DNA from: Haliotis asinina
Lineage: Eukaryota; Mollusca; Gastropoda; Lepetellida; Haliotidae
Assembly: GCF_037392515.1 (NCBI RefSeq)
Contig: NC_090291.1
Span: 20,438,001-20,502,000 of the forward strand
DNA length: 64,000 nt
Direction of reading: 5' to 3'
The position numbers and the translations under genes are program-made. Positions 1 to 64,000 of the stretch are shown here, piece by piece. The notes below the pieces were generated by a model that had not been told where the DNA came from, did no database searches, and saw only the letters and a list, made by a program, of their open reading frames with translations. The stretch's first letter is position 1. Every line of letters starts with the position of its first letter.

Positions 1-284
1 ATATGCAAATCTAAACGATTCTAGTAGTCTTCTCTCTATGCACCTTTTGTATTATAACATTTCCCCGTTATCCCTCAATCTTTCTCTGTTTCTAATAATT
101 TCTTGCGATGTAATAAGTGATTGTAAATATCTTTGAGAGGGGTTTTATAAGTTGTAAGAACTTGTCCCCAACCCTTTTCACATTGTGAATAAAATATGTT
201 TCAACTAAACTAAACTAACAGCTGTCACGTGTTTTCGCGACCTCCCTATTCCGATGTACAACGCAGGACGTGTGGCATTGGACA
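1..284. other. AT-rich sequence, no gene seen
   Basis: I see no coding region. The part at about 120-215 ends in an AATAAA (188-193) followed by A-rich sequence. It could be the 3' end of a transcript or retroelement that lies to the left, but nothing here proves it. Confidence 0.4.
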
Positions 285-296
285 CCGACACAGATT

Positions 297-1983
297 GTAG
301 GCAGTGTATACTCCACCATGAATCTGGCCCTGGGGTACCAACACGTAGATCGTAGGCAGTATACTCCACCAGGAATCTGGCCCTGGGGTACCAACACGTA
401 GATCGTAGGCAGTATACTCCACCAGGAATCTGGTCCTGGGGTACCAACACGTAGATCGTAGGCAGTATACTCCACCAGGAATCTGGCCCTGGGGTACCAA
501 CACGTAGATCGTAGGCAGTATACTCCACCAGGAATCTGGCCCTGGGGTACCAACACGTAGATCGTAGGCAGTATATTCCACCAGGAATCTGGTCCTGGGG
601 TAGCGACGCGTAGATCGTAGGCAGTATACTCCACCAAGAATCTGGCCCTGGGGTAGCAACACGTAGATCGTAGGCAGTATACTCCACCAGGAATCTGGCC
701 CTGGGGTACCAACACGTAGATCGTAGGCAGTATACTCCACCAGGAATCTGGTCCTGGGGTACCAACACGTAGATCGTAGGCAGTATACTCCACCAGGAAT
801 CTGGCCCTGGGGTACCAACACGTAGATCGTAGGCAGTATACTCCACCAGGAATCTGGCCCTGGGGTACCAACACGTAGATCGTAGGCAGTATATTCCACC
901 AGGAATCTGGTCCTGGGGTACCAACACGTAGATCGTAGGCAGTATATTCCACCAGGAATCTGGTCCTGGGTTAGCGACGCGTAGATCGTAGGCAGTATAC
1001 TCCACCAGGAATCTGGCCCTGGGGTACCAACACGTAGATCGTAGGCAGTATATTCCACCAGGAATCGGGTCCTGGGGTACCAACACGTAGATCGTAGGCA
1101 GTATACTCCACCAGGAATCTGGTCCTGGGGTACCAACACGTAGATCGTAGGCAGTATATTCCACCAGGAATCTGGTCCTGGGGTAGCGACGCGTAGATTG
1201 AAGGCAGTATACTCCACCAAGAATCTGGTCCTGGGTCAGCGACGCGTAGATCGTAGGCAGTATACTCCACCAGGAATCTGGTCCTGGGTCAGCGACGCGT
1301 AGATCGTAGGCAGTATACTCCACCAAGAATCTGGTCCTGGGTTAGCGACGCGTAGATCGTAGGCAGTATACTCCACCAGGAATCTGGTCCTGGGTCAGCG
1401 ACGCGTAGATCGTAGGCAGTATACTCCACCAGGAATCTGGTCCTGGGTCAGCGACGCGTAGATCGTAGGCAGTATACTCCACCAGGAATCTGGTCCTGGG
1501 TCAGCGACGCGTAGATCGTAGGCAGTATACTCCACCAGGAATCTGGCCCTGGGGTAGCAACACGTAGATCGTAGGCAGTATATTCCACCAGGAATCTGGC
1601 CCTGGGGTACCAACACGTAGATCGTAGGCAGTATACTCCACCAGGAATCTGGCCCTGGGGTACCAACACGTAGATCGTAGGCAGTATACTCCACCAGGAA
1701 TCTGGTCCTGGGTCAGCGACGCGTAGATCGTAGGCAGTATACTCCACTAGGAATCTGGTCCTGGGTCAGCGACGCGTAGATCGTAGGCAGTATACTCCAC
1801 CAGGAATCTGGTCCTGGGTCAGCGACGCGTAGATCGTAGGCAGTATACTCCACCAGGAATCTGGTCCTGGGTCAGCGACGCGTAGATTGTAGGCAGTATA
1901 CTCCACCAGGAATCTGGTCCTGGGTCAGCGACGCGTAGATCGTAGGCAGTATACTCCACCAGGAATCTGGTCCTGGGTTAGTG
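297..1983. repeat. 53-bp minisatellite, about 32 copies
   Basis: The unit begins gtaggcagtatactccacca and repeats every 53 bases from 352 to 1942; a slightly longer copy starts at 297 and the last copy fades out near 1983. There are two main variants. One carries ggggtaccaacac near its end and dominates the left part (about 300-980). The other carries gggtcagcgacgc and dominates the right part (about 1200-1980), with mixed copies between. The minus strand of the unit lacks stop codons and 53 is not a multiple of 3, so all three minus frames stay open for long stretches. I take this as a by-product of repetition, not as a gene. Confidence 0.95.
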
Positions 1984-4583
<2,600 letters not shown>

Positions 4584-7500
4584 TTAGTTTGTTTGATCGT
4601 TGATGACCATGAGGCGAGTCAGTGTCAATAAATCAGCTGATGATAAGGTTAACAGTAGATATTTCTCCTGAATGTCCGTGTTTGAGCTGGCCTACCCTCA
4701 CATGCCGGCGACGTGACAGAGTTGTGGGACAGGGTAGCGTATGCTGGCCAGGTTATGGGTGGCAGTGCAGGGCGACACCATCACCGGCCTACCTGACATG
4801 ATCACGCCTAACACGCTACTCACCAGCTCGATAGCACGAAATGCAACAACTGCAAACGAAATAAAACAGACGGTCAGTTCCACTCAAAAGGACAGATATA
4901 TTAGGACACACAACACGAAATTAATGCCTTTACAGTAGCAGCCTTTTAACCTGGAGCATACGAAATCAAACGAAACGCCGATCCAGAATTATTACGCTAA
5001 TATCCAACGTTAATTCCTCTCAATTGTAGTTGGCCCGACACACATGTTATGAACTCCCCAGTGTATATATGTGGGAACGTCCCCCTTGTACGAGCGAGGG
5101 AGGGTTGTGGCGATCCGCTACTGCAGCTGACGGTAAATGCAGTAGAGAAGAAGACAACAGACACACACACAAGGTATAGGCAAGGCAGCACACAACAGTA
5201 CTCACACTGTATATAGAGCCATCCGTCCTCTGATCCACGTTTAATCAAACGATACGTCGCTCGTTGAGCGGCGCGCAAGGTTAAAGGTTTGCACCTGATG
5301 GAATCAAAACCTTTCTTTCGCCTCAGTTGCCCTGGCTCCGAAACACCGCGGTGGATCAACCCCAAAATTTCCAACCCGTGAGGTGATAAATTTAATCATA
5401 TTCCACGGGGAAGGATGGTACGGGGCGATGCGAAATTCTCCTCCGTCAGGGTGAATAAATTATGCGAAAATGTCCGCCATAGAATCTTGCTTCTACATGT
5501 GTATGGGAGGTTGGTTACCCATATATGGCCGCGAGAGACGATTGGGTAAGAAGGTCGATCGGTCTGAAAAGGAACCCGAGAAGATATACGCTATTTCAAT
5601 AGTGAGAGATGTTCCGTGTGTTCCTGTGAAGCTCGGCGCTGCTCGGAATCTGTCGGCTGCTCGCTCTCTCCTCGCTGACCGGCTGGTTGGTCGGCAGGGA
5701 AGCGATTCCTTCCGACATCTGGTAATGAGAGAGAAGCGCACGCTAACGTGTGGCAAGCAGGCTGGCAGACTGGTGTATCGTCAGGGAAGCTAGGAACATC
5801 ACCAGGAGACACGCTTGGGGAGGCAGTTCATCTCCATACAACGTTCATACCAACTCACTGACTTAAATCAATAATCGATCAGCCCTACACACTGTGAGGT
5901 TTCTTAACAAGTTCAGAGCAGCATGTCGACAATACCTAGTCTCAACATATCTATATTTTTATGGCGCTGCATACAAGTAGTATTAACAAAATGGTGGGAA
6001 CGATAACAAACTGTACATCACGTTCAACAGATCACTTCAGCTTTCAATTACGCAGAAACTGCACGTGTTTGCAGACACAGGTCACTCGACGAATGTCACA
6101 TATACCAACCGCGAGTAAAGTGGGACTTAAAACAGTGACTGAATTTTACTAACATTGATTATGTGAGAGAAATTATAAGTTGCACGTATTAACGACTGGT
6201 GTTTCTGCTTCATTCGACATTCATCGGGAAACGTGAAATATGGAAAACAGGCAGCTTCTGAATGAACTGAGGACACACCTGTTGCACGTGTTAGTTTCAA
6301 ATTTGCAAACATGGACAGGCTGAATAGCCACACCTGGGTAGAGCTTATCGCGTAACTTGCTTTAAATACATTTAAATACATCTTTAAATACAATCTCCAT
6401 AATTAAACACATGACTTGGCTTTCATCATTATGTATATGAGAAGTAAGTATGTGCATGTAACGTCTCTGATAGACTCTCTATTAGCATATGCGATTAATT
6501 AGATGATAATCCACAAATGTGTTCAGAAACCAATACTGGACATGTGAATGGACAAATGGTGCTTTCAGACACAAAGTTACGTCATTTTCCTTTCAGCTGT
6601 GTTAAGAACATCTCCGGGATAATGTACGACCACGGGACTATGATTATCTCATTTAGCTGTAAACTTACGGTAAATGCATTAGTAGAAACGTTTTGCAGTG
6701 TAATATTACCTACAATCAGCTATCTTAACCCCGGGGGTCTGCCTTCCGAGCAGGGGGCCGGGGCGTGATACGTAATACGATGGAGGACATGTAAGATCAC
6801 AAATGTACATTCTTCTGTGTAATTACACACACAAACCATCAGTTCACTCTGTAATGCACTATCAGCCGTATTTGATATTCAGTTTCCTTGTGTTTCCAGT
6901 TTAAGACAAATGTATTATAGACTGTATGTTCCTGTTAAGAGGTATTAAAGCATCATAGAAAATGGGGCTAGCGCGACTGCTTCACAATCTGGCGTCTATT
7001 TTAAACGTAAGTATTAAGAAAATGTTTGTAACCGTCGCGCTCAGCGATATCACAATAAACATTAGTTGATGTCATGAACGTCTTTCAAAGCCGCCGGGGT
7101 ACGATGACGCAGCAGGTATTCATTCAAGTCGCCATTTACAAAATTCTCCAGTGATGCGTTCTCCAACACGAGCAGCGTGCGATTTTTTATATATGAACCT
7201 ATTTAGGTAAACTTATTGACCGATATTATGCACCAGTTATACAATGTACCTAACACACCAAATGGCGCTCGAGAGACTTGAACCCCACTATAAGTCAGTG
7301 CACTTCTTCGACTGGTTGCGTAATGCCTTTTCTGTCAGCGGATATAATTATATACAAACAAATGAATACATTCGTGACTGATCCTGCCAACGTTTGTTTG
7401 TTTGTTTGTTTGAGTAAACACGGAAACAACTTTGAAGTTGTTTTCACTTATTGGACACAATATTTCTGTGTGCGAGCTTATATTCATAAAGTTGCTGTTT

Positions 7501-9231
7501 CGATTTGAGGCACAAAGATGTTTTTATCTGAGCTTATCGAAAATGCCAGTGCAATTATATGTCACACGGGTCAGGTGTAAATGTTGGATGGCAATGTTTC
7601 ATGCCCTGTTTCTTTCTAACACAATCACTCGCAGTGTTTCATTTTGTTTGCAAAGTATTCTTTATTGCAAGATTGCAAACTGTAGGACATAACTATTTTA
7701 CATACTAGTAGCACTCAAATGATGCACGTCAGCAACGTTATAATGGTAATCACAAGACTGGAATGACAGAAACGAACATCAAATCTTAACACCATGTCGC
7801 ACTACTGAACACACAGACAGAAGGTAAACTATCTCGGCCACAGTCAAATCTGGGAATTTAAAAGCATGTACAAGACAAGGTTATAATAAATTTGCAAAAC
7901 AGCGAAAATGTGCTGAATCCCACACGAAAACAGAAATAAAACTTTACCATTTAGCACGATTTACAAGCAGATTAGATTATATTTGGCAAATATCCATTAA
8001 TCAGTATCCGTAAAATATAAAAGTCCAGATGACCAAGGACGGTCTGATGTATGACAAACATCACAACGGTAACACCAACAATGGGCTGCAAAATGAAAAC
8101 AAAACACGAATTGCGATCTTCAAGTGACAAACCAGCACTAACTACTGGGCTACTTGGCATTCATAAGTTCATACCAATCGTTGCCTCAGCTGTCATCGTG
8201 ATACTGTTTAGTTTCTCTAGGCTTTTTCAGCTGCATATCAGGGGCACCTGCGACACTGATGTTCAGGTAGAGACTGCCTCTGTGGCATATACAAAGCATG
8301 TCGGATCGGGTGGCAAGCCTCGGTGTTCATGATGTTGATCATTGGATTGTATGGTCAAGATTGGTGTTCCTTGACCCCAAACTGCTAACAATTTAAATGT
8401 GGGTAACTCACAATGACTTTACTTTGTCGACAAAAATGTCTAAATTCTAAGCATGTACAGACTTTGAGAGGATAACCTACACCATAAATGTAAATCACAA
8501 CAGTATTTCGATATAAGGCACCGAAAGTATATTCCACTTTATATTTTAGACATGTTAACATGTCTTGTATATGTTTTCACTAGTGTTGTTGTATATGAAC
8601 TTTAAAAGTTCTTTTGTTGACGTACTTTGTTTAAATTCAGTAGGTAACTTTGAAAAGGTTTGCATAGTTTAACACTCGTTCCCATTTACGTTAAATTTAG
8701 AGCATCCGAAGCTGGAGATTAAATTGATTAAACTACCCATTACTTTCAGATAAGTGCCAGTAGAAGATTGAAGAACGTTTTAATACTAAAATATGTACAA
8801 AACGTCTGTAGATGGTGACAATTTATTCTGACAAGATCATCTGACAACAGTTCATGCAATGGTAAAGGAGCACAAAGACTCATGCACTAAAATCGAGCAA
8901 TATGTCAGATTGACCATTGTCCCAAACCCCAAACTACTGAAGGAAACATGCAAGTGAGTTCAAGTGACTAAACAAAACAATATTAACATAAAATTCATAT
9001 ATGAACATTCCCGCGATAAAGTACACGCATATAATTTAGATTAAATATGTCACGGATATGTACAATTATTTAGTCAGAAATCAAAGATTTTTAATTTGGT
9101 ACAAATGTTAGACTGATGGTAACACGATAAATATCTGAAACAAGACGTGCTTCCATACAATAAAAAGGATATAATATTTTAACAATGTTCAAAACTTCAT
9201 AGTGAGTGTTTCGAAATAAACAACCCGCAGG
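4584..9231. other. Intergenic sequence upstream of junctophilin, no gene supported
   Basis: This stretch separates the junctophilin start from the 3' end of the zinc-finger gene. It should contain the junctophilin promoter and any 5' noncoding exon, but I cannot place either. A short (GTTT)n run lies near 7392-7411. ORFs of 60-107 codons occur on both strands, overlap one another, and show no domain or splice logic. Confidence 0.45.
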
Positions 9232-10367
9232 TCAGATGATACGACATACTTCAAGCATGTGCTTGTGGAGGTATCTCTTCTGGGCAAAGGCGCGGGAACA
9301 CTTTGGACAGGAATATGTCTTATTCTGTGTTGTGTGGATGAGCATGTGGGACCGAAGGTTCGACTTATCAGCAAAAGCTTTGTCACAGTCAGGATAAGAG
9401 CAGCGGAATGGGCGTTCACCGGTATGTGTACGCATGTGGCCCTTGAGGAGCCAGGAACGTGTAAAGATCTTGCCACAAATGTTACACTCGTTCCTGGTCT
9501 TGCCATGTACCCACATGTGAGCTCTGTAGGCAGAGAAAGATGAGAATTCCACATCACAATCTCGGCATCTAAGTTCTTGTTCACCCGAACTATCATCGCT
9601 CTCGCTTAGATTCTCATATTCGGTAGAAAGACTTTGTGCATCGTCTCTGCTATCTTGGCTATCATCGTCTACCAATAACAACTTTGATAAACCATCTTCT
9701 GGCTCACAATACTGTTGGTGGGTGCTCTGGCATGGCAGCGTCTGGGAAGGTCCACAGCCTTCAGTCACGCTAAATGTCGACTTGTGAGGTTGAAAACTCT
9801 TGTTGTTCCTGTTGGTATTAATGTTACTCTGCAGAAGGCCTTGACCTCTGTGTAATAATGGGGAGTTCAAAAACACCACTGGCATTTTGTCATAATATGA
9901 TCCCCCATCTTGTATCCGTGCTGTCGTATGTTTCACATTGCGGTCAATTTCGCTGTTCAGACCTGTGTCATCTACACTGATATCCTCATCAACGTCCTTA
10001 GTATTTCTCATGACATCTCTAGAATCATCACCCTGGGAGAAAGCTTCGGGTGTTTCTTCTTTTTCTGATCGATGAACTTCTCTCAAGGCCATCAGTTCTT
10101 CTCGCCAGTTGGCAAAGTCTCGGGGCCCAACTCCTGCGAGGTCAAGTTCTGGCAGACGACGACAGATATAGAAACGAGTGACAAACGATAGGTGACTCAA
10201 GGGGCGATGCTTCATTGGAAAACATTTCTTTTTAGGAGGTATGCTGGGTGGTGGCTCGTCTGTCGGTACAGGGGAGGGAATGTTTCTCACCACTGACGTC
10301 ACACGGCCACGAGGTGCAGTGCTTATTGACAAGCCGGAGCGAGTGGTCATGACGAATGGATCGTATA
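9232..10367 (-). CDS. Snail-like C2H2 zinc-finger protein, last coding exon
   Basis: This is a probable nuclear DNA-binding regulator. The first ATG (10350-10348) gives 372 residues. The frame stays open upstream to an acceptor (attttcag before 10367), so the exon reads five more whole codons and probably continues from an upstream exon I could not find. Residues 1-260 are Ser/Asp/Glu-rich and look disordered, with a basic PPKKK stretch near 39-43. Four fingers occupy the C-terminus: CRDCDVEFSSFSAYRAHMWVH, then CNICGKIFTRSWLLKGHMRTH, then CSYPDCDKAFADKSNLRSH and CPKCSRAFAQKRYLHKHMLE. Fingers 2-4 resemble Snail: a WLL.GH.RTHTGE.PF motif, FAD.SNLR.H, and a last finger with LHKH ending in Cys. 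It departs from Snail in the C-x4-C spacing of finger 3, and no SNAG repressor motif is visible. A divergent Snail relative is my best call; another C2H2 family is possible. Confidence 0.75.
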
Positions 10368-12639
10368 CTGAAAATACAGAGATATAAATTGTACAAAATC
10401 ATTTCCACAAATTTGGAACTCAAACGTGTTCAAAAGTCCTACACTGTCTCAACATAAATATTCTGTCACATCGAAGAGATCATCGGAGGTGCAGGGTCAG
10501 AAACTGGCACCATTCCCACAGCCGAATCAGGGCTCAATATATAATTTCATTATATGTGAATAATAATGGGAGTTTGAGGTTGTTTGAGTCAGGTTCAGGA
10601 TTAAACAATCTTGCACTCCTGTCGAAAAAGGTTTTCGCATGTAAGGACATGGCGTTTTGAACTTTGCATCTTAATTCGAAATCTTATATACCACATTCAG
10701 TTTGAGATAGAGATATGTACTGTGTAATGACTGTAAGTATGCACATTAAAGTTATTGGACACTGTCACCTATTTGTCAGGTTCATGCCCTATAGAGAGAG
10801 ACTAATTAATAACATTCATCGATTCCATACTGATAGTTAACCAATATTTCATCTGTTTATTGCTTTCGGTGCTAGAGCGAGACAGAAATCACCTTTCCAA
10901 TTTTGTCAAAATACTGGGCTCTATAACTTAAAGTTAACACTGCTCATAAGTTTTTGAATGCGGGCACTGTATTATTATTTGAAGGTTAATATACCAATGT
11001 GCTACATGTACGTTTACTTATCATTTGTAATTCTAGTGTAAACATTCCTCAGATAGGACACATTTTACGTACAGGTCACACATGACCACACTATAAATAT
11101 TGGATCCTATGAATGTGTGTAACATTGCCATGTTAACCTATTCAAATAAGAATATTTCTGGTGACATGTCACAATCTGATCCACAAATGTGTGTGCTCTA
11201 TCACATTTGATATTCCTGGATTTTTTATGTCCATTTATGACACTACAGTCATGTGTGTACCAGCGGTACAGAAAGAAAACTTTACCTTTAAGAAACACAT
11301 TAAAAAATGTCATGAGTGGAAACGTGCTAGTTTTATGCTTGTTGTTTTATGAGTGTAAAGGGAGTTCTTCCTAAAATTAACATCTGTCTTTGGTTACCAT
11401 CTTGTATTCCTATAAATCACATCCATCTACTACTCTTGGTACCACGTTCATATTCATACATGGATTAATATTTGTACCCACCTACCTACATAAAATTGAA
11501 TACTGCAACTTTTAAAAAGGTGCAATTCTCAGCTGACTGCAAATGTGTAACTTGCTTTCTCATTTAACTAATGGGAACCATGTCAGACTGTGAAATTAGA
11601 ACTGATCTAAATTACCACACCTAAGATTATATTTACGATTACAGATGACAAGGGAATATGGGGTAGATAGCATGATTTTGTTATGGAGTTTAAATTTTAC
11701 TATATTCAGGCTTAACATGATGCAATTTAAAAGTGATAAAGCATTATTTTTATTATTTTTTTGTCATGGTATCAGTAAAATATAACTCACCTTCACAAAG
11801 TTTCAACTGTCACTGTAGTTATGATACTGTTTGGGGATTTACTACTGACATGTACATTGGGCCACTGGCTTCAGGTAGATGTCCCTAGATTGCCTTAAAC
11901 AATTTTTTACTGCTATTAATATCTTGCTTGGTACATCCATGAACGTAGTGATTTTAGTGACCAAAACATGACACAGTCCACGTTCGATGATGTTATCAAA
12001 CTGACAAATTAATCGTTTTCGAAAGTCATTTATCAAACTTACTTCAAAAGTTTATTGTTGGCATAGAAACTGAACGGTCAGCAGACGACCGACCTTGCTA
12101 CTTGTGATCGAAACATATCACTTGTTTGTAATGTATTTAGAGTATATAGGTTCATGGGCTATATGCTACTGTCATATAACAATAAATGTACGGACAATGG
12201 ATATTATGGACACCAAAATGTTTGAAAGTATTAGCTTTCGCTATACAGAAAATGATCGAGCACCTGTCAAATTGAAGATTTATATGTCGATTGATCCTCA
12301 AATTTACCTAAGGTGTTGTTAATTATCCATGAACATTCCAAACATAAATTACCACATTACCATACAATATTTGAGCTTTCAAATCGGAACGATAAGATAA
12401 AATAAACGATATAAATTAACTGTGAATCGTCTGTGCCACTAGAATTTGATCATTTCATATTCAAACCTACCGTTGCCAGCAACGTATTTTCCTGATTTGT
12501 AACCCCTTACGGAGTTTAGTAGACATTTGGGCATACTTTAAATTTAGAGGAGTATTATTCTCCAAAAGAGAATCAGCATTTTCCGTGTTCTTGCATTTTC
12601 GACTCTGTCAACAATATCTTGATCTATTTGTGGCGTTCG

Positions 12640-12722
12640 TCTGGGCCACCGGAAATGCGCAGACGCATTACCGTTTATGTGACGTCACGCGCGCACCTGC
12701 CAACAGAACGTTTACGAGGTCA
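12640..12722. promoter_or_regulatory. CpG-rich promoter-like patch with CRE
   Basis: A short GC- and CpG-rich island stands out in AT-rich DNA. It contains a consensus CRE (tgacgtca, 12680-12687), an ETS-like ccggaa and an NRF1-like gcgcagacgc. It could be the promoter of the minus-strand zinc-finger gene, whose known exon starts 2.3 kb to the left. That link is inference. Confidence 0.35.
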
Positions 12723-15000
12723 CAGGTTCGATAACTCTGCTTAGACGCTTTACAGAACGTGTAGAAGGAATGCATGAGAGTGGGATCGAATGATGAGTTG
12801 GTTAATGGTAACAAAATGTGCACCTATGCACATAGCAAGGAAATATTTATTCTAACAAATTCACTTCACCTTTTATCTTTTTTCTGCAATATCAAGACGG
12901 GATTGCCAGAAATATCCTTCTCGTATGGCATCCCAGTGGTTTTTCGTTGTAACGTGTGAATGCTTTTACAACACAAAAATTGTTGGCAGAGTGAAGTTAA
13001 TAATTTTACGATTTCTACCCATACTGTTTTCACAAACCTTCATTAACCTCACCTTTGCTCCAATAGTTAAATAGACAGTAGTATAGTAGTATTGGGAACG
13101 TTGCAAGGACAAGAAAGTGAGGAAACGGGATGAAATTTCGGCTATATGTCATGTTAATCCCAGTGGTTAATCCCACGATGGTAGGAAAAGAGCTGATATT
13201 CCAAGGATCAGTGCCACTGAGAACTCGTTTTGATATGTGAGTGAATGACTACTGTTTGTCGCCGCCCCAGTTATCTCATTTTAACAACCCTATTAACAAA
13301 ACAATGAAACAGATGTTGCAGATCACAAACATCTTGTATATCACACTTCAGAAACTATCTTATCATACACATTGCTGATGTATAAATATTCAAAAACTAT
13401 ATCATTAAAATGCTTTCAACTTTACCAAAGACTGTTTGCACATATGCAGAATGCAAACATCCATCCAGATTGTGTTCAATAGCGCTATGTCATTTTTTAA
13501 TTATTTTTTTTAAGTTGCAAGACCGACAATGTGTCGCTGATCAGTCCATATCACATCACAAATTGCTTAATCATTCTGCATTTAGGTAGTCTGCCAATGT
13601 CAAAAGGATACAAAACGTTATATAAAGCTTTAAATTAAACCGTTTGATGCGGTTTGAACCTCAGAGAGATATCTCTGTAAGCGTTCTTACCTCACACTTT
13701 TTGTGTATATCTGTATATTCCCAACTCAATGAAACATGTAGGGGAAGAACTGTGTCGTGTTGCATATATATATATTTGAACGTGATAGACATAAGCAAGA
13801 TATATTTATCAGCAGCGCCATCTACCAGTTTAGAGGTTCTAAGTGTTGTAACATAAGTATGTAATCTGGAGGAAGTTTCAAATAAGTTTCAATAAAAAGA
13901 TTATCCTTAAACATCTTGTAATATAAGTGTTTTACGTTCTCTCTAAGTTTGTAGAAACTAATCAACGAGTATTGTTTTAACATTATTAAGCAGCCAATAG
14001 GTTTTCTGGAATTATTGTAACTGCCAAATGGAACTAAAGCTTGTACTAGATTTTACCCCCGCCATTAGTGGATATGTAGTATTTGCCTGTTTCAAAGAGC
14101 TATCGTCAGCGCTTCAACTGCTTTAAGTCCTATGCTGTAACATACGACATACGACAGTCGCAGTGCAAGATATGCTTTACGAAACAGGGCCCAGGTTCCA
14201 AGTCCCTAATATACTTGTAGCAGGAACGTAAACGGTGTGATCCAGTTTTGCAACTGTCTTCACCACGGTGCGTCGCTAGTGCATGTATAGTCTTTGATTT
14301 GCTTGCTGTCACTTAAGTGAAATAATGTTAAATAATAATAATGATAACACAATGTTCTCAGTCATACCTTGGACTATACGTGATGAGTAAAGTTTCAGAT
14401 TCATCCCAATATTTAACAAACTTTTATCATGAAATCTTGCCTGTCGCGAAATTTAAGATATAGAAGCTGACAAACGCGTAGTCTTGGATGAACGTGACAG
14501 AGGCTACTTATTAAATTTCACAGTGGCTGATATTCGTTTAATATCCGCGTATTAAATAAAATTCTTATTACCGGAAATGATCGTCCACAGGCAAGTCTTG
14601 TCAGTTATATTACAAGACATGAGTACACTTCTATGCTGGGTAGTAACGTGTTGTACATGTAGTGTATTTCAAAACAATGGTTCCAAGTGATGAACTGAAA
14701 TCACATCGTCACAACGCGACCAAAATATCACTAAACGTGCGAATTTGTTCTCCTCGAACTTACTGACGCGAATTCGGGTGAATCGTGATAACCTTCAGAT
14801 TTTACGAACGCTTTGTTATTACAAATTTCCTTTCGCGTGTGATTTTAGCACTGCGACTTTCCCGGTCTGTGTGAAATATGCCAGTGATACGACGGTTGGA
14901 GCGTCATGTAACATCGCTAAGGAAATGCTTCAAATCACATGACAACCCTATGTGTTTATTTCCACAGGGGCTTGTATCGCTTTAGAACGGCGTTCGAAAG

Positions 15001-15072
15001 ACATATAGATGTATAGACCCTACCCTAGTACTATACATATAGATGTATAGACCCTACCCTAGCACTATATAT
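15001..15072. repeat. 36-bp direct repeat, two copies
   Basis: The block acatatagatgtatagaccc with its following sequence, ending in a ctatac/ctatat variant, occurs twice in tandem at about 15001-15036 and 15037-15072. The two copies differ by very few bases, so the duplication looks recent. Confidence 0.75.
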
Positions 15073-15123
15073 ACCCTATGTGTTTATTTCAGCATTGAAA
15101 GAAATATACGAGTGAGTGAAGTA

Positions 15124-15262
15124 ATGAGTGAGTTTAGTTTTACGCCGCACTCAGCAATATTACAGCTATATGGCTGCGGTATGTACATAATCAGGTCTGG
15201 ACCAGGCAAGCCAGTGATTATCGATCTTCGCAGTTAGGATACGAGGACATGTGTCAACAAAG
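15124..15262 (+). repeat. Haliotis-type SINE-like repeat, copy 1
   Basis: The copy starts gtgaagtaatgagtgagttt, continues with the family core (ttacgccgcactcagcaata, then ctatatggctgcgg, then tctggaccaggcaagccagt) and ends near the acatgtgtcaac motif. The same core recurs at 22.3, 33.5, 38.2, 40.5, 45.0 and 53.9 kb. This copy is truncated at the distal end. Confidence 0.8.
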
Positions 15263-15540
15263 TGAAATATCAGTTTCCTAATATCCGAGAAAATAAGGGC
15301 TTTACAATAACCACAAAAACTTTGACAGTCTTTTCACTCTCATGTATTCAGTTCAATCGCCAGGCGTAATATTTAACTTAGGATTCGCTTCCTGGCTCGA
15401 AAAGCCGGTAAGTGGAATAAAACGTTAACACAATCCCATGTCAGTATATAACGAGGACTCGTAAAGTTACATTCCTGCCAGCTAATATCTGTATCAGGAT
15501 ACTCTGTACCAAAAGTTATATGGTGTTATATTGTAATGGT

Positions 15541-15582
15541 CTACCTACCTACCTACCTACCTACCTACCTACCTACCTACCT
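15541..15582. repeat. (CTAC)n microsatellite
   Basis: About ten perfect tandem copies of ctac. Confidence 0.97.
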
Positions 15583-15870
15583 GTTAGGTTCATTGCCAAA
15601 AGTTCTTTAGAAACTAAACTAAAATATCGAAAAATGCAGCCCATCAGAAACAAGTTCATAGCTTTTAAACGTCAACATGCCAAACAAAAAGTTCCCAACG
15701 TATTTGCCACAAACATAAGAAATAATGTCTCCGTGTAAAGACGTATAGTCACGTCTATATATGTCTTTGCTCCGTGCCATTAAGTTAAACGATCGATAAA
15801 TTGACGCTGATATGGTTTGGAACGCGACATGGGATGAGACCATACACAGGTATCGATAGCAACGTCCGAA

Positions 15871-15909
15871 TGACGTAATGACTTATGACGTCAAAGTAAG
15901 ATGACGTCA
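15871..15909 (+). promoter_or_regulatory. Cluster of three CRE-like sites
   Basis: TGACGTAA lies at 15871-15878 and two perfect TGACGTCA sites lie at 15886-15893 and 15902-15909. They sit 92-130 bases upstream of the start codon at 16001. CREs bind CREB/ATF/CREM-type bZIP factors, so this is a likely proximal promoter for the single-exon gene. Confidence 0.6.
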
Positions 15910-16000
15910 ACAGCCGGTAAGGAGTCAAACAGATGTGATACTTTGCTTCAATCAAAGGTGTGAGGTTCTGCAGTAACTAAACTGATATAGTGAGAAGAAT

Positions 16001-17425
16001 ATGGACAGGGGCAATCCGGAAATCTCTGATGACATAAACAGAGAAATTGCTACAGAGGGCGACAATCATGGCGAAAACGAAATCTATCTTGAGATTCTAT
16101 CAAGTCTATTTCCGAACAGTTCCAAGACATTTGATACTAACCCTGAAGATTTCAAGGAGACACCCTGCCAACCGCCCACCGTCTCTGCAAACAAAGAACC
16201 TGACCAACAACGAACGAGTTCTGTTCAGGATCTACTATCCCTCTTGTCCCAAGGAGGCATCAGTGAACATCAGTCAGATATCTCGTCACCATGCAGCGTC
16301 CCCGACTTTGATTTGTTCCAGGACATCACTAGTGACAACAGCATCGACTGGGAAAATTCCTCATCCAAAGCCTTGTTGCAGATTGTGCATACGGATCACC
16401 CATATCTAAGTCACACGTCTAACAGTCAAGGGGAAGAACAGGAACCATGTAAAACATCAAGCTGTTCTTCCATCCCGGACGCTGAGTTAATCCATGATTT
16501 CTTCGTACACACAACAAACATGATAGCTTATCAGCCATTAGGAGACGTAGGAAACCAGTGTCGGCATGTACATATCACCCCAACCACACTGATAGGATGT
16601 CCTGAACCGGTTGCGTCATCTGTTGTGGATGAGCAGTTGCAGAACCCTGTGACAGTAAACGATAAACAAACATCTATAAAGTCGCCATCGGCTCTTTCGT
16701 CCACTGCGAACATTCTCACCATTACAAGCGAAAATGCATCCAAAATCATTCAGTCGCGGCCAAAATTACTACAGAGAGAAAGCAAACCGACCACCGATAC
16801 AGCATGGAAACCAGCTGCATCACTTGGACCATTCACCTCTAAACTTCGTAAAAGCACTTCAACGATATCAAAAAAGACAGATTCTCCACCGCCGACATTA
16901 GTGGACCATATACATAACGATGGCAAGATGCAAAACTCACAGCCAAAACTAGAGGAAATTAGTAGTCATGATGAGACGCATACGGACAAACCCACTCATG
17001 ACAATAACAGGTTAAAACATGGAGACGGTCAAAGTAAACTAAAGGACACTGATAGCAACCAAAGCTTGAAAGACGAGTCGTCTGAGGAGCAAACAGGTAT
17101 GGTGCTCACAACCCTGGGTGAGTCAGAATGTCTGAGCGCGAACGAAGTCAAAGCCCTGTGGACTGCTGAATGTAAAGCCGTGTTTGAAAAAGTCCAGGAG
17201 GAAAGCATCCTTAACTATGCCCTGACCCTCCTGCTGAAGGGGTGGGAGAACTACATGTCCTTGACATTTGAAGATGTCCAGCAGCTTGAGATAGACGCGG
17301 CACATGAGAAGAAGTACTGTGATGAAGTCATCGAAATGCTGGAGGACAAAGACAGATATGTATGGCAGATTATTGAAGAAATGGAACCAAGAAACTTTGC
17401 ATTCAATTGGGCTAGCTATTTCTAA
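16001..17425 (+). CDS. Single-exon gene, unrecognised acidic protein (474 aa)
   Basis: I do not recognise this protein. It is one uninterrupted ORF of 474 residues with an in-frame TGA seven codons upstream of the ATG, so the start is well fixed. An AATAAA at 17615-17620 is a plausible polyadenylation signal. Residues 1-370 are low in hydrophobics and rich in Ser, Thr, Asp, Glu and Asn, with Pro/Lys patches, suggesting disorder; there is no signal peptide or membrane segment. The C-terminal ~100 residues (from about VKALWTAECKAVFEKV) look folded and helical, with Trp, Leu and charged residues alternating, and end in FNWASYF. Base composition is visibly more GC-rich than the flanks, as expected of coding DNA. 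A CRE cluster precedes it. An intronless CRE-driven gene could be germ-line expressed or an old retrocopy; both are guesses. Confidence 0.75.
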   Translation: MDRGNPEISDDINREIATEGDNHGENEIYLEILSSLFPNSSKTFDTNPEDFKETPCQPPTVSANKEPDQQRTSSVQDLLSLLSQGGISEHQSDISSPCSVPDFDLFQDITSDNSIDWENSSSKALLQIVHTDHPYLSHTSNSQGEEQEPCKTSSCSSIPDAELIHDFFVHTTNMIAYQPLGDVGNQCRHVHITPTTLIGCPEPVASSVVDEQLQNPVTVNDKQTSIKSPSALSSTANILTITSENASKIIQSRPKLLQRESKPTTDTAWKPAASLGPFTSKLRKSTSTISKKTDSPPPTLVDHIHNDGKMQNSQPKLEEISSHDETHTDKPTHDNNRLKHGDGQSKLKDTDSNQSLKDESSEEQTGMVLTTLGESECLSANEVKALWTAECKAVFEKVQEESILNYALTLLLKGWENYMSLTFEDVQQLEIDAAHEKKYCDEVIEMLEDKDRYVWQIIEEMEPRNFAFNWASYF

Positions 17426-17614
17426 AGAACTTAATTATGTGGAAATCATGTTCTTGAATTATAACTGGTTTTGATAATAACGCTAAATTTATTGAAAACA
17501 TTTTACTTCTTTCGATTTCTACGAAATGTACAAGTGTATACTCTTTTTCGGGTTCTACAGATATATAGGTATTTCACTTTAGAAAGTATTTATGCATCCT
17601 CAGTTTATATATGA

Positions 17615-17620
17615 AATAAA
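17615..17620 (+). terminator. Polyadenylation signal AATAAA
   Basis: A canonical AATAAA lies 190 bases after the stop codon of the single-exon gene. No competing signal lies closer on the plus strand. Confidence 0.5.
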
Positions 17621-17840
17621 TAAGTTATTAATAGCATGTCATTCATTATCTATGTATTCATGTTGAAGGTTTAAGAAACAAGGGAGACCACTCCCACCAT
17701 ACAAAAGAATGTCTGTATTTTACGGAACTTCAAATAGTAAATATCAGCTGGGGCATTCATTGAGGTCTGCAATCAAACCTTAATCCAAAGTTCAATGTGA
17801 ATGTCATCTAACATGCGATTTTATTATTATCGTTATTTGC

Positions 17841-18865
17841 GGTAGCGTACAAAATTATGTTTTTTTTCTACTTGTAAAAAATGAATTTGACGAGAGACAA
17901 ATGCATTTTGAATATAATATCAAGTATTCTTCAAACGGGATGAATACACTTGCTGGGGTATGTGACATTTGCGTAAAACGATTTTTTAACAAAACGAAAA
18001 AATAATTAGCAACACAATAGCATAAAGTAATTAATACACTGTGGATGAGCATTCAACAACACATACAACACACGAAATAGTAACTTTTTCATATTTTCCT
18101 GTCATGAATTTTCCACAACACTCCCACAGTCATGTCACGCTTTCATATATTTACAAATCTAATGCTTGTGGGATATATTTGGGATTTTACTCCAAATAAC
18201 ACCGACCAGATGCCAAACTATGTCTAACTAACAGCCACTGACAAATCATGGCACACTTAGGTGTTATATCACAAGGAAATTTTATTTATGTGTTACCTTT
18301 TATTTTCATGATTATTTTTATTAGGTCACTAAATCAAGACCCAATTTGTTACTATATTTGTTTGTATTTCAATATTTGCAAAAAACATTATATTTCTTGG
18401 TTGCAGTATCACATTTTTAGTTCACATTTTGTACAAAAATTAGTGAACAACCCCTGAGGTACGCGTACGAGTGATTATACATGTTACCGTCCACGTTATC
18501 GCTGCCTTCTTCAACGTTATCATTTCCTTCAAAAATTTGTGGGTTGGGGGTTTTTTTTTGGTTTTTGTTTTGTTTTGTTTTCATGAAAAATCTGCAAGGT
18601 GCGATTAAGGAAGGTGTCATTTGCGTGCAGTAACCAGTTCCACGTTTTATTTGCGGTGCATGCTATGCACACTTGAAGACAACTGTAGGCAGGAGTCGAG
18701 TTTAAGAAATTTCTACGCCCAACGTTGAAGAGTTCGATCTTGACTCCATGCTGTCTTAAGATCGTCTTTGTGCAAGTAGATTAGGGCAATTGTATGGTGA
18801 TTGTAAAGTTGATTGTAGGGGCCTAAGATTAATTGTAACTAAGATTGTTCTGTGCAAGCGGGCCC
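17841..18865. repeat. Copy A of duplicated 1-kb block (truncated TIR element)
   Basis: This block aligns by eye, end to end, with 19701-20726. Shared landmarks are the segment around gacgagagacaa, cttgctggggtatgtga, gtggatgagcattcaacaac and a run of T near 18550. It ends in a terminus reading tgtgcaagcgggccc. Its left end lacks the opposite terminus, so this is a 5'-truncated copy of the element described at 19005-20726. Confidence 0.8.
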
Positions 18866-19004
18866 AGCTGATTACGCTTCCGGCTGTGGTCATACTTGAT
18901 AAAAGAGTGCAGAAAGTAAACCCTTGTGGGGCTTTTGGTTGCAATATGAATAACCCCGTGGGTTCCAAATGAATTACCATGCTTCAAATATTCAATAACA
19001 CCCA

Positions 19005-20726
19005 GGGCCCACTTGCACAAAACGATCTTAGAGCTACAATTATTGTAAATCCTTAAGATCGCGATCTTAGGCTCCGGCTACAATCGCCATCCACTTGCAC
19101 GAAGCAATTGTAGGCTAAGATCATTGTAAGTTACGATCAAAACTTACAATTGGTCGGAACCAATTGTAAGGAGCTAAGATCATTGTAGTCAGTAGCAAAA
19201 TGGCGTCCAAGTTGGTGTCAATTTCACGCAAATAATTAGCTTTACGTACGGAGATTGCTTTCATATTGCACAAAACTGTATGATTCGCCTCGACACTTCA
19301 GCGACACGGAGAATGCAACATCGATTTAACGTCAGAAAAAGCGTTATTAGCGGTAGTAAGCAACATCATTATCGAGTCGATATCATAGAGTACAATTCTT
19401 ACCCGATTCAGTGTTGGAAAAAGTATGAACACCATAACTCTTTGATAAACAAGGAAAGGATAATAACGAAAGGTGTCTCCATGCGATTAGCAGTGGCCAT
19501 GACCTTTTCAATAACTCAAGGGCAGCTAATCTTAGTTTTTACGCAAGATCTGAGTGGTTTCCCTTTACAGATTATGCCGTTGCCGTAAAATCCGCCATGC
19601 CCAAATACAATGCATGTTCTGTTGTGGCAGAACAGATATCCACATATTTCTTTTCGGTTGATGATTTTGTCATAGTTTATCATTGAAATAATCTACAGTT
19701 GGATAACGTACAAAATTGTGTATTTTTTCTACTTGTAAAAACTGAATCTGACGAGAGACAAGAGTTGTAATCTATATATTTTAAATATAATACAAGTATC
19801 CTTCAAACGGGAAAAATACACTTGCTGGGGTATGTGAAATTTGCATAAAACGTTTTTTAACAAAACGAAAAAATAATTATCAACAAAATAGCATAAAGTA
19901 GTTAATAGACTGTGGATGAGCATTCAACAACACAACACACACGAAATAATAACGTTTTCATATTTCCCTGTCATGAATTTGGATTTTACTCCAAATAACA
20001 CCTACGAGGTGCCAAACTATGTTCAACCAGGGATACTCTATAACTCTCTATATAGGCTCCCTGGTTCAACTGACAGCCACTGACAAATCATGGTACATTT
20101 AGGTGTTATATCATAAGGAAATTTTTATTTATGTGCTCTCTTTTAATTTCATGATGATTAGGTCAATAACTCAAGACCCAATTTGTTAACGTATTTGTTT
20201 GTATTTCAATACTTGCATAAAACATGATAGTTCTGTGGTTGCAGTATCACATGTTTAGTTCATAAAAAATTAGAATGTAGAAAAATAAGAAAATAACTCC
20301 TGAGGTACGAGTGATTATACATGCTACCTTCCACGTTATCGCTTCCTTCTTCAACGTTATCATTTCCTTCAAAGATTTGTGGGTTGGGGGTTTTGGGGGG
20401 TTTTTTGGTTTTGTTTTGTTTTCATGAAAAATCTGCAAGGTGCGATTAAGGAAGGAATGTCATTTGCGTGCTGGAACAAGTTCCACGTTTTATTTGCGGT
20501 GCATGCTATGCGCACTTGAAGACAACTGTAGACAGGAGTCGAGTTTAAGAAATTTCTACCTCCGGCGTTGAAGAGTTCGATCTTAGTTAAGATTGCGATC
20601 TTAAATCCATGCTGTCTTAAGATCGTGTTTGTGCAAGTGAATTAGAGCAATTGTACGGTGATTGTAAAGTTGATTGCAGGGGCCTAAGATTGATTGTAAC
20701 TAAGACTGCTCTGTGCAAGGGGGCCC
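19005..20726. mobile_element. Non-autonomous DNA transposon with GGGCCC-type inverted ends
   Basis: The left end reads gggcccacttgcacaaaacg and the right end, on the other strand, reads gggcccccttgcacagagca. After these, both ends continue with matching atcttag/ttacaa motifs. The element is 1,722 bp and has no transposase ORF; only short unconvincing ORFs occur. I see no clear target-site duplication. The superfamily is uncertain; the ends resemble PIF/Harbinger-like MITEs that I remember from molluscs. The last 1,026 bases match copy A at 17841-18865. Confidence 0.7.
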
Positions 20727-20746
20727 AGACATTGGCTAAGACACAG

Positions 20747-20894
20747 AGAATCTCACCAAAGTGTCTACTGATACAAATTATCACAACACGAGTTGGGATA
20801 AAGTAACAAATATCTGAGGCTTGCCGAGGATATTTTTATCTTTATCAACGAGTGTTGATATAATTGATATCAGTAGACACGAGAGTGAGATTCT
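20747..20894. repeat. Near-perfect 148-bp hairpin (foldback repeat)
   Basis: The left arm begins agaatctcaccaaagtgtct and the right arm, read on the other strand, begins agaatctcactctcgtgtct. Both continue with actgata...aattat...caacac. The arms are about 70 bases each and meet near 20821. It may be a foldback MITE or part of a larger element, because atttatcatcca just outside the right arm recurs inverted near 21127-21138 (tggatgataaat). Confidence 0.8.
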
Positions 20895-21729
20895 ATTTAT
20901 CATCCAATATCATTCTTCATTAGTTTCCAATGGAAAATGTACATCTCTGAACACAGCACTGGCATTAGATTTGCAGTGCAGTGATGTCATAGCACTCTGA
21001 CGTCATCAAGTTCATGACTGCACAGCATTGTCAGGGTATTGTGCAAAATCTATTGTCAAAGCGTTATCTCCTAGGAGATATCATCTGATCTCACACAAGC
21101 GATATCTCCTGGTGGAGCACGGTTTTGGATGATAAATGATGTTTGTCTCCTTAGTGGAAACAAGCAGGCCAATTAAAGTTTCAGCTGTTTCTGGGAGGAT
21201 GAAAAGTGTAAAAGTCCAAATTATTAATGTCAAAAATACATGTGCTGAGCCCCACCTCAAATTACGTGTTCTGAAGGTTTTTGTGTGAATATATCTAATA
21301 AACTAAACGTGATAACACTTATTGTCTGTGAGGAACTAAACGTAATAACAATTATTTCTAATGAGCCACTGAAGAACTATGATAACACCTATGCGTAAAA
21401 AGGATTGTGTGAAGTACTAATTAAATATTCAAACTTTTTATTTATGGATTTCTAAGAATTTAACTAAATTTACTAACTCCTAAAATCTAAATGCTAACTC
21501 TGCTAATGTTCAAACCCCGACCACTGCCAAACTAATCTAACCTCTAAATATCTCACTTCTAACTTTCTTTACTATGAAAACCCAACTGATTGTCTAAACT
21601 AAAATATAAACCTAACCTAACTCAAAACGTCTGTAGTCTGCGATGTTGAAAAACAAACTACAAATGTTTAACATTGAAGCAGGGATCCTCTACAGTTCAC
21701 GCGCAGGTAAATCTTGTGCAGTCAGTGTC

Positions 21730-21770
<41 letters not shown>
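21730..21770. repeat. (GATA)n microsatellite
   Basis: About ten perfect tandem copies of gata. Confidence 0.97.
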
Positions 21771-21839
21771 CGGACATATCCACGCACTAGTGCATGCTCC
21801 AGGCGCTGGTATTTTTCCCTCGATGACTGGATGTCAATC

Positions 21840-22262
21840 TCAACAGCACATCGTATTTCAACCTCAAGTCCCTGGGGAGTATACAACTCTTGCTGCCACT
21901 AGGTGCACCGAGTTTATTGTGGCTCTCTCATCCTAACGAGGTACCCAACTGACAGCTGGGTGGACTGGGACACATAGTCACAGCACTTTGTCCAAGTTTA
22001 CTGCACGTTGCTGTACCCGTAACTAGGTGTAAGCACGTGTTAATGTGGCCACCATCTGGTCATATACCAACGGATTCGTGGGTTCTTTTAAGTGCACCGG
22101 GTTGTGTACTGCACACTTGGGGTTGTGTCAACACTGAAAGGGTCTGCACACAAAGCTGACTCCAAGGTTTTTACACCCGGTCACAGGTGGGCTCGCTCCT
22201 GAAACCTCAACCTTGCTGGATCACTAGCCTGGCGCCTTAGTCAGCTCGCCATACCATGTCCC
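21840..22262 (-). repeat. Candidate tRNA-derived SINE
   Basis: On the minus strand the element starts with a tRNA-like head: an A-box-like tggcgagctgactaaggcg, then a B-box-like ggtttcaggagcgagccc. It is followed by a body ending near gttgtatactccccaggga. A fragment of the same tail recurs at 24750-24790. I call it a SINE by structure; I cannot name the family. Confidence 0.5.
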
Positions 22263-22435
22263 GAATCAAGTCTTGACCTGACAACCCAGTGATCAACATC
22301 ATGAACCTCAATTTACGCAATTAGGATACAATGACGTATGCCAACCAAATCAGCGAGCCTGACCACCCGATCCTGTTGGTCACCTCCTGTCACAAAGAAT
22401 GGGTTGCTGAAGGATTGGCTGCTGAAGATCAATTC
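22263..22435 (+). repeat. Haliotis-type SINE-like repeat, copy 2 (truncated)
   Basis: This contains the distal half of the family: aacccagtgatcaacatcat, then cagcgagcctgaccacccga, then gggttgctgaag. The promoter-proximal half is missing. It directly abuts the tRNA-derived candidate to its left. Confidence 0.75.
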
Positions 22436-22871
22436 AAAGATCAAAACAGATCTTCATGAGTCAATAATAGTCAAAAGAACACAAACATGTATATGGGTTT
22501 TTATTTACATACTGTTTTAGTCTTTACAGTGAACAGCAGATCTTTGAGCTAACTGAAATGATGTCCAACTCTTGCTGTCCCAGAATCAATCACACATACA
22601 TACAACTACCAGAGAGTTGTGAGTCCTATTCATTTACAACTATTTAGTCTCCCATAGCATGGAGCACAAGCATTACATTCTTGCTTGGATAACTGTAACT
22701 CCAATATGTGAATACTGACATCAAGATCACTTGACTTGGATAACAGCAACTCCTAAACATGAGCACTGACATTAAGATCACTAGGCCTGGCTTGGATAAC
22801 AGTAATTCTCACATCAAGAATACTCTGAAAAAAACTCCCATTTGTGGACACTGACAAGAGGATAAAGTCCC

Positions 22872-22981
22872 GGGCCTAGATTTTCTAAGTTCTCTCAGCA
22901 CTAAGAGAGAGTCAAAGTCAAAGATAATGTAGGGCACATATGACTATCTTAGCGCTAAGAGAGCTTTCAAAATCTGGGCCC
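22872..22981. mobile_element. MITE, 110 bp, with long inverted ends
   Basis: The left end reads gggcctagattttctaagtt and the right end, on the other strand, gggcccagattttgaaagct. Both continue into a ctctyagcrctaaga motif. The inverted repeats take up most of the element. No target duplication is obvious. The GGGCC start suggests kinship with the 19005-20726 element. Confidence 0.8.
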
Positions 22982-23703
22982 TGCAATGGGCCCCCAGCTA
23001 ATCATAACATTCAGTCATTAATACTGACACCAGAGGAGGTTTTAGGAGGACAGTCATCATCATGAAGTGATTAAATGGACAATCAAAACATGATTCCATT
23101 AGCATGTTCATAAATTTGTTTTAATGTCTTTTCAGTAAGCTAGCTGCTTGTAACCAGCACAGTGCCTTCTGAAGTTCTTGATTAATAAACTGACCTGTCC
23201 TATCTTATTATCTTTATGAAAATTTACAGCAATAACTAGTACCTGTCACAGTGCCTTGACAGAACCATTTAAATAATGTATGACCACGTTTACAAATGTT
23301 CCAACTGTAGATGCTACAAGGTGAGAATATGAAATGTCATTTAAGCTACTGCATTCAGATAGGAATGTTCCTGAAATAAAGGTTTATATCATAGTCAACT
23401 ATAATCTTGCCATATCACTGAAGCCATGAATGTGAACAGAAATAAACAATAGCAAATATTGCCAGGAATACTTCAGCTGCCTAACAAAGGACACAATCAG
23501 TCTGGTAGCAGCTGTGGGTTTGTGTATCTTTTGTGGAGTCCACATGATATTTCACATGTGCTTTTAAAGGCACCTCAGTATTGAGTATGAGAATATATTC
23601 ATGTCCAAAGGCCAAAGACCTTATCTCAGCCACTACTTGTCAGGACATTTGTGGAGCATTTCATCACTTTCATACCTAATCAAACTTTTCATTGTGAGTT
23701 GCA
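22982..23703. other. 3' flank of TONSL
   Basis: This lies just downstream of the TONSL stop codon on the minus strand and should contain its 3' UTR. On the minus strand the nearest poly(A)-like hexamer I see is ATTAAA at 23124-23119. No other feature is apparent. Confidence 0.35.
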
Positions 23704-24061
23704 TTAGGAACTGTCCAGGACACCTAGTCTGACATGCTCCCCTGTGATGTCGATATTCGCAAGTTCCTTCCATCGATCCAGCCAGATCTGATGAAGACAT
23801 TCTTCATCCACCTTATCAAGATGGGAGCATGTAAACATCAGTCCACGCAGAGGATGCAGCGGATGGCTCAGTTTGTCATTGACTGCATCCAGAAAATTGG
23901 AATCTAAGGGAGACCTTATTGCACAACCTTTAGCAAGTATCTCTTCAAGGGAGCAGTTATTTTTCACAGACTCTTGGAGAAGTTCCTGTATGACACTGTT
24001 TTCCACCTTTGTGTTACAGGATATATCCAGCCTCTTCAGACCTTTGTAGAGTGATGGCACT
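23704..24061 (-). CDS. TONSL: TONSL exon 25 (last, with stop)
   Basis: Acceptor tatttcag. Encodes [20 protein letters not shown], then a C-terminal segment ending RLGVLDSS and TAA (23706-23704). Confidence 0.93.
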
Positions 24062-27000
24062 CTGAAATACAGTATATTCACTTCTTAGTTCCTTTGAAAG
24101 ACAGTATTTCATCATTGATTACATGCATTTTTACAAACAACCAAACACAACAATGTTCATTTTTTAACCAGAAATACTTAAGTAATGTTAAGGTACCAAA
24201 TAATATACATCATGAGTCTAATAAATCATTTTATAATTTCAAAATCACTCATGAATGAGCTAGGGTTATACCTAAAGGTGAAGAAATACCAAGATGTTTC
24301 ACAAATCCAGTTGTTGAATTACCTGGTAACAAAGTAGCCATCATCAGATGTGAGGTGGCAGGCTGAGAGATGAAGATCCTCTAGAATACATCCATCCTGA
24401 AGTCAGAACAACACATCATTACACATCACATAACACCAACAAGGGTGGTAACATACAAGTCGGATAGTTGCATAATGGCATCCTCCACTGGCCCTCACAT
24501 CACAAACTGATACATCATTCAAACACTTGACTGACTTCAGGTTCTCTTGATGCCATTTCATGTTGTTATTTCATATTCTTTACTAAATTTACCGTGAGAG
24601 ATGTCTAGTGGCAGCACATGTTCCTCTGCTGAGGACACCACCACAAATCAGGTGAAATTGACAAGTCAGACTGCAGACACAAGGTCAGCAGTTAGAATCC
24701 TGAGTTTCTGGGGCTAAAATAACTTTTTAGAGGTAATTAGCAACCTTGGTTGTATACTCCCCAGGGAGTTGAGCATGAAAATCAAGTGCATGAAGCTCCA
24801 ATGATCATTGTATATATACTATAGTGCCATGAACATTCACTTGGAGGGTGAAATAACACTTGATTTTAATCAGATTGATCTATATATACATATGGAAATT
24901 AATTAAGCAACACCAAATTCAAAGACACATAAAAACTTAACAAAGTTTAACGAAGTAATTTTGATGATTGATTATTCAATTTTGATGTATTGACATACAG
25001 CATGAGCTTTTCATGGGTTGATATGACGCGCGTGAAGCTTGCACAGCGCACGTGCATTGCTTTAACCTCAACTTTCGAAAAATGCACTTTTTCCCTGGGG
25101 TGTTTACAAGCGCAGGTTGTCGATTGCATTCGGTTTTTCATTCATTTCAATGTCATGGCACGTAGGAAATTATCAGAGGCCACTCGTTGGCAAATAATCG
25201 GCATGAGGAATGCTGGTATGTCTCTAAGACAAATCGGGACTCAAATCGGACGACATCATTCCATAATTTCAAAACTTTTGAAAAAATACCGGGCCACTAA
25301 TGAAGTTAAAGACCTGCCTAGACCAGGAAGACCCAGGAAGACCACAGTCCGGGAGGACAGAGCTTTACTGAGACTTGTACGGCGCAGGTCCTTCGACTCG
25401 AGCTCTCGGTTGAGACAGGAGTGGCTTCCAGGGAGACCCATCTCGAACAGGACTGTTCGGAATCGTCTGAAAGCTGCAGGATACCGGGCAAGGAGGCCAA
25501 TCAAGCGACCCAGACTGTCTCCAGCCCATAAGGCAGCCCGACTGGCCTGGTGTAATGACCGTTTGCACTGGAACATTGCCTCTTGGAGGAAGGTCCATTT
25601 CTCAGATGAGAGCCGGTTCTTGCTGCACATGGTGGACGGTCGTACTCGGGTCTGGAGGCAGAGGAACACAGCAATGGCTCCACGGAACATCCAGGAGACT
25701 GTGGCCTTTGGGGGAGGTTCCGTTATGGTATGGGGGTGCATTTCCATGAACTGCAAGTTGGATATCATTACCATCCGTGGCAACCTTAACGGTGTTCGTT
25801 ACCAACAGGAGGTTCTTGACAGGGCTGTGGTACCTCATTTTGAGAACCATCCTCTGGCAACGAGACCCATATTTATGGACGACAATGCTAGACCTCACAG
25901 GGCGCATGCTGTAAATGATTTTTTGCGGCAAAATGCAATTGACAGAATTCCATGGCCTGCCATGAGCCCTGACCTCAACCCCATTGAACATTTGTGGGAC
26001 TTTATTGGCCGTCGTGTGAGGCAGAGAGACCCACCAGTCCATAATCTCAACGAATTGACGGCTGCCCTGCATGAGGAGTGGAACAGGATCCCCCAGAATC
26101 AGATCCGGAGACTCATCCAAGGAATGAGGAGGCGTCTGGAATCGGTGGTGCGTGCGCAGGGAGGACACACTAGATATTGATGAAAGTCGGTGTGCAGACT
26201 CTCAGATGACTGTTCTTTCTTTCCATGTGACATTTGTGTTAATACACCTGACAACAACGTCTGTGGATGAATAGTAAATTGTGTCCATTTTTTCATGAAT
26301 TTAAGACAGTTTTAAGAATTTGGATTTCGTTGCAATAAAGCAAAGTCTTGATACTTTTTCCCTTTAAGTTGTTTGTCAGAGATCGTCTGTTGAATAAAAA
26401 AGTGTCAAACTATATCAACCCGGCATATTTTGATTGTCAGAACACTTCAAAGTTGCTCCAATAGAAAAAAATGGGGTGTTGCTTGATTAATTTCCAGGTG
26501 TATATAACAAACTGAAAATTCAGAAACACAAACTATCTGTCCCTCATAAGCGGATGCTTTCAGTCCCTTGCAAACTGCAAGGGTTTAATGAATTCTTCTA
26601 AGGAGACAGATGATCTCAAGTCTCGGGCAGTCGGACAGTTTCTCTCCACATATTCCTACGAATCACGAATGTACAAATGGTACACCTGGCAGAATACCTG
26701 CGTTAGATACTGCTGCAGATGAAGAGTGAGATGACTGACGCTAGTGCCAGCATGTGTCTCAGACAGGTCTAGGGTTGTCATCCGCTGGTGATTGAGGCAC
26801 TTCAACAGCTGCTCCAGGCCCAGTGAACCAAGTCGATTCTTGGATATGTCCAGCTTTTGCAGATTGGACGCTGAAAATATGACCAATAAATTTCGTATCA
26901 ATCTTGAATCATTATAATGTTATGACTATCATCAGGTATGTATTCACACAGAACCCACCTTGCATGGCATCTGCAAGCACCAGTCTGTTCTGGGAGAAGA

Positions 27001-30000
27001 ACTTTGCTGTCAGCTGGCAAGCAGACAATGTGAGGTCAGTGAGAGAAGGGAGACAACTCAGTAGGGTGGCCAAACAGCTGGTAGAGTTATCTCCTATGGG
27101 GTTGTGTGAGAATGCCAAGGTTACAAGAGACTGAAATTGATATAAAAAATGCATGTGTCAGACTAACATGCTCATAAACTATTTTGTCCTGATTACTATT
27201 TACATTGGAATGCATGAAAAAAATGTAAGAAGTACAACCCATGGCTAATAGATCAGAAAACTGGTATAATACTCAATTTTGGAAATCTAACAATCACAAA
27301 GAAATAAGTGAAACAAGACACTATAGTGTCTCTGGGACAAAGAGCAAACGCTGGAAAAATTTAAACATCACATCATAACTCTCAAAAATACAGCGTCTGC
27401 TTTGAAAACATTTGCAATTTTTACCCCATGGGCAGACAGTATTTTACATTCAATGGTTTTATTATGATTGCAATAAATCACATCTTGTGGGAGTTTAAGG
27501 TAGAAAACCTTGTGCTTCTCTCAATGCATTATATAGGCAACATGGCATCCAAATATGTGTCAATGACTTAAAGATCTGTCAATTCCAAAATGTGGAATAC
27601 TTTTAAAAGCTATACTGTTTGTTTCATATTTAATATGTGCAGGTTTCAAAAGCATACCACAATCTTGGAACATATCTGCGTAATTTGTGATCTTCCTTGT
27701 CCCAACACTGGAAAAAATAATATCACTACAAACTTCCATGTTCCCTATCTGATCCTACAGTCAGTATAGCCCAATTTTCAATCTACCTGTACAGGCCTTC
27801 TGCCCGACTGGTTTCCTGCCTGCAGTGTGTCGGTGAAGGTCTTCAGTCCAACAGCTGTGATATTATTCCCACACAGATTCAGATATGTTAGACCAGGCAG
27901 GGAACACACTGACTTGGACAGCGTGGACATTCCATTGTCACCAAGACGATTGCCTACAGCAGTATGTATACTTCCAATCAAAATCACTTGATACCACGGA
28001 GAAAAATTAATGGTCTGAACTAGGAAATTTTCTCTGAACAAGTAAAGTCTGGTAATTAAAAATCACAATATTTCTTTACAGCGATGTTTATGAAATCAGA
28101 AATATCAATGATCTCATAATTTCATGATTGAATTGTCAAAAAAAATGTTATGGGCACATGGCCTATGGTTTTGCACTAGACTTGAAAGGCAAAGTACATT
28201 CATTCAATGTTGCATATCAGAGGACTTCCAGGAAGGTCATATTTCCTAGAATCAGATTCACATATATTATTTAAATTTATCTTCATCAATGATTCAAAAA
28301 ATGTAATTTTCTGAATAAAATTAACACTTTATACTTATTCTGACTCATGTCTCCCTCTCCTAATCCCTTGAAGTTTCCTTCTTCAAAGGAGGACGTACAA
28401 TGTTGCTCACCCACAAGTACCTTAACTTTCTTCTATATCTGTGCACCAACACTGGTCACATGTTCGGCTATAATTGTCACTCTCTCTGATAAATCGTAGC
28501 CCAAACACAAAGATTTTCTGGGAAATCCAAGTGACATGAAAAGGAGGTTGGGAAGGTTGACCTCATGAGTCAGGATAAGTATAAAATATCAATTTTACAC
28601 AGAAAATGACATATTTATCCTTATCCTGAATCATGCTTAATTGCTAATAGTATCACCACTGCCAAACACCATCTCCTCATCGACTGCCTGATGCTTGTGA
28701 ACACATGGTTAGGGATTCTGTGCCATTGCTCTTGTAAGGCAGCACCAAGTTCCTGAAAATTCTGAGGTTGGCTCCTAAGACCACAATGCCTTCTCCCAAG
28801 TGCATCCCACACATGCTCTATTGGATTAAGGTCAAGGGACCTCAATGGCCAGTCCATGATTCCAGCGTTTTGAAGGAAATTTTGTGTCAACATAGCGGTA
28901 TGCGGCCGAGCATTATCATGCTGCAACTGTAGACCTGGACCATGAACCGCAATGAAAGGAACGAGTTCAAGGCTGAGCACCTGGTCGCGGTAAGCAGCAG
29001 CTGTGAGGTTTCCATGTATGACCAGAAGTCGGGAACAGTTGTTCCCACAAAAAGCACTCCACACCATGCAACTTCTGCCATCGAATCTGTCGACTTCCTG
29101 TACACAAAATTGGGCATACCGTTCACGACGTCGTCTCCAGACGTCCACAAATCGGAGGGTAAACCTGGATTCTTCGCTATAGATGACTCGATTCCAGTCT
29201 GTCTGGGTCCATCAGAGGTGATGTTGGCCCACAGCAGACGTTGACGTTGATGAAATGGCGTCAATATTGGCCCATGATATGGACGTCGAGAATGGAGATT
29301 GGCAGCCCACAACAGATTTCGAATGATCTGTGAGGTCTGTCACAAGTGGACGACCCTACCTTGGGCGATCAGGAGCGGTGCCAGTTTCTTGTAGACCTCG
29401 CCAGTCATACACAGTATGATAGTTGCATCCCATTGCTCTTGCGACGTTAATAACTGATCTTCCCGCTTGCAACATCCCAACAGCATGTTCACGCTGCACA
29501 TTTGACAACTGTGGCATTTAAAGTACCGTTAGAACAGTGGTTTAAAAGTGTTTTTTCAATTCTTGAGGCCCGTGCAAAAAATGATTTGACACTAACGTCA
29601 TTTGCATGACAAATGGATGGGTTTGAGTGGGTTTTGCTAACGTTTTTCTAGAGTCGAAAGATAGGGATCCCATTTCGGATACATAGATGTATTGTCACAG
29701 AAAATATTCATTATTTTTAAAAATTACATTTTGTTAAGTTTCTTTTTTGGCTCAGTATATGTATAAGCTTAACGATCACTCATGCTAGTCTGTCTGGATG
29801 TGCGCATGGACTCTCAAACAACCACTTCGATTAGTGAAGATACCAACCAGTCATGTGATAAGGGTGAGCTATGTTAGCATCTTTGAGGAACAATTAACTG
29901 TTGTGCTACAAGTGGGACGAAATGGTGAATGCCTGAGACATCCTCCGAGGCAGTGTCTCTGAGATAGTGGTTTCCAAACACCATATCTGATTTCCCAAAA

Positions 30001-33000
30001 CAGCCCTCCATGATTGCTGTAACTGAGCAATTTCCATGTAAAGCAAGGGTAAAAGCCAGAGCTCTCACTTCGCGTGGATTGGAGGCTTGTGATGGCACAA
30101 AGTCCTGCTGCTTTATATACTTGTAAAATAACAGTTCTCATCCAGACAGACACTGTTGTTCATGAGATTTCTGTAGATGTCTCTGCAGACAACGGAATAA
30201 ATAGACACTTAAATTTCCGACTCCTTGTTCGTGTCCATTTTACATAAATCTTGAGTGCTCTGACTGGACACAAAGATAGATGCTGTATATCATGCACTGT
30301 AGATAATGCTGAGACATGTCAGTGTCTATCAGATTGTCCTTGCAACTGATTTTTAACAATGAAATCCCAACATAGTCCCAGGTGTATAATATCACGATTT
30401 GTGGAGTTGAAACTAGTTCTCACAAAATCCAGTGCTTGAATTTGTGCAAAACCTTCCACCGCAGATAATACCATTGTTATATTACCAAGATGTTGTGCAG
30501 CAATTTCCATACTTCCTTCATGTTGGTGTAAGCTGACTGTAATAATCGGGTTCCATGAAATATGGTGCACAGTGACCATGATACTTGGCTCCTTAAAGGA
30601 GTAAGTTCTGCTGTTGTAGGTGCCAGATCTTCTGGCATTAAACCCCAAACATTCGTATGCTCCTTCTACATTTAGGTCTAGGCGTCGGTCTAGTAGAACA
30701 ATTCACATTTTCCTAATGCGTTCAAGCATGTATGCGCACATGCTCTTGTGAAGGATCTAAATCCATATTCAATGATGACGTCCCCAAACTCAAACCGTAG
30801 TGTCCTGATGAAGTATGCAGGGAACCCTTCCTGCTACAGTAAATCTCCATGTGTTGAAAGACAGGATGTGTTGATGCTGATACTTTGTCACAGTATGGAT
30901 ATCCGTAGATGCAGGCCTGCGTTGGTATCCCTGTCCAAGGAGTCATCTCTGCAAGTGAACCTGCGAGTTGTCCAAAAGGGTTCATTGAACATCGTCCCTA
31001 CACCGAACATTGGACGGAAAATCTAAATCCAGTCCATTAGTTATACACGAAGTTACTTCCTCATCGGAGAGAATTACCTTTTTTTCGTCATCCAAGAATC
31101 TATCTAAGGAGTCATGATGATGAGTATCGCTGATCGATTCCCTGCATGGTATAATCATAATTTACTTCCCTTCACGCAACATCCATGTGTGAATCCTTGC
31201 GTGTATCTTCCAAGCATAAATCCTCCATGTGTAATTCCAATCCGCATCTTCTAAACATATATCTCAGGCACCTTCCATCCTGCGCGAACCTTGAAAACCA
31301 TAATTCCTGCGTGCACTTGGCGAAGGCCTCCTATATCTGCTTGAAAATTGATCCAAGCACGAATCCTTAGTACGTAATTCCTTACGTTCATTATCTACAC
31401 TTATGTCCCTTTGTGCACTATCTTTCCTGCCCAAATCTTCAAATTGGTAATCCTGGCACGTATTAGGCAAAGGCTTCCCATATCTGCGGAAAGATTGATA
31501 CCTCGTTGAGAAATCCTCCTGTGGTGAAGAGTACATGCATGCAGCTGTAGGTGTTTACAAGGGTGAAGTAGGGTGAAGATGATATATAATGTTGTCGTTG
31601 ATGACAAGATCGTCTGCATGGAGAATCTTTTCTACTGTGATGTTGATAATTTGTAGAATCTCCTCCTTGGAGAACTACTGTTGAGCCAACATTCATGAAT
31701 GTATCCTGACTCAATGGGGATAATCTATGAGAACATAAACATTTGCGTATGTCCTCTTCAACATATAACTGGGTTTGAGTGTCAGTTCATGAGCGATGGC
31801 AGTCGCCACAGGTGCCTTCGTGGCAGACCTCTCTTCGGCGAAGCATCAATCCATTAACGACCTGTGCATTGCGTGAACTGTTCCATGAAGAGTCCAGGAT
31901 CAAAATCCTGCGCTGAACATGTAGACCTTTGTGAAGATAAGTATTCTTCTGAGGATACCAAGGTCTCCTCTGACCTACAATGTAGGTGTGTTGTATTGGC
32001 AGAGTTGCCATCCTTCATTGAAAGTGTGTGCGCCAAAGGCAAATCATCCAATGATTTATGTCGCGGAAAAGTTGCAGTAGCAGTCCTTGCCTTCATGCAG
32101 GTTGCAATCTGTTGGCGAGAGGTACTTCCGGCAGAAGTATTTCATCAAAAATTTCCCCTTCACCCAGAGGAACAAAATCCTGTGTGCAGGATCGAGCCTC
32201 CGTAGTAGCAGATGATAACATCTTCATCTGCGATGAAGAAGATTTAGACCGCTTACTCTTTAATACAGAGGATTCCCTCAACGTAAATCTCTTCTTAGCA
32301 GGTGCAGCACCAGTCACCAAATCAGAGTCACGCTTCTGAGACACGCCCGACATGTAACTAGAATTACAAATATCAGCGGTAGTAATCAGCATACGGTTCT
32401 TAGCACAATCATTCGCTTTACCTGACATGACTGATGGATAGTCTTATCTTGTCCCTTGCAAATCTAAGAATGCCAAACAAATAGATTAAATTCTTCTGAT
32501 GATAAATGTTGACAAAGTTCACAGTGGACGTTTAGAGCACAGACCGTAGGGCAAGATGGACATAATCAGTGTGGATCCGCCACTGAAAACTGGTATCTAC
32601 AACTCAAACAAGTTTTCATCAAAATGTATGAACCATGATTACATGATTACGTAAATTATACACAAAATGTTTACATCATACAAAGAAATATAGAGACTGA
32701 AAACCATATACAACAACACTTGGTTAAAAGTCACAAAAAAAAAGAAAAAAAAAAGAAAAGAAGAAGAAATAAAACCAAGAGAAAAGTGGTGTACAGGGAC
32801 CCCAAGTCACACACACAACCTTCCTTTTGGGCAAAGAAGGAGAGAATGACAATCATGGCCGGTCATGTGACCAATAAGGGTGCCAAAACATAGAAGAAAG
32901 GGAGGGTACTTGTGGTGAGCATGTTTTACACCCTATGAGTCAGGTTAAGGAAGTATGCATGGCTTTCTATCACTGGCTACCAAATGACTTACTCTGCAGG

Positions 33001-36000
33001 TCGAGGTGCTTCATGTTGTTCTGCCCCTCCAGGGCGCGACAAACAGGGTGTATCTGGGTGGACCTCAACGCTAGACTCCGCAGAGATAGACAGCCCGTGC
33101 TGTCACATGACTGCAGCAGGGTGACGATGTTCCGATACTCCACTTTAACACAAACATGTAATAGAATTAAACTCTTCTGACTCTCCACTAGAACACAAAC
33201 ATGTAATAGAATTAAACTCTTCTGACTCTCCACTAGAACACAAACATATAGAATTAAACTCTTCTGACTCTCAACTGGAACACAAACATACTACAGCATC
33301 ATAAACTGAGACCATTTTTTCATCTCCCTAAGGCACAAGTGATTACTGATTGTAAAATATTGAAATAAATACAAGAAACAAAATCTTGGACTAACTGAAG
33401 TGCAATCTAATGAACCAAATAACAATGAGCGAGTCCACTGAATCAGAAACATCTTGGTCATATCAATACCTGTTAAATCTTTTGTTTATTTGTTGTTTAA
33501 TGCCGTACTCATGATTATTCCGCCTATATGGTAGAGTTTTCTAAATAATCAAGTCTGGACCAGAAAATCCAGTGATCAACAACATAAGCATCAATCTATG
33601 CAACTGGGATATGATGACAAGCAAGTCAGCAAGTCTGACCACCCGATTCTGTGAGTCACCTCTTATGACAGACATGGGTTGCTGAAGACCAATTCTAATC
33701 TGACTAATCCTCTTACCTGCCCTGGTCAGCCTGCAGGCCTGCATGTATCTCTCATGTAGAGGCTGCATGTCCCAGCTGTCCACCACTGCATCTACCTGCA
33801 CACAGTGTTACAAAATACCTTACTTACTTCAGGATGACTTCAAGCACAGTGCCATCTACAGTAGACCCTTATATAAAAAAAATTGTATATCACAATTAGA
33901 TATGACATTTCATCTTGTCTGGGTATTTTTTAGAATGCTTAAAAAATATATTTTTCTCAAAATTGATTCCCAGAATTGGCTCCATAGGCACTGGTCATGT
34001 TTTATGCTCCCTATGCTACTTTTCAATCAATGAACAACTTGATGAACAATCAAGTGGTTAACTAAGCATACTGAACAGCAAAAGAAGTACTAGAGTTTTT
34101 TCTTCAAGTTTTTCAATAGGAAACATAAATATTAACATTTACTAATATGAGATTATATTTTTCGAAAAGTGCATTCCTTTTGCTGTTCTGTGCAATTCAT
34201 TTTCCCATTCTACTTTTACTTCTAGACAGTACTGAATATAATGAAATACAAATTGTACTGAAATGTTCAGAATTTTACAAGTTCCATCCACTGACACTTC
34301 CTCCAAGAAGAGACCATCACATGTCTACAAGTCGTGATAAACAACTTCTTACCACTTCCTTGTTACTGAGAACCATACACACAACATCGTCTGGCGACAG
34401 GATCGCACCATCGCGAGTCCTCAGTGTCACCAAAGGTTTCTTCTGGTGAATTTTCTCATACCGTCGAGCTACATCCTGGGCCAGCCAGGAAATGCTCTGA
34501 TTGCTACAATGAAAACAATCAATCAGTGTTTTAATGTAGTGTGTCTGCAAACATACAAAGTTTTACCTCGTATGGGTATGGGCAATGTCACATCAGACAA
34601 GGTAGATGGTAACTTTCTGTGCATTATCTGCAATTTTAAGCTAAGAAGCAGCAATACAAGACAATACAGAGCATCTGGCATTGTGCATGATTCTGTGTTA
34701 GTAACTTTCAGAGCACAATCTGTGATTTTACTTAAGAAACATAAGATATATATAAGATACTGCACAACTGTCACTCAAAATAATTGACCTGGAAATCTTT
34801 AAACAACAACACAAGGGAGTTATCAAGTCAGAAATCACTTTGATCAATCATTTGTGGTTTTCAAACAAAGGGCAGCCACTTTCCAGCAACATCTTTAACC
34901 ACACTTTATCTTCAATATTGATGCCTTTGATTTCAAACATGTGAATATAACTTACGCATCTGGGACTGGAACCAACAACATCTGACCATCAATAGTGACC
35001 TTGAGTCTCATGACCCCTGTGGAGGTCAAGGCCTCACTCTGATGACTAGATGAAGGAGGACAAGACATTGTTGAGAACCCATTCTGAGAAGGTTCAAACT
35101 CAATGTTTTCTGTCTGGTATATAGAAGCACTGTTTAGTGTACTTCTGTTTTCCTGAGTGGTAAAGTTTGTCAACTTCATCTGCCTCGGCTTAGACTTAGT
35201 TGAGAGTTTTGATCGATTTGCTAAGCTCGGATTCTGTATGATACCGTCATTATTAACACTTGAACCTGACACCACGAAATCATCCGTAAAATCATCAACA
35301 TTTAGCACATCAGGGTTTGATGGAGCTGCTTCCAACAAGTTATCACTGGCTCCACTATCTTCATCAACATCATCAATCACAAAACCTTTCCTTTTGGACA
35401 TATCACATTTTTGTCGTGTTGAATCTGCTAACCCAGACTTCCGTGACCCTGAGGTTGAAAACACTCCTCCAATATCCAACTTCTTCCTTTTCTGAGGCTG
35501 AATGTCATCAATGAGCCAGTCATCGCCAACAAAGTCATCTGCATCAAGCAAAGCACTTGAGTCTGTGTGACTCTTGGGAGTGACAGAGTTATGATATGCT
35601 GGTCCCCGAACAGCAGCTCTTTGAGATGCACTACCAATACCCGTCATGGCATGGCGGTAGTTGTCTGTAGCACTTCTGTGTGGGCCCAAGTCCTCGAGGC
35701 GAGGATTTGGGTAGAATTCCTGGTTGGCCGTTTCAGACAGGACAGCCACTTCCTCATCACTAAAACACAATGGCTCTATGTAGTAGCAATACAACATCTC
35801 ACACAATATCAGAGTTGGGACATTCCATACCATGTCATATGACAATGAACTTTCACAAACATTAACCAACCAGTGAAATGACTGAAAAGACCTCACCATT
35901 CCCCAGTCAGAAATAAGAAAGACGGCTACTATTTCAGTCTTAAACTGGTGACTCAAAAAGAAAATATATTTTGGAATATCTAGTGATGGCCCTGAATGAC

Positions 36001-39000
36001 AGCATTTCCCAGGCACTATGGAACATCGTCTACTTCAAATGTTCATCCAACTGAACCATGGATAGACAATTTCAGCAGAATCATCAAGCTTGAAACTGTT
36101 CTTCAGAATACTCTGCATTGCCATTTTGGAGATCGCATTCTTAACAAACACTTATTGGCTGTAACTCTCTCCATAAGAAAGCAACTCAAGCTGGAAGAAA
36201 GGTTGTTCCAATATAATAGGATGTCGTGTTTAGAAGTAACAGTGGCTCAGTTATGATGTGATTACATGTTTGATAATATTTACTGGTGCCCTTCCCCAAG
36301 TTTTATCTTATTTCAGATAAAATATGATTAAGATGTTTTCAAAATAACATACAGGGGAATCAAAGACAGTAAAAAGGTATTCTATGAAAACCTTAGCTCA
36401 CTAACCTGTTGCCTCCTTCACTGTCTGAAGTAATTACAGCACGGGATGACTTACTGAAAAAATAAATATTTAGAAGAAACTAAGAACTATTGCTCAAAAC
36501 GCTGTGAAAGATGTCAGTTAACATGACCAATAAGTATAAGTCAGGCTTCAAATATGAAACATTTTCACCTGCCACCAGTGGAGGTCCTTTTCCTCTTGAC
36601 TGTGACCTTGACCTCTGGAAATGTCTGACTTTCTCTGCTGCTGTCATCATCATACAGGTCAAGGGCAGCTGGAGGTCGTGACTTGTCTAAAGATCTAAAG
36701 TTAGACCTTGGCATCTGACCACCTGTAATACAAGAGTGGGTGATTGTCTCTGTGTTCCTCTAAGCATTATTCCACTGAAATTATATTTACTAAAAGTATC
36801 AGAACTGATGCTCAAACCTGACTCTGAGTTCATCAGCAGAAGATTATTAAACCAATAAAATATCCAGAAAAACATCATCCTTTCTATTAGTTTCCAGTAG
36901 GACACAAAGATATTTTTTGTCAAACCATTGATGCTGATTGTTATAATTGTGTGTGGCAGGTGTCTGGTTATAAGGTGTGCAGGGATCAAGGTGGGAGAAT
37001 AATTTCATAACATCAATAAGTGGCAGAGGCATTTCTAGCACAGCACCATTAGGTGTCACTCCACACAAGATTAGAGATAGCTCCCCTCACCTTTCATCCC
37101 ATCTGACAGCATGGCCTCCACATGGGCGTATGACAGCATCACCTCTCGGCTCAATGTGTCCTCACAACGCTGATACCAAGCTCGCAGGCAGTCAAGTGCT
37201 GTTTGACCCTGAGGTAAAGAATCGTTTTCTGATATAAATCTATATCAATTAATCTGGGACACCAGAGATGGACTTCACACATTGTACCCATCAGGGGAGT
37301 CAAATCTAGCATGATGAGTGGTTGCTTTAACAACTAAGGTAACCCGGAATGCCAAGTGACACAAACCTTTTGGAGAAAATTACAAATTTGGCTTAACAAT
37401 TCATTCCCTCATCCATTTCACATTTGGTTTGGTACTCTACATCGAAATATATTACTAAACCACATCATCTTTGCAGCCAAGACACTTTTACATATGTAGT
37501 ATTAAGAATATACCTCCCAACATAACTTCATTTACAAAAACCCTGAAAGAAATATTCTTTGTCGAGAAGCATATATGCCAAAAAAATAATAAGATAGAAC
37601 ACTTCAATCATTAATGGGGCCCTCTCTTCCCAGTACTTGGATAAATTAGAATGTATATATGTATCTGTCTTGTACCACCTATATCAACCTGTATATGTCT
37701 ATTATCATAATGTCAATATAATATCAGTACATCCATCGATATGTACCTCTGCTTTGTACATGACAAGTAATCACATGAATCAGTCAAAAAAAAACAACAA
37801 AAAAACTAAGGTAACCCACCACCCAGTATCAGTACATCGACATTGATCATACATGTATTAATATGATACACTAGTGTTAACCATTCAAACTCCTTCATCG
37901 GTTATGGTTCACACTTGGAAAATCGCAAAGGGTGTCCATGTTTGTTGGTTGGAGAGGTTTAATGCGTCTATAAAATGAGCTGTGAACAATTCTATAAGAT
38001 GGCAGCTTGTAATCAACACTTAAAACCAGTCCCTGGTCTGCAGTGTGTGCGGAAAGCTGCATCTGCATCTAAAAGCATCCGTATTAGTTAAAAGATGAAA
38101 CAACTCTTAAATTTCTGAAAAAATGGACAAATGGCAATGCATGAAATGTGGGTTCATTTGCTTAAGGCAAAATTTGGGACACTATCAGTCTATTATGTGT
38201 GAGAGTTATCTTACAAATTGGTCATCAACTAAGTGAGTGAGACAGTGAGTTTAGTTTTACGCCACACTTAGCAATATTCCAGCTATATGGCGGCGGTCTG
38301 TAAATAACAGTGTCTGGACCAGACAATCCAGCGATCAATATCATGAGCAATGATCTGCACAACTTGGAACTGATGACATGTGTCAACCAAGTAGGCAAGC
38401 CTGACCACCCGATCCCGTTAACTGCCTCTTACAACAAGTGTTGCCACTAATATGGCAATGTCCCTCCCCACATAATCACTATTTCACTACTATTCACATT
38501 TTCTTCTTGCTCACACACAAGATGTGTGAAATGACTGGTGTCTGGATAATCACCCAAAGTAGGCTGTCAACAAAATCCAAAATAAACTGTAGAGGTTTCT
38601 GATTCAATGATTATAGTCCTCCTTGGGGTAAATATAGCATAGCAGGCCATTCCATCCTCATACTGAATGACTGTTGAACCCCTCTGAGAAGCCAGAATTG
38701 TGTCTGCAACTGATGCAGGAATTCCGCTTGCTTGGACAGTGGACTGCTGCCCAAAATGAGGGAGATGCATCTGTTTGAACTGAGACGGATGGAATCAGGG
38801 TGTCTAGAGAAAAACCCCTGGATAAATTCCCGATCTCCATCCAAGACCGCAAATGAGGAAGTGCCCACTCAGGACTCTTGAGTGTCACCTCGTAACTCTC
38901 AGAGTGAGACCACAGCTTAGGTAGAGAATGCTGTATACGGTGCATCCTCAGGCGTGCACACCACATCCACTGTCACAGTCATGTTGCCTAGCAACCGAAG

Positions 39001-42000
39001 CCATGTCCAAGCTGACACCCAGGACGACTCGAGAAGCTGAAGAACAGTCCTCTGGTCTTTGATGACGAGGAGAGGAGCAAGGGAGGCAATCCGGAACAAG
39101 CTCTGATTTCTTGAGATTGATATCCAGCCTAGTTTCAGTAGGATATCCATCACTTGATGTGTGGAATTCATGTTTGACTGCAGGCTGAGTGCCCTGAGCA
39201 ACCAGTCCTCCAGATACGAGTAACAACACCTGCCCCGAGACCTGGCTAATTGAGCTGGAATCAACATCAGTTTGGTGAACATCCTTGGCGCCTTGGAGAG
39301 CACACAAAACTGGTAGCACATCCCATCTAGGAGAAGCGAAGGTACTTCATGAGCCAATCCCCATTCTCAATACAGTAGAAAAAGGGACAGGGGTAGAAAC
39401 AGGAGGAGCAGGGGCCTCCTTGATGACCTTAGCCTTTTTAGGAGCTGACTCAGTAGGCAGCTCCAGACCCCTTGTCTTTTATGTGTGAATGCTTAGACAG
39501 GGGATCCTGGGCACCCTGCCTTAATTAAGATAGTGTAAAAAAAATGAATCTGCTCTTCTTTGGGCGTCAATACTGCACAAGGAACCCATCCGCCATCTAT
39601 ACCAGCACATGGCAAGCCGACAGGGATGGTTATGAGTTACAACAAAAGATGAAAGAAAAAATTCAGAAACTATCTCTAAATTGTCGGGGAAAAGAGAGAA
39701 CCATCCATACAGTAGCTGTTTCTGAAGCATTCACCTTAGCTCTAGTAGGAATTCAACAACTCTCTGGTCGATATGGATGTCTTGCCGGTCAAATGACAGC
39801 ATGGAAAGTGAGGTACAAGGTTACAGTGTAGAGTTACTTGCTCTTGGCTGTTGGGGGCCACCGGGGCCCTTCAGGTATTGTCTCACCACACAATAAAATA
39901 TTTTTTTGTTCTGTAAATATTCGTAGGGATTTAAAATGGACATTTAAATGCTTACAAGTACCCCAAGGAAGAATATATGAAAAAGAATGAGGACATTGGT
40001 TGAAATGTTTTATGAGATACTGCGCTAACATAAGTTCAAAAAGTTGACAAAGTGTCATGTTCACATTGATGTCTGCCTATTTCCCCAGTGTAGGCTGTCA
40101 CGAAATTTGAAGACATTTGGTTCAACAGTTCATCAGAGTTAACAAGAGTTTGAAGTGGTCAAAGACTCAGGGGTACCTTGCTGAAAATATGCTGCCCAGA
40201 TCAACTAGTGTCTGTGTAATTCCCCACTGTAGTCTGTCCCCAAATTTGAAGACATTGGGTACTACAGTTCGTGAAACATTGTTAACAAAACTGAATATAT
40301 AGTCCTCCATTCTGCATTCCAGCATAGGACAACCCTGGATATTCACAGTATTATCAAGTAAGTGTGAGTATATGTAACCACATACATATTTCACAGTGAG
40401 TGCCTTCTTGATCACCCGCCCTGTAAAGATCTGGGTTAGAACTGATCTTCAGTAACTTAAGTTTGTCGTAAGAGGTGAGTAACAGATCAAGTGGTCAGGC
40501 TCGCAGACTTGCTTGACACGTCATGGTATCCCAGTAGTGTAGATCGATGCTCATGATGTTGATCACTGGATTGTCTGGTCTAAACTTGATTATTTACAGA
40601 CTGCTGCCATATAGCTGGAATATTGCTATTTCACAACCAAATAACCAAACTACAAGCAATAAGCTATAACATGAGACAGCTGTCAACAGCTGTGTCATCA
40701 AAAATGTAAGATAAATATTCCAAGCTGATTCTAGATTCCTCTCGCCTCCGCATACATACATCATCATCCTTGTTGTGGATATTGGCCCCGTGTTGCAGAA
40801 GGATCTTTATGACCTCTGTGTTGCCGCAGTTGGCTGCATCAATGAGTGGAGTGATCCCACCACAGTGCTTGCCTCCTCGGTCATTGACAGTAGCGCCATG
40901 CTCCAGGAGGCACTTGACCACTTCGTAGTGATCATGGTTGGCGGCCTCATGCAGGGGGATCCATCCACAATAGTCCCGGGGGTTCACTGGATGGCCCTAA
41001 AATTCAGACAAATGATTCTTGTAACTGGGGAGAATGAGTATCCATGAATCTCGATGGGGTAGGGTTTCTGAAACTGATTGTGATACCTGTCTTGACGACT
41101 ACATGAAGAGTCAAGCACCCATCACTTTCTAAATTATGAAATATAGGGAAGAGGCAGGTCCTTATTCCACCAAGATATACTAGTGCTGAGACAATGATTA
41201 TGATGAAGGTTATATGCACTGCTATAATTGTGCTCAGAACAATTTGGCAAATGAAACCCTGGTTCTGATTCTGAAACAATCTTCTATATTGTAAACCGGA
41301 ATTATTCTGTGCCTAGAAAATTCTGCGTCAGTGTATGCCCAGCCTGTTGTGCAATGTGTTATTTTTGTGAGAGTAGTAGGCTTTACAGAAACAACATTGT
41401 TATCTAAAACTGCTTTGCTTACTACGATCAAAGAGACACAGGTCATTTATTTATCCCTTCGATCTCCACAGTATCAAATCAGTGGAACCTAACTAACGTA
41501 TGTTTGGGGTTAATCTATCCCTTTTCACAATGTCTGAAAACACTTACTACATCTCAAATGACCTTATTTTATCAACAGAATTTGAATTATATACTATGTT
41601 TTCACAATGTTATTGAAAAAAAACAAACTCTCATGCATCAGTAACAGATTCACATCACAGCTGTCAAAGAGCAAATTAATAACTAAACACAAAGAAAAAA
41701 CTGAAAAATAAAATCAGTAACAGTACTCATAAAAGTTGTCAAACATACATTACAACTTACTATTTCCATCTTTTTTGTGAGATTGTTTAATGTAATTCAA
41801 GTGTGACATCTTGGCTTCGAACTTCACACTCGGGCACAATATTTAATGTGAAAATACAAGCCATGAAACATTGTCACATCATATAGCACGGTATGCCTAC
41901 TAAGTTCCATAATCTACACACTGGTGTCATTTTTTGCCTGACAAGTTCAGAATAGCATGATTTTACCCAGAATCCAGAAATTTTCATTTACGAAGACAGT

Positions 42001-45000
42001 AACCACTGTCAAAGGTCATGCGTATAATTCTGACCAATCACGATCCTCGCAGCAAATAGAGGCAGAAAAGCGTGTTTAGAAACCAATCTTAGTACAATAA
42101 AATCACTTCTTACAATTGCCAAAATACCCCACCAAGGGTACACTGGTTATGTTCAGAGCTTTCAAACGATACCCGCCATCAAATGAATTGCCTCACATGT
42201 TATTTGTATGAAACTTCCAAAATGGAGGTACTTCCCGCTGTTGTATCACGTTACCTAGTGGAAAGCCACTAACATCGGGCAAAAGATGACACATTTGAGA
42301 AAATTCTTATGATACGTAAATGGTTGACTCGTATTGAAAGAGTATATATTACTACACCAAGAATTTTTTGCGTGGGGAAGAGAAACGAAATATTCGCAAA
42401 ATATAAAGTGACACAGAATATATCCGGGTTGCAGTACATATTTTGAACAACCAGATTAACTTACTGGTACTTACTTACTTACTTTCAAAGGATACCAACA
42501 AGGACAAAGTGTAGAACAATGTCCAGTACCAGTTGACCATATTTCTAATCTCAAGACAGCTGACCGTGTACATATTGTTAATACCCTGTATTACACAGAA
42601 GGAAGCAACAGTCAGAAGCCTCACCTACCTTCTCCAACAGTGTTTTGACTTTCTTCAGATTCCCCTCTATACATGCTCGGTGCAGTTGTGTCTCTCCCTT
42701 CTCATTCACCTGCAACACAACATGGCTATGTAGTGAAAACCAATCAGAAACATGGTCATATGAGCGTTATACACAAAGCAGTCAATAGCCTTGATAGATT
42801 TTCAAACAGGTGAGATTACTCAAATACTGAGCATGTTACTGCTAAATCCAGTAATTCAATACAGACAGTTGTAAGACTGTAGACCTAAACATCAGTTAAC
42901 AGTCCATACAATGATGTACACAGGATGCATCCATTACACAGGCAGGTTTAAGGAACTATGTGAGTAGTTACTTTGGGTTTTGTCTGTACCCTCCTCCTGA
43001 TGGAACCTGTAGTGCTTGGGGCAGACAACTCCTCATCAGAACAGTCTGGAATTTAGAAGACATGTTAGTTAACTTTGCTTTCAGTAATATTCCAGCTATC
43101 TCACGGTAGTCTATACCAGACATTCCAGTGTTTGATATCATGATCAACTGGGATGTGATGGAATTCATCAGCCAAGTCCGCACCGCTGTCAACCTGACAC
43201 TGTTAGACAAAATAAAGGTTTGAAGAAGGTAACTTCTTCCATTGCACCTTTCAAATCAGGAAATTGGTAGTTGGTTCTCAGCAAGATGCTCACAAACATC
43301 ACACATCGTTTTACTTTGTAAAATGTTCATGTTTTCTTGGTATTCTATGAACACTCTTTGGATGTTTCGCTGTAATCATGGTCAACCAGGTGCCAAATAT
43401 ATGTCATATGGATCCATGAGTTTACATATGTGTTTCATGCACCTTAACTTAAATTGTCATTACTGCCACTGTAGCTTCAAGGATCAGTTACCTGACTCTG
43501 TCAACTCTGCGATGCTGAGGTTTCCATCCTCCTCTGACTGCTGGGTGTCCACCTCCGAGTCAGACAACTCATCCCCAGACGATATGCCATATTTGTTCCT
43601 CAGCTTGAGGAGCTTGTCTTCAGTCTGCTGCTGGTGAGTCTTCTGCTTGAACACCTTCTGTACTTCCAGCAGGGACTTCAACACCTGAATCTGACATTGC
43701 ACATACAGATGACACACAACCACTACTGATGCTACCCACTCAGTTTATGTCTCCCAATAGATCAAGCCCCAAATACGTACTTTCCGTGGATTCCATCACA
43801 TCATTCCACACAGGCATTTACAGTAGTACATTGATTGTAACTCCCATACTTTAAGAGAGACTTAAGACAGTGCTAAGATTTCTCAGTGACATGAGCCCAG
43901 GTCAAAACAGGAATCAAAACACATGTGTGACCTGACTGTCAACAATCACACTCCAGCTTTGCATATTGCTGCACATGCTTTATTTTATCCAATAAATACA
44001 AACTACTTTGACATTCGGTTTAAAATATGTTTTGGCTTTAATAACATGTCTATCATTCATCAACTGCGATCTGTATATTAAAGCAGTTACATTAATTGTA
44101 ATGCTTAGCATTACAGGAACATGACCAAATTTGCTTTTTATGATAAATGTAACACTAGAGAGAAAGCACTGCATGTATGGAACCCTAAAACCTGGCCCCA
44201 TGTACAGAGTTATCTGCCCTTACTCTTTCACATTCTTTATACAGAAATGTGATTGAACAGCAAACCTTTTGTGTTCACTCTCTATCACAAATTTCAAAGA
44301 ACAAAAGTAAACTGTGCACCATTGTAGTGGATAGTAATAGGTTAAGATCACAATGAAATCAGGTACCACCGTAAAGAAACCATCTTATTCTTAAACATCG
44401 GGTTCATCCAATTACCCATTCATATGATTTATTCACTATAACTCTGACTAGATTGTCAAGTGATAAACACAAGGATTGTACATACAAATGTTCCCATATC
44501 TTCACAAACCTGTAATTTCCTATTTTTAGCTTTCCTTGCAAACTCAAAAGCTGAGAGGTAGCACTGGCTGATCTTTTCATAGCTGGACCCTCCAAGCTCT
44601 TCCGCCTCCGCAATATTCAGCCAGGTGCGACAAATCTGGACAAATAAGCACAGTGTTCGCAAACACAATCTATTTCATGTTCCTTGTGTAATACAGAGTG
44701 CCACAGACACACTGAGTACAACACATGGCTATTTCACAACCGGTGGAAATATATCTATGCTACCAGACAAAATGTCACAGACAAGAGGCTTCTACTTACC
44801 TGCTCTGGGTCATCAGTTCGACAAGCCAGCTCCTTTTTGTAATACTCCACAGCTTTAGCAAACTGCTTGTTATCAGCAAAGGTTTGTGCCAGTGACACAT
44901 AGATTGGAATCCTCTCCTTCTTACTAATCAGTAACTGTTCTCCACATGCAAGCTGTGCAAGAGAAGTAAACCATAACGTTTAGAAGTACCTCTTAGAAGT

Positions 45001-48000
45001 GAGTGAGTGTAATTTTATATCACACTCAGCAATATTCCGGCTACATGTATATGGCAGTGGTCTGTAAATAATTGAGTCTGGGCCAGACAATCCAGTGACC
45101 AACAACATGAGCATCAATCTGCGCAATTGGGAACCGATGACATGTGTCAACCAAGTCAGCGAGCCTGACTACCCGATCCCATTAGTCGCCTCTTACAACA
45201 AGCATAGTCGCCTTTTATGGCAAGCATGGGTTTCTGAAGGCCTATTCTACCCCGGGACCTTCATGGGTCCCCTCTTAGAAGAAGACATCACTGAACAAGC
45301 ACATGAAGAGCAGAGAAGTTAACGGCTTCAAAACATCAGATATCATTAATGCTAACTTTCATTGTGCCTCTCTTACTTGAATGTATTTTATAATTGTAAT
45401 TTGTGAAATGTAGGTACATTTTCAGGTTATAATTGGTATCTGCCTTGCTTGAGTGGTGCCAATAAAACTGTTCCACTTGGCAGGAAATACAAACATTGAA
45501 CATTCAAATTCAACAACAAATGACAAACACAAGTAGGAGAGTACTCACACAAGACACTCATAGCTTAACCATTATCTTGAGTTACTTAGCATTACGAGTA
45601 GCCTTTGGTTGACTGTGGTCAATATAAACAGGAAGAAAACTGCCCTAATGGGAGACTGGTCAGACAACATGCATGTTTCATTTTTTATTTATATAGAAGC
45701 AGTTTGTCCCTAATAGTTTGCTGACCATTTGCAGGTAGAAATCAATGGCCTGTTTGAAGTTGGCAGCATCGGCAGCAGCATCACCCAACATCTCATATAG
45801 CTTGAACTGTTGCTGTAGACTGGCATCCTCTTTCTTCAGTTCATCAGAGCACTCCTCCATCTTACTGGCTGCACAACAGAGGAACGTGTACATCATACAC
45901 CAGTGGTCATGATGTTGGTACAGCTTCAGTGCTGGTTTTCTTCACTAGTAATTATAGGTACCAGTTTACATTGATATAAATAGTGATTGGTAATCCAAGC
46001 AAACATTTTGCATTTGTTTCTATAAAATGGAAATAATTTTGGCCCTGCTTACTTATCGCCTACCCTTTACTGATTGTCAGCATGGGTATGGCTTGTAGTC
46101 TTCAAAGTAAAGTTTGGTTATCAGTATTTACAGCGGAAGCTGTCTAAACGTCAGGACTAATGAAATATCCAGTTTAGACAGCAAACTGGATTGTAGGGTT
46201 GACATGGTTACCTATGACTAGAATGGAGCTCATATTAACCGTTATTCACATAATAACATAAACATAATTAATCAACACAGCAAGGATGTCTCACTAGACG
46301 AAACAAGTGCATCATTTCTGTGCACATTTTGACACAATGAGTAGCTGCTGGTGTTCAAAACCCACTCACTACTTAACATCCCTGATGACTGACAAAAATG
46401 CAATTTTCTAAATAAAATTGACATTTCATACTTATCCTAACTCATGCTTAACTGCTGCCTCCCTCTTCTATTCAAAGATGTGTTTGGGCTACGAAATTTC
46501 AGACAGAGTGACAAATATGGAGGGTCATGTGACCAATATTGGTGCCAAAACATAGAGGAAAGGCAGGGTACTTGTTGGTGAGTGTGATTTTACATCCTCT
46601 TTTGAAGAAGGGAGCTTCAATGGATTTCAAGTGTTCCACTAACTTTCGAATAGAAGAGGGAGACAAGTCATTAAGCATGTGTCTGGATAAGGAAAAATGT
46701 AAATTATCTTTGTCGGCAACCATGTAGTTAAAATACATGGCTGATTCTCACTCACAATCCCATATTTCAACGCAGGATTAATTGGAGCCGGAATTGACAG
46801 CTGCTAGACTGCAGAGCTTTTTAAATGATGATAACTGTACTAGATACAGACAGGATGCAGACTGGACAGGTGCTGGTTTTGACTGTTTCCACTGCATTTA
46901 TTTTTGTGACAGACATGAGAAACAGTTTGTGAAAAATTTGTTATGTATGGGCATGGTCACTTAATCAAGATTTATGAACTAACAATTACCAGATTTAAAA
47001 AGTTGAAGAATTCTTCTCTCTTCTGTTGCTGTTGCAGACCCAAGCTTGTTAGCTTTCTTTAGGCAGTGCTTGGCCATGGAAAAATCTCCAATTCGTATCA
47101 ATACCTGTGAAACATTCAACATTATACATTTTTGTATATTTCTGTAGCAACTGCAGACAACAATCTTAACTGAAAGCAAACCAGAGACATTCAGCCACAG
47201 ACTACCAAGTCCCTTTCAGTCCCTACTCCACTATCAGTCATGCTCCTCAAGAGGCCTTTTCAAGGTTATGCAGGGATTCATCTAGACCTGATGAGAGGCT
47301 GTTATTTGGCGCTTAGTGTGCTGCAATTTATAGCCAAACTTTCTAATTTGCATGTAAGGTTTGTATAATTCTTTTTCAGCAGAAGTCCTCCTTGGCGTAC
47401 ATATATGCCATGAGACAGACTTCAATCGAACATGAGTTGGGAGAGGCAATCTGTCTGCTAACATGTACCCTTCACACACTCTCATACACTGCCGAAGCTG
47501 TGAGAGATACAGAAATATACTTACCCAAACACTAAGACCGCCAATGTCAATCAGGCGGGGGCGTGGCAAATGAGGGTGGCAAGAGCCAATCAAAAAAGAA
47601 CTCATAGGTTATAGACGTATGTCATTCCCCAGTCCTCCAAAGAGGTGGGAAGTATGGACACGGCCCATTATTTCCACCGAAAATCCCCCAAACCAGCGAA
47701 ACACAGTGCCAGGAATAAAACAATGGATGATAGCGTATGTCGACGCTATATATCAATAACAAAATATCACCACGTATGAAATACCCATCACCAATATGAA
47801 ACATCAGGATATTTGAAAGGACAAATCATCTGACAGTTACTTGATGTTTTCTTAGAATAAGTCTGAATCATTTCCATGGAAGTCACGAAAATATAAATGC
47901 CATATATCTGTAAACTGCAAAATGAACCACTTCAAGATCTGTCTCATATATCTGCCAAGATCTACTGAAAGATATGAAATGTTTTTTCTGGAAACGAAGC

Positions 48001-51000
48001 CTATCCCTCCAGTTTGACTCCTTGGGACAAAGTCAGAATTGTTTCATTGCAAACCTGAAAAAATATAAGAGCCAAAAGATTGTAAATAGAAAAAGTCACC
48101 ACTTTGTGGTCTGATATTAGGAACTTTTGGAGATGTGCTCTGGAAACGAAACACACCTCTCACTAATGAGACAAAGTCTGAATCATTTCGGTGGAAACCG
48201 AGAAACTAAGAAATCACAAAAATCTGTAACTAGCAAAAGGCCCCATTCTAGCTTCTGATTGGTATATGTGCCAAGTTTTGCAGAAAAATAAAGAACAGAT
48301 TTTGAGTTATGATCCGGAAATGAAGCCCATCCTTCCATTTTGAGACTAAGTCAGAACCATGGAAACTGAGAAAATAATAAATCACAAAAACCTGTAAATA
48401 GCAAAATGCACAACTATCGGTTGAGATTATTACATTGTATATCTATTAAGTTTGATCTAAAAATATTGAACAGTTTCTGAGTTATGCTCCGGAAACAAAA
48501 TGATGATGGACGGACAGACGAGGTATTGACTATATCCCCCCGCATTATTTGGAGGGGGGATAAAAAGGGTAATACATTGTATCCCACCACCAGGAAAAAT
48601 AGAACATGATCGTGAAGTCGAAAGCTCATTCAGCTACAGAATCACAACTCTGCCCACTGGTGAGAACTGTATGGCCAAACCGAGATCGCACCCTTGAATG
48701 TTTGTCCAGTTGGTAGTGTAGGATGAACGTGCTCAGGTGGCTCCAAATAGTCACTGAGCAGATCTCCTCAATGGGTAGTGCCGCCGCATAAGCCTGTGAT
48801 GTAGCCACTGCCCTAACCGAATGAGCTCTTAACCCATTAGGTATGGTTAACCCTTTAAGAGTATAAGCCATACATATGGCATGGACAAGCCACCTAGAAA
48901 TTGTCTGCTTGTTTGCCGGAAGACCAGCTCTCCCTCCTCCATAACAGCAGAACAGCTGTTTATCATTTCTCATATCAGCCGTTTGTTTGATATGACGCTT
49001 GAGAGTCTTACGTACATCTAACACGTGAGCATGTTGAAGAGAGGTACCGGACAAGGGAGGCTGCTGAAGTGTAGGTAACGTGATAAAAAGAGGGTGCTGC
49101 CCTAAGAGAGCACTGGCAACAGGAGTATGGAAGGCAGAGATAGCTATGGAGTAGCCTCGTGGAGTAGTAGAACTCCAACACTTCAACCAAAGTTGAAGAA
49201 AAGGGATCAAGAACCCCTCTGCCGACACAACAGCGCGCATAACAGGCCCATCTACCCTCATAATGAACGTTTGTCGAATCCCTCCGCAAAGCCAGAATTG
49301 TGTTTGCAATGGGTGCAGGAATTCTGCTCACTTGGAGCGATTCCTGACAGTGACCACCCACTGAATCCTGGGATTCGGGTGCAGAACGCCATTCTGGTAT
49401 GGTTGAGCCAGTCCAAAGGGAGTACAGGAGGCAGAGCCAGAAACCTGAGAAGTACCAGAAATCAGCTTTGAGACAACCAAAGAGGTGCAAGGAGCACAAG
49501 CAGTTGAGCTGGTTGGGTGGCAAGCTGCAAGAGGACCCTGGGAATCAGTGGTAGAGGTGGGAACACCCACAATACCCTGCTCGTCCAATCGAGTTGGAAA
49601 GCTTCCAGGGTGATGATCAGGATCCGGTATCTGATGACTCACAGACGAGGCAATGAACCCCGGACTTTGGCAGTGCACCAACTGCTTGAATCAGGGTCAA
49701 CATGGGTTCCGAAGGACTTACTATTGGGATGCTGGGGGCCGACTTCCTTTTCCTCTGAAAAGGCTGCTGGGGCGGCACAGCCTCACCCTTGCCCCTGCCT
49801 TTACCCTTGCCCTTGCACATCTGCAATGGTTGCAACCACTTGGCAGACTCCTTGGTTGAAGCTGAAGGACACGCTGAGGCAAGGATCGAGGGCCGCATGC
49901 GAGATGTGTGAAGCTGCTCCAGTAAAGGCTTAGAATCCTTAAATGTGGAGACAGCTTCAAAAGGCAGATCAAACATGGACCTGGTACCTGACAGGAATGG
50001 ATTAACAACTTTGGCCAGAATGGAAGGTAAGATACGGAGCCGAGTATCCGCCAACTTGGCCTGAGCGAACGCTTCACCCGCAAGCCTAAACTCTGCGGGG
50101 TCCGTCGACGCCGAGCTGGCGACAACCTGGGGCAGGACAGTAGTGATATGCTCCTGAACCTGTCTCAGTGAAGCACCAAGCGAGACAGATGACTTGCTCG
50201 GCCCACCCCGACCCTCCTCTATGGTCTTTTCAACTTGATCCCCAGCAGCGACATCTCCGTGTCAAGAGACAGCTCTGGGGAATCATCGGTCAAGGGCAGA
50301 GCCGAGCGGGCCGATGCCACAGACCCGACGCCTGACATATTGTCAGAGTGGCGGATAACCGGCAACCCTGCGCCTCCCTGGGTGTTGACACTGACCGACC
50401 CGGCAAAGCCTGCGCCGACAGTGGCACTGTGAGCATGTGTGCCTTGTCTTTAAGGCATGGGGAGAAAATGCTTGACATATTTCGCAGCCCTGCTTTTCAT
50501 GAGCATCTTCTGCCAAACATCTTTGGCATGTTAGATGCCTACCCTGAGGTAGCAGCATAGTGCTACATGTAGCGCACCCTTTGAACTGGAAAAAACACAG
50601 CCGCCCTATGACTAGTAGCAAGGCCCGTTTTAACCTATATCCTGCACACAAATATTCAACAGAAACAACAGTATGCAGTATTTAACTGTTAAATAATTAA
50701 AGCTAGTACTCCTAACAAGGAACAAATAGCAACTAAACATGCGCAAAGTAGAGTAATTTGTAAAGGATATGTAAGTAACCACAGTACTGAACAAAACACT
50801 TACCAACACCTCACTGCAAAACATGAGATAATAACGTAAGTATGTACTAATATTGAAATATAATCCCATAGTGCCCTCTATCTATGCTCACAAAGCTGGA
50901 AAAAGTTATTGTGAGGACCACCAACCGCCATGTTACCAGCCACATGGCTGGAAACAGTGGACACCACACGTTACAACATATCATGAATGAAAAGAGTGAT

Positions 51001-54000
51001 ATATAGATTCCTAATAGAGCCCGTGCTTTAAAAGAGGAACCAAGCATACAGAATTAGATGCTTTCTCACTCATTTTCTCTATCTCAAGGTCGTAAGCTTC
51101 TATTATGAAGACTGTGGGATGGACAACTGTATATGACAATGACAGCATGAAAAGTGAGGTACAAGGTAGTTGATGAGAGTTACCTGCTCTTGGCTGTGGG
51201 GGGGCCCCAGGAGGGGGCCCTGTAGGGGTGGTCTCACAAGACAAAAACGAGATTTTTTGCTTTGTAAAATATTTATGGAAATATTGTTACAACTGCCGTA
51301 GGCATTTTAAAATGGACGTTTCAATGCCATATGTGTACCCCAAGCACGACTTCTTCTGAAAAAGAACAAAAAACTAAGAACATTAAAGATCACATGATGT
51401 CTTAGTAGACCCTACCTGAGCCTTATTGACGAGGACTTCACTTTCCAGCAGTTTGTCTTTCAACTTGCTGGCACATTGCTGTGCCTCCTCAAGGGACCGC
51501 AGTGCCTGGCTCCAGTTCTCACTCCGCTGGTACATCCCCGCCAGGGAGAACTGACAGCGATACACATCTCTCTGCAGACGGTACTTCCTGGAGAAACAAT
51601 ACACATTCCAGTGGAAACAAGTGAAACTAACAGTTTCTAAAGTGTTAAAAGTTTTACTACTTTATAAAATGATACCTGGGAGTTAACAACTAAATAGAGG
51701 TTTGTTTTACTTATGCATAATTGGTTTCCAGAATTGGATACTGTTAAAATTGAATTCACACATATCTACAAAACAGAACAAGATTTTTCTCATAATGATG
51801 ACAATGTTTATTGTCAATTTTGGATGATACAAATTTACGAATATCAATACCAAATTAGTAATGCCAAACTTGGACAATAAATAGACCAGAAATTCAATTT
51901 GAAACATCAATGGACCAAAGTTCATATTAAGTACTAAGTTGTCAACATGCAATTTTTACAGGATTTTATCTTACCTAAACGCATGCAGAATAGAAAGTTT
52001 AATTCTAGCCCTTACGTAGACACATTAGATTATGATATTTTTAAGCTGATGCATCGAAAATAAATGTTACAATCAATAACATTCCAATAAACCTCAGACA
52101 GATTCTACATAGGGTATGATCATAACACTCACTGAGCAATTGTGATGGCTTTCTTCATATACTCAGCACTCTGTCTAACATCGTCCCGGCCATCATAAAC
52201 CAGGCCTGCAAAAACAACCTTCAAGTAAAGTTCTTCAACGCAAACAGGCATGTCACACAGTTTTTCTTTAAACAACAACAACAACAGCAACAAAAACAAC
52301 GACAAAAAAAGCCCTATCCCAACATTTTTTCTTATATAAATGTCACCACCATGATGATGCAAAGGATAGTCTTTTCCTCTTTTGGCCTAATTTCTGCCTT
52401 TAGGGAATTCATACTTGTATCATGATTATGTGTTTTATTGCATCAACTGATGTTTGACAATACAGATAGTGTTTCCTCTTGGCACTTTTACTAGTTTCGC
52501 AGGCCCAACTATCCTGCCCTTTTTACTTCGAGCCCTGCCCTTTTGAATTTTATTTGGCGCCAAATTTGAAACACTCAGCTGATAATACAAACAAATGATA
52601 AAGACCCTCAAAAACAGAGAGGACATGCAGGGCATTGTCTGACATGTTTCTCAATAAACATGATAAACATTTTACATTACTATGTTTGAAGCAGTAAAAT
52701 TAGAAGCTGGTTTTGTTTACTTACCGAGGTTGAGGTAGAGTCTGGCCTTCATTTCCATCAATTCTTCATTCTTTACAGAATTCTTCAACCTGTCACAAAC
52801 TTCAAGTGACTTCTGAAATGCAGTTTCAGCATTTTTTGATGCATCAACTGCACCATGCCCCTTAGATGTCTCGGACTGAAAGAGGTAAGTCCGGCCAATG
52901 GTGGCCCATGCTCGTTGCTCCTCAATCACACTGTCACATGACTTGGCCAGGGAGAGATGACGCTCTTGAAGTTTGAGTGCCTTTGGATACTGTTCAAGAG
53001 CACAGTAACACTCACCTATCTTACGACATGCAACAGCCTCGCCAATGGTATCTTGTAGAGCTTCACTGATTGCCCTCTCAGCTTCATGCTCCTTGATAGC
53101 TTCCTCAAACCTTTCTGGAAAGTAAGAAAACAAGGTATAGCAATTGTTTTGTTCAGCACTGTACATGGTCTGTTTTCTCAAAACTATTTACAACATTCTT
53201 TTTCCCCCTTCACTAACTTTTAATGTAACAATGTATAATCAGGTTTAAGTGACTGAATTTCAAGCATAGCACTGTGTGCTTTAGTTTTGCATGTAACAAG
53301 TACATATCCAATCTGAGTGATAATCAGTTTTCTTCAAATGGTTTGGTTGTTGGGATTCTGATTATTAAAGTACCATTAGTCAATTGTTCACAGGACCATA
53401 AGCAGGAAACATGATAATCAATAAAGCATAATTTTCTCAATGACTGTTACGCAGGGCTTGGGACAGACAACTTAATTAATAAGATGGTCAATGACTTCTT
53501 TTTTTCTGTTTCATCGATATGATTTGTCAACCAACAGCAAAGTCATTGCCCATTATTTACCTGCCTGTCTGCTAAGAAAGATTTCAGTATTAATGGGTCA
53601 AGCAACCCGTTACTCTTAACAACAATGGAATGCAAATGGTTTAAGAAATATAGTCGCTAGACTCCATTTGAAAGACACAATGCTTCTTTGGCATGTTTTT
53701 TCAATACATGTGTAACATGTGTAATAATATTCTCCTTTAATAATTTCATCATACAAACCATATTTTGACAGTAGTTCTCCAATACAATTATGTATCTGTG
53801 AAACTTCTCTCAAATTGTCTTTCTTCTCAGCTTTCCTTTTCTCTCTTTTTAATTCTGAAATCAGAAAAGACAATGATTTAGTTATCATCATGATCATGGT
53901 TATCGTGACTTTAGTTTTACGCTGTACTCAGCAATATTCCAGTTATATGGCGGCCGTCTGTAAATAATCAAGTCTGGACCAGATAATCCAGTGATTAACA

Positions 54001-54682
54001 ACATGAGCATCGATCTGCGCAATTGGGAACCGATGTCAGCAACCAAGTCAGCAAGCCTGACCATCCGATCCCGTTAGTCGCCTCTTACATCATGGTTATC
54101 ATCAGTGATCATGACAAATTGAACTATCAACTCATCATTCTCATTTGCTAGAAAATCAAAAAAGAAGGTTGAAATAAATGTTCAATAATATGTCCAATAC
54201 TCACTGGTGTCGATTGATGTTATAGATATCATCAGCCGCATGTACAGTTTAAGATTTCCCTCACGTGTTATCACTATTTAGGATAGTACTCCCAAGATGA
54301 TATTTCATGATACTTAAAGATGAAAAAGTCGAAAATACACTGAGATTAAGATACCATTCGAAATAGTAATAACACGTGATGGAAATGCCTTCATATCTAG
54401 ACCACCAATCGACACAAGTGAGTACAGGGCAAATTATTGAACAGTTACACTCATTTCAACCTTTGGGAGTACATAAAAGTAAAAGTCAATGTCCAATAAG
54501 GATCACTACTTTAGACTAATGCAATCAACGTTAAAATTGAAAGAGTATCCTTGTCAAAAGACATTCTCAGATTCAGTCGTAAGTGCGCGAAAACTGGACA
54601 GTTTTTATTTAGACAGTAAACCGACGGCATGACAGCCACCTGTTTACTAACTTTCTAGCTCTCTTTCATCTTCGGGATCCAT
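23704..54682 (-). CDS. TONSL: TONSL (Tonsoku-like), complete gene, 25 coding exons, 1,443 aa
   Basis: TONSL forms a complex with MMS22L that acts in the nucleus at stalled or collapsed replication forks, loads RAD51 and recognises new histone H4 unmethylated at Lys20. The model is my own: 25 exons with GT/AG boundaries, all phases consistent, 4,332 nt including TAA (each exon is listed separately). Domains: helical/TPR region 11-450; acidic Ser/Asp/Glu linker about 455-510; ankyrin repeats about 523-630; long disordered part 640-980 with acidic patches; ubiquitin-like domain about 985-1053; leucine-rich repeats about 1080-1440. Human TONSL is 1,378 aa with the same order. The ankyrin block keeps DYCGW.PLHEA.N and DA.NCG, which carry the H4-tail contacts as I remember them. 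Introns hold Tc1 elements, tyrosine-recombinase retroelement fossils and SINEs, all apparently spliced out. The start ATG 54682-54680 opens a short first exon whose product joins in frame to a human-like N-terminus. Confidence 0.93.
24323..24396 (-). CDS. TONSL: TONSL exon 24 (LRR)
   Basis: Acceptor gacttcag, donor gtaatt. [20 protein letters not shown] is an LRR unit. Confidence 0.9.
24750..24795. repeat. Fragment of the 21.8-kb SINE tail
   Basis: It carries gttgtatactccccagggag, which recurs inverted at about 21868-21890 in the tRNA-derived candidate. It is too short to classify alone. Confidence 0.45.
24889..26500 (+). mobile_element. Tc1-like transposon that looks whole, in TONSL intron 23
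   Basis: The element is 1,612 bp, flanked by TA on both sides (24887-24888 and 26501-26502). The left end reads catatggaaattaattaagc and the right end, on the other strand, cacctggaaattaatcaagc; both continue aacacc. It carries one uninterrupted DD34E transposase and lies opposite to TONSL transcription. Ends, target duplication and ORF all intact suggest a young copy. Confidence 0.92.
25155..26180 (+). CDS. Tc1-family DD34E transposase (341 aa)
   Basis: This enzyme binds the element ends and catalyses cut-and-paste movement into TA sites. The start chosen is the ATG at 25155 ([16 protein letters not shown]), because Tc1 transposases are about 340 residues; the longer ORF from 24990 reads TIR-proximal DNA. 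A paired helix-turn-helix region spans about 1-120 with a GRPRK hook near residues 57-61. The catalytic core shows all three acids: HFSDES (first Asp), FMDDNARPH (second Asp) and [10 protein letters not shown] (Glu), with 34 residues between second Asp and Glu. The GGGSVMVWG motif is present. No stop or frameshift is seen, so the protein could be active. Confidence 0.93.
   Translation: MARRKLSEATRWQIIGMRNAGMSLRQIGTQIGRHHSIISKLLKKYRATNEVKDLPRPGRPRKTTVREDRALLRLVRRRSFDSSSRLRQEWLPGRPISNRTVRNRLKAAGYRARRPIKRPRLSPAHKAARLAWCNDRLHWNIASWRKVHFSDESRFLLHMVDGRTRVWRQRNTAMAPRNIQETVAFGGGSVMVWGCISMNCKLDIITIRGNLNGVRYQQEVLDRAVVPHFENHPLATRPIFMDDNARPHRAHAVNDFLRQNAIDRIPWPAMSPDLNPIEHLWDFIGRRVRQRDPPVHNLNELTAALHEEWNRIPQNQIRRLIQGMRRRLESVVRAQGGHTRY
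26698..26870 (-). CDS. TONSL: TONSL exon 23 (LRRs)
   Basis: Acceptor attttcag, donor gtattc. [20 protein letters not shown] is an LRR unit like human HLKTLSLSYNALGAPALA. Confidence 0.92.
26959..27130 (-). CDS. TONSL: TONSL exon 22 (LRRs)
   Basis: Acceptor aatttcag, donor gtgggt. [20 protein letters not shown] and [20 protein letters not shown] match human [20 protein letters not shown]. Confidence 0.93.
27787..27953 (-). CDS. TONSL: TONSL exon 21 (LRRs)
   Basis: Acceptor gctgtag, donor gtagat. [13 protein letters not shown] and [16 protein letters not shown] are clear LRR motifs. Confidence 0.92.
28312..28636. repeat. Inverted-end repeat unit, family shared with 32.8 and 46.4 kb
   Basis: The unit begins with ataaaattaacactttatac plus ttattctgactcatg and ends with the inverse (catgagtcaggataagtata). 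Its middle (caagtacc, then gcaccaacactggtcacatg) matches, in opposite orientation, the units at 32800-32965 and 46390-46625. With the 32.8-kb unit it brackets the tyrosine-recombinase fossil, so it may be that element's terminal repeat. Confidence 0.6.
28637..29757 (-). mobile_element. Broken Tc1-like transposon in TONSL intron 20
   Basis: On the minus strand it encodes a decayed transposase, best read from about 29190 to 28621: [13 protein letters not shown] and [13 protein letters not shown] carry the second Asp and the Glu. The place of the first catalytic Asp reads YSEESRF instead of the usual DES, and a frame change lies near 29.21 kb, so it is inactive. The end near 29755 (actgagccaaaaaagaaact on the minus strand) looks like a terminus beside a TA. 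The opposite end is lost against the repeat unit at 28.6 kb. Confidence 0.8.
29860..32430 (-). mobile_element. Fossil tyrosine-recombinase retroelement (DIRS/Ngaro-like), third copy
   Basis: A fossil in TONSL intron 20 on the minus strand. The recombinase part lies at about 29.87-30.65 kb, recognisable by PREVRALAF and the following HYLRD region. A Ser/Lys-rich, gag-like part lies at about 31.26-32.43 kb. I see no reverse transcriptase in between. It is broken in several places (roughly five or more). Units of one inverted-end repeat family lie outside both flanks (28312-28636 and 32800-32965, in opposite orientation) and may be its terminal repeats; the broken Tc1 lies inside that span. Age moderate to old. 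Family assignment is tentative; a Crypton-like origin is possible. Confidence 0.55.
32735..32775. repeat. A-rich low-complexity tract
   Basis: Runs of A broken by single G, then a purine-rich stretch. Confidence 0.8.
32800..32965. repeat. Inverted-end repeat unit, second copy
   Basis: It shares ggtcatgtgaccaata, then ggtgccaaaacatagaagaa, with the unit at 46.5 kb in the same orientation. It is inverted relative to the unit at 28.3 kb. It ends with tatgagtcaggttaagg. Confidence 0.65.
32993..33142 (-). CDS. TONSL: TONSL exon 20 (first LRR), start inside a minisatellite
   Basis: Donor gtaagt. The acceptor chosen is gttaaag before 33142. Three further acceptor-like AG sites lie upstream, before 33187, 33232 and 33274, in tandem 45/45/42-bp copies; each keeps the reading frame, so the exon could be longer by 15, 30 or 44 residues. 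Encodes [20 protein letters not shown], an LRR. Confidence 0.85.
33138..33295. repeat. 45-bp minisatellite overlapping the TONSL exon 20 acceptor
   Basis: Units start at 33138, 33183, 33228 and 33270 (spacing 45, 45, 42) with core acacaaacatgtaatagaat. On the minus strand each unit boundary is an acceptor-like AG followed by tggag, the sequence that opens exon 20. Confidence 0.92.
33490..33695 (+). repeat. Haliotis-type SINE-like repeat, copy 3
   Basis: It carries the core (cctatatggtaga, tctggaccagaaaatccagt, ctgaccacccgattc) in diverged form in TONSL intron 19; no target duplication is visible. Confidence 0.75.
33717..33795 (-). CDS. TONSL: TONSL exon 19
   Basis: Acceptor tgtgcag, donor gtaaga. 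[18 protein letters not shown] corresponds to human TSWDLPPLTDRYRRACQS. Confidence 0.92.
34353..34503 (-). CDS. TONSL: TONSL exon 18 (ubiquitin-like domain)
   Basis: Acceptor cattgtag, donor gtaaga. Encodes [16 protein letters not shown] and [15 protein letters not shown], equivalent to human SVAWLAEQAAQRYYQT and LTLRKEGALLAPQD. Confidence 0.93.
34956..35759 (-). CDS. TONSL: TONSL exon 17 (disordered region, start of ubiquitin-like domain)
   Basis: Acceptor tgttttag, donor gtaagt; 804 nt. Contains ASQRAAVRG, the acidic DDWLIDD and [11 protein letters not shown], then [19 protein letters not shown], matching human IRVRVQVQDHLFLIPVPHS. Confidence 0.93.
36406..36453 (-). CDS. TONSL: TONSL exon 16
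   Basis: A 48-nt exon: acceptor ttttttcag, donor gttagt. Encodes [13 protein letters not shown]. Both phases agree with the flanking exons. Confidence 0.78.
36569..36722 (-). CDS. TONSL: TONSL exon 15
   Basis: Acceptor tattacag, donor gtgaaa. Encodes a disordered segment with [12 protein letters not shown] and a basic VKVTVKRKR. Placed by splice sites and phase. Confidence 0.82.
37091..37208 (-). CDS. TONSL: TONSL exon 14
   Basis: Acceptor tacctcag, donor gtgagg. Encodes [20 protein letters not shown], the end of the ankyrin domain. Confidence 0.9.
38233..38455 (+). repeat. Haliotis-type SINE-like repeat, copy 4
   Basis: It starts gtgagtgagacagtgagttt, keeps cagctatatggcggcggtct and ends near ccgttaactgcctcttac. 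It lies in TONSL intron 13, just left of a retroelement fossil. Confidence 0.85.
38520..40010 (-). mobile_element. Fossil DIRS-like retroelement, first copy
   Basis: A fossil on the minus strand in TONSL intron 13. The recognisable part is reverse transcriptase running into RNase H (about 38.57-39.36 kb), including the FTKLM and [10 protein letters not shown] regions. The right 220 bases (39786-40010) match 51136-51390 near the second copy and probably belong to the element's 5' region. Most gag and the recombinase are absent. Broken in at least three places; moderate age. Confidence 0.65.
40420..40622 (-). repeat. Haliotis-type SINE-like repeat, copy 5
   Basis: Read on the minus strand it has the core agctatatggcagcagtctg and tagaccagacaatccagtga, with distal sequence decayed. 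It lies close to TONSL exon 13. Confidence 0.8.
40760..40996 (-). CDS. TONSL: TONSL exon 13 (ankyrin repeats 2-3)
   Basis: Acceptor aattttag, donor gtatgt; 79 whole codons. [20 protein letters not shown] and [17 protein letters not shown] closely follow human TONSL. Asp557, Trp561, His565, Glu566 and Asn569 align with the human histone H4-binding residues. Confidence 0.95.
42629..42709 (-). CDS. TONSL: TONSL exon 12 (ankyrin repeat 1)
   Basis: Acceptor gttgcag, donor gtaggt; 27 whole codons. [18 protein letters not shown] matches human [18 protein letters not shown]. Confidence 0.93.
42972..43045 (-). CDS. TONSL: TONSL exon 11
   Basis: Acceptor aattccag, donor gtaact. Encodes [20 protein letters not shown] and QTKPK, the basic linker before the ankyrin repeats. 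Confidence 0.88.
43492..43684 (-). CDS. TONSL: TONSL exon 10 (end of TPRs, acidic linker)
   Basis: Acceptor agattcag, donor gtaact. Encodes a helical stretch ending [19 protein letters not shown], then a Ser/Glu/Asp-rich linker. Confidence 0.9.
44510..44635 (-). CDS. TONSL: TONSL exon 9
   Basis: Acceptor ttgtccag, donor gtttgt; 42 whole codons. [15 protein letters not shown] matches human AKTWLNIALSREEAG. Confidence 0.9.
44800..44952 (-). CDS. TONSL: TONSL exon 8
   Basis: Acceptor ttgcacag, donor gtaagt; 51 whole codons. Encodes [20 protein letters not shown], equivalent to human IIHVSLATTLGDMKDHHGA. Confidence 0.92.
45000..45270 (+). repeat. Haliotis-type SINE-like repeat, copy 6 (longest)
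   Basis: The fullest copy: gtgagtgagtgtaattttat, then the core, cgcaattgggaaccgatgac, gcctcttacaacaagcatag and the distal end ctattctaccccgggacctt. It lies in TONSL intron 7. Confidence 0.88.
45726..45868 (-). CDS. TONSL: TONSL exon 7
   Basis: Acceptor gttgtgcag, donor gtcagc. Encodes [20 protein letters not shown], matching the human MVICEQLGDLFSKAGDF segment. Confidence 0.9.
46390..46625. repeat. Inverted-end repeat unit, third copy
   Basis: It begins aataaaattgacatttcata, then cttatcctaactcatg, and contains ggtcatgtgaccaatattgg. It has no coding part beside it that I can join to it. It lies in TONSL intron 6. Confidence 0.65.
46990..47104 (-). CDS. TONSL: TONSL exon 6
   Basis: Acceptor ttcacag, donor gtaatt. 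[20 protein letters not shown] matches human [20 protein letters not shown]. Confidence 0.92.
47840..48565. repeat. Degenerate tandem repeat of about 140-150 bp with GC-rich hairpin end
   Basis: Motifs such as ctccggaaa, gacaaagtcagaa, tggaaac.gagaaa and tctgtaa.tagcaaaa recur about four times at 140-150-bp spacing. The block closes with tatccccccgcattatttgg aggggggata, a hairpin. I remember a similar terminus on repeats from other molluscs. Confidence 0.6.
48600..51390 (-). mobile_element. Fossil DIRS-like retroelement, second copy
   Basis: A fossil on the minus strand in TONSL intron 5. The tyrosine recombinase (about 48.63-49.31 kb) is the best kept part, with [17 protein letters not shown] and HYQLD regions. 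A gag-like part rich in Lys, Gly, Ser and Pro lies at about 49.6-50.6 kb. Reverse transcriptase is not visible. The right block (51136-51390) matches 39786-40010 of the first copy. Broken in at least four places; moderate age. Confidence 0.7.
51416..51587 (-). CDS. TONSL: TONSL exon 5
   Basis: Acceptor tttctccag, donor gtaggg. Encodes [20 protein letters not shown] and [12 protein letters not shown], matching the human LFRARYNLGTI...MESECCVVIAQ section. Confidence 0.92.
52133..52205 (-). CDS. TONSL: TONSL exon 4
   Basis: Acceptor tttttgcag, donor gtgagt. Encodes [18 protein letters not shown] and continues the TPR block in phase 1 to 2. Confidence 0.9.
52725..53114 (-). CDS. TONSL: TONSL exon 3 (TPRs)
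   Basis: Acceptor ctttccag, donor gtaagt. Encodes residues 43-173 with TPR helices; [18 protein letters not shown] matches human [18 protein letters not shown], and it ends [10 protein letters not shown]. Confidence 0.92.
53759..53854 (-). CDS. TONSL: TONSL exon 2
   Basis: Acceptor gatttcag. The reading [18 protein letters not shown] corresponds to human EEAALCHQLGELLAGHG. The donor gtttgt is weak but is the only one that keeps frame with exon 3. Confidence 0.8.
53905..54088 (+). repeat. Haliotis-type SINE-like repeat, copy 7, with target duplication
   Basis: Core tcagcaatattccagttata, then tctggaccagataatccagt, to gttagtcgcctctta. It is flanked by a perfect 12-bp direct repeat, atcatggttatc (53893-53904 and 54089-54100), the mark of LINE-type insertion. 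It lies in TONSL intron 1. Confidence 0.93.
54167..54461. repeat. Large inverted repeat (MITE-like) in TONSL intron 1
   Basis: The left arm (54167-54278) starts ggttgaaataaatgttcaat and the right arm, read on the other strand, ggttgaaatgagtgtaactg. The arms share tactcact.gtgtcgattg and cacgtgttat. The arms are about 100-110 bp around a loop of roughly 85 bp. Confidence 0.8.
54652..54682 (-). CDS. TONSL: TONSL exon 1
   Basis: Encodes [10 protein letters not shown] plus one base, then donor gttagt. It is short, and the start is supported by the smooth join to exon 2 ([11 protein letters not shown]). Confidence 0.8.
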
Positions 54683-55231
54683 CTTCTTCCAAAATTTACT
54701 TGCCAAATTAATACATCAAGTATCGGCATTGCCTGGTGGGCGATAGGTGGCACTGTCTCCTTCGAGATAAACTTTCCGCCATTTTAATTTTCCCGGCGAT
54801 TTACTCTGCTCATGCGCATTTTCTTTAGAGTTATCTACCTTGCATTGGCAAGCGGTCTTTATAAGAAGAATGCTGTGAGCAACAAATCGTCTCCATAGTA
54901 ATATTTGAGCCCTTAGTCAATGGCACGAAGTGTCAGGAAAGGCTTTGGGCAGAAAAGCGTTGGCTTGTGCTTCGCAATTTCACAAACGAAGCAAGTGACA
55001 GGAATGTAGTGCAGTTTTAGAATGGGTCACCATTTTACTGAACAAAACCTAAGTTGAAGAATATTTCAGGTTCACTGTTTGTTTTATATGAGACTGGTCG
55101 ATAAGTTGAACAAGAGCAGCCAGTGTAGATGTGCAGCAGATTGTATGACATCTTGCATATTTGTAACATTCAAGCAGATTATTTTTGATCAGTAACAGAG
55201 CATTGGTGACACTTACACAGTCAAAGCAAAG
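54683..55231. promoter_or_regulatory. Shared TONSL/BBS10 promoter region
   Basis: The two start codons are 549 bases apart and face away from each other. Between 54770 and 54815 lie a YY1-like ccgccatttt, an E2F-like ttttcccggcg and an NRF1-like catgcgcat. These are typical of housekeeping or S-phase promoters. No TATA box is evident. Sites were found by eye. Confidence 0.55.
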
Positions 55232-57010
55232 ATGTCGAAAAGTAACTTACTCTTCCAAGTTAAAAGGGACATTGTTAGGACTATCTCATCGATTGTGTGC
55301 AAGTCATATGGGCCACATTGTCAGCAGACCCTACTGTGTACATCAACCGGCATGGTCATAGTTACATCAGATGGAATGTGCATACTTCACAGTCTCCATC
55401 TGTGTCACCCTGTCGCTATAGTGGTGGTGAAAGCCATCCAGAAACACCACCTCATGACTCGTGACGGAACAAAAACATTCTCTCTATATCTATCACAAGC
55501 AGTAACATATCTGGATAAAACACTTAACTGCTCCTTATCTACCAATTACGTTGGGACATCGGTTGATCAGCTCTGTTACACAACTGCACTGCATCTAATG
55601 AGAATTGAATGTGATGTTTTACCCCGAATTTGGAGAGAATTATCCCAGAATTGTATTGTTAAGCATGATGAAGGTAAATTGCCAGTGATCAAATTAAGAT
55701 CAGTTATAAACACATGCATGTCAAGCCATTTGACAAAACATAAAAGACATGTTCTATTAGAGTTAGTTTTAAGCTCTTTAGGGTTAAGTGAATCTGGTAT
55801 GTCCACAGACATTTCTGAAGGTGTTGTTAAAAGACAGGTGACATTTATGATTGACAACTTTGACTTCCTCCACTTCAAACTTCCCAAACAACTATATGAA
55901 TCATCATCGTTTCTACCAGGATTTCTGCTCAGGCAAGACTTTTTAGTGAAACACCCCAAGCTTGGTGAGGGTAGAGATATCAAGTTTCTGATGTTGTCTT
56001 GCTCTGTGGAAGGAAATTCACATGAAGACTCTGATGAAGTAGTTTTTCTGAAAGACAAGGAAGCAACATACACTGCTCTTTCGTACAGAGTAACCAGGGC
56101 AACCAAATACTTGACTGATCTCAAAGAGAAGGACGTGTCTTTGATACTCTGTTCAGAGACTGTTCCCCAGTTTGTAAGATATCTGTGCAGGGATTTGGGT
56201 ATTAGTGTCATCAGCTGTGTCGAACAGGAGGATATTCAGTTCATTGAAAGGATCACAGGAATGCAGGCTGCCACCTGTATCTCTTGTCCAGTTGACAGCA
56301 TGCAGACCGGACAGCTGTCTCATTGTGACAGGATTGTGTTAGGAACCCAACGAGTTGTTCATCTACAGTTCGCAAAGACTGAGAGTTTCATGATGCCAGG
56401 AACAATTGTCATAGCAGCACCAACTGATGGGCTTGTGGATCAGTTCAGGACTGCTGTGTATAAGTCATACAAGGCAGTTCAAATGTGCTTTGCTTTTCAT
56501 GTGACTTGCAATACAGATGATTCCTTAAGCAAGATTAATTGTCCAGAAAGGACTGAAGATCTCACCACATCTTCAGTCAGTGGAGAGTTTTGTGTTATCG
56601 GAGGAGGTGGGTTCTTTGAGCTCAGGACAGCAGGCATGCTGAAGAATCTATCCAATAATTTCACAGATGACAAGATAGGCCATGGATGTCGAGTCCTTCA
56701 TGATTGCCTGCTGTCTGTTCCGCGACACCTTCACAGACAGTTATCACAAGATCGTGGTACCGAAGGCAGAGACTATCTGGAGAAGCTTCAGATGTTATGG
56801 GCAACAATGGAAGAGGGAGGGGTTGCTGCTCTGGACAGGAAGGGGAGGATCTGTAACCCTGTAGACGCTGGTATACTGGAACCTCTTGCCTCCAAAATTT
56901 TGACCTTGACCTCTGTGGTGCAGCTTCTGCAGCAGCTGCTGAGGATCGATGCTGTTGTAAGTGTCCAGAAACTGGAAGCAGTTGAGATGTATTCTGATGA
57001 TGGTATATAG
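55232..57010 (+). CDS. BBS10: BBS10, chaperonin-like protein, single exon (592 aa)
   Basis: BBS10 works with MKKS, BBS12 and CCT subunits to assemble the BBSome, the coat that moves membrane proteins in cilia. The ORF is uninterrupted with an in-frame TAA 14 codons before the ATG. Matches to human BBS10 run from end to end: [16 protein letters not shown] versus [36 protein letters not shown] versus [33 protein letters not shown] versus [33 protein letters not shown] versus [20 protein letters not shown]. Human BBS10 is 723 aa; the shorter length reflects a reduced insert in the C-terminal half. A GGGGFFE motif matches the GG.FE of human BBS10. The ATP loop reads RDGTKT (77-82), where human has GDGAKT. 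The family call is firm. Confidence 0.92.
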   Translation: [592 protein letters not shown]

Positions 57011-58060
57011 ACTTGACAGAATGCTGGGACAATACAGACTCATCTATGGCTGCCGACTACAAGTGTATAATGACTCATTATTATTTAGATTATTCAGTTC
57101 TAGTGCTTATGGTTTCATCAAACACATAAATGTTTAAAATATGCTCCACTTAGACTCTCCTTCCACATTACTTTAACATTCTCCAAAGCAGTGTATTAGA
57201 ACAAATTCACTTTTGTTGGGGCTTTTGGTGTTGAAGGTACCATAACAAATTTGATTCCATGGGTGCAGTGCTTCATGAAAGCCCCACTTGTGCTGAAAGT
57301 CATGCTCACTCACTCACTCCAAACTGTTGTTTACATTAGACATCCAGAAGATTATCTTGTTCGGCAGTTCTTGACCAATTCTGGTTATGAGTGGACAAGT
57401 CCTGCTTGTATATATTTTGTGATGAGATAAAAGAGAAAACATTTTTTGCATTTTCATGTTCTCTTTTGAATGGGTTTGTACTATTGCAGTGAGTGAGTTA
57501 ATATTTAATGTCACATCAGCAATATTGCTGCCATATTGTGACTGTGCTGTTATACATATTATATCACAAAGGTTCACTGAAACACACACTACAGCATTAA
57601 CTGATGATGCCTGGTGTATATGTATATGGATTTACTGTTGCACTAAACCCCAAACAGTGATGCATTGTTGCATGCCAATCTTATGATAACAGAAGGTTGG
57701 TTCCCTGGATTAACATCCTACATTTCGGCATTATGTGGTCTCTGGTTAATGTACACCATACATGAATTTATCAGTATCATTCTTTCAGAAAGACTTCCAC
57801 GTGTATCCCATCGTAAATTACATTCTAGTCAAATCATATCACCTGATTATATATATTAGTTAGCTGATAAGTATGAGTATAAACATGTTTCATTAATTGT
57901 ATCAGGACGTACCGAAAGACATAGACAACTTTTAAAAATGCCACTCGAAGAAATATTTCTTTATCTTTAAAATTTAGGGACAAGTCTTAGCATTCTGTCT
58001 TTTCATTTTGCAGTGAACAAAGATTGTATTATGTTCATTGTATCAAATAAAGACAACCAT
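57011..58060 (+). other. 3' flank of BBS10, probable UTR
   Basis: No further coding is supported. An AATAAA at 58046-58051 is a candidate polyadenylation signal about 1 kb after the stop. The SINE-tail fragment at 57488-57552 lies inside. Confidence 0.4.
57488..57552 (+). repeat. Fragment of a gtgagtgag...gtcacatcagcaatat repeat
   Basis: It shares gtgagtgagtt and gtcacatc.g.aatatt with 62941-63003. A different family from the SINE at 53.9 kb, though both begin gtgagtgag. Confidence 0.6.
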
Positions 58061-58214
58061 CCACAGTGTCGAACACTCATGTGAGGAGCATCTTGCACAG
58101 TGCCGTCTCGTCAAAGGGAGATCACTTTTGGTGTCTTGTCTGTGGGGACTTGTGGCACTTCCCTTTAGTCGTCAATGGGCACTTAGATACTTGCCTTTAG
58201 TCGTCACTTGCTTC

Positions 58215-58571
58215 TCAAAGTGAATACAAGAGAATAACAAAGATCTCATGAAAGGATCGCATTGCCGTTTTTCCGGGTAATTCTTTTCCTGGAAAGAAAT
58301 ATGTTCGCTGTAACGTTTCTTTCCCTACATAAATGATAACAACAGTTTTGAGGGATTTCCTGGTATAGTCATAGGAAACCAAGGTAGTGTAGACAACATT
58401 TATCATTTCCAGCGATAAAAGGGCACTAATGTTCAGAAAATGTATGTCCACCATTGTTACGATCTTACACAGGAGAGGTTGCATGTCGTTGGGGCCGACA
58501 CACATGTGGATCGTATGGTCATGCAAAAGACCGAAGTAATGGAACCCTCCTCTAAGACCTGCTTGAATCAC
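58215..58571 (-). CDS. Unrecognised ORF, possibly a terminal exon (weak)
   Basis: Minus-strand frame of 118 residues (VIQAGLRGGFHYFGLLHDHT to HEIFVILLYSL and TGA). An acceptor-like aagtttcag directly precedes 58571, so it could be the last exon of a gene whose earlier exons I cannot find. I recognise no domain. It may also be chance or a decayed repeat. Confidence 0.22.
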   Translation of the reverse strand: MIQAGLRGGFHYFGLLHDHTIHMCVGPNDMQPLLCKIVTMVDIHFLNISALLSLEMINVVYTTLVSYDYTRKSLKTVVIIYVGKETLQRTYFFPGKELPGKTAMRSFHEIFVILLYSL

Positions 58572-58929
58572 CTGAAACTTCTTACCCTTACCCTTTCGTC
58601 AACATACATGTACTGAAGGAAACGAAGATGGGAACGGCACTTCATTGTAGCGTCCCGTTGTTTTAAGATTTTCACCCACAGTGCAAGACAACACTGGAAA
58701 AGTAAGTGGGAACGCTTATGCTCTCACACAAACGCGCGCGTGCTCCATCGACAAAAAAGTATAATACGGTGCTATCTAACAAAGTAACAAACGGAGATCG
58801 ATGGGCGCAGTATGTATACAAGCACATTTCCTGTTGTGTTTGTTAATGCTCGACCACAACACCGGTCACTGTGCAGTAGGGATTGTCATCGCAGACATGT
58901 CTGAAATGCGATTTTCCCCTCTAATGTAT

Positions 58930-59050
58930 AGGGGCGTCGGCCAGCCGAGTAGTTAAGGTGAAACTTAATTTCATCGAAAAGACATGGTTCGATTCCCTAC
59001 AATTTATGGAGCCCTCTGTGATTCACAGTGAAAAAAAGCATCCAAAGTCA
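58930..59050 (+). repeat. tRNA-derived SINE fragment
   Basis: A-box-like agccgagtagttaagg and B-box-like atggttcgattccctac, 32 bases apart, followed by a SINE-like body. The head resembles those at 61.5 and 63.5 kb. Confidence 0.55.
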
Positions 59051-60657
59051 CTTGTATGGCAGTTCCACGCGTCTTCAGTTAAGGTGATAAGTATCTATCT
59101 ACGCCGATCTAAAACGCTTTAACACCTGATTGTACATCAAAATTTGGACTCATTGTTACAAGATTTAGAGGCAGTAACTGACGCGTTCAAATTGACGTCA
59201 GAGATTTCTTTTTGGGTTGTCGGGACGGATCTGTTATTGTTATCCAGCTTTGTGTCGATACCCGCCCGGTGAAAGTCTGACCGCTGTGACGTGGGTCTGT
59301 CTGACCTGCGTGTCATAACCTGGAATTAGGTTGCTATGAAATTACATATACATGGTCGGTGACCCTTCTGAGGTGATTACAGCATTACGAGATTCATTAA
59401 ACCGTGTGCTGTACGTAGGACAACAGATTGCTGTGTGTAGTTGCTGCTTGTTTACTACGAATAAATATATGTATTGTTGTATCTTTCGAACAATGACCGA
59501 TAATCCATCTGCATAGTGAGCAAGTATTTGTAGTTAGGTATACGAACGATTTGTAAGAGTGATCTGTATAGTTTCTTCTTAAGTTCGACCTGTCTGTCGT
59601 AGGCGAGACCACTGACTTTCCTGTTAATCCATACTACAATGCTAAGGAGAAAAGAGGAGTTTCTATGGTAACAAGAAACACTAACGCCGTGTGTAACCAT
59701 GGCAATACTGCAACGTGCAAATGTCGATTCAGTGGATGTAGGTAGAAGTGTATGATATTCTTGCCAATTAGCTTTTTTGTCTTGGTTTTGGTTCCGTTTT
59801 GCTATTTAGAATCGGTAAATTCGCAACGTCCTGATGTCCGTTGCAGACGAACGCTTGGTTTCTGAATATAAATCATATTGATGACAAAAGCAAATAATCC
59901 CATTTAAATTGAAACGGAGCCCACTTGAGATGGGAGATTTAACCTAGACTTGCATCATACAGGGATTTAGCATTACAGAAGGGGGAAGGGGTAGGGGGAG
60001 ACAGTGGGGACAATACTGTGGTTCAGGGACTGAACGATATATCTGAACAAGGACTACCTCTGTTGTTGCCGCTGTTATTTGTGTGTATCAGTAAAGAATG
60101 CAAGAGTCACGATATGGCTGGAATATCGCACCATTAGCAGATGTCGTAATTACATGATCCTAATTAGAGCTTGCAGTAACCGTGGAGGCAGTCGCCATGG
60201 AGATGGAGACAAACCCATAAATAGGTTATCAGAGGCCACTACATGACAACAGTCTGCACTGCAGTGACATTAAGATGTCCACGCTATAACAACTATGTTA
60301 TGCACTAGAGAAACAAAAGTATATTATATCTTAATAAATCGTTAATGTTTGCTTTCCCATTTGCCAGAACGTTATCGGTATACACTGTGTTATCGGTATA
60401 TACTGTATGTACAATGTTTATACTCGTGTATAACTTTACTCCACATGACCAGTGACCATCCCTTGAACTACAACATTTGCCTGTGCTCAATTCAATTCAG
60501 TTCTTTTCTTTATTAACCTTAATTAAAACCATTCTGTATTTGTTCAACGCCTCGATTCTGGCGTGACATCCTGTGAACAGCGACCTGGGCTGTCCACCCG
60601 ATCCACAAGTCGACAGACGGGAACATCATTGGTTGCTGGGGGTCCTATGATCTAATC

Positions 60658-60900
60658 GGAATCCCCTTCAGCTGTATTCGGCTGTATCATGGCGTGTTTT
60701 TTTTTGTATTCGTGACTACTCTAGCTTTAAGGCCACAAAATACATGTTTGGCGGAATCTCCTTCAGCTGTATTCGGCTGTGTCATGGCTGTACTCTAGCT
60801 TTAAGGCCACAAAATACATGTTTGGCGGAATCCCCTTCAGCTGTATTCGGCTGTATCATGGCTGTGCTCTAGCTTTAAGGCCACAAAATACATGTTTGAC
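60658..60900. repeat. 74-bp tandem repeat, three copies
   Basis: Copies start at 60658, 60753 and 60827 with ggaatc.ccttcagctgta and end in aaatacatgtttg. The first copy carries an extra T-rich insert and is 95 bases; the others are 74. Confidence 0.92.
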
Positions 60901-61424
60901 TGAATGACGAGAGAAGCGAGACTGCCAGGGGAATGAGGACACGGCACTCAGGGGAAGCAACACACAACTACAGAGGACCGATACACAAAGCTTTCGTAGT
61001 GTTAGTTGTCGCAACTATACAGTTTATCATATTCATAAATACATTGTAGTGCTAAGAATCGGGCAATAGAAGGGTAAATGACGATCACGAACGTGTCACC
61101 AAAATCATCATCAGGGCGAATCTCACATCTGAACCCACGATCAGCGGTTCCATGCATTCAGAACAGGAAAGTGCGGTTTAGTTACACCACACGACCCATG
61201 TGTTCCTCGCAGACATTGAATCTCAATCCCGTCAGATGCCCGGGACCGCGCCTCACTAAGCATGCAAGGGCATGTATGTACAGCGGTCGCTGTAAAAGAT
61301 ATAGAACTATGTTAAACATACGTGGGTTACGAAAGTCATAACTCAGATCGCTTTATAGAACAGGGACCAATTCGATTAATAATGTATAGGTATCATGAAA
61401 ATATCACTGAGTGTAAACAAGTTA

Positions 61425-61582
61425 GTGAATGTGAGTTTAGTTTTATGCTGCTTTTAGCAATATTCCAGCAATATCACGGCGGAGGACACCAGCAATGGAC
61501 TTTGTACCCATGTGGGGAATCGAACACGAGTCTTCGGCGTGATGAGCGAATGCCTTAACCACTAAGCTGCCTCGCCGCCCAC
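61425..61582 (-). repeat. tRNA-derived SINE
   Basis: Read on the minus strand: head with A box gcttagtggttaaggc and B box gtgttcgattcccc, then a body ending in agcaatattccag-type core and ctaaactcac. The head is tRNA-like but shows no usable anticodon arm or paired acceptor stem, so this is not a functional tRNA gene. Confidence 0.75.
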
Positions 61583-61855
61583 ATTGCAAAGACACAACTG
61601 ACAACTATACAACGTACATTGTTAAACATTCCGACTGACAACCATGGACGACACCAGGTTGACCCAGGTATAACCTAGGTTCACCTATATGTTTGCACGA
61701 GCTAACTCTTTTACGTCACACTTGGCCTGCGGTGATTACTTTCTTTAACTACCTCCATCTAAGTTTATTAGTTTCGATTATTGATTCAGTAACGAAAATC
61801 GATTCAATCGATTTGATTTATCAGGTATTATACGAAAATGTGTATGCTGACATGC

Positions 61856-61970
61856 GTTAAGTCAGTCTAAGTAAACTTGTATTAGTCTCAATATTATTCG
61901 TTACACTACTCTACTGTGTAGCATAATAGGGAATAATACTGAGACTAATTTTACTTAGACTGGCGTTAAC
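61856..61970. repeat. 115-bp hairpin MITE-like element
   Basis: The left arm runs gttaagtcagtctaagtaaa and the right arm, on the other strand, gttaacgccagtctaagtaa. Both continue attagtctcartattatt. Arms are about 50 bases with a very short loop. Confidence 0.8.
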
Positions 61971-62940
61971 TGAAACTGAACTTTTTGACTTTGATATAAA
62001 TAGTCAACAAATAAAATGCACCTTGAGTGACGAGTTTCATCACTAATATTTGGACAAAACATACTAATCCACACATGTGTATGTATCGGTTACTTAAGAC
62101 TCCAATTTTGAGGTCTAAGTGCTATGTTTTCTCTGTAACCATAGCGCTACTTGCACGGAAGTATGAGTCAACTGCCACGAAGCTGGCTTAAACCTTGTCA
62201 CGATATGTCACGTTACGCGTCGATGATACAATGACTAAAATTATCCGTGAATGGAATTACCCACGCCTTGCAAAGATGACAATTCCGATTTTGGAACACA
62301 CCTGGCTCGAACACAGCATGTTTAACCTTTGACCCCGTCTACTGGTGATCTCACACTGTGCGAACCAGCAGGTGAGCTGACAGCGTCAGCGTCTCACTGC
62401 CTGGTATGTGCCGTATCTCTTATGGACGCTGTTCACATCGAGACTTGACACATTCTGCCATCGTTTGATGATTTTTGTGTTTTCTTGAAAATGTTATCAT
62501 TAGCTATTACAGCGCGTTTACTGTGAACAATATCACATGTAAACAGAATTTGAAGCTGTGAGGCTTACGTCATTCTGTTTTGAAGTAGGCTTCTCTAGGT
62601 GCAGAGAATGTCAATATTTACTTAGAAATAGACCTTTGTAGTGATGTTGATGTCATTCGTATTCTTGATCGAGACCAATATAAATGTTTTCAGCACACTA
62701 GTGACACAGTAGACATTGAGCGACTTGAAAGGTGACTATGTCAAGTAAGGATCTGCTTTACATGGAGCTATACCGAGTTGTCAGTGTGGGAAAAACTGAA
62801 TTCGTAAACGATAGGAGAGTAATCGATTTGAATGAGATGATATACGGATGTCAACATCTATATCACATGTTCATCATAATAAGTAAGCTGATATCCATAT
62901 GATATCAATACATCGAACGCATAATGGGCTCTTCGCGATG

Positions 62941-63003
62941 GTGAGTGAGTGAGTTTATATTTATCGTCACATCGGTAATATTTTATCTATATCGTGACGA
63001 GAT
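62941..63003 (+). repeat. Fragment of the gtgagtgag...gtcacatcggtaatat repeat
   Basis: Reads gtgagtgagtttatatttat, then cgtcacatcggtaatat and tatatcgtgacgag. Matches 57488-57552. Confidence 0.6.
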
Positions 63004-63265
63004 GAAGCCATAGTTTACATCCCTACATACATCTATGAAATATCTCCCTATGTGTGTCACTTCAAAGTGAAATTCCAAGATCTGTAATCACTTTAAAAAT
63101 CAAATAACGTTACAAACACAACAAAACATCTTCAAACACACTGCGGTGTCTTTTCATACACCATGTTTCAAAGGATCTTCTCATGATGTATGGTGGCAAT
63201 TGGGCAATCACTATGCCGTTGTGTTTGGTTGTTAATGACCAACTAATTCAACTATAGAGTGTTTG

Positions 63266-63302
63266 TGCGTGCGTGCGTGTGTGCGTGCGTGCGTGCGTGT
63301 GC
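63266..63302. repeat. (GTGC)n microsatellite
   Basis: Imperfect run of gtgc/gtgt tetramers. Confidence 0.92.
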
Positions 63303-63467
63303 TAACAATAATTTAATCAGCTGTTCGTAATATTCCAGCACCATAAAACCCGTGACAGTATGAAAATCTCGACTGGATGACGTGCAATCGCCCACAGGCC
63401 ACAGAGCCTGGCCACTTGACCGTCATCTGTTAACGTTAACTAGACGTTTGGGACACAGGAGAGTTAT

Positions 63468-63612
63468 TCCTCTGTCTGGGCGTCAGGCCGAAGACCCGGG
63501 TTCAGTTCCCCACATTGGTACACTGTATGAAGCAGGGTCCCGGTGTTCCTCGCCATAACATTTAAAAATTGTTGCTGAAACAACTTAGAGCCTCTACTCA
63601 CTCACTCACTTG
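63468..63612 (+). repeat. tRNA-derived SINE, 3' part of head and tail
   Basis: Contains ccgaagacccgggttcagtt (B box), then ccccacattggtacactgta and a tail ending ctcactcactcact. Same family as 61425-61582, opposite strand. Confidence 0.65.
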
Positions 63613-64000
63613 TTTGCCAATGTTTGATACTCCGATTTCAATCAGACTAAACCGAGTCACGTGTAAATTAACTACTCATACTCTGTCAGCATTGTGTTCA
63701 CCCGATCCTCATCTCATTCACGACCATGATCCGTGCAGGAAGACGTTGTATGTTACATTCCAAGAGATTTGATGACACAAACACAGACATAAATTAAACA
63801 CGTGCATATGTGCACTCATGCAAACAGATTCGTACAACATCAATACGTTGTGTTCGCAATAATACAAGCAGAAACTCCATTATTCAAGTTGTACAGATCT
63901 GAACACGTATAAGACTCACGCATTTTGTCAATAATTATAAAACTAGCCGAATATGGATATGTTTGTCGTCGACATGAATTTCTGGTCCGATAGAAAATGG
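63613..64000. other. Right end of window, nothing recognised
   Basis: AT-rich sequence with one 67-codon ORF that overlaps a SINE tail; no feature seen. Confidence 0.4.

Follow-up and report, generated by a model that had tools for sequence, protein, structure and literature searches.

Where does an exon begin when a minisatellite presents its 3′ splice site four times over? The question arises on the minus strand of a 64,000-nucleotide stretch of DNA (the window, that is, the whole stretch analysed), in front of an exon of a probable TONSL gene. The array there carries four acceptors that share one reading frame, and any insert arising from them would sit just ahead of the TONSL C-terminal leucine-rich repeats, the region that in human TONSL binds MMS22L according to the available text of PMC12478395.

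The host gene on the minus strand

The gene is probably TONSL, a name that rests mainly on alignment to the human protein, for which an approximate sequence served as query. When joined, the following six exons form a single stop-free frame with leucine-rich repeats.

34956–35014 (−): 3′ part of an exon (six-exon join)
34353–34503 (−): exon two upstream of the studied exon (six-exon join)
33717–33795 (−): preceding exon, phase 1 end, GCA G then GTAAGA (exon joining)
32993–33142 (−): core of the TONSL-like exon, protein ending KHLDLQ, then donor GTAAGT (exon joining, alignment)
27787–27953 (−): following leucine-rich-repeat exon (SNRLGDNG...), beyond an intron of about 5 kb (frame, join)
26960–27130 (−): next leucine-rich-repeat exon (frame, join)

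The joined protein shares 86 identical residues among 242 aligned with the approximate human TONSL query, with a score of 347 compared to at most 35 in 200 shuffles, and Pfam recovers its leucine-rich repeats (LRR_6, 9.6e-14). Both results support the original prediction of a TONSL-like exon. The Tonsoku-like name is absent among the 35 PDB matches of the joined leucine-rich region, and Pfam returned no match for the studied exon's own frame (32970–33290) or for eight of the nine other frames submitted. An ankyrin exon at 40760–40996 (−; Pfam Ank, 2.3e-19) matches the Tonsoku-like protein 5ja4_D in PDB (residues 1–73, E 8.6e-30); since this match ranks 55th among the best 60 of 327, it is insufficient by itself to single out TONSL. 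The frame at 38917–39366 was considered as a TONSL exon and rejected, as nothing useful matched it in PDB.

A 402-residue open frame (24972–26177, +) with Tc-type transposase domains (HTH_Tnp_Tc3_2, 1.3e-16; DDE_3, 3.9e-13) lies inside the TONSL-like gene, flanked by its exons near 26870 and 24396. Two frames at 28624–29339 (−), inside the 5-kb intron that follows the studied exon, give weak, below-cut-off Tc-type matches (HTH_Tnp_Tc3_2, DDE_3). Elsewhere, the window holds an intronless, chaperonin-like frame of 604 residues (55196–57010, +; Cpn60_TCP1, 2.7e-42) and a MORN-repeat frame (4056–4583, −) that we take to resemble the start of junctophilin; neither ARAGORN nor Rfam at its gathering scores gave a match in the window.

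The minisatellite array at the exon start

The studied exon is preceded by a short tandem repeat, identified with Tandem Repeats Finder and a repeat finder.

33138–33289 (−): 45-nt minisatellite repeating the exon's 3′ splice site, spacings 45, 45 and 42

For this interval, Tandem Repeats Finder gives a period of 45, 3.4 copies, 92% matches, 3% indels and a score of 255. The unit spacings of 45, 45 and 42 given in the original prediction were recovered by the repeat finder, and the AG-to-AG distances, read in minus sense, are 42, 45 and 45 nt. Four AGs stand in register across the array, each accompanied by a branch-like site and a pyrimidine tract. Every unit had been described as placing TGGAG after its AG; three of the four do, while the most upstream reads TTGAG. 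The units 33232–33188 and 33187–33143 differ at 2 of 45 positions.

The array extends 5 nt into the exon beginning at 33142, a start placed by alignment. The exon part of the repeat is certain for TGGAG; of the following 10 nt, 6 agree with the unit, a weak match equalled by 2.3% of the window's 10-mers, or 5.2% by alignment score. On the intron side, flanking sequence above the first unit is as similar to it as 3.75% of 21,224 null windows are. Both array edges thus look like faded copies of the unit, but the two matches are weak, were picked post hoc and disappear over longer stretches (14% and 23% on the exon side, 46% and 78% on the intron side). A possible further copy in the next intron (32474–32499, −), before AG 32464, is left uncertain: its score of 33 was equalled or exceeded in 2 of 30 simulated sequences. 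The unit pattern has five matches in the window, three of them in the array, with 1.85 expected, and AG 32464 taken as acceptor would lead to a stop (read by eye).

Direct repeats of at least 22 nt, with copies at most 400 nt apart, form five families in 23700–46000, this array included. Two other minisatellites occur in the window, a large one at 292–1981 (53-nt unit, 31.8 copies, 95% matches), whose three minus frames are open for 251 to 378 codons apiece, and one at 60717–60905 (74-nt unit, 2.6 copies, 95% matches). Two further motifs, presumably repeats known from abalone, were also sought: a 32-mer with two window matches at no more than 3 mismatches (none expected), and a 17-mer with eight (0.25 expected). 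On the strength of these motifs we take the host to be probably a gastropod; the spliced genes of the window mark it as eukaryotic. A literature search on the two motifs found nothing.

We consider the array best explained, at a probability of roughly 0.7, as a mirage-type minisatellite, in which tandem duplication has brought the intron–exon boundary of the TONSL exon to four copies. One unit would comprise about 31 nt of intron end, with a branch-like TTTAAT, a pyrimidine tract and the AG, and then a short stretch resembling the exon start (TGGAG, perhaps some 14 nt). Such an array may have arisen by unequal exchange or slippage, and all four acceptors would be competent.

Reading frame and strength of the four acceptors

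Each copy supplies one candidate acceptor. The assignments below combine frame and score, with alignment added for the last.

33275–33290 (−): most upstream acceptor, TATGTTTGTGTTCCAG then TTGAG; exon would start at 33274, gaining 44 residues
33233–33260 (−): second acceptor, TTCTAG preceded by a branch-like TTAAT; exon would start at 33232, gaining 30 residues
33188–33218 (−): third acceptor, TTCTAG preceded by TTAAT; exon would start at 33187, gaining 15 residues
33143–33173 (−): exon-adjacent acceptor, weak TTAAAG preceded by TTAAT; exon would start at 33142 with no added residues, probably the ancestral site

The preceding phase-1 exon was joined to each of the 23 AGs between 33300 and 33100. 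Only the four array sites give stop-free, in-frame joins; the remaining 19 shift the frame and run into a stop. Starts at 33274, 33232, 33187 and 33142 add 132, 90, 45 and 0 nt, respectively, so that the 44, 30, 15 and 0 extra residues originally predicted hold exactly, and all four forms stay free of stops once joined to the five neighbouring exons. The minus frame through the units, also predicted to be stop-free, is open from 33290 to 32973, and the joined exons agree with an insert directly before the leucine-rich repeats. Another of the minus frames crossing the units is likewise open, for 41 residues, so openness of the units is not special. We rejected selection for the open frame, as 45 nt equally open in that phase accompany 52% of the 561 YAG sites that this strand carries in the gene region, and 48.7% of 18,016 reading windows are open. 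We estimate the chance that unit length and indel are both multiples of three at about 1/9, and the combined chance at about 0.06. The common reading frame of the four acceptors was probably kept by luck.

Translated pyrimidine tracts tend toward hydrophobicity. Here, the 44-residue insert has a GRAVY value of 1.08 compared to −0.16 for the exon, and its translated tracts are very hydrophobic (3.04 for the 14-letter tract). Against the approximate human TONSL query, the short form spans the junction ungapped and gives the best score, 347, which the addition of 15, 30 or 44 residues lowers to 339, 324 and 310. On this basis, 33142 is probably the inherited exon start.

Acceptor scores were computed from approximate human 3′ splice-site frequencies and are crude. 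From upstream to downstream they are 3.2 (33274), 1.5 (33232), 1.5 (33187) and −1.9 (33142), in line with the earlier view that the upstream acceptors are stronger than the exon-adjacent TTAAAG. Outside the array, eight acceptors of this gene that were picked by eye score between −1.8 and 4.4, and every one is a YAG. Site 33142, an AAG, is the lowest of the 12 sites scored (four in the array, eight elsewhere in the gene), yet it lies only 0.09 under the acceptor at 27130, which is taken as real. Site 33274 is the top-scoring acceptor between 33330 and 33090. Among 3730 minus-strand AGs, the array sites stand at percentiles 96.5, 91.9, 91.9 and 75.0. The scoring is not specific, since the frame-breaking AGs at 33110 (3.0) and 33327 (2.0) also score well. 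From upstream to downstream, yUnAy sites occur 28, 22, 25 and 25 nt before the four acceptors; the lower three have TTAAT 22–25 nt before the exon base with no AG between, and for the most upstream, TTTAT stands at 28 and an extra AG falls between the two, about 16–18 nt before the acceptor.

Use of the acceptors and relation to known minisatellites

How the duplicated boundary is spliced is a separate matter from its origin. Each upstream acceptor has its own branch-like site and a YAG, compared to the AAG at 33142, and we therefore tentatively predict mixed use, in which at least one higher-scoring upstream acceptor would serve in part of the transcripts; we hold this at a little short of even odds. 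An insert that keeps the frame would be easier to tolerate than one that shifts it. The weak AAG at 33142 speaks for use of the upstream acceptors, and the hydrophobicity of the insert speaks against their heavy use. The latter also suits a silent intronic mirage, with 33142 the sole acceptor used and the other copies decoys, as does the best fit of the short form to the approximate human TONSL query. The lancelet mirages, reported in the accessible text as not disturbing regular splicing (PMC3087553, PMC3902484), likewise favour a single acceptor. Such silence is a reasonable possibility that we rate below even, as it would leave the gene with the lowest of 12 acceptors while three better in-frame sites lie at most 132 nt upstream. 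In classical experiments with duplicated acceptors, the intron-proximal site was often preferred. This would suit an exonised array, in which 33274 or 33232 is constitutive and a hydrophobic repeat insert is a fixed part of the protein; the top score of 33274 and the open frame of every unit point the same way. Exonisation nevertheless seems unlikely, as it would place 30–44 residues where the approximate human TONSL sequence has none, and the stray AG stands above 33274.

More doubtful is the full proposal that four self-copied, in-frame acceptors are all truly used, one TONSL allele yielding 0, 15, 30 and 44 extra residues before the MMS22L-binding leucine-rich repeats and the set changing with repeat number between individuals; we regard it as improbable. 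The idea of a repeat that varies in the population or tunes protein length finds no support, as the open frame is near chance and the lancelet mirages, by the published accounts, leave splicing undisturbed. In its strongest form, a selected, copy-number-variable length tuner of TONSL, it could appeal to units and a single 3-nt indel that preserve the frame, but the equally open YAG sites (52% of 561) and a triplet spacing that by our estimate amounts to two one-in-three chances make it very improbable. An error of assembly in the copy number, suggested by the near identity of units 33232–33188 and 33187–33143 (2 of 45 positions different), is improbable too, since the copies are distinguishable (CCAG/TTGAG, a 3-nt deletion, CTAG, AAAG) in ways that a simple duplication error would not produce.

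Read as a mirage-type minisatellite, the array offers a natural experiment on the spliceosome's choice of acceptor, with near-identical tandem sites whose gradation lies mainly in the last bases. Should the host be a gastropod, such arrays would not be peculiar to lancelets, and the part they are proposed to play in intron gain would rest on a broader base.

Two human cases bear a partial likeness to it. The minisatellite of IFI6 (6-16/G1P3), as PMC4526556 summarises it from Turri 1995, has repeat units that act as alternative donors and give three mRNA species; like the TONSL array it offers several splice sites, but these are donors rather than acceptors. In human segmental-duplication genes, the text available from PMC2812944 describes minisatellite variation at exon–intron boundaries that alters splicing. 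A repeat-retaining transcript accompanies 66% of such boundary intron modifications, and the variable repeats overall average four 30-bp units. These differ from the TONSL array in belonging to recent primate paralogues and in being described mainly as forming new introns.

The closest relatives are the lancelet mirage minisatellites of Adh3, troponin C, the globins BflGb6 and BflGb9, and PGBD5, presented in the available portions of PMC3087553 and PMC3902484 as tandem repeats across an intron–exon boundary with repeated splice signals, a description that the TONSL array shares. The BflGb6 mirage comprises an intron 3′ end and the 5′ part of the next exon, and its cluster edges escape homogenisation (PMC3087553, PMC3902484, in part). 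As far as the accessible text of PMC3902484 goes, the Adh and TnC mirages yield no aberrant mRNAs, and the same is supposed for PGBD5 without transcripts across its repeats; the globin mirages are likewise described as leaving regular splicing undisturbed, and length instability is reported for Adh3 and BflGb6, with RT-PCR for globin (PMC3087553, PMC3902484, in part). The TONSL array, seen here in one genomic sequence, departs from these examples in its host, a TONSL-like gene of a probable gastropod, in its short exon part (5 nt certain, about 14 suspected), in an exon-adjacent acceptor that scores lowest, and in units of triplet size that keep the repeated acceptors in frame. It fits the published mirage kind, to which it adds a probable gastropod host and triplet-sized units.
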